Notes under the pieces: generated by a model
The model's input: the letters and a program-made list of their open reading frames with translations, nothing else
Database searches by the model: none
Told to the model about the DNA's origin: nothing
Source: a virus
Length of the DNA: 32,983 nucleotides
IMG/VR virus record: IMGVR_UViG_3300002134_000302
Coordinates: 1 to 32,983 of that record
Direction: 5' to 3' (one strand)
Shown here: piece after piece, positions 1 to 32,983 of the stretch
Layout of the letters: each line of letters opens with the position of its first letter
How positions within the stretch are numbered: the first letter of the stretch is position 1
Translations under genes and position numbers: made by a program

Positions 1-258
1 TCATCGGCCAGCACTACCTTCAAATTCGTCTCGCCAAGCCTTTCGGGGGGTTTTCCCTGCATCATAATCGGCACGCCACGCCTCTCTGTCCGTTGCCGCC
101 CCGCCCAGCGCAGCAGCAAGTTCCTGCAGCTCATTCCACCATTGTTCAAACGTCATTTTCCTGCTCCTCGCTGGGGTTTTTGACCAGGGGTCGCGGGCTT
201 CGCAGTAATCTAAGCATTCGCAGCCTGGGTGTATGCAATCATCGGCATAACAAGTCAC
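1..258 (-). CDS. small Cys-rich phage protein, unknown function
   Basis: An 85-residue reading frame starting at GTG 258, preceded by a GGAG-like ribosome site, and ending at TGA on base 1. The first 25 residues hold four cysteines and a histidine (C3, C8, H11, C13, with C15 and C19 nearby), possibly a small metal site. The C-terminal part begins MTFEQWWNELQ, a short tryptophan-rich helix common in small phage early proteins. A start at ATG 156, which has its own AGGAG-type site, would give only the last 51 residues, so the Cys-rich part is less certain. It is the last visible gene of the leftward operon. I do not recognise a named family. Confidence 0.5.
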   Translation of the reverse strand: MTCYADDCIHPGCECLDYCEARDPWSKTPARSRKMTFEQWWNELQELAAALGGAATDREAWRADYDAGKTPRKAWRDEFEGSAGR

Positions 259-329
259 AGCACTTCACTCCGCTTCGCTCCGTCGGACAGTCAAACCGCT
301 GCGCGTTTTGCCTGCCCGTGTGTTCAGGG

Positions 330-578
330 TTATGTGGCTTTCTGCTTTTCCGCCGCCTTGAGATCCATTGCTTCTTTATATTCCAGCAGCTTTTTTTCGC
401 CCCTAATTGATATTTCAATCGCGGTAGAGGCGGGGTCTTTGTATGCAACTCTTTCGTGTTGCTCTCCGACATATATTTCAGATATTTGAGTTGCCTTCCC
501 AAATATGCGGAGCAGGGTTTCAGCAGATTCGATGCTGTCCAATGCAAATTTGGCATGTCCGATTTCAGCAATAATCAT
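330..578 (-). CDS. small hypothetical phage protein
   Basis: An 82-residue protein beginning MIIAEIGHAKFALDS, started at ATG 578 because a GAGG ribosome site lies about 10 bases upstream and the longer upstream extension is Arg/His-rich frame noise. The N-terminal half looks like short beta strands and a helix. The C-terminus is a lysine/glutamate-rich helix (LLEYKEAMDLKAAEKQKAT). It follows the excisionase-like gene by about 40 bases and is probably co-transcribed. No family is recognised. The real-gene call rests on operon position, ribosome site and protein-like composition. Confidence 0.6.
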   Translation of the reverse strand: MIIAEIGHAKFALDSIESAETLLRIFGKATQISEIYVGEQHERVAYKDPASTAIEISIRGEKKLLEYKEAMDLKAAEKQKAT

Positions 579-616
579 TGTTGTATCCTCGTTTTGATTT
601 AAGTTTGAGCTGCGGA

Positions 617-868
617 TTACCGCGTCATTGCTCCTTGCATGATGCTGGCAACGGTGCTGTTGCCGTTGGTGTGGTGTTGTTTTTCTGGGGGCTTTAAATG
701 TACGCAGGTGTCTAGCAGGATCGCGGCACGGTCGGCGTCGACGAAGGTTTTTTCGTCTATGATGACGCCTGGGATAATCTCGCTTTCTACCCACGCGCGG
801 ACTTTGTCAGTGCTTACGCCGCACTCGAAAGTCTCTTTAATCCATGTGCGGGCGGGTACCAGTTTCAT
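617..868 (-). CDS. excisionase-like DNA-binding protein
   Basis: An 83-residue protein, MKLVPARTWIKETFECGVS..., with a start one base after the upstream gene's stop. The pattern is a short helix (ARTWIKETF), a recognition-like helix (STDKVRAWVESEIIPG) and a wing (VIIDEKTFVDADRA). This matches the small winged-helix excisionase/MerR-like proteins of temperate phages, which bend DNA at attachment sites and direct the integrase towards excision. Position supports this: in lambda-like phages xis lies in the leftward operon next to int, and the integrase would then lie left of base 1. The alternative is a general small early regulator; the family call is by pattern only. Confidence 0.6.
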   Translation of the reverse strand: MKLVPARTWIKETFECGVSTDKVRAWVESEIIPGVIIDEKTFVDADRAAILLDTCVHLKPPEKQHHTNGNSTVASIMQGAMTR

Positions 869-869
869 T

Positions 870-1148
870 TCATCCCCACTTGTAACAGCTAAAGCCGTAA
901 CGTTCTGTGCCGCCGTGTTCTGCGGCTTCTGCGATTAAGTCGTCTACCGCTGGCCTTATTATCTGGGCCGTAAAATCGGTAAAGAGACAGGGTGTTTTTG
1001 TTGAAAATGTGTCCACTAATTTGTTGCCGTTTTTGGTTTTGATCCAAAGCACTACGCGGTAGCGGTGGGGGCGTTTGCCCTGCACGTAGAATTTGACGAA
1101 CTTGCCGTCGTCGTCGGTGGTGCCTTCAAAAACGGCGAAGGGTTTCAT
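870..1148 (-). CDS. small hypothetical protein coupled to the membrane protein upstream
   Basis: A 92-residue protein starting MKPFAVFEGTTDDDGKF. The start at 1148 is chosen because its ATG overlaps the TGA of the 56-residue membrane protein gene (ATGA, 1145-1148), the arrangement used across this operon; an open frame continues upstream to 1265 but would overlap that gene almost entirely. The protein looks like a mixed alpha/beta fold with strands (FVKFYVQGKRPHRYRVVLWI) and an acidic helix (AVDDLIAEAAEHGG). There is no signal peptide or membrane segment. Function unknown. Confidence 0.62.
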   Translation of the reverse strand: MKPFAVFEGTTDDDGKFVKFYVQGKRPHRYRVVLWIKTKNGNKLVDTFSTKTPCLFTDFTAQIIRPAVDDLIAEAAEHGGTERYGFSCYKWG

Positions 1149-1315
1149 TTCAACAGCCGCCATGCCCAGTAAGGCCATGACGCCACCACAACGGCGAATG
1201 CGCAGCAAATGACTGAGGCGGGGCGCTGCTTTTTGCTTGTTTGTTGGTAGCTGTCGATAAGGCATGCGGCTATAAATAGGCCCAGCATCAGGTACATAAA
1301 TAGAAATATTTTCAC
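1145..1315 (-). CDS. 56-residue protein with two hydrophobic segments (candidate holin or membrane partner)
   Basis: I found this gene by translating the minus strand directly. GTG at 1315 is preceded by AGAGGA seven bases upstream and the frame closes at TGA 1147-1145, overlapping the next start as ATGA. The protein has an N-terminal hydrophobic stretch (MKIFLFMYLMLGLFIAACLI), a short polar loop with lysines and arginine, and a second hydrophobic stretch (ASVICCAFAVVVASWPYWAW) with a basic tail. Two segments plus a basic tail next to a lytic transglycosylase suggest a small holin or holin-like protein. The first segment could also be a signal anchor. Function is inferred from topology and neighbour only. 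Confidence 0.6.
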   Translation of the reverse strand: MKIFLFMYLMLGLFIAACLIDSYQQTSKKQRPASVICCAFAVVVASWPYWAWRLLK

Positions 1316-1347
1316 GGCTTAGTCCTCTAGTTATTGTTGTGTTTGGC

Positions 1348-1845
1348 TTACCAGCCGTGGATAACGAAGTCGTTATAAAACTTTAAAATACGGATCACGT
1401 ATTGGCGGGTTTCGGTTGCGTGGTGGCCGGTGGCGCGGTGTAGTGCGCCGATGATGCTGGCGTAGTCGTTGGCGTTGTCTGCCAGTTTTTGGGCTTTGAG
1501 CAGGTTGCCAAAGCCGGCGTTGTAGCTGGCTAGAGCTAGGCAGATGCGGTCTTGTTGTGGGCGCGGTGCTGTCCAGCCGTTGAGCATTTGGGCCATGTAG
1601 GCGCAGCCAATTTGTATGTTGGCGGTGGGTTCGTCTGGGTTGGCGTTTAGTAGGCCTAGTTGCTGTGCTTCTTCTTGCCATGTTGCGGGCATTATTTGCA
1701 TTAGGCCCATGGCGCCTACGGGGGATCTGGCGTTTATTTTAAAGGCGCTTTCTTGTTGGATTTGGGCGGCAATGAGTCGCGGATCGTAGTCTGGCAAGTA
1801 GCGTTGCGTCATGCCTACGATGGTGTTTTTGTACGGTGTGCTCAT
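1348..1845 (-). CDS. lytic transglycosylase, SLT domain (endolysin-type)
   Basis: A 165-residue protein with a complete soluble lytic transglycosylase domain. It shows the catalytic glutamate motif QQESAF (E32), the family signature VGAMGLMQIMPATW (residues 43-56) and the conserved ALASYNAG motif. The family cleaves the MurNAc-GlcNAc bond of peptidoglycan with formation of 1,6-anhydro-MurNAc. There is no signal peptide, so release through a holin or use as a cytoplasmically made endolysin is likely. Its start overlaps the previous stop (ATGA at 1842-1845), and a small two-segment membrane protein follows after 32 bases. Its place in the leftward early operon, far from the holin at 10557, is unusual. 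A non-lysis role is possible. Confidence 0.9.
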   Translation of the reverse strand: MSTPYKNTIVGMTQRYLPDYDPRLIAAQIQQESAFKINARSPVGAMGLMQIMPATWQEEAQQLGLLNANPDEPTANIQIGCAYMAQMLNGWTAPRPQQDRICLALASYNAGFGNLLKAQKLADNANDYASIIGALHRATGHHATETRQYVIRILKFYNDFVIHGW

Positions 1846-2150
1846 GATGCTTGGCTCTCTTGTTCAAGTGGTTTTGCTAGGTCTGGGCATAGCTTGCAGA
1901 CCAGTTCTTCGCCGGCGTCTGTTACAGCGACGACGGTGCGTGTTTTGTTAATGCGACCGTTTGGCCCTGGTATATAAAAATTCTGTTCTCGCAGCCTAAA
2001 GTGATCCGCCGTGGCTTTGCCGTTGTAATCGGGCGCCAGCCCGTTACCGTGTTTGCTGGTTTTGATGTAGCCCAGCTTTTTAAGGCGGTTGCTTACTGCG
2101 CGGTGGCGCAGGCCGTGTAGCTCACACGCTTCTTTTAAGGTGCGTAACAT
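1842..2150 (-). CDS. winged-helix protein with KilAC/ANT-like pattern
   Basis: A 102-residue protein. The N-terminus reads as helix-turn-helix (LKEACELHGLRHRAVSNRLKKLGYI), followed by a polar linker and strands ending in TVVAVTDAGEELV. This order (helices, LKKLGY, then T-x-V-T-x-x-G) resembles the C-terminal domain of phage antirepressors and related winged-helix DNA-binding modules. It overlaps the upstream coiled-coil gene by 29 bases and is ATGA-coupled to the transglycosylase. A role as a regulator or antirepressor-like protein is inferred, and the family match is not certain. Confidence 0.6.
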   Translation of the reverse strand: MLRTLKEACELHGLRHRAVSNRLKKLGYIKTSKHGNGLAPDYNGKATADHFRLREQNFYIPGPNGRINKTRTVVAVTDAGEELVCKLCPDLAKPLEQESQAS

Positions 2151-2457
2151 TGTCTTTGGCCTCTGGCTGTGCCTGCCTGTTCATAACGGTTTGATGCAGC
2201 AGGCTGGTGAGGTTGTGGTTCATTTCACTTAGCTGCATGACGCTTTCGCTAAGCTCTTCTACTTTTTCGCTGAGTGAGATTATTTGCTCGCGCATGGCGA
2301 TTTTTTCTTGGTCGCTGGCGACTATGCGCGATATGCGGCGGCGCAAATTAGCCAGTGCTTTTTCTTGCTTAAAGTGCCAGCCGGTTAGTTTGGTGTTGGC
2401 GTGAGTGAGCTTGCTTAGTAGCTCTTGCTGCTTTGCCAATGTTGCGTCGGTGTTCAT
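2122..2457 (-). CDS. coiled-coil protein, unknown function
   Basis: A 111-residue protein starting at ATG 2457, which overlaps the stop of the gene before it (TAATG). Residues about 5-95 are almost entirely predicted helix with leucine heptads (LSEKVEELSESVMQLSEMNH), consistent with a coiled-coil oligomer. There is no cysteine, membrane or signal segment. The frame stays open upstream to 2709, but that part is Arg/Gln/Pro-rich and lies over the preceding gene, so it is noise. Position in the operon suggests an early accessory or regulatory role; function unknown. Confidence 0.62.
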   Translation of the reverse strand: MNTDATLAKQQELLSKLTHANTKLTGWHFKQEKALANLRRRISRIVASDQEKIAMREQIISLSEKVEELSESVMQLSEMNHNLTSLLHQTVMNRQAQPEAKDNVTHLKRSV

Positions 2458-2861
2458 TAAATGACCTCTGCGTGGACGATGGTTTGGCGCTGACCACGGC
2501 GGGTATACACGGCGCTGAGTAGTTGGCCGTTTGCTTCTAGCTGCTTTAGCTGCTGTTCTACCGATACTGCGTTGCCGGCAATGAGTCTTAATTCGCCGCG
2601 ATTGTCGGCGGCAATGTGCGCTGGCCGTGCCGGTGCGTTTCTGCGCCATTGGGTAAGTAGCGATACCCAGCTTTTGCCGGTGGCGTATTCGTAGGCATCT
2701 GTCCAGCACGTTAATGGTGATGCTGGGCCAAATACGCGGTGATGCTGCTTGCTGCGCACGCCTAGTAGCAGTTCTGTGTCTGAGCGCGAGCTGGTTTTTA
2801 CCTCTAGGCCTTTGGCGGCAATGGCTTCGCGGGCGGCGCTGATCACTTGGTTTATGTTCAT
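2457..2861 (-). CDS. hypothetical phage early protein
   Basis: A 134-residue protein, MNINQVISAAREAIAAKG..., whose ATG at 2861 overlaps the TGA of the HTH gene (ATGA). It is a soluble mixed alpha/beta protein. The second half (ELRLIAGNAVSVEQQLKQLEANGQLLSAVYTRRGQR) reads like a small winged-helix module with helix, helix and strands. A DNA-binding role is possible but unproven. It is translationally coupled on both sides. I do not recognise a family. Confidence 0.6.
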   Translation of the reverse strand: MNINQVISAAREAIAAKGLEVKTSSRSDTELLLGVRSKQHHRVFGPASPLTCWTDAYEYATGKSWVSLLTQWRRNAPARPAHIAADNRGELRLIAGNAVSVEQQLKQLEANGQLLSAVYTRRGQRQTIVHAEVI

Positions 2862-3310
2862 GCTGCGTTCCTTGCTGATGCGATGAGCGCTTTCCACTGA
2901 TTTAGGCTCATGGGCTTAAAGCTGTCTGTGCTTTCTAGGTCTGTGGGTAGCAGGCCTTGATCGTCTTTGCGGCGGCCGCTTCTGGTGCGCTGCAGGCGGC
3001 CTACGTTGCGTTGGTCTATGTCGCCATCCACTGCAGAGTTCAGCGCGGCAATAATTAAAATCACGGTGCACATGTGCTTGCTCACAATTAGGCCGTGCTC
3101 CCACGCAAGGCTTACTGCGTGGGCTATGTTGCGGGCGCTGAGTTTTTCGCGGCCGCGGTCTAGGTAGCCCTTTATGGTGGCGGCTGCGGCGTTCATTAAC
3201 CGTGCGCTTTCTTTGGTGCTATAGCCTAGGGCGGCGAGTAAAAGCGCCTCACCTTCACGTGGGGCTAGGCCCATGCCAGATTTGTATTTGAGGTTGCCGT
3301 GGCTGGTCAT
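2858..3310 (-). CDS. LuxR/sigma-4-type HTH regulator
   Basis: A 150-residue protein, MTSHGNLKYKSGMGLAPREG.... Residues 15-72 contain a LuxR-type helix-turn-helix: LAPREGEALLLAALGYS, then TKESARLMNAAAATIKGYLD as scaffold and recognition helices. A short hydrophobic helix follows (MCTVILIIAAL), with a basic, low-complexity tail. There is no receiver or autoinducer domain, so it is a stand-alone DNA-binding protein. The start at 3310 overlaps the upstream stop (ATGA at 3307-3310). As second gene of the leftward operon it may act as an early or delayed-early activator. The target is unknown. Confidence 0.72.
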   Translation of the reverse strand: MTSHGNLKYKSGMGLAPREGEALLLAALGYSTKESARLMNAAAATIKGYLDRGREKLSARNIAHAVSLAWEHGLIVSKHMCTVILIIAALNSAVDGDIDQRNVGRLQRTRSGRRKDDQGLLPTDLESTDSFKPMSLNQWKALIASARNAA

Positions 3311-3555
3311 GCTGCTTGCTCCAGTGCCTCTTTTGCAGCAAGGCAAATCTGTGGCCAGTCGGTTTGCTCGCACTCGGCGGCGTCGTTGTAGTCGCCTTGG
3401 GCGCTTAGAACTATGTTGCGCACTTCGCCAAGGGTTAAATCTTCTGGCGGTTTGTTGGTGGCGCGAAGACGTTGCAGCAATAACGATTCAAACGGTGCGC
3501 TGCAGAAGCAAAGGCCGTGAAATTCGTAAAACAGTTCGGGTAGGATTTTTGTCAT
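3307..3555 (-). CDS. first gene of the leftward operon, hypothetical protein
   Basis: An 82-residue protein beginning MTKILPELFYEFHG. A GAGAGGG ribosome site lies just upstream of ATG 3555. It is the first gene after the proposed leftward promoter, whose predicted transcript would have a leader of about 36 bases. The product is acidic and helical, with no recognised motif. In lambda the equivalent slot holds the antiterminator N, but there is no arginine-rich N-terminus here, so I do not propose that role. Confidence 0.65.
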   Translation of the reverse strand: MTKILPELFYEFHGLCFCSAPFESLLLQRLRATNKPPEDLTLGEVRNIVLSAQGDYNDAAECEQTDWPQICLAAKEALEQAA

Positions 3556-3598
3556 TTTGCCCTCTCAATTGTGCTTGTAGTAGTTGCTACGTGAGGGG

Positions 3599-3627
3599 AG
3601 TAAAGCATGGCTTTCGAATTTGTTCAA
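3599..3627 (-). promoter_or_regulatory. candidate leftward early promoter (pL-like)
   Basis: On the minus strand, TTGAAC (3627-3622) and TTTACT (3604-3599) are separated by 17 bases. Each matches the sigma-70 consensus at 4 of 6 positions. The match alone is weak, but the same element with the same spacing is repeated at 6580-6608 in front of cro, which strengthens both. The first leftward gene starts at 3555. Confidence 0.6.
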
Positions 3628-3660
3628 GCGTTGCTTTAAAATTTAAGGCAAGTGATGCTT
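3602..3660. promoter_or_regulatory. leftward operator cluster, three palindromic sites
   Basis: Three palindromes of the form AAGC-N3-GCTT sit 23-24 bp apart: 3602-3614 (AAAGCATGGCTTT, a 13-bp version), 3626-3636 (AAGCGTTGCTT) and 3650-3660 (AAGTGATGCTT, one mismatch). The first overlaps the -10 and the second the -35 of the leftward promoter. The same first two sites recur at the rightward promoter with identical geometry. By analogy with lambda oL they are the likely binding sites of the repressor encoded at 6133-6600 and/or Cro. Confidence 0.75.
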
Positions 3661-3719
3661 TGGGCTGCGCGCAAATAGTCAGGGTTGTGTGAGTATTTAC
3701 CGCCATAATGTTTAGATAG

Positions 3720-3750
3720 TTGAGAAAAATACCGCGCTATGTGGTATAAA
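3720..3750 (+). promoter_or_regulatory. candidate promoter and operator of the Doc cassette
   Basis: TTGAGA (3720-3725) and TATAAA (3745-3750) are spaced 19 bp, which is longer than ideal. Between and overlapping them lies an inverted repeat, ATACC at 3729-3733 with GGTAT at 3743-3747. A palindrome over the promoter is typical of autoregulated toxin-antitoxin operons. It differs in sequence from the AAGC-N3-GCTT phage operators, so separate control is likely. Confidence 0.4.
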
Positions 3751-3809
3751 TTAGTGAGGGCCAGTAAAAACATTGGCTAACTAATGTGTTAGAACAGATT
3801 GAGGACGTT

Positions 3810-3986
3810 ATGAACGCTGCTGCAGAAAACAATCGCACACCTCGCTTGGCTCTAAGAGAGCGCAAAGCTGGTGAGGTTATGCGCGGCCGTCCTACTACCG
3901 GCGAGCACAAGAAGATTATACGTGCTGCGGCGTTTGAGGCTGCGGTGGAAAATCGTGAGCTATTTTTGGCGCTATCTAAAGTTTAA
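3810..3986 (+). CDS. putative antitoxin upstream of Doc
   Basis: A 58-residue basic protein starting at ATG 3810, with GAGG five bases upstream; a GTG at 3786 in the same frame lacks a comparable site. It ends two bases before the toxin start, so the two are almost surely translated together. The sequence (RKAGEVMRGRPTTGEHKKII) has a basic, possibly DNA-contacting centre and an Ala/Glu-rich C-terminal helix ending FLALSKV, which could bind the toxin. It does not show the usual Phd/YefM N-terminal pattern. The antitoxin call rests on size, order and coupling. Confidence 0.65.
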   Translation: MNAAAENNRTPRLALRERKAGEVMRGRPTTGEHKKIIRAAAFEAAVENRELFLALSKV

Positions 3987-3988
3987 AG

Positions 3989-4459
3989 GTGTCTATTGAG
4001 TATTGTGATGACCAAATTCGTTGGTTGTCGGTAGATGATCTGAAAGACCTTAATGAGCTTATGATTATTAGCTTTACCCCCAAGGAAGATGTTGGGGTTC
4101 TGAAGCCAAATGAGCTTGAAAGTTCGCAGGGTTCTCCTGCGAATTATCGTTACTATAAACAGTGTGTTGATATTCCTACCTTGGCTGCTGTTTTATTCTA
4201 CTCAATCTCACGAAATCACGTATTCATGAATGGCAATAAGCGAACGGCAATGGCCGCAGCTGTTGTGTTTTTGCGAATTAACGGTTATCGATTTAGGCCG
4301 GATTATTATGAGGGTTTAATAGTAGCGGAAGATTGCGCAGCTGGTTTATACAATGAGTTGCAAATTGCGCAATGGATTGCTGATCAATGCACGGAATCTG
4401 ATTCTGCTGACTTGGTGAGCGATCAGATGGATGTGCTGCTCGGAATCTTCAAGCCTTAG
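3989..4459 (+). CDS. doc: Doc-type toxin, Fic/DOC family
   Basis: A 156-residue protein started at GTG 3989. It carries the family motif HVFMNGNKRTA (H77 to A87) followed by the hydrophobic helix MAAAVVFLRINGY, as in Doc. Doc of phage P1 phosphorylates elongation factor Tu and stops translation until neutralised by its antitoxin. The GNK form of the motif, rather than the GNGR of AMP-adding Fic enzymes, favours the Doc-like kinase activity. It is about 25-30 residues longer than P1 Doc, mostly at the C-terminus. Its end overlaps the end of the convergent gene at 4456 by four bases. The likely role is prophage maintenance or abortive infection. Confidence 0.87.
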   Translation: MSIEYCDDQIRWLSVDDLKDLNELMIISFTPKEDVGVLKPNELESSQGSPANYRYYKQCVDIPTLAAVLFYSISRNHVFMNGNKRTAMAAAVVFLRINGYRFRPDYYEGLIVAEDCAAGLYNELQIAQWIADQCTESDSADLVSDQMDVLLGIFKP

Positions 4460-5391
4460 GTTATTACTCTTACGCTCAGCTCCTGTTTTATAATACGCTG
4501 CGCCGCTTCCTGTGGTGTGTGTAAATGTACAACAGATATTTCGTGTTTGTCTCCAAAGGCAATTAGGCCTTCTATGCTCGCTGCAATGCGTTTGACGTCG
4601 GCGCTGGCGCGTTGTTCTTGAAGGTCGATGGGCGTGTATATCATCAGCTCATATGTGTTGTGCTGTATGAGTTGCTGATCTTCGTTATGGCTGCGTAGCT
4701 GCTCAAGATGCATAAGATCTGATTCTGCGGCGCTTTTAGCGTAGGTAAGGTCGCGGGTATTGAAGTTCGCAAAATTGGCAGCAATATGGCCGCCAAAAAA
4801 ACCGAAGCGGTAGCTAAATTCGCTGTGGCGGTGTTTGATGGTGATGTTTTGCCCGAACATATTGCCAAGCCTATCGTATTTTTTACAGGTCTCGGCTTTT
4901 ACATTTGCCTCCCATTGGCTGGGTTTTACTGTTGGATCCTGTGCCTTACCTGTTGCTTCATTTACTGTTTTAGCCATAAATACGGCATATGTTTTGACGG
5001 CTATGCGGGCCGCGGCTTCTATGTTTTTAGTGGTTACTGGTCGGCCGCTTCCTTTTTCTGTGCCGCTAAAAAGTGGAATCCAGTCTGAAATATTTTCTGT
5101 TTTAAGCCATTCTTTAAGGTTGCTGGCGGTCTCTGCGGCGATATTAAAGAGGCCTTGCCCAAATGTGCCTAGGTACTTGGTTGCGGTTTGGCTATTTATT
5201 GCGTTGATGACTGTGTTTTGTGAATCTTCGCCAACAACCACTAAGCATATAGTCCAGCGTTCGCCGCTGCCAACTAGCGGTTCCAAATAGATTGGGTAAA
5301 TCTGCCCGCGAAATGAAGTTTGCCTAGCATTTATTAGCTTGGCGACTAGTGGGTCGTCATGTTCAGTTCTGGAAGACCTATCCGCTGGCAT
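4456..5391 (-). CDS. unknown partner protein of the HipA-like kinase
   Basis: A 311-residue soluble protein. The start at 5391 lies inside the end of the HipA-like gene (46-base overlap), so the two are probably co-translated. The N-terminal 60 residues look like a strand-rich domain (IYPIYLEPLVGSGERWTICL), the middle is helical, and the C-terminus carries strands and helices (HEISVVHLHTPQEAAQRII). There are no membrane segments and no catalytic motif I can name. HipA_2-type kinases often stand next to a DUF3037-type partner; whether this is a distant version cannot be told by eye. Third gene of the repressor operon, convergent with doc. Confidence 0.75.
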   Translation of the reverse strand: MPADRSSRTEHDDPLVAKLINARQTSFRGQIYPIYLEPLVGSGERWTICLVVVGEDSQNTVINAINSQTATKYLGTFGQGLFNIAAETASNLKEWLKTENISDWIPLFSGTEKGSGRPVTTKNIEAAARIAVKTYAVFMAKTVNEATGKAQDPTVKPSQWEANVKAETCKKYDRLGNMFGQNITIKHRHSEFSYRFGFFGGHIAANFANFNTRDLTYAKSAAESDLMHLEQLRSHNEDQQLIQHNTYELMIYTPIDLQEQRASADVKRIAASIEGLIAFGDKHEISVVHLHTPQEAAQRIIKQELSVRVIT

Positions 5392-6158
5392 AGCAGTGTG
5401 ACCGTGAAGTTAATTCTTTGTGTAAGAAAGTTTACTATTTCTGACTTAGAAGTAACACCGCCTAGGCGTTCAAAATGGCCGTCTTGGTCTAGTGTTTGTA
5501 GGTCGATTTTAGTTGAGTTCCGCATTAGTGTATTGCAGGTGTCCAGCAATAGTTTTTTGTCTTTTAAGTTTAACGACTCGTGATTTATTAGTAGGCTATT
5601 GTTTACTGCGCGATGTGCATCCTCTAGTCCCCATGTTGGCCAATAGCTGCCGGTTAGGCATCTACCGTGATCAATTAGGCCGATTTCTCTGGACTCTGGG
5701 CTGTAAATTAAATTGCCAAGGTTGCGGTCTTCGTTAGCTACGTACTCATCAAAGCAGCGGGCTTTATTTAGGCCTTCCCAGTTGGCTAGAATTTGCGTGA
5801 AAGCGCTGTTGTTTTCATTGTACTTTCTAGCGCAGTTCATCGGAGCGATGCCAAATTGTGCAGAGGCAAATGCGAAGCGAATGCCGCTGCCAAAAAATGC
5901 GGAATTGTTTGGCAGGTCTTCTTCAAAAACCATTGCTATATACGGCTTAGGTATTGGCATACCTAGTGCGCGACCGATTTGAGAGGCAACCAGCTCTGCG
6001 GTTGCATGGTAGGGATTGGTTGTAAGCTTGAGGTAGGCGGGAGTTTCGTCTGAGGAATTAAGTACTACGCGCCAAGTTTCGGCATCTTTTCCGTCTTCTT
6101 CTCTTTTTATGTATTGAGCAACGCTGACGAGCTCAATCTTTTCCAGCGGGTTTGTCAT
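5346..6158 (-). CDS. HipA-like Ser/Thr kinase
   Basis: A 270-residue protein with HipA/phosphatidylinositol-kinase-like fold features. They are a candidate ATP-lysine strand (AYLKL, K44), the helix AELVASQIGRALGMPIPKPY typical of HipA relatives, the catalytic loop FDEYVANEDRNLGNLI (N142, D144, N149) and the metal-binding LIDHG (D163). All the expected kinase residues are present. It is shorter than E. coli HipA (about 440) and closest in pattern to the compact HipA_2-type kinases. The start lies inside the repressor gene's end (26-base overlap). Sited in the immunity operon, it may be a toxin or superinfection-exclusion kinase; its substrate is unknown. Confidence 0.78.
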   Translation of the reverse strand: MTNPLEKIELVSVAQYIKREEDGKDAETWRVVLNSSDETPAYLKLTTNPYHATAELVASQIGRALGMPIPKPYIAMVFEEDLPNNSAFFGSGIRFAFASAQFGIAPMNCARKYNENNSAFTQILANWEGLNKARCFDEYVANEDRNLGNLIYSPESREIGLIDHGRCLTGSYWPTWGLEDAHRAVNNSLLINHESLNLKDKKLLLDTCNTLMRNSTKIDLQTLDQDGHFERLGGVTSKSEIVNFLTQRINFTVTLLCQRIGLPELNMTTH

Positions 6159-6600
6159 TAGTGAGTCTGCTCGCTATTGTGTCCAGTAAAATAATATCTT
6201 CTTCCGTGAGGAGTCCGTCGAGAGCGGATTTCTCTATTCTTCTGAGTACTTCAAGTGATTTTGGTGTGGCTTTCCCGCTCAACTGGGCGGCTAAGTTGGC
6301 TGCCTGCAGTTCCTGTTGGCTACCAATAATAAGGTCGTCAATTGTGCAGCCCAGCATATTTCTTAAAACTGGGAATCGCTCGATGGAAATATTGCCGCTC
6401 TTAAACCATTGCTGTACGGCTTGCTTTGAAACGTCACATGCCTCAGCAATGTTATCTCTGGACACGCCTAACTCTTCCATTTTCTTTTGGATTCTGTAGG
6501 CGGTTGCATATTTGTCATACGGTGAGTCAAGCATTGCTTTATTGTGCATGTTTTTTTCCGACTCGTCGCCAAGCAATGCTTGAATAGAATTGAAAGCCAT
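6133..6600 (-). CDS. phage repressor (CI-like HTH protein)
   Basis: A 155-residue protein. An XRE-type helix-turn-helix spans roughly residues 36-90 (RIQKKMEELGVSRDNIAEAC, then DVSKQAVQQWFKSGNISIER). The C-terminal part is helical and lacks the S24 self-cleavage Ser/Lys domain of lambda CI, so induction may not be by RecA-driven cleavage. The start at 6600 is chosen for the strong GAAGGAGAG ribosome site on 6606-6614; internal ATGs at 6549 and 6534 are weaker options. It is divergent from cro, the start codons being 15 bases apart, and its own start codon lies inside an operator. First gene of an operon with the HipA-like kinase. Confidence 0.85.
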   Translation of the reverse strand: MAFNSIQALLGDESEKNMHNKAMLDSPYDKYATAYRIQKKMEELGVSRDNIAEACDVSKQAVQQWFKSGNISIERFPVLRNMLGCTIDDLIIGSQQELQAANLAAQLSGKATPKSLEVLRRIEKSALDGLLTEEDIILLDTIASRLTNDKPAGKD

Positions 6601-6605
6601 GCTTT
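6529..6605. promoter_or_regulatory. rightward operator cluster, three palindromic sites
   Basis: Three AAGC-N3-GCTT palindromes: 6529-6539 (AAGCATTGCTT), 6571-6581 (AAGCAATGCTT) and 6593-6605 (AAAGCCATGCTTT). The last two are 23 bp apart, overlap the -35 and -10 of the rightward promoter, and match the leftward operators in spacing and sequence. The first lies 42 bp further into the repressor gene. All three are within repressor coding sequence or its start codon. They resemble lambda oR in arrangement but not in sequence. Confidence 0.75.
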
Positions 6606-6608
6606 ACT
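6580..6608 (+). promoter_or_regulatory. candidate rightward early promoter (pR-like)
   Basis: TTGAAT (6580-6585) and TTTACT (6603-6608) with a 17-bp spacer. The element lies inside the repressor gene. A start of transcription about seven bases after the -10 falls on or next to the cro ATG at 6616, so the mRNA would be leaderless, in line with the absence of any ribosome site there. Support comes mainly from near-identity to the leftward promoter region. Confidence 0.6.
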
Positions 6609-6615
6609 CTCCTTC

Positions 6616-6861
6616 ATGAAAAAACAAAACCTCAATAAACATGTGTTGGCAGCAGCTGAAGCCCTTGGGGGTAAGAACGCGCTCGCCAAGGCCTTGGGAG
6701 TAACTCCACAGTTCATTGGTCAGTTGGCGTGCGGCATTAGGCCTGTGCCTCCGCGCCATTGCATCCCAATTGAAGTTGCATCAAGCATGGCGGTCTCTCG
6801 TTATGACTTGAGGCCTGATGTGTTTGGCAAAAAGCCTGCAGATTCCGATGTTGCGGCTTGA
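6616..6861 (+). CDS. Cro-like regulator, YdaS family
   Basis: An 81-residue DNA-binding protein, MKKQNLNKHVLAAAEALGGK.... The HTH (NALAKALGVTPQFIGQLACG) is followed by the YdaS-family signature in which a helix leads to SRYDLRPDVFG near the C-terminus. YdaS/Cro proteins are small repressors that oppose the prophage repressor at the shared operators. There is no Shine-Dalgarno in front of ATG 6616, and upstream codons of the frame lie inside the repressor gene, so leaderless translation is inferred. First gene of the rightward operon. Confidence 0.85.
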   Translation: MKKQNLNKHVLAAAEALGGKNALAKALGVTPQFIGQLACGIRPVPPRHCIPIEVASSMAVSRYDLRPDVFGKKPADSDVAA

Positions 6862-6928
6862 TTGGCGTTTGTATATCCGAGCTGGCCTGCTTTGAAATTA
6901 GATTATCTGATTAGCGGTTGGCGTTTAA

Positions 6929-6944
6929 GCCGCTAATTAGCGGC
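6929..6944. promoter_or_regulatory. perfect 16-bp palindrome upstream of the second rightward gene
   Basis: GCCGCTAATTAGCGGC is a perfect palindrome in the 110-base gap between cro and the next gene. A half-site (TTAGCGG) also occurs at 6911-6917. It has no T-run, so it is not a terminator. It is best read as a binding site for an unidentified regulator. Confidence 0.5.
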
Positions 6945-6971
6945 GCTTTAAGTGTAGAGAGTGGATGCGGT

Positions 6972-7277
6972 ATGGAGCGAGAGGCGGGTGATTTTTGGCG
7001 TGATGGTGATGCGCTACCTATTTTGCCGGCTGCTAGCCGTATGTGGTTTGAATTGGAGCACGACGGCTATCGGTTGCGCTTGGCAACCGAGTCTGCGTTC
7101 TGCGAGCAAGGTGAGGAGTTTTTAGGGTTTGAGCTGGCGTCTGGGCAGGTGATGTTGTTTCGGAGTTTGGGCGTATTCATAAATCGGGCAGTGTTTGAAT
7201 TATCTGAAGTGCTTTGCTCGCGTTCTGAAGCCCTAGGTCGATCAGTTTATTGGTTAGGTGATTGGGGGATTGCATGA
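6972..7277 (+). CDS. hypothetical early protein
   Basis: A 101-residue protein starting MEREAGDFWRDGDALPILPA. ATG 6972 is chosen, with AGAG about 12 bases upstream; a TTG at 6918 in the same frame would run over the palindrome. The sequence is strand-rich (MWFELEHDGYRLRLATES), suggests a small beta domain, and has two cysteines. Its end overlaps the next start (ATGA). Position after cro is where lambda has cII, but there is no HTH visible. Function unknown. Confidence 0.62.
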   Translation: MEREAGDFWRDGDALPILPAASRMWFELEHDGYRLRLATESAFCEQGEEFLGFELASGQVMLFRSLGVFINRAVFELSEVLCSRSEALGRSVYWLGDWGIA

Positions 7278-7543
7278 GTACAAATGAAATAACTTATAAA
7301 TCGCCACGTGAGCGGCGGGTACATCGGGCTATTTCTAAGTTTGGTGATTTTGGCGCGACGGTGTTTGAGGTGCGCAAGGTGATTGGTTTGCAGGTGTTGC
7401 CTGGCACGGTAAATAACTGCATCCGCAATTTGAGTAAGCGCGGTTTGGTTGATGTGGCGGGCTGTACGACTGAGCGTGAGCGCATTGGTCGCGGCTACGG
7501 TGAGGCTGAGGTGTATAAGGCGAGGGGTGTGGCTAATGGCTGA
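7274..7543 (+). CDS. winged-helix protein, paralogue A
   Basis: An 89-residue protein. After a short N-terminus, SPRERRVHRAISKFGDFGAT begins a three-helix winged-helix unit (VFEVRKVIG as second helix, PGTVNNCIRNLSKRGLVDV as recognition helix and wing). It is clearly related along its whole length to the product of 7751-8032. The ATG overlaps the upstream TGA, and the end overlaps the next gene by eight bases. A DNA-binding role in the early operon is inferred from fold. Confidence 0.7.
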   Translation: MSTNEITYKSPRERRVHRAISKFGDFGATVFEVRKVIGLQVLPGTVNNCIRNLSKRGLVDVAGCTTERERIGRGYGEAEVYKARGVANG

Positions 7544-7751
7544 TTCTATGCCGCTGCGCGCGGGTGAGGTGTTGAGCCGTCAGGCTGTTGCGGCGCTACG
7601 AAATGCTGATTTGTGGCCCAGCCTGCGCGTAGGTACTGAGGGGGAGCGTCGCTACAGTTTGTTGCGTCATGAGCAACGTGTTGAGCGCGTTATGGATTCT
7701 ATTCATGTTGCTCGCACGAAAGGCGTTTATGCGCCAAGGAGTGCAAGCTGA
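7536..7751 (+). CDS. small hypothetical protein between the paralogues
   Basis: A 71-residue basic protein, MADSMPLRAGEVLSRQAVAAL, with a possible helix-turn-helix-like segment (LSRQAVAALRNADLWPSLR). The start at 7536 overlaps the previous stop by eight bases, and the stop overlaps the next ATG (TGATG at 7749-7753). The coupling on both sides supports a real gene. No family recognised. Confidence 0.58.
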   Translation: MADSMPLRAGEVLSRQAVAALRNADLWPSLRVGTEGERRYSLLRHEQRVERVMDSIHVARTKGVYAPRSAS

Positions 7752-8032
7752 TGGCTGCTGTTAGGACGCTGGGATCGGTCCCGAATTTTGTCACGCCTAT
7801 GGAGCGCAAGGTACATAAAATATTGGGCCGTTACGGCGATGATGGTGCGACGATTTTTGAGATTCGTAAGTCTTTGGCCGGTGATGTTATGGCCGGTACG
7901 GTGCGGAATTGTCTTGTTGGGTTGATTCGTAAGGGTGTGGTGGTACAAGACACGTTTACGTCTGACCGCGAGCGTATGGCGCGTGATGTTGATCATTGCG
8001 ATGTGTATCGGCTTAAGCGGGTTGCGGTGTAG
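7751..8032 (+). CDS. winged-helix protein, paralogue B
   Basis: A 93-residue protein homologous to the product of 7274-7543. Matching blocks include ERKVHKILGRYGDDGATIFE against ERRVHRAISKFGDFGATVFE, then GTVRNCLVGLIRKG against GTVNNCIRNLSKRG. The two genes look like an old duplication, now well diverged at the DNA level. The stop shares a base with the GTG of the following gene. The role is likely a small DNA-binding regulator; the target is unknown. Confidence 0.7.
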   Translation: MAAVRTLGSVPNFVTPMERKVHKILGRYGDDGATIFEIRKSLAGDVMAGTVRNCLVGLIRKGVVVQDTFTSDRERMARDVDHCDVYRLKRVAV

Positions 8033-8346
8033 TGGCTAGGTTGTTGATTACGGCGTGCATTGATCCTATGCGCTGGTATGCGAATTTGGTGGGTCAGTGT
8101 GTGCCGTTTTTGGCTGATGTGGGTACTGAGTTTAAAAGCCGTGAGCCTGCGGGCTACGTTAATTATGTGCAGTACGGCGATGCGGTGGTGATTGATGACG
8201 ATGCCGACCCAGCACTGGTGTGTATTGCAGAGTTGGCGGATCAGCTTGAGGCTGAGGCGAGCGATTTTGAGCGGCGGGCGCGGATTCATCGGCATGGTGC
8301 TGCGGATTTGCGGCGTACGTTGGGTAATTTGGAGGGTGTGTTGTGA
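8032..8346 (+). CDS. hypothetical early protein
   Basis: A 104-residue protein with a GTG start at 8032 sharing one base with the previous stop (TAGTG). The N-terminal half is strand-like with an acidic patch (DAVVIDDDADPALVCI). The C-terminal half is a charged helix (LADQLEAEASDFERRARIHR) suitable for a coiled coil. There is no membrane segment. The end overlaps the next GTG by four bases. Function unknown. Confidence 0.6.
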   Translation: MARLLITACIDPMRWYANLVGQCVPFLADVGTEFKSREPAGYVNYVQYGDAVVIDDDADPALVCIAELADQLEAEASDFERRARIHRHGAADLRRTLGNLEGVL

Positions 8347-8705
8347 AGCGCGATTGGGATGTGATCAGAAAGATTTTGTTGAGAATTGAGTTGCTGCCAA
8401 CTAGCGATAGTCAGGTTGATTCGTCGGAGTTTGAGGATCGCGGTATTGCTAATGAGGTTGCGGCGTATCACATGGCTTTGCTGCAAGAGGCGGGGCTGAT
8501 TGAGGGTGGCGGCCGCAAAGGGGGCGGTGTGCCGTATCGGTTTGCTTTCCGCTTAACGTGGGATGGTCATGAGCTGTTAGATCAAATTAGGCGCGACACG
8601 GTGTGGGCTGCGATTAAGGGCCGGCTAATGCAGAGCGGCGTGGATGTTAGTGTAGATGCGGTTCGGCTTGCAGCATCTGCTTTGCTAAAGCAGATGCTGG
8701 AGTAG
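8343..8705 (+). CDS. DUF2513-like phage protein
   Basis: A 120-residue protein opening MKRDWDVIRKILLRIE, the hallmark start of DUF2513 proteins, followed by the family's YHMALLQEAGLIEGG and LTWDGHELLDQIR motifs, which together form a winged-helix-like fold. The family is common in temperate phages and genomic islands; its function is not established. GTG 8343 overlaps the previous stop. Confidence 0.8.
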   Translation: MKRDWDVIRKILLRIELLPTSDSQVDSSEFEDRGIANEVAAYHMALLQEAGLIEGGGRKGGGVPYRFAFRLTWDGHELLDQIRRDTVWAAIKGRLMQSGVDVSVDAVRLAASALLKQMLE

Positions 8706-8717
8706 GTGGTTAAGTAA

Positions 8718-8996
8718 GTGACTGATATTTCCTTGAGTGCGAACAATATGAATTTGTGTCAATGCGAGCGCAAGTTAAGCGAGGCTAGGTTGTTGCTTGA
8801 TGCTGCGCTATGCAATGAGCAGGTATGCCGTTCTGTGGCGTTGAACCGCTTAGAGGTGACTTATGACCTGCTGATAAAGGCTGCTGATTCCGGGGGTATT
8901 TCTGCTGAGCAGTTGCAGTCTGTTTTGATGAGCATTGAGCATTCTATGTTGGTTGTTGAGTCTAGCGGTCGTGATCGGCCTGTGGTGGTTTGGTGA
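8718..8996 (+). CDS. hypothetical helical early protein
   Basis: A 92-residue protein, GTG start at 8718, twelve bases after the DUF2513 gene. It is almost wholly helical (CERKLSEARLLLDAALCNEQ, then a helix around LEVTYDLLIKAADSGG) and has three cysteines. The stop overlaps the next ATG (TGATG at 8994-8998). No recognised family. The weak ribosome site suggests translational coupling. Confidence 0.58.
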   Translation: MTDISLSANNMNLCQCERKLSEARLLLDAALCNEQVCRSVALNRLEVTYDLLIKAADSGGISAEQLQSVLMSIEHSMLVVESSGRDRPVVVW

Positions 8997-9781
8997 TGCG
9001 TAGTTATATTGATGGCGATGAGCTTGAGGCGTTGCGCGGTTTGCCGCATGAGGCGCGTACGCTGTATAGGGAGGGTTTGCGGCCTTATATGGATTACGCA
9101 ACGGGCTTGGTTGGTATAAAGCGACGAGTTAGCTATCAGGGGTTTAGGGAGTTGCTTGAGGTGGTGCCTGATCGGGGTAGTGTGCTTGGGTCTATTCAGG
9201 TTCCAAGCAAGTCTGCGATGCGGAATATGTTGGCTCTGCTGGAGCGCAATGGGCTAATAGAAAAGATTCCGCAGGCGCGCCGTGTTGATCCTATGGTGTT
9301 TAGATTGCGGCTTGCAGTTTGTGATGTAAAAAACCGTGTAAATGAGCAACGACATAAGAACGGCATAGCGGCAACGACTAAAGTGGCGGCACAGCAGAAC
9401 CACTTAAAAGTTGTTAATAATCAGGACGATAAGAGCGGCACAAACGGTAGCAGCGGCATAGATGAACGACATAGCGAAAACATCGAGCAGCGTCATACCT
9501 CCGTTCTTCCGTTTACTACTACTACTACTACTACTAAAAATATATCTAGCGCGAGCGGCGTTGAAACTTTGCTGCCTGGGGATTGGCTTCCGTCGGTGGA
9601 TACGATGACGCGGTTGGTGCGCGATGAGTTTGTGGATTCTGCATTTGTGGATGAATACGCCACGGAGTTTGTGATGTATTGGCTTGCGTCTGGGGTAGCT
9701 AAGGTTTCTTGGGACGCGGTGTTTTTTAAGCAGTGCTTGGAGCAGTGGAAGCATAGACGTTTTTCTTGGAGGCAGCGATGA
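8996..9781 (+). CDS. phage replication protein with DnaT-like C-terminal domain
   Basis: A 261-residue protein. Residues 1-105 contain a winged-helix-type region (PSKSAMRNMLALLERNGLIE) resembling origin-binding parts of phage replication proteins. Residues about 110-185 are a low-complexity linker with seven threonines from a (ACT)7 repeat. Residues about 190-255 match the DnaT-like single-strand-binding domain (WLPSVDTMTRLVRDEFV, YATEFVMYWLASG, W-x-AVFFKQCLEQW). DnaT-like domains help load the replicative helicase through DnaC/DnaB. The gene likely recruits host DnaB to the phage origin, as lambda O and P do. Start at ATG 8996 is TGATG-coupled; GTG 8993 is also possible. Confidence 0.78.
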   Translation: MRSYIDGDELEALRGLPHEARTLYREGLRPYMDYATGLVGIKRRVSYQGFRELLEVVPDRGSVLGSIQVPSKSAMRNMLALLERNGLIEKIPQARRVDPMVFRLRLAVCDVKNRVNEQRHKNGIAATTKVAAQQNHLKVVNNQDDKSGTNGSSGIDERHSENIEQRHTSVLPFTTTTTTTKNISSASGVETLLPGDWLPSVDTMTRLVRDEFVDSAFVDEYATEFVMYWLASGVAKVSWDAVFFKQCLEQWKHRRFSWRQR

Positions 9782-10293
9782 TTGCATGGGTTGGGCGTTT
9801 GTTGGTGTCTTGGGCTGAGTGTGTGCGCTTGGGTGAGTCTGACGTTGCGGGTATTGGGTATCCGTCTGGTTCTGGGCCTGCGGTGGTTGCTGAGTTGAGC
9901 AGGGCTCGGCGCAGTGGTGCAGATAAGCGCACGGCGGCGGTGTTGCGTGCTGGTTTGTCTGCGGGTGTGACTGCCCATGCGGTGGCGTCTAGGCCTAGCA
10001 GGGTGGTGAATAGGGCGCCTATGCTGGGTGATGTTGAGCGCTTGGATCGGTTTATTTCTGCTGAGCTGAGTGAGGCTGAGCGCACCTTGCTTGAGGTGTT
10101 TTATGTGGATGTTTTTCATACGCGAGAGGAAAAGGCTGGCCGGCTTGGTTGTTGCGTTCGAACTATGGAGATGAGGGTTGGTGAGGTCCATGTGAAGATT
10201 GATATATTCTTTAGGCCCTCTGCTGCTGTGCGTGATGAGGCGGCATTGTCGTCTGCTGAGCTAGACCGGCTGCTAACGGCGCTTTCTGCTTAA
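9778..10293 (+). CDS. late-gene regulator, Q/RinA-like antiterminator or activator
   Basis: A 171-residue basic protein. The C-terminal third (LSEAERTLLEVFYVDVFHTR, then EEKAGRLGCCVRTMEMRV) has the sigma-70 region-4-like HTH seen in phage Q/RinA/ArpU late regulators, with the ERxxLE start typical of that group. It is the last gene of the rightward early operon, followed by an AT-rich gap, two tandem terminators and the holin. This is the same order as lambda Q, pR', tR', S. It is inferred to let polymerase through the terminators. ATG 9778 overlaps the replication gene stop. Confidence 0.7.
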   Translation: MIAWVGRLLVSWAECVRLGESDVAGIGYPSGSGPAVVAELSRARRSGADKRTAAVLRAGLSAGVTAHAVASRPSRVVNRAPMLGDVERLDRFISAELSEAERTLLEVFYVDVFHTREEKAGRLGCCVRTMEMRVGEVHVKIDIFFRPSAAVRDEAALSSAELDRLLTALSA

Positions 10294-10458
10294 GCAAGCC
10301 ACTAATTAGATATTTTTTAAAATTATTTTTATTTTTTAAGTATTTGAATTTCATATTTTATTTTGAGTTATCAACAGCGATGGACATTTTGTCTTGTTGA
10401 TTCGCTGCGCTCCACCTAGTACGTTTATGGCACGGTCGCAATACGTGACTGCCAAGAA
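10294..10458 (+). promoter_or_regulatory. late promoter region, AT-rich
   Basis: This gene-free stretch begins with about 80 bases of nearly pure A/T (10310-10368) followed by mixed sequence up to the first terminator. Several promoter-like hexamers can be drawn (for example TTGAAT near 10345), none convincing on its own. By position it should hold the late promoter and any site recognised by the Q-like protein. No tRNA or small gene is seen. Confidence 0.4.
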
Positions 10459-10484
10459 AGCCCAGCCATCGCGCTGGGCTTTTT
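10459..10484 (+). terminator. rho-independent terminator 1 before the late operon
   Basis: Perfect 8-bp stem AGCCCAGC (10459-10466) with GCTGGGCT (10473-10480), a six-base loop and a T-run to 10484. It lies between the Q-like gene and the holin. Confidence 0.88.
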
Positions 10485-10509
10485 CGTTTCAGTTGTGTCT
10501 CTACGGGTT

Positions 10510-10532
10510 GCCCAGTTTTGCTGGGCTTTTTT
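10510..10532 (+). terminator. rho-independent terminator 2 before the late operon
   Basis: Stem GCCCAG (10510-10515) with CTGGGC (10521-10526) and T-run to 10532, only 25 bases after the first terminator and sharing its core stem sequence. Back-to-back terminators ahead of the holin fit a tR'-like checkpoint. Confidence 0.82.
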
Positions 10533-10556
10533 GTATTTGGTAAGAAGGGTATTTGG

Positions 10557-10766
10557 ATGACGCCGGACAAAGTGTCAACTGCTGGGAGCTATGCGGCTTC
10601 TGCGTTTACTACGTTGTTGGGCTTGTCGATCAATGAGTGGGTCGCCTTGGGTGGCTTGCTGATAGGGTTTGGCACCTTTCTCACTAATCTGTGGTTTCGT
10701 CGAGAACAATTAAAAATTCAGCGTGAGCAGCGTCATGCGCTTGGCGATCAGCGTTCAGACCTTTGA
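10557..10766 (+). CDS. holin, HP1-type
   Basis: A 69-residue protein, MTPDKVSTAGSYAASAFTTL.... One clear membrane segment (WVALGGLLIGFGTFLTNLWF) follows a weaker hydrophobic stretch and is followed by a highly charged tail (RREQLKIQREQRH). This is the pattern of HP1-family phage holins (Dx-STAGSY start, LS-x-NEW turn, TFLTNLWF end). It forms membrane lesions that time lysis. It is the first gene after the tandem terminators. No endolysin is adjacent; the only one seen is the transglycosylase at 1348-1845. Confidence 0.82.
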   Translation: MTPDKVSTAGSYAASAFTTLLGLSINEWVALGGLLIGFGTFLTNLWFRREQLKIQREQRHALGDQRSDL

Positions 10767-10792
10767 ACCTAATTATTGAATTGAGGTGTGCT

Positions 10793-11161
10793 ATGAAAGC
10801 TTTTGGGCGTTATTCCTTTGGGCTCGTTATTGCGATGGTGGTGTGTTTATTGCCGGCGTCGTTTGTGTTGAGTTCTTTGCCTGCCTTTGCTGATGAGTCA
10901 GCTGATGCAATTGGCGTGTTGATTGGTGCGGCAAGTTCTGCCGGCTTGCTGGGTAGTGCGGGCGTGTACATTGGTTATGCGGTCACTGCTGTAGGTGCGG
11001 CTTCTTTGCTGCTGCAGGGTATTGCTGCCGTAACAGGTATTACGCCGAGCACGCGTGATGATGAGTATGTTAATCAGGCTTATCGAGCAGTGGTTAAGGT
11101 GCAGAAGTGGCTAGATCGCTTGGCGTTTAATCCACCGTCCGACAAGGCGAGACGAGGGTAG
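10793..11161 (+). CDS. exported or membrane protein next to the holin
   Basis: A 122-residue protein. ATG 10793 is preferred, with GAGG eight bases upstream, over an in-frame TTG at 10763. The N-terminus is a signal-peptide-like segment (LVIAMVVCLLPASFVLSSLP followed by AFA, a likely cleavage site). Two further hydrophobic segments lie around residues 45-85 (IGVLIGAASSAGLLGSAGVY and YAVTAVGAASLLLQGIAAV). The tail is soluble and basic. A membrane-associated role in lysis or virion assembly is possible. No family recognised with confidence. Confidence 0.65.
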   Translation: MKAFGRYSFGLVIAMVVCLLPASFVLSSLPAFADESADAIGVLIGAASSAGLLGSAGVYIGYAVTAVGAASLLLQGIAAVTGITPSTRDDEYVNQAYRAVVKVQKWLDRLAFNPPSDKARRG

Positions 11162-11171
11162 CTTGTAGTTC

Positions 11172-11849
11172 GTGTCTAGTTTAAAACTTAGCCTTCAAGG
11201 TATGCCTAACGTTAAGGCATACATGAAGGGCTTTGAAAGCCAGATACCGTTTGCAACTGCAGTGGGTTTGACGCGTACGAGCAAGGCTGCGCAGGGCGAC
11301 CTCACCAACAGCATCGGCAGCGTGTTCGACAGGCCAACGGCGCGAACTAAGAGCGCCGTGTTTTCTACCAGTGCAAACAAGCGCAACTTGCGTGCGCAGG
11401 TCGGGATCAAAGACAAAACAAGCGGTGGGAGAGCTCCGGCTGATTATCTATCGGCCCAAATACTGGGTGGCCGGCGCAAAGCGAAAGGCTTAGAGCGGGC
11501 ATTGCAGTCACGCGGGTTAATGCGCAAGGGACAGATGCTAGCGCCGCGTCGCGACACCAAGCTCAACCGATACGGCAACATTAGCAAGGCGCAAGCCCGT
11601 GCAGTGATTAACAGCATTGATTCTGGGGGCACCGGTCGCGGCAGAAAGTATGTTGTAAAGGCCGGCGAAGGCGTTTATTGGCGCAAGGGTAAGGGCTTAA
11701 AGGGCTTCTTAAACATCATTGACGAGCCTACATATCAATCACGTTTTGATTTCTACGGGCTGGGCGCCAAGTCAGTAGCCAAGCACCTGCCAGAGCAAAT
11801 GCGCAAAGCAATGGCTGAGGCCATCATCAGCGCCAAGCCTAAGGGCTAA
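11172..11849 (+). CDS. minor tail/virion protein, gpZ-like
   Basis: A 225-residue, very basic protein with a GTG start at 11172. The N-terminal half (MKGFESQIPFATAVGLTRTS and KAAQGDLTNSI) matches the pattern of phage minor tail proteins of the lambda Z type, in which FA-x-x-x-ALN-x-TA is followed by a basic linker. The middle is Lys/Arg-rich and mentions no enzyme motif. The C-terminal part has strands and a final helix. In lambda Z lies in the tail cluster, but in many GpA-terminase prophages a related gene precedes the terminase, as here. The family assignment is moderately sure. Confidence 0.6.
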   Translation: MSSLKLSLQGMPNVKAYMKGFESQIPFATAVGLTRTSKAAQGDLTNSIGSVFDRPTARTKSAVFSTSANKRNLRAQVGIKDKTSGGRAPADYLSAQILGGRRKAKGLERALQSRGLMRKGQMLAPRRDTKLNRYGNISKAQARAVINSIDSGGTGRGRKYVVKAGEGVYWRKGKGLKGFLNIIDEPTYQSRFDFYGLGAKSVAKHLPEQMRKAMAEAIISAKPKG

Positions 11850-11956
11850 GGGGTGGGGCGGCGTTCAAAAGGTACTCCTGAGCCCTGCCGCGCACGGGTA
11901 ATTCGTGCCGCGTTCTTTTAACAGATATATAAATTTGCTAGGGGGGTTATATTCAA
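11850..11956. other. candidate cos region upstream of the terminase genes
   Basis: This gap of about 107 bases, directly before the small terminase gene, contains a G-rich start (11850-11862), a C/G-rich middle with GCACG (11893-11897) and CGTGC (11905-11909) in inverted orientation, and an A/T-rich end. Lambda-type terminases cut at cos just upstream of nu1, so this is the place to expect it. No staggered nick site can be proved by eye. Confidence 0.35.
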
Positions 11957-12433
11957 GTGGATATGGGTTCTCAAGCTACTCAGGAAGCTTTTGCGCAACT
12001 GGTCGGCACTACTCAGCCCGCGATCGCCAAGCACGTGAAAGCTCAAGTGCTTTCTGACGGCGGCACATTTTCAGAGTGGTTGATTGAATATTGCAGGAGG
12101 CTCCGCGAAGAGGCGGCAGGGCGAGTGCCAACCGATGCTCGCGAACGAAAAGACGTTGCCCAAGCGAGAGATGCCGAGGCAAATGCAGCGCTGAAAGAGC
12201 GAGAGCTGTATCGGCAAGATGGACTTATCTTGGATGCTGCCACTGTGCGCGATACCTTGGTGGAGTGGATATCGGTTAGTAAAAACGAATTTACAGGAGT
12301 CGTGGACAAGATCATCACGTCTATCGAATCAGACCATGGAATCACAGTTGAACGAGATCGGTTACAGCAAGACGTTGACGCTGCCTTGCGAGCTATTGAA
12401 AGTTACTCGTTCGAATTTGAAGGCGCTGATTGA
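11957..12433 (+). CDS. terminase small subunit, Nu1-like
   Basis: A 158-residue protein. The N-terminus (residues 3-45: TQEAFAQLVGTTQPAIAKHV) is a winged-helix-type DNA-binding motif that should recognise the packaging site. Residues about 60-90 are charged helix (RERKDVAQARDAEANAALKE) as in Nu1-family proteins, and the C-terminal half is the part that contacts the large subunit. GTG 11957 is about 10 bases after AGGGGGG; ATG 11963 is the alternative. The next gene, terminase large subunit, overlaps its end. Confidence 0.85.
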   Translation: MDMGSQATQEAFAQLVGTTQPAIAKHVKAQVLSDGGTFSEWLIEYCRRLREEAAGRVPTDARERKDVAQARDAEANAALKERELYRQDGLILDAATVRDTLVEWISVSKNEFTGVVDKIITSIESDHGITVERDRLQQDVDAALRAIESYSFEFEGAD

Positions 12434-14423
12434 CGAGGTACGCAAAGAGTGGGCGCCACAAGTAAACATGCCGCTGCTCGAATGGCTGCCAGAAAATATA
12501 CGCCTCCCCGCCGAGGATAGCGACACCGCTGGGTATTACCGCATAGAGTCGGTGCCGTATTTCTGGGGCGTAATGCATGCGCTAGACAGCGATGAAAGCT
12601 GGCTTGTTGTAATGCAGAAGGCCGCTCAAATTGGTTGGACGGTTCTGTTGGCGGCATGGATCTGCAAGGTGGCGAAGTTAGATCCCAGCCGAATATTGGC
12701 GCTGTTTCCTAAAGACGAAAAAGCGCGCAACTTTATTGATGAAAAGATGGTGCCAATGATTGGCGCATCGCCATCGATGAGGAAAGTTATTGATGTCAGC
12801 ACTAGCCGAAAAGCAGGTAATCGCACCACGGTAAAGAAGTTCGCAGGCGGCGAACTCAAGTGCACTGGATCGAATAGCGTAAGTAACGTTAAGTCGACAA
12901 GCGCACGGCGCGGCATTGTAGAAGAGCCAGACGACACCAACCGCGACATAGGCGACCAAGGCGACGCGATCCGCTTATTCCGCGAGCGCCTAAAACGCAT
13001 GCGCAAAAAGAAGCTGGTTGTTGGCGGCACACCGTCGGTGGCCGATCTGTCGCAAGTTGAACACTACACGCGGCTTGGCACCATGCGCATATTGCCGGTG
13101 ACATGCCACGACTGCGGCGAAAGTCATGTGCTGGACTGGCAGCAAGTCAGTTGGGACACCAAAGAAGGCGGCTCACCGCACCCTGTGTTTGGCTTAAACC
13201 TGCCAGACACCGCAATCTACAGCTGCCCACACTGCGGCAGTCTGTGGAGTGACTACCGGCGTCAGCGCAATATTTTGGATACCTGCAGAACGGCATATGA
13301 TGCTGGCGACAAATTTGCCGGCTGGGTAAAGCAGCAAATTGGCGATGGCTACACCGCCGATCAGTGCGAACCCATTGAAACCTTCATGGAGTTGTCAGAG
13401 CTTTATGTTTGCATGCCTGGCACCAGCTTGGCAGACGTGGTGCGAGATTATTTGGAGGCAGAACACGAAGCCGAAGCCGGTGATGAATCAGCCCGCATCG
13501 TATTTCAAAACAGCAAACTTGGCAGGCCGTACCAATACGCGGCCAACCAAGTTTTGGATAGCGAAACCCTGCGCAAATCGGCAGAAGACTATCCCGAACT
13601 AACCTGCCCAGAAGGCGGCTTGATGGTCACCGTTGGCGTCGACGTTCAGCATGATCGGTTGGCGGTGATTATTCGCGCCTTTGGTCGCAATGAAGAAAGT
13701 TGGCTGATGCACTGGGGCGAGATCGACGGCGACCCAGCCGACAAGCAAGACGCTTGCTGGGACGCGCTCGACAAACTCATATTTCAGCCATTCACGCACA
13801 CGCGGTTTGGCAGCATTATCGCTGCGGCGGTCAGTATCGATTCGTCAGACGGCACCACCAGTAACGCAGTTTATAACTGGGTGCGCACTCGCACTAAGAA
13901 ATATCGCGGCACCCTGATCATGGCGATTAAGGGTGACAGCAACGACCAAGGCACAAAAGAAATATTTAGCCTGCCACGGCAGGTAGATCGCAACAACGCA
14001 AAACGGCCAACCAAGGCAGACCGCTTTGGTGTGCGGGTTTACATGGTCGGCACCCACAAAGCCAAAGACCTAATAGCAAAACGCTTGCAAGGCACCAGCG
14101 CCTACATGCACAGCTGCATGCACGTTCGCCAAGACTACTGGGAACAAGTAACTGCCGAGGTCAAAGCACCCAGCAAGCGCCATCGCGGCAAGCTGCTTTG
14201 GCAACTGCGCAGCGGAAAACGTAACGAAGCAGGCGACTGCGAAAATTACGCACTGCACGCTGCACACGCCAAAGGCATGCACAAACTGACTGACGGTAAA
14301 TGGTCAGAGATAGAGGCCCGCCTAGGGCAAAAAACATTATTCAGCGACACAGGTGAAACAGCAGAACACAAACCAAAGCGCAAGCGGCGCGGATCTGCAC
14401 CTGTTGGGTCGTTGTTGGGATAG
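12396..14423 (+). CDS. terminase large subunit, GpA family
   Basis: A protein of about 675 residues that packages DNA into the prohead. Recognisable parts are the N-terminal adaptor motif (EWLPENIRLPAEDSDTAGYY then VPYFWGVM), a Walker A-like strand VVMQKAAQIGWT, a Walker B region RGIVEEPDD, a zinc-ribbon pair (CHDCGES and CPHCGSLW), and the nuclease domain (VTVGVDVQHDRLAVIIRAFG, with GRNEESWLMHWGEIDGDP). All correspond to lambda gpA. The start is uncertain: TTG 12396 keeps the N-terminal helix with a 38-base overlap; ATG 12336 and ATG 12468 are alternatives. There is no strong ribosome site, so coupling to nu1 is likely. Confidence 0.93.
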   Translation: MKVTRSNLKALIDEVRKEWAPQVNMPLLEWLPENIRLPAEDSDTAGYYRIESVPYFWGVMHALDSDESWLVVMQKAAQIGWTVLLAAWICKVAKLDPSRILALFPKDEKARNFIDEKMVPMIGASPSMRKVIDVSTSRKAGNRTTVKKFAGGELKCTGSNSVSNVKSTSARRGIVEEPDDTNRDIGDQGDAIRLFRERLKRMRKKKLVVGGTPSVADLSQVEHYTRLGTMRILPVTCHDCGESHVLDWQQVSWDTKEGGSPHPVFGLNLPDTAIYSCPHCGSLWSDYRRQRNILDTCRTAYDAGDKFAGWVKQQIGDGYTADQCEPIETFMELSELYVCMPGTSLADVVRDYLEAEHEAEAGDESARIVFQNSKLGRPYQYAANQVLDSETLRKSAEDYPELTCPEGGLMVTVGVDVQHDRLAVIIRAFGRNEESWLMHWGEIDGDPADKQDACWDALDKLIFQPFTHTRFGSIIAAAVSIDSSDGTTSNAVYNWVRTRTKKYRGTLIMAIKGDSNDQGTKEIFSLPRQVDRNNAKRPTKADRFGVRVYMVGTHKAKDLIAKRLQGTSAYMHSCMHVRQDYWEQVTAEVKAPSKRHRGKLLWQLRSGKRNEAGDCENYALHAAHAKGMHKLTDGKWSEIEARLGQKTLFSDTGETAEHKPKRKRRGSAPVGSLLG

Positions 14424-14437
14424 AAAGGGGAAAGCTA

Positions 14438-14875
14438 ATGAGATCAATATTTACGATCTTGGCAGGTGCAATTGTTGGCGTTGCGATAGGCTTGCTTTTG
14501 GATGATATCGCTGTGGGTGCGGGGGTAGTTTTTCTTGTGCCATTACTTTTTGAATCATCGCCAACGCGGCAAAGACTTTGGGAGAAGGCTGTTAAAAACC
14601 ACCCGCAAGGGCAAGTGCTATCACGCTGGCTGCTCGTAGTACGCGCTGTGCTATTCCCGTTAGATACATTTTATTGGCGCATGAGCAAAACGCGCGGCTA
14701 CGACTGGCAAACTGATTCATGGAATATTGAAGGCGTTCGGTATCCGCGTTCCGCACTTAACGCCCTTCGCCGGGCAAGCGGTGAATGCTACCCGTTAGAT
14801 TTCTATGGTGAGTCTATAGTTATTAAGCGTGAGGAAATCGGCAGCACTAAGATTAGCCAGCCCTTTTCTGACTAA
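14438..14875 (+). CDS. inserted membrane protein (moron-like)
   Basis: A 145-residue protein with two N-terminal hydrophobic segments (FTILAGAIVGVAIGLLL and VGAGVVFLVPLLF) and a basic soluble tail with many aromatic residues (DTFYWRMSKTRGYDWQTDSW). GAAAGGGGAAAG lies just upstream as ribosome site. It lies between the terminase and gpW, where most related phages have no gene, and has its own terminator downstream, which is typical of morons. A host-membrane role such as superinfection exclusion is a guess. No family recognised. Confidence 0.7.
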   Translation: MRSIFTILAGAIVGVAIGLLLDDIAVGAGVVFLVPLLFESSPTRQRLWEKAVKNHPQGQVLSRWLLVVRAVLFPLDTFYWRMSKTRGYDWQTDSWNIEGVRYPRSALNALRRASGECYPLDFYGESIVIKREEIGSTKISQPFSD

Positions 14876-14908
14876 AAATTTAAAACAAAGTTTCACATGA
14901 AACACCCC

Positions 14909-14933
14909 AAACCGGCCAAGCGCCGGTTTTTTT
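14909..14933 (+). terminator. rho-independent terminator after the membrane protein
   Basis: Stem AAACCGGC (14909-14916) with GCCGGTTT (around 14922-14929), short loop and a T-run to 14933. It lies inside the late operon, so polymerase must read through it for head gene expression. Confidence 0.85.
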
Positions 14934-14949
14934 ACGCCTAGGAAAACAC

Positions 14950-15171
14950 ATGACTCAATCTGCAAGCGACATGCTCGACCTGTATATACAGGCCGAAAAG
15001 GATGTGCTCGAAGGTAAGACCACCACCATGAATGGTCGCACCCTGAGCATGGAGAACCTGCAAGAGATCCGTGCTGGCCGTAAAGAATGGGAGCGGCGTG
15101 TGGCGTCTGTAAATGCGACGGCAGCAGGGCGCAAGCGTCGGAGCCCAGCACTGGCGACCTTTGTACGATGA
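14950..15171 (+). CDS. head-tail joining protein, gpW-like
   Basis: A 73-residue protein. Its acidic helical start (ASDMLDLYIQAEKDVLEG), the strand TTTMNGRTLSMENLQEI, and the basic end (RKEWERRVASVNATAAGRKR) match lambda gpW, which fills the portal ring and readies the head for tail joining. It is encoded directly before the portal gene, as W is before B in lambda, with an ATGA overlap at 15168-15171. Confidence 0.85.
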   Translation: MTQSASDMLDLYIQAEKDVLEGKTTTMNGRTLSMENLQEIRAGRKEWERRVASVNATAAGRKRRSPALATFVR

Positions 15172-16703
15172 ACATTATTGATAAAACCATTGGCGCAATC
15201 TCGCCTGAGCGCGGGTTAAAACGCTGGAAGGCACGGCAAGCCCTGCAAATTGCAGCGCGCTACGAAGCCGCCCAGCCCAGCCGCACCCGTAAAAACCCTG
15301 CTGACAATCGCAGCGGCGACGCGGTTACAGAGTACGACATTGTGACGCTGCGCGGCCAAGCGCGGCACCTAGAACAAAACCATGATTTTGCTTTTGGCAT
15401 ATTAACCACGCTGATCAATAACATTGTTGGGCCGCGCGGTATTGCTGTCGAGTTTATGCCCAAGCGCATTGGCAGCGACGAAATTGACGCCGACCTAGCC
15501 GCCGAAATGGGCGAGGCATATAAAGAATGGTGCCGCCGTCCTGAATGCACCGGCCAGCATAGCTGGGCCAAAACCCAACGCCTGCTGGCGCTCACATGGC
15601 TGCGCGATGGTGAAGTATTACTGCGCCATTTAGAGGGCGTAATACCTGGGCTAAAGCACGGCAGCAACGTGCCTTACAGCGTTGAATGTTTTGAGCCTGA
15701 CTTTTTACCCGTTGACCACAACGACCCAGCCAAACGAATTGTTCAAGGCGTGGAAAAAAACGCATGGGGCCAGCACGTTGGCTACTGGCTGTATGACGAT
15801 CATCCCGGCGGTAACAAATTTTGGAAGATGCAGGCGCGCCGTTATTCGGCCACCAATATTGAGCACTTAAAGTTTGTGCGTCGCTTACACCAGACTCGGG
15901 GCGTGTCGATTTTTGCCACGGTAATGAACCGCATAAACGACATTAAAGACTACGAAGAAGCCGAGCGCGTAGCTGCAAAGATCGCCAGCATGATGGTGGG
16001 CTTTATTCAGAAAGGCGATGCCAGCCTTTACGAAGGTAGCGACGACACCGACGGCGATGGCAACCGCCAATTAAGTTTTCAGGCTGGTGGCATCTATGAC
16101 GATTTAGAGCCCGGCGAAACTGTGGGCACTATTCAAAGTAATCGCCCCAGCGCCTTGCTCACCCCGTTTTTAGAAACCATGCAGCGCATGGCGGCCACCG
16201 GCACCATGGCCAGCTTTAGCAGTATTAGTAAAAACTACAACGGCACTTACAGCGCCCAGCGCCAAGAACTAGTGGAGCAATGGAGCAACTACGAAACCCT
16301 CAGCCTTGAATTCTGTGAAGAGATCGTAGAGCCGGTAGTGCGCCGCTGGGTGCAAATGATGCAGCTAAGCGGTGCTATTGATATCCCGCCAGAGGTGGAC
16401 GTTAGCAGCTTGCTGCATGTGGATTTCATCACCCCAAGCATGCCGTGGATCAACCCCGTGCACGAAGCGCAGGCGGACGAAATACTGCTGGAAAACATGC
16501 TTATCAGCCCTCAGCAGTCCATTCGCCGACGCGGCCGAAACCCCCATGAGGTGCTGGATCAAACGGCATTGTGGAACAAAAGCGTCAAAGAAAAAGAACT
16601 TGCTACGCCAGCCAAGCGACCAACAACAAGTGACACTGAGAGTGACCCCGTTACCAAGGCCGCACTAGCCATGCTGGAAGGGCTCAGCAATGAAGGCGGC
16701 TGA
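15168..16703 (+). CDS. portal protein, lambda gpB family
   Basis: A 511-residue protein with the ordinary portal length. The N-terminus carries the family pattern ([20 protein letters not shown]), then [36 protein letters not shown], the stem region ([29 protein letters not shown]) and the C-terminal [20 protein letters not shown]. Portals form the dodecameric ring through which DNA enters and leaves. ATG 15168 is ATGA-coupled to gpW. The C-terminus is short and Thr-rich and overlaps the next gene by 14 bases. Confidence 0.94.
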
Positions 16704-17982
16704 CAGGCGCAGCGAGCTACTCAGCCTGGCAGTCGCTGCGAAAGCAGTAAAGGTAATGGCCAAGGCTGCAAACCTGCGTTGGCGAGGTAGCTACAAGCGC
16801 GATGCCGACTACCTTGCCGGTGATGTGGTGTTTTGGCAGGGCAGCAGCTACGTATGCGACACGCCCTGCAAGGGTGTGCTGCCGAGCAACACAGACAACT
16901 GGACGCCGCTGGCGCTGAGGGGCGCGCAAGGCCAGACCGGGCCAGCAGGCCCTCAGGGGCTGAAAGGCGATACCGGCGACACTGGTCCAGCAGGCCCGCA
17001 AGGCCTGAAAGGCGATACCGGCGACACTGGCCCAGCAGGCCCTCAGGGACTGAAAGGCGATACCGGCGACACTGGTCCAGCAGGTCCGCAAGGCCCGAAA
17101 GGCGATACCGGCGACACTGGCCCAGCAGGCCCTCAGGGACTGAAAGGCGATACCGGCGACACTGGCCCAACAGGCCCTCAGGGACTGAAAGGCGATACCG
17201 GCGACACTGGCCCAGCAGGCCCTCAGGGACTGAAAGGCGATACCGGCGACACTGGTCCAGCAGGTCCGCAAGGCCCGAAAGGCGATACCGGCGACACTGG
17301 CCCAGCAGGCCCTCAGGGACTGAAAGGCGATACCGGCGACACTGGCCCAACAGGCCCTCAGGGACTGAAAGGCGATACCGGCGACACTGGCCCAGCAGGC
17401 CCTCAGGGACTGAAAGGCGATACCGGCGACACTGGCCCAGTAGGCCCTCAGGGGCTGAAAGGCGATACCGGCGACACTGGCCCGCGCGGACCAGGCATGG
17501 AGCTTTGGACTGGCGAAGACTACCCGGCAGTAGGTGACTTTCCAGAGCCGCTAGCGATCATGTACCGGCAGGCGGACGGTAGCTTATTTTTCCGCGTGAA
17601 TGACCCGCAGTCGGGCGAGCTTGTCGCGCGTGTGCTCAACCAGTGGCAGAGCGACTATCTATACGAAGCGAAGGCAAATAAGGGCGTTAACGGCGGGTAT
17701 CCCGCGATAAACGAGAATGGCGGGATTGACGCTGTGGCGTTTGGTGCGACAGCAATTGCAGGCAACGGCGGGTACTTCGTTAATGGTGTGAGAGTTGTGG
17801 GCGCCCAGCAGCCTGTTATCGCCGACTCTCAAGCGCCTGTCTCTAGCGAAAACGTCGATGTTTTTTACGGCTCCACAGAGCAAGACGTTATCCGGAGCTT
17901 GCAGACCACGGTTAACGAGCTGCAAACCACACTGAATTCAGCGCTCGCAGCTTTGCGAGCACACGGCTTAATTGCCCAGTAG
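16690..17982 (+). CDS. collagen-like virion protein
   Basis: A 430-residue protein with three parts. Residues about 28-75 form a small carbohydrate-binding-like module ([20 protein letters not shown], then NTDNWTPL). Residues about 84-263 are twelve collagen-type 15-residue units [15 protein letters not shown], with occasional P or T variants, a strict Gly-X-Y triple-helix pattern. Residues about 264-430 form a C-terminal domain ending in a leucine heptad helix ([20 protein letters not shown]) suited to trimer formation. It overlaps the portal end by 14 bases and precedes the capsid protease. A head-fibre or surface decoration role is inferred. Confidence 0.85.
16939..17478 (+). repeat. collagen tandem repeat, 12 x 45 bp
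   Basis: Twelve in-frame 45-bp units encode the 15-residue collagen unit. Inside the array, 17041-17220 is repeated exactly as 17221-17400, a 180-bp block of four units, with the match running on both sides (at least back to 17011 and on to 17435). The third bases are nearly uniform, so the array spread recently by recombination or slippage. Confidence 0.97.
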
Positions 17983-18019
17983 AGCCCAGTCGCTGGCAAT
18001 AGCAAAACGAGGAAACCCC

Positions 18020-18106
18020 ATGCACACAAAACAACAACCACGCGCCAGTGCGCGAGGCGGCAGCGCTGCGCCCAAAGAAAAGCCAGCGCGGCAGCGAATC
18101 AGTTAG
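18020..18106 (+). CDS. possible 28-residue peptide upstream of the capsid gene
   Basis: A short frame MHTKQQPRASARGGSAAP... starts at ATG 18020 with GAGG eight bases upstream and ends at TAG 18106. It is very basic and lies in the 158-base gap between the collagen-like gene and the protease-capsid gene. It could be a small structural or leader peptide, or chance. The good ribosome site is the only support. Confidence 0.3.
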   Translation: MHTKQQPRASARGGSAAPKEKPARQRIS

Positions 18107-18140
18107 CGGCAACCACACAACCCAACAAGCAGGTATAGCA

Positions 18141-20183
18141 ATGAGCAAACACTGGTACAGCATGGCGATGAGCTCGCCCCAGGCAGCGGCCAACAAAACC
18201 GCCGAAATTCATATCTATGGTTACGTTGGCGGATGGGATGTAAGCGCCCGCCAATTTGCCAAAGACCTAAAAGAACTCGGCGAGCTGGATGAAATTCAGC
18301 TGCACATTAACAGCCCCGGCGGTAGCGTGTTTGAAGGTACCGCCATCTACAACCTGCTGAAGAACCACAAGGCCAAAATCGAAACCCATATTGACGGTAT
18401 TGCCGCCAGCATGGGCAGTGTAATCGCCCTGGCAGGCGACACGGTGCACATTGCCGAGAACGCCTACTTCATGATTCACAACCCAAGCGGCGTGGTCGCA
18501 GGGGAAGAGAAAGACATGAAAAAGGCGGCCGACCTGCTGGCCAAGATAAAAACCACCATGGTCAACCTCTACTCATCGCGCAGCGGCATGAGCGAAGAAG
18601 CGGTGGTAGAGGCTATGGATGAAGAAACCTGGTACGCCGGCACCGAAGCCGTAGAAGCAGGCTTTGCCACTGACACCACCGCAGCGATCGATTTGGCCGC
18701 GTGCTATGAGTCTGACCTTCTCAACAAATTCAAGAACACACCAAACGCCGTGCTTGAAGCGGCCACGGTGAGCACGGACACAACATTTACCCCGTCTGCG
18801 GTTGCAGGCACTCAACCCAAGCAAGAGGCTAAACCTATGGACCCTAAAAACCCTAAGCCGGTTGCAACCGCCGATGATGAAGCGATTGTAACCCCCGAAA
18901 TGCGCGCTGCCATCGTTGCCGAGGCTCAACAAGCCGAAGCCACACGCCGCACAGAGATTAAAGCTGTATTTAAAGGCTTTGACGCTCACAGCGACGTAAT
19001 GACCGCCTGCCTTGATGATATGAACTGCGACATGCAGGGCGCCAAAGACAAACTGTTAGCAGCCCTAGGCTCTAGCAACAGTCAGCCTGGCCACAGCTAC
19101 AGCATTGTAGTGCAAGACGGTGCCGGTATTGCTCGAATGAAAGCCCATGCTGAAAACACCATTGCGATGCGTGCACTGGGTGCCAAGCGCGAAGAAAACA
19201 ACGAGCTGGCCGGCTACACCATGTTTGAACTGGCCCGCATGATGCTGCACGCGCGCAACGTGAACACCGGCGGCATGGACAAAATGGCATTGGTTGCTGC
19301 TGCGTTTACTCACAGCTCTGGCGACTTCACCACCGTGCTTGGCAACATCGCCTATAAGGCAATGTTAAAAGGCTACGAAGAAGCCGACGAAGTGTTCCAG
19401 CGCTTCACCTCGGTTGGTTCATTCAGCGACTTTAAGGTACACACTCGCACTGATCTTGGCTCGTTTCCAAGTCTGCGCAAAGTGGCTGCAGGCGCCGAAT
19501 ACAAATATGTGACGATTGGTGAGCGTGCAGAAACCGCAGTGCTGGCCACCTACGGCGAAAAATTCGGCATTAACCGCCAAGCGATTATTAACGATGACCT
19601 TGGCTTGTTCACGCGCCTGCCTAAGAAAATGGGTGGGGCGGCAATCCGCACCGTTGGCGACTTGGTGTTTGATATTTTCCTGAACAACCCGGCAATGGCA
19701 GACACAGTTGCATTGTTCCATGCCAATCATAGCAACCTGTTATCAGCTAGCGGTATCAACACTGCTGGTATTGATGCGGCGCGCACTGCAATGGGGACAC
19801 AAAAGGACGGCAATGCCACACTTAACCTTCGTCCCAAATTCTTGTTGTGCGGCATTGGCGACGAAGGCGCAGCCAAAGTTGCACTAGAGTCAGAATTTGA
19901 AGTTGGGGCCAGCGCTAAGAACAACACCGTGCCTAACAGTGTGCGCGGGCTTTGCGAAGTTATTAGTGACGCGCGCCTAACCGCAGCACATAACTCGTGG
20001 TATTTGCTAGCTGACCAAAACATGCACGACACCATTGAAGTGCAGTATTTAGATGGCCAGCAAGCCCCAGTGCTTGAGCAGCAAAACGGCTGGGACGTTG
20101 ATGGTACTGAATTCAAAGTACGCATGGACGCAGCAGCAAAAGCGTGGGACTACCGCGGCATGACCAAAACCCCTAAAAGCTAA
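18141..20183 (+). CDS. ClpP-type prohead protease/major capsid fusion protein
   Basis: A 680-residue protein. Residues about 15-200 are a ClpP/S14-type prohead protease with INSPGGSVFEG, the serine motif GIAASMGSVIALAG, MIHNPSG with the catalytic histidine, and a late AGFATDTTAA aspartate. Residues about 230-290 form the scaffold-like linker (charged helix). Residues about 300-680 are the major capsid domain (FQRFTSVGSFSDFKVHTRTD, EKFGINRQAIINDDLGLFTR, LFHANHSNLLSA). ATG 18141 is chosen over an upstream GTG because the motif content begins there. This is the fused form of the lambda C/Nu3 and E functions. The protease is expected to cut itself off during maturation. Confidence 0.93.
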   Translation: MSKHWYSMAMSSPQAAANKTAEIHIYGYVGGWDVSARQFAKDLKELGELDEIQLHINSPGGSVFEGTAIYNLLKNHKAKIETHIDGIAASMGSVIALAGDTVHIAENAYFMIHNPSGVVAGEEKDMKKAADLLAKIKTTMVNLYSSRSGMSEEAVVEAMDEETWYAGTEAVEAGFATDTTAAIDLAACYESDLLNKFKNTPNAVLEAATVSTDTTFTPSAVAGTQPKQEAKPMDPKNPKPVATADDEAIVTPEMRAAIVAEAQQAEATRRTEIKAVFKGFDAHSDVMTACLDDMNCDMQGAKDKLLAALGSSNSQPGHSYSIVVQDGAGIARMKAHAENTIAMRALGAKREENNELAGYTMFELARMMLHARNVNTGGMDKMALVAAAFTHSSGDFTTVLGNIAYKAMLKGYEEADEVFQRFTSVGSFSDFKVHTRTDLGSFPSLRKVAAGAEYKYVTIGERAETAVLATYGEKFGINRQAIINDDLGLFTRLPKKMGGAAIRTVGDLVFDIFLNNPAMADTVALFHANHSNLLSASGINTAGIDAARTAMGTQKDGNATLNLRPKFLLCGIGDEGAAKVALESEFEVGASAKNNTVPNSVRGLCEVISDARLTAAHNSWYLLADQNMHDTIEVQYLDGQQAPVLEQQNGWDVDGTEFKVRMDAAAKAWDYRGMTKTPKS

Positions 20184-20202
20184 TTCTTAGCAATTAACCA
20201 AT

Positions 20203-20232
20203 AAAAACCGCCGACATAGTTCGGCGGTTTTT
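20203..20232 (+). terminator. rho-independent terminator after the capsid gene
   Basis: Stem CCGCCGA (20208-20214) with TCGGCGG (20221-20227), six-base loop, flanking A-run and T-run. It lies between the capsid and decoration genes. Confidence 0.9.
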
Positions 20233-20265
20233 GTATCTGCATTCTGAAAATTTTGGAGAAATAAA

Positions 20266-20628
20266 ATGGCTGACAATTATGTAGCAGCAGGGAATGTCCT
20301 GGATCATATCGCGAGTGGCGATATTGCCAGTAACGAAGTGGTGGTCATGGGCAATATTTTGGGCGTGGCGCTAGATGATATCGCTGATACCGAAACGGGT
20401 CCCGTGCAAATTAAGGGTGTGTTTACTGTACCCAAAGTAAGTGGCGCCGTTATTGCGCAAGGCGAATCGCTCACTTACGACGTAAGTGCCGAGGCCTTCG
20501 ACGATAGCGCGGCAACACCCGCAACCGGTGACATTACTGGCGCAGCAGCAGTTGCTGCAGTGGCAGCGGCTGACGGTGAAACCACTATGCAGGTGTTATT
20601 CACTGGCGTGCCGGGCACCGTTAACTGA
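20266..20628 (+). CDS. DUF2190-like capsid decoration/cement protein
   Basis: A 120-residue protein, MADNYVAAGNVLDHIASGDI, with the DUF2190 pattern of strand-turn repeats (VVVMGNILGVALDDIADTET then VFTVPKVSGAVIAQGESLTY) ending in a valine strand. Such proteins decorate and stabilise the capsid after expansion, like lambda gpD in role. A GGAG ribosome site stands upstream of ATG 20266. Directly after the TGA at 20626-20628 the same frame stays open for 23 codons to TAA 20700. Confidence 0.85.
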   Translation: MADNYVAAGNVLDHIASGDIASNEVVVMGNILGVALDDIADTETGPVQIKGVFTVPKVSGAVIAQGESLTYDVSAEAFDDSAATPATGDITGAAAVAAVAAADGETTMQVLFTGVPGTVN

Positions 20629-20719
20629 GACGAAGAGCCGTCAGAGGGTGGCTTAGTCGACTTTTTTGACGATCTTTTAAACCCTCTGCTGCTGCCGTAA
20701 TCAACCGGCGAGGTAATCA

Positions 20720-21031
20720 ATGGCCAACTTTAACGCCACCATCGCTAAGCGAGATTTGCGCATGCTCACTCGCCTTGGTGATGCGCTGGTATGGACCAAA
20801 ACCGACACCACCACGGTGGAAGGTAACGGCATTATTGATTTAGAGGCGGAGATCTACGGCAACAACGATGCCGTGCCGTATATCGGTAAAGTTGTCACTG
20901 TGGCGCGTAGCTTTGTGGGCGTATACGCGATGGGAGAAACCATCACAGATACGCTTACCAGCAAGGTTTACAAACTGCAGCGCGTTGTTAAAGACGACGG
21001 GGCAGTGCGCACCATCGAGGTCACAACATGA
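20720..21031 (+). CDS. head-tail connector, gpFII-like
   Basis: A 103-residue protein with a strand-rich sequence (VVTVARSFVGVYAMGETITD then SKVYKLQRVVKDDGAVRTIE) of the kind seen in head completion proteins such as lambda FII, which sits between portal and tail. The stop overlaps the next ATG (ATGA-type, 21028-21031). Order (capsid, decoration, this gene, tail terminator, tail tube) supports the call; the sequence pattern alone is not specific. Confidence 0.65.
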   Translation: MANFNATIAKRDLRMLTRLGDALVWTKTDTTTVEGNGIIDLEAEIYGNNDAVPYIGKVVTVARSFVGVYAMGETITDTLTSKVYKLQRVVKDDGAVRTIEVTT

Positions 21032-21411
21032 TCGCCGATCTGGTCACGCTGCTAGAAAGCGTTAGCGAGCTGCAAACCGTGAAACAAGCCTACACGCTGG
21101 TACCGCTCGAAGATTTAAGCGAGGCCTGCCCGGCGTGCTTTGTGCTGCCAGTCGGCGAAAGCGCCGGCCAAAACACGGGTGACAATTATGTAAACCAAAG
21201 CCTAAGCACAGACTGGGGCTTTTTTGTGGTGTGCAAGGTAGAAGACCTAGACACGGTGCGACTTGCAATACGCACCAAGCTGCTGGGTTGGACGCCAAAT
21301 GCTTATTCAGACCACACCGTGTTTGTCAGTGGCGAAATACTAGACCTCAAGGGCGAATACCTGTGGTGGCGCGACGTTTACCGCACCAACACCTACATTC
21401 GCGCAACTTAA
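21028..21411 (+). CDS. tail terminator/completion protein, gpU-like
   Basis: A 127-residue protein, MIADLVTLLESVSELQTVKQ, with the usual form of gpU-like tail terminators: an N-terminal helix, then strands (ACFVLPVGE, DWGFFVVCKVEDL), a helix (TVRLAIRTKLLG) and a final strand around EYLWWRDVYRTNTYI. The terminator caps the tail tube and joins it to the head connector. It comes between the connector and the tail tube gene, as expected. Confidence 0.75.
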   Translation: MIADLVTLLESVSELQTVKQAYTLVPLEDLSEACPACFVLPVGESAGQNTGDNYVNQSLSTDWGFFVVCKVEDLDTVRLAIRTKLLGWTPNAYSDHTVFVSGEILDLKGEYLWWRDVYRTNTYIRAT

Positions 21412-21522
21412 CCGTTAAACCCTAACCCTTAGCGACCAGCAAACACCGTGCTTAGCGCGGCGCTTTTGCGTGGCCGCTTGTTACGCAAACCCAAACCACA
21501 ACCGCATTACAGGAGGTCAGTC

Positions 21523-21702
21523 ATGGCCAGATCTGGAGGACGTTACGTGCAAGACAAAGACGGCAAGCGCCGTTTAGTTAGCCGTACCCAACCAAAGCCG
21601 CGCAAGGTCACTGCCAAGGCTGGCAATACCGTTGCGCCTAAACCTGCACCGCAAACGCTGAATGTTAGTTCTGTGTCTGCTGCTGAAAAAGAGGCTAAAT
21701 AA
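21523..21702 (+). CDS. small basic tail-module protein
   Basis: A 59-residue protein, MARSGGRYVQDKDGKRRLVS, then a Pro/Ala/Lys-rich tail. ATG 21523 is chosen because AGGAGGTC, a near-perfect ribosome site, lies just upstream; a GTG at 21448 in frame has none. Small proteins with this opening stand before tail tube genes in many siphoviruses. Function unknown. Confidence 0.68.
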   Translation: MARSGGRYVQDKDGKRRLVSRTQPKPRKVTAKAGNTVAPKPAPQTLNVSSVSAAEKEAK

Positions 21703-21704
21703 TC

Positions 21705-22628
21705 ATGTTAGCAAAAAAGAAATATATTTTGGCCGTGGCAGAATCTGTTTACGGCACAGACCCAACGCCAGACGGCGCCAATGCTATTTTAACCAGCAAT
21801 TGCCAAGTGCAACCGCACCAAGGAAATCGCGTTAGCCGCAACCTAGATCGTCCAGGTTTGGGTAATGATCCAGAGATTGCGACTGGTCGCTTTACTACTG
21901 TGACCTTTGATGTAGAGCTTGCGGGCTCTGGCGAGGCAGGCACCGCACCGGGCTGGGGTGTGTTGTTGCTGGGCTGTGGTTTTGATGAGACGGTAGTGGC
22001 TGACACGAGCGTAACTTATGGGCCAGTCTCCGATAGTTTTGACTCGCTTACTATTTATTACTACCTAGATGGCGAGCTACATAAGCTCACCGGCGCACGC
22101 GGTACGGTTAGCTTTAACTTAAGCCGCGACCAAATCCCAATGATGAGTTTTAGCTTTACCGGCTTGCATAACGACCCGACAGCACCCGTGCTGATCGCGC
22201 CAGACACCTCTGTATTTGTGCAACCACTGCCAGTAACAGAAGACAACACGACAACTTACGATGTAGACAGCTTTGCTGTGCGTGCAGAGACCTTCACGCT
22301 CGACATGGCCAACAGCGTGGTTTATCGCAACGTGGTTAACTCAGAGAGTGTGATTCTGACTGACCGCGCGCCGGCTGGCACTTTGGTATTTGAGCAAGAA
22401 GCCATTGGCACCAAAAACTTTTGGGCGCTGAGCAAGTCTGGCGAGCTGGTCGAGATCGACATTGTGCACGGCACCACGGCCGGCAACATTGTGCAGATCA
22501 CGGGCAGTCAAGTTCAGCTGTCTCAGCCAAGCCTTGGCGATAGCGATGGCCTCAGCACCATGAGCATGAACACGCTGTGGACGCCAACCGATTCGGGCGA
22601 TGATGAAGTCTCTATTATAGTGACGTAA
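21705..22628 (+). CDS. major tail tube protein
   Basis: A 307-residue protein, starting MLAKKKYILAVAESVYGTDP. The tail-tube pattern is present: a first strand and loop, a conserved glycine-rich central part (GLGNDPEIATGRFTTVTFDV), then repeated strands (YYYLDGELHKLTGARGTVSF). It is in the right place, after the terminator protein and before the chaperones. Tube proteins stack as hexamers around the tape measure. It is longer than lambda gpV (246). Confidence 0.85.
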   Translation: MLAKKKYILAVAESVYGTDPTPDGANAILTSNCQVQPHQGNRVSRNLDRPGLGNDPEIATGRFTTVTFDVELAGSGEAGTAPGWGVLLLGCGFDETVVADTSVTYGPVSDSFDSLTIYYYLDGELHKLTGARGTVSFNLSRDQIPMMSFSFTGLHNDPTAPVLIAPDTSVFVQPLPVTEDNTTTYDVDSFAVRAETFTLDMANSVVYRNVVNSESVILTDRAPAGTLVFEQEAIGTKNFWALSKSGELVEIDIVHGTTAGNIVQITGSQVQLSQPSLGDSDGLSTMSMNTLWTPTDSGDDEVSIIVT

Positions 22629-22691
22629 TCAGTTCTCGGTGGCGTGCCGTCCGTCGCGCCGCCGAGGCCCGAACCTAACAACGGACAACCG

Positions 22692-22719
22692 AAAAGCCGC
22701 GCATTTGTGCGGCTTTTTT
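22692..22719 (+). terminator. rho-independent terminator after the tail tube gene
   Basis: Stem AAAGCCGC (22693-22700) with GCGGCTTT (22708-22715), short loop extended by further pairs, and a T-run. A terminator after the strongly needed tube gene would reduce expression of later tail genes. Confidence 0.88.
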
Positions 22720-22744
22720 ATACCCAAAATTTAACGGATAACGG

Positions 22745-23140
22745 ATGCACATTATGACTATTAAACTAGCAATGAAAGGCCACGTAAAATCGTCAATCAC
22801 GGCAAAAGTGCCATCAGACAATCGCGCTGGCTACGACAAAAAGACCTTCACTGCTCGCATTAAAAAGCTCTACGGCGACGAAAAGAAAACCTTTTTAGAC
22901 AATCTTGCAGATCGCAAAGACGTCGACATAGCCCGCGAGTTAGTCACTGAGCTAGATAAAATGGAATGGTTCGCCACGGCAGAAGATGGCTCAGCGCTGG
23001 TGCTAAAAGGCGACACATTAGATGAGTTTTTTGATTTGATGGACGACACCGCCGTTGACTACATCATGGCTCCGCTGGCCCGCGAGTGCGTGCAAGCGCA
23101 GGACGAAGGCATGCGCCGGATGCTTGAAGGAAAAAACTAG
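22745..23140 (+). CDS. tail assembly chaperone G
   Basis: A 131-residue protein in the slot of lambda gpG, between tail tube and tape measure. It is charged and helical (KKTFTARIKKLYGDEKKTFL, and an acidic C-terminus with DEFFDLMDD). Its last codons read GGA AAA AAC TAG, so the stop follows at once on a slippery heptamer. Most ribosomes should make this short product, which holds the tape measure in solution. ATG 22745 or 22754 may be used. Confidence 0.82.
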   Translation: MHIMTIKLAMKGHVKSSITAKVPSDNRAGYDKKTFTARIKKLYGDEKKTFLDNLADRKDVDIARELVTELDKMEWFATAEDGSALVLKGDTLDEFFDLMDDTAVDYIMAPLARECVQAQDEGMRRMLEGKN

Positions 23141-23472
23141 AAGCCGCCGGTCGGTATTGGGCGCGGCCGACTGGTAAGGACGACACCGAGGCAGATCTGG
23201 AATTTATACAGCTACCAGACTCTGCCTTGCCCCCTAAAAACAACGATGAATTTGAGCTCTACCCCGAAAACCTAAAAGCCTGGCAAGTATTTAACGACTG
23301 CTGCACCCAGTGGCACGTCGGCATGGCTGGTTATACGGGGCTGGATTACACAGCAGTAGAGACCGTGCTGCGCCTGCAGCGAATAAAACCCAAACACCAC
23401 CCCGACATTTTTTGGCGAGTGCAGCGCATAGAGCGCGGCGCGCTAAATGCGATGAATGAGCAGCGGAAATAA
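22745..23472 (+). CDS. tail assembly chaperone G-T, made by -1 frameshift
   Basis: After A AAA AAC at 23131-23137 a shift of one base back continues the frame from CTA at 23137 to the stop at 23472 with no stop codon, giving about 242 residues. The T part has WYARP-like opening residues (GRYWARPTGK), an acidic stretch, then YPENLKAWQVFNDCCTQWHV and a C-terminal basic helix, as in the T portions of such chaperones. The G-T form binds both the tape measure and the tube protein. Translating the T part alone from TTG 23227 is unlikely. Confidence 0.85.
23131..23137 (+). promoter_or_regulatory. programmed -1 ribosomal frameshift site
   Basis: The heptamer A AAA AAC is in phase (GGA AAA AAC TAG) and immediately precedes the stop of gene G. 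It is one of the most efficient -1 slippery sites known in bacteria. Confidence 0.88.
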
Positions 23473-23475
23473 ATA

Positions 23476-26400
23476 ATGGCGAATAAGCAAAGAATCGTAT
23501 TGCTGTTAGAAGGCGATGCCAAAGGCGCTATTAAAGCCACTGTTGAAACCGGCAAAGGGCTGGACAAGGTTACTGAAAAGGGCAAAAACACGTCCAAACA
23601 GTTACGCGACCTTACCGAAAAAGGCGTTAAATGGGGCGCCGCTGCGGCAGGCGCGGCGGCGGCAGGTACCGCTTTGCTCATTAAGCAGCAGCTCGACTTA
23701 ATCGATAACACTGCCAAAACGTCTGACAAGCTTGGCATTGCCACTGAAAAGCTCACCGCCATGCGTGTGCAGGCTGAGTTGACGGGTGTTGGCGCCGGTA
23801 CAATGGACATGGCATTGCAGCGCATGGTGCGTAGGCTGGCAGAGGCAGCCGAAGGTACTGGTGAGGCAAAGGGCGCTCTAGCTGAGCTAAACCTTGACGC
23901 ACAAGCGATGGCTAAATTAAGCCCAGATAAACAGTTTGGCGCCATTGCTGATGCGATGGAAAACGTCGACAAGCAAAGCGATAAAGTTCGTCTTGCATTC
24001 AAATTGTTCGACTCAGAGGGTGTGGCGCTCGTTAACACCTTAAAAGGCGGAAGCGCAGCTGCTCTTGAGGCTGAGCAATTCACTGAGCAGTGGGGTTTGG
24101 CGATCAACCGTGTCGATGCCAGCAAAATAGAACAAGCTAACGATGCGCTTACAATGGCGTCGCAGGCATCGCAAGGTTTTTGGAAGCAACTTACTGTCAA
24201 TGTGAGCCCTGCGATAACCGGTATTGCTAAAGAGATGCTGGGGTTTGGTGAGAGTTTTGGCACATCAGGAGAGCTGGCAGACAAAGCCTTTAAAGCCATT
24301 GTCACCGGCGCGGGTTTTGTGGCCGATATGGGCCGCGTGTTACATCTTGTTTTTAAAGGCGCAACTTGGGCTTTAGCGCAATGGTATGCGGGATTTGCTG
24401 ACACCTTTGCCGGTGCGGATCGAATAGTTACGAGTCTTCTAAACAAGTTGCCCGAGGCGTTGGGCGGCGGTTCGTTTGAGACCTCGGATTTCTTGCAGAA
24501 TTTATCTGGTGCACTACGCAGCACGGCAACTGAAATAGGCAAGGAATTCACAGAGCTACTTGAAAAGCCGCTAGCTAGTACGACATTCCCTCAAAAAATA
24601 AAAGAGTGGGAAGAAACGGCAACGGCTGCAGGTGAAAAGGTCGCGGCTAGCGCCAAAGTGGTGGCGGGCGACTACGAAGCCGCTGCCGGCGCAGCTGAGA
24701 TCCTCACAGCTGCAGAACAAAAGCGGCGTAACGAAGCGGAAAAATTAGCTGCGCAAAAGGCAGATTTGTTCGGCGACGCAGAATACCAAGTAGGCTTACT
24801 GTCGCGCGAGCTCACTGCAACTTATGAAGGAGCAGAAGCGCTTGCCGCCTTTAACCGCGAAAAATTTATAGAAGCGGCGTTACGCTCTGAGTCTGCCCAA
24901 AAACTACTCCCCGCTGAACTGGAAAAATACAAAGCCCTTATGGGCGCGCAGTATGATCTTGCCGAAGCAATTAAAGAAAAAACCGAAGCCGACAAAGCCG
25001 CTGCCGACGCCGCCAAAGACGCCGCCGGCGCAATGGATAAATTTCTAAATGGCAGTTTTGGCGATGGCCTTGCAGAAGGTTTTAACCAAGGCAGCAAGGC
25101 ACTATCTAGCTTTATCGACGGCTTTAGCGAACTGTTAGATGTGCAAGAGCAATACAACGCTGCCCAGCTAGATGCCAGCGCGACAGAGGCTGAAAAAGCA
25201 AAAGCGGCTGAGCTATACCAGTCTGCACAAATCGGCCTCTATGGCGACATGGCCGCTGCCAGTAAGCAGTTTTTTGACGAAGGCAGCAGCGGCTACGAAG
25301 CGCTACAAAAAGCCGAACAGACGTTTAGGCTGTTTGAGATTGCCATGGCGGGCAAGGCGCTAGCGGCCAAGCTATTTACTGTTGAAGCATCTACCGCCGC
25401 CACGGTTGCAAGCGTGGCGCCTACAGTTGCTGCCGAGGGTGCAAAAGCAACTGCGGCTGGTGCGGCTGCGGCTGCGTCGTCTATGGTGGGCACGCCTTTC
25501 CCCGCAAATCTTGGTGCTTTGGCGGCCACTATTGCTGCGCTCGCCGCTATTGGCGTTCTCGTTGGTGGAGGGGGCGGCTCTGGCGGCTTGTCTGCATCAC
25601 AGCAAGCACAGCAAACCCAAGGCACTGGTACTGTATTGGGTGATAGTTCAGCCAAGTCTGATAGCGCATTTAAAGCCTTAGATCTAATGGAGCAGCACTT
25701 ATCAGACGGTCTACAAGTAAGTTCTGGAATGCTATCTGAGCTGCGCGCGCTTAATGCCAATATTGCTGGACTGGGAAATCTCCTAGGTCGCCAGCTAGAT
25801 TTTAGCGGAGGCTTGATTGATGCCGGCACTGGCTCTGCTTTAGGTGGCGCTGGCAGCCTTGTTGACGACACTATTATGGATGCGCTCGATGTTGTGACGT
25901 TGGGCTTTGCAGATGACTTAGATAAGTTGTTAGGCGGGATTGTAGGTAGTGTTGGTGGTGCAATTAGCTCCAAAAGCTCTAAGAAAGTTGATGAAGGCTT
26001 GCAGATACTTGGCGGTGACATAGCCGACATAATAGATGGCGGCATTGTTGATGCGCTCGCTTATGCAAAAATCCGCACTAAGAAGCGTAAGCTTGGCAGT
26101 GGTACTAAGACTAGCTACAGCACTATAACTGAGTCGTTAGGTGATGAAATAGCAGGTCAGTTCGGTCAGGTTATTGGTAGTGTCTACGAGTCGGTATTTT
26201 CAGCCATCGAGATGCTTGGTGTTGGTGATACCTCAGGATTAAGTACATTTGCAGGCCTGAGCATATCAACCAAGGGTTTATCTGCTGAGGATGCGCAAAA
26301 GGAGATTGGCGCGGTACTGAGTGCTTTTGCTGATGATGTTGCGTCTTCGGTAATTCCGTCATTAATTAATTTTCAAAATGTTGGTGAGGGTCTGTTTGAA

Positions 26401-28833
26401 ACTCTCACTCGCGTAGCTACACAAGTTGCAATATTCCGCGATACCAACGACGCCCTTGGTGTATCAATTGTTAATCTATCGAATGAGGGTGTGCTCGTTC
26501 TAGCTGACGATCTTGCTACCGCAGCGGGCGGCATAGAAAATTACGCTGAAAACATGCGGAACTTTACCGAACTAGTTTTAACCGACGCGGAAAAATTCGG
26601 GCAAACACAAGGTTATGTGGCGGCCATGTTTGATCGGCTTGGCTTGGCGGTCCCGCCTACAACTGATGCGTTAAAGCAATTGGTGGCTACGCTTGATGCA
26701 GATGCCTTTACAGCAATTACATCTGCCAGCGATTTGCTCGACGACTACTACAGCAAATTAGAAGACTACACCAAGTCCGCTTACGACTTTGACACCGCCC
26801 TAGGTCTTAATGATGGCCGCAAAGAACTGCGCGAAGCACTCGCCGCCGTCGGCCATAATTTAGACGTTGTTGAAACAGCGGCGCAGTCGGGCGTGTCTGC
26901 GTTGGCGCAATTATTCAACGGCTTAACCGACGTACAAAAATCAGGGCTAGAGCCGTTTACGGATGCTATTTTGGCTTTGTCGCCTGCGCTTAAGTCTGCC
27001 TCTGCAATAGCAAACGAGCGTGCAAATTTAGAAGTGCAGTTGCTGCAATTGCTTGGTGACACTGATGAGCTGCGCCGCCGAGAGCGCGAAGCGCTTGATG
27101 CCAGTAACCGATCTTTATACGACCAGATTAATGCCGTTAGAGATCAACAGGCGGCAAATGCAGAACTGGCGCGCTCGTTTGAGCAGCTTAGAAGTGTGTC
27201 GCAAGGCATACAGCAATACTTAGATGGTCTAGCAGTCAGCGACTATAACGGCACACCGCTAGATCAAGCCTCTACGGCGGTGCAGCAGTTTAGAAATTTG
27301 GCCCAGTCTGCATTGGGCGGCGACGTAGATGCCGCACAGCAGCTTACCAGCGCGGCTAGTACCGCCTTGAGCTTGAGTGAGTCTGCTTATGCAAGTGGTG
27401 CGCAATTCCAATCTGTGTTTAATGAGGTAAAAGCAACCCTGGCGAATGTTGCAAGCTCCATAAATATAGAGACTTTTGAGCAGCAGCAAATTCGGCTGCT
27501 AGAAGAGCAACTTGCAGCACTGGATCAGCTCGGCGAGTCGCTCACAGTAGAGCTAACAACATCGTCAACGTCTGAGATTGAAAAGCTCATTAAATACGTT
27601 ACGGATACCGACGACTTCCCAGACGATTTAAAAACGCTGGCATTAAGCAGCGCCAGCACGTTTACAAAAACACTGGACTATCTGGTGGGCACCGACTTAC
27701 CGCCAGACGCCAAACTGCTTGCGCTAAGCACCACCAGCGTGCTGACTAAAACTGCAAATTATGTGGTTGGCGCTACGCTGCCGTCAGACTTAAAAGAGCT
27801 GGCATTAACGCAAAGCAGCGGCCTGCTGCGTACTATTAATGCAGAGATGGCAGCGGGTGCAGATTACGACGCGGTAATGCTTGCGCTAAAGAGCAGCAAC
27901 GTAGTAAGCGCTACGGTTAATGCGTTGTTAGCAAGCGGCTATGATCAAAATGCGCTAGAACTCGCCATGCTGGCAGAGAACTCAATAAGCGCAACCGTAA
28001 ATGCCACGCTTGCCAGCGGTGCAAATCAGCAAGCGCTTAATCTTGCATTTGCGCAATCCGGCACTATCACAAAATCTATTCAGGCGCTTAAGGCGGGCGG
28101 CTATAACGAGCAGGCGGCCGCGATTGCAAGCGCATACAGCAGCACTATTTATAAAACGATACAAGCCTCTGGCGGCAACTTAAACACTGACCAGCGAGCT
28201 ATTTTAAATACGCTTAATGGCAGCTCAAACGTCAATGTAGATGCTGATGTGTTGCTGCGCACTGATGCGACAATGAGCGATTTGCTTAACTCTCTTACAA
28301 GCCTCAGCACTTCAATGGCGTATTACTTAGATTATATAAGAATATATACAAGAGATATGTATACCCTGTTTGTGAACTTTGGGTTGGGCAGCAAGGCGCT
28401 AACTGTCACCTCTAAAAATCAGTCAGGCAGCAGCTATGCAAGATTTGCCGACGGCGGCTACGTAAGCGGCGCTGGCACCGGCACTAGCGATAGCATTAGC
28501 GCGATGTTGTCCAACGGAGAATACGTTGTTAAAGCGTCGGCAGTTAAAAACCTTGGCGTAGGGTTTTTAGACAATATCAATGCCGGCTCGGTGCCGGTTG
28601 CGCCGGTGAGTATGCCGCGCTTAGCCAATAACAATGCAGAGCTTGTTGCTGAGCTGCGCACGCTGCGCAAAGACCTCAACACGCTGATGACGCAGCAAAA
28701 TAAAGACATAAATCACCAGACCCATATAGGTGCCGCTGGCAGCAAGCAATCTATTGATCAGCTTAAATCGATCAATAATCGCGTTGCGAATTTAGAGTCA
28801 GCGATCAAAACCGCAGAGCTATTAAGATCATGA
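23476..28833 (+). CDS. tail tape measure protein
   Basis: A 1785-residue protein that sets tail length and helps DNA entry. The N-terminal part has long helices with an alanine-rich hydrophobic stretch (KWGAAAAGAAAAGTALLIKQ) around residues 53-73. A second hydrophobic stretch (LAATIAALAAIGVLVGGGGG) lies near residues 680-700. Residues about 1376-1565 are seven degenerate repeats of about 27 residues. The C-terminus carries the common tape-measure motif FADGGYVSGAGTGTSDSISA followed by MLSNGEYVVKA. It begins three bases after G-T. At about 1.5 angstrom per residue the tail would be near 250 nm, roughly twice lambda. Confidence 0.95.
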   Translation: MANKQRIVLLLEGDAKGAIKATVETGKGLDKVTEKGKNTSKQLRDLTEKGVKWGAAAAGAAAAGTALLIKQQLDLIDNTAKTSDKLGIATEKLTAMRVQAELTGVGAGTMDMALQRMVRRLAEAAEGTGEAKGALAELNLDAQAMAKLSPDKQFGAIADAMENVDKQSDKVRLAFKLFDSEGVALVNTLKGGSAAALEAEQFTEQWGLAINRVDASKIEQANDALTMASQASQGFWKQLTVNVSPAITGIAKEMLGFGESFGTSGELADKAFKAIVTGAGFVADMGRVLHLVFKGATWALAQWYAGFADTFAGADRIVTSLLNKLPEALGGGSFETSDFLQNLSGALRSTATEIGKEFTELLEKPLASTTFPQKIKEWEETATAAGEKVAASAKVVAGDYEAAAGAAEILTAAEQKRRNEAEKLAAQKADLFGDAEYQVGLLSRELTATYEGAEALAAFNREKFIEAALRSESAQKLLPAELEKYKALMGAQYDLAEAIKEKTEADKAAADAAKDAAGAMDKFLNGSFGDGLAEGFNQGSKALSSFIDGFSELLDVQEQYNAAQLDASATEAEKAKAAELYQSAQIGLYGDMAAASKQFFDEGSSGYEALQKAEQTFRLFEIAMAGKALAAKLFTVEASTAATVASVAPTVAAEGAKATAAGAAAAASSMVGTPFPANLGALAATIAALAAIGVLVGGGGGSGGLSASQQAQQTQGTGTVLGDSSAKSDSAFKALDLMEQHLSDGLQVSSGMLSELRALNANIAGLGNLLGRQLDFSGGLIDAGTGSALGGAGSLVDDTIMDALDVVTLGFADDLDKLLGGIVGSVGGAISSKSSKKVDEGLQILGGDIADIIDGGIVDALAYAKIRTKKRKLGSGTKTSYSTITESLGDEIAGQFGQVIGSVYESVFSAIEMLGVGDTSGLSTFAGLSISTKGLSAEDAQKEIGAVLSAFADDVASSVIPSLINFQNVGEGLFETLTRVATQVAIFRDTNDALGVSIVNLSNEGVLVLADDLATAAGGIENYAENMRNFTELVLTDAEKFGQTQGYVAAMFDRLGLAVPPTTDALKQLVATLDADAFTAITSASDLLDDYYSKLEDYTKSAYDFDTALGLNDGRKELREALAAVGHNLDVVETAAQSGVSALAQLFNGLTDVQKSGLEPFTDAILALSPALKSASAIANERANLEVQLLQLLGDTDELRRREREALDASNRSLYDQINAVRDQQAANAELARSFEQLRSVSQGIQQYLDGLAVSDYNGTPLDQASTAVQQFRNLAQSALGGDVDAAQQLTSAASTALSLSESAYASGAQFQSVFNEVKATLANVASSINIETFEQQQIRLLEEQLAALDQLGESLTVELTTSSTSEIEKLIKYVTDTDDFPDDLKTLALSSASTFTKTLDYLVGTDLPPDAKLLALSTTSVLTKTANYVVGATLPSDLKELALTQSSGLLRTINAEMAAGADYDAVMLALKSSNVVSATVNALLASGYDQNALELAMLAENSISATVNATLASGANQQALNLAFAQSGTITKSIQALKAGGYNEQAAAIASAYSSTIYKTIQASGGNLNTDQRAILNTLNGSSNVNVDADVLLRTDATMSDLLNSLTSLSTSMAYYLDYIRIYTRDMYTLFVNFGLGSKALTVTSKNQSGSSYARFADGGYVSGAGTGTSDSISAMLSNGEYVVKASAVKNLGVGFLDNINAGSVPVAPVSMPRLANNNAELVAELRTLRKDLNTLMTQQNKDINHQTHIGAAGSKQSIDQLKSINNRVANLESAIKTAELLRS

Positions 28834-30281
28834 TTTGGGCTGTAGACATTGCTGCACTAGACGGCACCGGCTCGGCTGAAACCTTGCGCTTTGCAAGCGG
28901 CGATTACACGCAGATAGACAGCCCCACCGAACATTACTATTACGACCTGCGCCTTATTCAGCCGGCGCTTTTTCAGGTGCGGGCAAACACTGGGCCGCTG
29001 TTGCCTGGCGGGGGCCGGTCTAGTGTTGGGCAAGTTGAGCTGTTAAACACCGACGGTGGCTTAGACTACCTTGCGGACTACGCAGTAGATGGCAGGGCGA
29101 TGACCGTGCGCCAAATCAATAACGGCACGCCGACCACGTTTTTAAGCGCCACAGTAGAGCGCATGACGTTTAGCGGTAGCCGTGTGATTTTTACATTGCG
29201 CGACCCACTTGCCGCGTTAGATGACGCCATTGCGAGCGATGTGTTTGCGGGTGACAACGTATTGCCTGCCGGCGTAGAGGGCACCGCAGACGACATAGGC
29301 GGCACTCGCAAACCGCTGGTATTTGGCAGCGTGGTCAATGCCACGCCGGTGCTAGTCAACACCTCAAAACTGATTTACCAAATACACGATGGCAGCGACG
29401 TTACCGTAACGGCTGTGCGCGACCGTGGCGTGGCGCTCACGTTTGAGAGCACCGCTACCGACTTAACTGACTTGCTCACCACGGCACCGGCGGCGGGCTA
29501 TTGGCGCACGTTTGAGGGCTATATAAGTTTAGGCTCTGCCGCCCAATCAATAACCTGTGACGCGGCCCGTGATGACATTGGCGCGGGCGACGTGTTTGAC
29601 GAGCTTGCAACATTGGCAGGCTTTAGCACCAACGGCAGCGACATTACTGCGCTTAATGCTATTGGCGATGTGGGCCTGTACGTCACATCAGACACTACCC
29701 ACAAAGCAGCGCTAGAAAGCATCGCGCATGGCGGCGGTTGTTACTTTGCATTAAATGCGGCGGGGGTAATTCGCGTTGTGCCGCTGGCCGCACCCAGCAC
29801 GGCAGACATCACTGTTGAAGACTGGCAAATCGCCAGCCTAGACAGATCTGCCGTTGGCTCAGGCGGCAATGGCTTGCCGATTTACAAAGTCACTGTGCAA
29901 GCAGATGCGGTGGCTACGGTGCAAGCTGACTTGGCATCAGCTGCGGTAAACCCTGCGCGTTACGCCAGCGAATATCGCAGCGCGGTGGCGACTGATGCAG
30001 CAATTAAAACGCGGCATCCCCTCTCAACTGAATTAATTATTAACAGCCCATTGCGCGACATAAGCGACGCGCAAGCCGTGGCTGATGATGTGTTGCCGCT
30101 GCTAAAAATACGTCGAGACGTAGTGGAGTGCGGCGTAAAAGACTTGGATGTAAGCGCGTTGTTTGTGGGTGCCAGCGTCACTATAAACACGCTGCGCCTA
30201 GGCTACCCGCGCACATTTGTTTTGCTGGGCTGGCGTTTAGACGCAACAGCAAACCGCACTTACTTAAATTTATGGGGTTAA
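28830..30281 (+). CDS. distal tail/baseplate protein
   Basis: A 483-residue protein that follows the tape measure with an ATGA overlap at 28830-28833. The first part opens MIWAVDIAALDGTGSAETLR and is strand-rich (RFASGDYTQIDSPTEHYYYD). The middle has strands with Thr/Val, and the C-terminus has the helix-strand pattern RDISDAQAVADDVLPLLKIR then VGASVTINTLRLGYP. This is consistent with a distal tail or hub protein. No enzyme motif is seen. Named by position and architecture rather than a specific family. Confidence 0.7.
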   Translation: MIWAVDIAALDGTGSAETLRFASGDYTQIDSPTEHYYYDLRLIQPALFQVRANTGPLLPGGGRSSVGQVELLNTDGGLDYLADYAVDGRAMTVRQINNGTPTTFLSATVERMTFSGSRVIFTLRDPLAALDDAIASDVFAGDNVLPAGVEGTADDIGGTRKPLVFGSVVNATPVLVNTSKLIYQIHDGSDVTVTAVRDRGVALTFESTATDLTDLLTTAPAAGYWRTFEGYISLGSAAQSITCDAARDDIGAGDVFDELATLAGFSTNGSDITALNAIGDVGLYVTSDTTHKAALESIAHGGGCYFALNAAGVIRVVPLAAPSTADITVEDWQIASLDRSAVGSGGNGLPIYKVTVQADAVATVQADLASAAVNPARYASEYRSAVATDAAIKTRHPLSTELIINSPLRDISDAQAVADDVLPLLKIRRDVVECGVKDLDVSALFVGASVTINTLRLGYPRTFVLLGWRLDATANRTYLNLWG

Positions 30282-30284
30282 TAA

Positions 30285-31136
30285 ATGGCATTTGCGCAAA
30301 ATAAAATTGCAATGTGTTGGCCCAACTTAATAGACGCCTGCACATTAACAAGCAGCGACACGTACACACGGCCACTAACTAAACTGCAGTCGCGGGTATT
30401 AAAAGACCGCGCCATCGCTACAGATTTAACACACCAATTTACCGCCACGCTGACAGAAAGTAAGCCAGTGGGCGTGGTGGGCTTATTTGGGCATAACTTA
30501 TCTGCAGACGCAACGTGGCGCATCAGGATTTACGACGACGCTGACGGGCTGCTAGAAGATTCGACCACAATTAACGTGTGGCAGGCCGTGTACTCAAGTT
30601 TAGAACTGCCGTGGGAGAGCCCTTCGTTTTGGTCTGGTGTGCCGGCAGACGAAGACCGCTCACGCTTTACCCCGCAAGCGATTTGGCTAGCAGATAAAAA
30701 CTGGTACGCCAAAAAAATCGTGATCGACATCATTGACGAAAACAACGAAGACAGCTTTGTGGCCATAGGGCGCGGCTTTTTAAGCGAGGTATTCCAGCCG
30801 GAATACAACATAAGCTACGGCGTGCAATGGACATTTAGCGACCCAACCGCCATAGACGAGGCGTTAGACAGCACCGAATATTTTGAAGACAAACCCCAAA
30901 AGCGCGAAGTGACAATGGCTTTTGATTTTTTGTCAGAAACAGAGGCGTTTTCGCGCATGTTTAGAATGCGCCGTGATTTGGGCGTTAGTGGCGAGATGCT
31001 GTTTTTTCATCAGATTAATATCGACTCTACTTACCCACAACGCACCATGTTAGCTAGACCATCACAAATAGACCCTGTGGTGCACCCAGACGCAGCGCGG
31101 CACGCTCACGCGCTAGCACTAAAGGAGATTTTATAA
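30285..31136 (+). CDS. tail tip protein, unknown family
   Basis: A 283-residue protein, MAFAQNKIAMCWPNLIDACT, in the tail-tip cluster. It is strand-rich with many aromatic residues (VYSSLELPWESPSFWSGVPA) and a helical C-terminal part (SETEAFSRMFRMRRDLGVSG). In related siphovirus genomes a protein of this size follows the distal tail protein. There is no membrane segment. The exact role is not known. Confidence 0.7.
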   Translation: MAFAQNKIAMCWPNLIDACTLTSSDTYTRPLTKLQSRVLKDRAIATDLTHQFTATLTESKPVGVVGLFGHNLSADATWRIRIYDDADGLLEDSTTINVWQAVYSSLELPWESPSFWSGVPADEDRSRFTPQAIWLADKNWYAKKIVIDIIDENNEDSFVAIGRGFLSEVFQPEYNISYGVQWTFSDPTAIDEALDSTEYFEDKPQKREVTMAFDFLSETEAFSRMFRMRRDLGVSGEMLFFHQINIDSTYPQRTMLARPSQIDPVVHPDAARHAHALALKEIL

Positions 31137-31637
31137 ATGGCCTCAGTCACATTTAACGAAGACATAGGCGGCGACGGCAGCACCGTTACCGACGACGGCA
31201 ATGCTTCCACCGGCTTAGCGCAAGACGGCCACCGCACGCGGTTTGTACCGGCGCTGGCGCAAATCGTCGCTGTTGCCAGCTGGGTAAAAACCACCGCGCT
31301 CACCGTGCTGGGCTATAAAAACTCAGCAGAAAACAGCGAGGCCGCCGCACTAGACTACAAAAACCAAGCGGCCGCATCGGTTGTTGCCGCTACAGCGCAA
31401 GTTACAGCCGCAACATTGCAGGCTGATCGCTCAGAACAGGCAGCCACCAACTCAGAATACTGGGCTGGCTTGGCAGCAAGCACCACACCAAACGCAGCGA
31501 TAAGAATAAACCCACGCACAATTTTAGAAAGCGTTGGCATAGCAACAGGCCACAACGGGCTGTCTGCTGGGCCAATCGCCATAGGCGACAACGTCACAAT
31601 CACAATCGGGCAAAGTGCCACTTGGAGCATAGTATGA
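31137..31637 (+). CDS. fibre-neck or tail-tip protein with Ala-rich helix
   Basis: A 166-residue protein with a good GGAG ribosome site before ATG 31137. The N-terminus is Gly/Asp-rich. Residues about 60-110 are a long alanine-rich helix (NSEAAALDYKNQAAASVVAA) of the sort that forms trimeric coiled coils in fibre shafts. The end is a short strand region (IAIGDNVTITIGQSATW). Its stop overlaps the start of the final gene (ATGA at 31634-31637), so it may support or attach that receptor-binding protein. Confidence 0.65.
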   Translation: MASVTFNEDIGGDGSTVTDDGNASTGLAQDGHRTRFVPALAQIVAVASWVKTTALTVLGYKNSAENSEAAALDYKNQAAASVVAATAQVTAATLQADRSEQAATNSEYWAGLAASTTPNAAIRINPRTILESVGIATGHNGLSAGPIAIGDNVTITIGQSATWSIV

Positions 31638-32983
31638 GTCAATTAATCGTAAGCGAGATCGTAGGTAAAGAGGGTGCGCCGGTTTATTTCCCCGGCGGTA
31701 TTCGTGTGGGTAGCACTGGCACCGGCGGCATTAACGACATAGGTATACCAGGGCAGGCGGGCTTCGGCCTTGGTATTGCACCTGAGCTGCCCAGTGGCAT
31801 GACAGAAATGACCGGCTACGCCGACGTGCTTAGCGATAACTACGGCAACTACCAGTATTCAGACGGCTCAATCATGGTGTGGGTGCCTGCGTTTTATTAC
31901 AAATACGGCACCGGCGCCAATGGGCTAGCAATCAACGCCTGCGACATAAAAAATATAGATGCCTATACAACAGTAACTGCAGCCAATGCGGCTGGCTACG
32001 CCCTGCACCGCGCCTTTTATGACGGCGGGCAAATAAAGCAAGGTTTTTTTGTAGACAAATATCTTTGCTCTAACAACTCGGGTGTGGCGAGCAGTTTGCG
32101 CAACGGCGTACCAATCTCGTCAAGCGCTAGTAATAGCCCAGTGGCTGATTTAGATGGCGTTTCTAGCAATATAAATGCCTCGTTTATCACGGCGGCAAGT
32201 TTGCGCGGCACGGGCTTTTTCTGTCAGTCCATATTTATTTTTAAAGCAATGGCATTACTCAGCTACGCCCACGGGATAGCGTCAAGTAGCCCCACTTACT
32301 GCGCATGGTACGACGCCGCAGGCATTACCAACTTCCCCAAGGGCTGCAACAACAATGCGCTGGGTGATACCAACGACAACACGCTGAGCTTTACGACTAG
32401 CGGTTACGACAACGCATGTTTAACGGGTAGTGCTAATTTTTTAGCTAAAACGGCGCATAACGGCCAAAACTGCGGTGTAGTGGATCTAAACGGCTGCATG
32501 TGGGAGGTATGCCCAGGCTTAACGATGGACGACAACGACCCGTCTGTCGGCAAGTTTTATGTGCTCAGTACAGATACTGCTATGGCAAACGTTACCAGCG
32601 GCACTAGCTTGGCTACTGATCTGTGGGGCGCAACGGGCTTGGCTGCGCTCTACGACGACCTTGGCGTAATGAACTCATTTACAAGCACGGCGCTAGACTT
32701 TTCTGATCGCGGAATTGATGTTGGCAGCGTGTCTAAAACATTCTCCGAGGCAACAAGCGGCACGCTATGGCAAATGACCGGTGCCGGCATCCCTGTCGAT
32801 GCCGGCGGCACTAATGCTTTCGGCAATGATCGCATAAACGACTACTCAACGGCGTCGATGCTCCCCCTTGCTGGCGGCACCTGGAACAACAGCGCGCCCG
32901 CCGGTGTTTGGGCGCTGCTTTTGAGCCATTCGCGCGCGTCCTCGCCTCATCACTGCGGGTTTCGTGCGGCCTTGTATCTTTGA
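31634..32983 (+). CDS. receptor-binding protein with C-type-lectin fold, DGR target type
   Basis: A 449-residue protein at the very end of the tail cluster. Residues about 75-449 fit the formylglycine-enzyme/C-type-lectin fold: GQIKQGFFVDKYLCSNNSG (as in xFxIDKYEVTN), VVDLNGCMWEVCPGL (as in DLxGNVWEW), and a C-terminal stretch reading GGTWNN, AGVWALLLSHSRAS and CGFRAALYL. This C-terminal pattern is that of diversity-generating-retroelement target proteins such as phage tail adhesins. No catalytic site for formylglycine formation is proposed. ATG 31634 overlaps the preceding TGA. Confidence 0.85.
   Translation: MSQLIVSEIVGKEGAPVYFPGGIRVGSTGTGGINDIGIPGQAGFGLGIAPELPSGMTEMTGYADVLSDNYGNYQYSDGSIMVWVPAFYYKYGTGANGLAINACDIKNIDAYTTVTAANAAGYALHRAFYDGGQIKQGFFVDKYLCSNNSGVASSLRNGVPISSSASNSPVADLDGVSSNINASFITAASLRGTGFFCQSIFIFKAMALLSYAHGIASSSPTYCAWYDAAGITNFPKGCNNNALGDTNDNTLSFTTSGYDNACLTGSANFLAKTAHNGQNCGVVDLNGCMWEVCPGLTMDDNDPSVGKFYVLSTDTAMANVTSGTSLATDLWGATGLAALYDDLGVMNSFTSTALDFSDRGIDVGSVSKTFSEATSGTLWQMTGAGIPVDAGGTNAFGNDRINDYSTASMLPLAGGTWNNSAPAGVWALLLSHSRASSPHHCGFRAALYL
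32880..32980 (+). other. predicted DGR variable region
   Basis: The last 100 or so bases of the gene have DGR variable-repeat signs. The stretch 32891-32953 has only 5 A in 63 bases. The codons at the variable-looking positions (agc, ccc, ctt, agc, cat, tcc, cct, cat, cac) all end in C or T, as expected if an AAC/AAT template were copied with errors at A. It is followed by a constant G/T-rich end (32954-32974, CGFRAAL), where the initiation-of-homing site would be. The template and reverse transcriptase are not in the window. Confidence 0.78.

Follow-up and report, generated by a model that had tools for sequence, protein, structure and literature searches.

A probable DGR variable region at the end of a tail gene in a prophage of a Zhongshania-like marine gammaproteobacterium

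RESULTS AND DISCUSSION

The last gene of the record ends in a probable DGR variable region

We analyzed the IMG/VR record IMGVR_UViG_3300002134_000302, a single virus record whose 32983 bases are referred to here as the window. Positions 32858 to 32971 on the plus strand are almost certainly the variable region (VR) of a diversity-generating retroelement (DGR) target gene, carried by a prophage whose host is a marine gammaproteobacterium resembling Zhongshania. An earlier note, made from the letters alone, had proposed that the last tail gene ends in a DGR-type VR, and this is borne out by complete DGRs of the same gene order in homologues, by the pattern of differences from the Zhongshania marina homologue, and by a fold match to the DGR variable protein TaqVP.

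The target gene (31634 to 32983, plus strand) encodes a putative tail or receptor-binding protein of 449 amino acids with a C-terminal FGE-type C-type-lectin domain. The final stop codon coincides with the end of the window, as the note had said, and the protein ends in ...MLPLAGGTWNNSAPAGVWALLLSHSRASSPHHCGFRAALYL before the stop. The layout of this C terminus, W-N-N-S-A-P-A-G-V-W-A-L...C-G-F-R-A-A-L-Y-L, also reads as previously described. Among PHROGs families, the target matches phrog_20912 (3.9e-22), phrog_2889 (1.4e-17), and phrog_5302, "tail protein" (8e-10), which are weakly named families, and a search of Pfam and NCBIfam gave no match. The C-type-lectin fold had been a guess from sequence, and both fold prediction and profile search now support it. 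A profile built from 22 target homologues found PDB 5vf4 (E = 3.8e-06), which is TaqVP (PMC6328139). The AlphaFold model of the target has a mean pLDDT of 75 and a pTM of 0.84, with low confidence at residues 232 to 273, and its best match among solved structures in Foldseek is again TaqVP (E = 4e-12 over about 420 columns), with formylglycine-generating enzyme and Mtd variants ranking after it at non-significant scores. In a viral structure library, most of the named proteins that match the model are annotated as tail collar or tail fibre. From these matches and from the position of the gene after the tail genes, we infer a role for the protein as the receptor-binding tip.

TaqVP of Thermus aquaticus is thus the closest known system by both fold and profile, and like the target it is an FGE-type C-type-lectin DGR variable protein with its VR at the extreme C terminus and a fixed last strand. 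The two proteins differ in that they share only 16 to 18% identity and in that the target is a siphovirus-like prophage tail protein with an added N-terminal part. The gene immediately before the target and overlapping it (31137 to 31637, plus strand, 166 amino acids; phrog_5342, 2.6e-06) shows a weak match to a phage tail fibre C terminus, and its position is conserved in Z. marina and in the L050 locus described below.

Homologous targets are followed by a complete DGR cassette

A scan of IMG/VR gave 24 target-encoding loci, and in 13 of these 24 related viral records a reverse transcriptase (RT) gene lies about 0.8 to 1.5 kb past the homologous target. In each of the 13 RT-bearing records, the end of the gene also recurs next to the target as a near-copy, the template repeat (TR). 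When near-duplicate records were counted once, 149 of the 155 TR/VR mismatches in these relatives fell on an A in the template copy. A search of the genomes of the family to which Z. marina belongs identified a second carrier, genome G036, whose locus (L050) has a 75% identical target and shares a syntenic run of four genes with the window, at 57 to 75% amino acid identity. L050 encodes an Avd protein (PF22296, 3e-19; phrog_3206, "Avd protein of DGR") and an RT of phrog_1423 and has a TR at about 10540, and all 14 mismatches between its own VR and TR fall on an A in the TR.

The order target-hairpin-avd-TR-RT-p145, where p145 is a conserved small gene 3' of the RT, is shared by the 13 viral records and L050, with the succession target-avd-TR-RT-p145 seen by tblastn. 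In these cassette-bearing relatives avd lies directly 3' of the target and the TR follows it; the L005 and L006 records stop within or shortly past avd. A GC-GRNA-GC hairpin core is found 20 to 28 nt past the VR in 13 of the 14 cassette-bearing relatives, compared to a background of 0.03 per 80 nt, and a hairpin of this type is required for homing in Bordetella phage BPP-1 (PMC3240598). The relatives resemble the BPP-1 DGR (mtd-avd-TR-brt) in this GRNA-loop hairpin, in the order target-hairpin-avd-TR-RT, in adenine-linked TR/VR mismatches, and in having a phage tail protein as target, with the VR at its C terminus. They differ from it in the small gene p145 after the RT; in addition, the fold match of Mtd to the target is non-significant (E = 0.13 to 0.5), and the window shows the target alone.

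Differences from the Z. marina homologue fall on template adenines

The nearest target homologue is that of Z. marina (87% amino acid identity), and the two genes align without gaps over 450 codons. Across codons 1 to 408, they differ at 151 of 408 third positions and at 71 first or second positions, and most of these differences are synonymous. In codons 409 to 449, in contrast, none of the 41 third positions differ while there are 20 differences at first or second positions, a change in pattern with a Fisher P value of 7.5e-10. When the same comparison was scored on the L050 TR, 17 of 27 template-A sites differed, compared to 3 of the remaining 84 sites (Fisher, 1.5e-10), so the variation is concentrated on template-adenine positions. 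As a control we used the pair L006/L007, which both have avd and of which L007 has a complete, local DGR. Here, 83 of 411 third positions differ upstream and 0 of 38 differ in the VR, where there are 23 first- or second-position changes. Since this pattern occurs with a local DGR in L007, the pattern in the window is what a local DGR gives. Elsewhere in the target, codons 87 to 136 (31892 to 32041) also have no third-position differences from Z. marina, and codons 91 to 150 have no amino acid changes, in contrast to the VR; together, these observations suggest a recent recombination in this part of the gene.

The VR aligns without gaps to the L050 TR. Its left edge was placed at 32858, since codon 409 is where the gapless TR/VR homology in relatives and the stretch free of third-position changes both begin. 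The earlier note was right to locate the variable region at the C terminus, but its left limit does not hold because the region starts further left than proposed, and the right end lies at about 32971. At its 3' end the VR reads GGGTTTCGTGCGGCC (32957 to 32971, plus strand), which is IMH-like, a name taken from the BPP-1 literature (PMC3240598), and its counterpart in the L050 TR is GGGTTCCGTGCGGAC. The terminal C-versus-A difference between the two is also seen in L013, L014, L016, and L020.

Base composition had been part of the original argument. The count of 5 A's among the 63 bases at 32891 to 32953 is correct, but it is only mild evidence for a DGR and was set aside as such, because 470 of 32920 63-base stretches in the record (1.4%) are equally A-poor. 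The codons at variable positions had been described as NNY, and all 11 VR codons that are AAY in the L050 TR do end in C or T in the window.

Taken as a DGR target, the gene would be diversified by an RT that, with Avd, copies the template-repeat RNA with errors at adenines, after which the mutated cDNA would replace the VR from its IMH end upstream. About 13 to 15 residues on the binding face of the C-type-lectin domain would be randomised in this way at the phage tail tip, and progeny with an altered tip could adsorb to altered receptors.

The cassette probably lies just past the end of the record

The 33-kb record ends at the target stop, and a search inside it for an RT, Avd, or TR gave none; a gapless search of the window for a TR gave nothing above chance (33/60). 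The window extends 12 nt past the VR end, while the hairpin of the relatives lies 20 to 28 nt past the VR. We also scanned the collections with the core and the end of the VR and with the TR end to be expected; the Z. marina prophage and the contig of L050 itself were the sole hits, and the DNA flanking the window is absent from the collections searched. The note's further claim that the remaining cassette lies just outside the window is plausible. We consider it probable that the phage has kept avd-TR-RT immediately beyond the end of the record, because L050, the next relative out, and most other relatives carry the cassette and because Z. marina and this phage are unlikely to share one loss.

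The main alternative is that the window holds an orphan target, in which a past DGR made the VR but avd, TR, RT, and hairpin have since been lost, as in Z. marina, leaving the tip frozen. The nearest homologue lacks both cassette and hairpin, so the phage of the window could lack both as well. In the Z. marina prophage (L025:10350-10383), the target stop is followed by 32 bases (TTTTTGTTGGCCAATAATTTAGGAG...) that lead straight into p145. A search of the 4.1-Mb draft genome of Z. marina found no DGR RT and no Avd, and a gapless TR search at the locus gave nothing above chance (31/60). This genome does encode four copies of one 401-amino-acid RT with equal scores, which we judge to be group II intron-like from the identity of the copies and their much higher RVT_1 score. 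In L008 (L008:9257-9294), the target is joined directly to p145, and on a target tree that excludes the VR the cassette must have been gained or lost at least five times, although some absent states come from incomplete records, so that the number of losses is not firmly five. Against an orphan target stands the complete cassette in L050. Moreover, a loss shared with Z. marina would not give 20 first- and second-position differences and no third-position differences in the VR, since differences arising after the loss would not be expected to avoid third positions. As synonymous sites are unchanged in the VR and changed upstream, any loss in the phage of the window would have been separate from that in Z. 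marina. We therefore regard an orphan target as unlikely, though it is the strongest competitor to a retained cassette.

Diversification in trans, with the DGR at another site in the host or on a related phage resident in the same cell, is far less probable. It would fit the unchanged third-position run beginning exactly at the VR edge, as expected for cDNA homing from a shared template, and DGR machinery can rewrite a target that has been transplanted together with IMH and hairpin (PMC3240598). However, Z. marina has neither a hairpin nor any DGR RT, and a search of it for a second VR-like stretch found none. We set aside homing between phages on the grounds that the L006/L007 pair, with its local cassette, behaves alike, which makes action in trans unneeded. 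The weakest reading is that there is no DGR and that diversifying selection or recombination acts on an ordinary tail-fibre tip, A-poor by composition. Positive selection on tail tips is common, and equally A-poor stretches are not rare in the record. Ordinary selection, however, would neither suppress third-position changes across 41 codons nor direct 17 of 20 changes to adenines of the template. In homologues, moreover, the gene is adjoined by a TR and an RT, and the comparison of the window with Z. marina and L050 already contradicts this reading, leaving it highly improbable.

Cassette presence and absence among close relatives

Besides Z. marina and L008, L012 also has a target without the cassette. 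In L012 (L012:9578-10246), a 216-amino-acid minus-strand open reading frame lies between target and p145 in place of avd-TR-RT. The GC-GRNA-GC hairpin was sought past the VR and is absent in Z. marina, L008, L012, L022, and L023, while the L015 and L018 records end too early to score. In L019 (L019:9602-9630), the hairpin (GCGATAGC) directly follows the target, and no RT or Avd was found in that record, possibly making this a half-decayed DGR site.

A literature search on DGR targets that are orphaned or lack an RT yielded no papers, the nearest precedent being a study of crAss-like phages (PMC7290462). In the DGRs of Alphacrassvirinae genus I, the VR is present in 80 genomes and the TR in 30 (PMC7290462), so that, as in our cassette-less relatives, a VR target is kept where the TR or RT is missing or truncated. 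Those systems differ in having no avd and another target family, and many of their losses are partial, whereas the cassette is wholly absent in Z. marina.

We tentatively offer one reading of these data, namely, that avd-TR-RT and the hairpin are repeatedly lost between target and p145, leaving intact, recently diversified targets as a natural "locking" of a tuned tip, with the phage of the window just before or just after such an event; it remains more doubtful than not. Z. marina, L008, and probably others too would be examples. Loss of the cassette after diversification would fix a successful tip. The clean presence or absence of the cassette among close relatives adds interest beyond the VR itself, since the close pair of L050, which has the cassette, and Z. 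marina, which does not, allows mutator retention and loss to be compared directly. More broadly, these data extend the range of phages known to rewrite their tail tips to a prophage family of gammaproteobacteria, among them Zhongshania.

Features of the surrounding prophage

The first bases of the record are TCA, belonging to a minus-strand open reading frame, and the last three are the target stop. As both ends are stop codons, we infer that the record is a provirus trimmed at gene boundaries on both sides. The genes of the window include a GpA-type terminase, portal, ClpP-capsid fusion, tail tube, and tape-measure. By blastn, both flanks match the Z. marina ZX-21 prophage record at 74 to 87% DNA identity, and the head module between them (11150 to 21450, about 11.2 to 21.4 kb) has no match to that prophage, an arrangement that appears to be a module swap. 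Within the head module, a ClpP-type protease and the major capsid protein are fused in one open reading frame (18048 to 20183; PF00574 and PF25209). Between the portal and ClpP-capsid genes, and distant from the tail module, 12 tandem repeats of 45 bases (16942 to 17483; 92% matches) encode a collagen-like tail-fibre stretch. The lysogeny region at 3989 to 6600 contains a Fic/Doc gene (PF02661, 9.5e-12), an HTH regulator, and a HipA-like kinase gene (PF20613, 3.6e-09) that adjoins a 311-amino-acid gene without a Pfam match, and together these genes may form a toxin-antitoxin or exclusion island.
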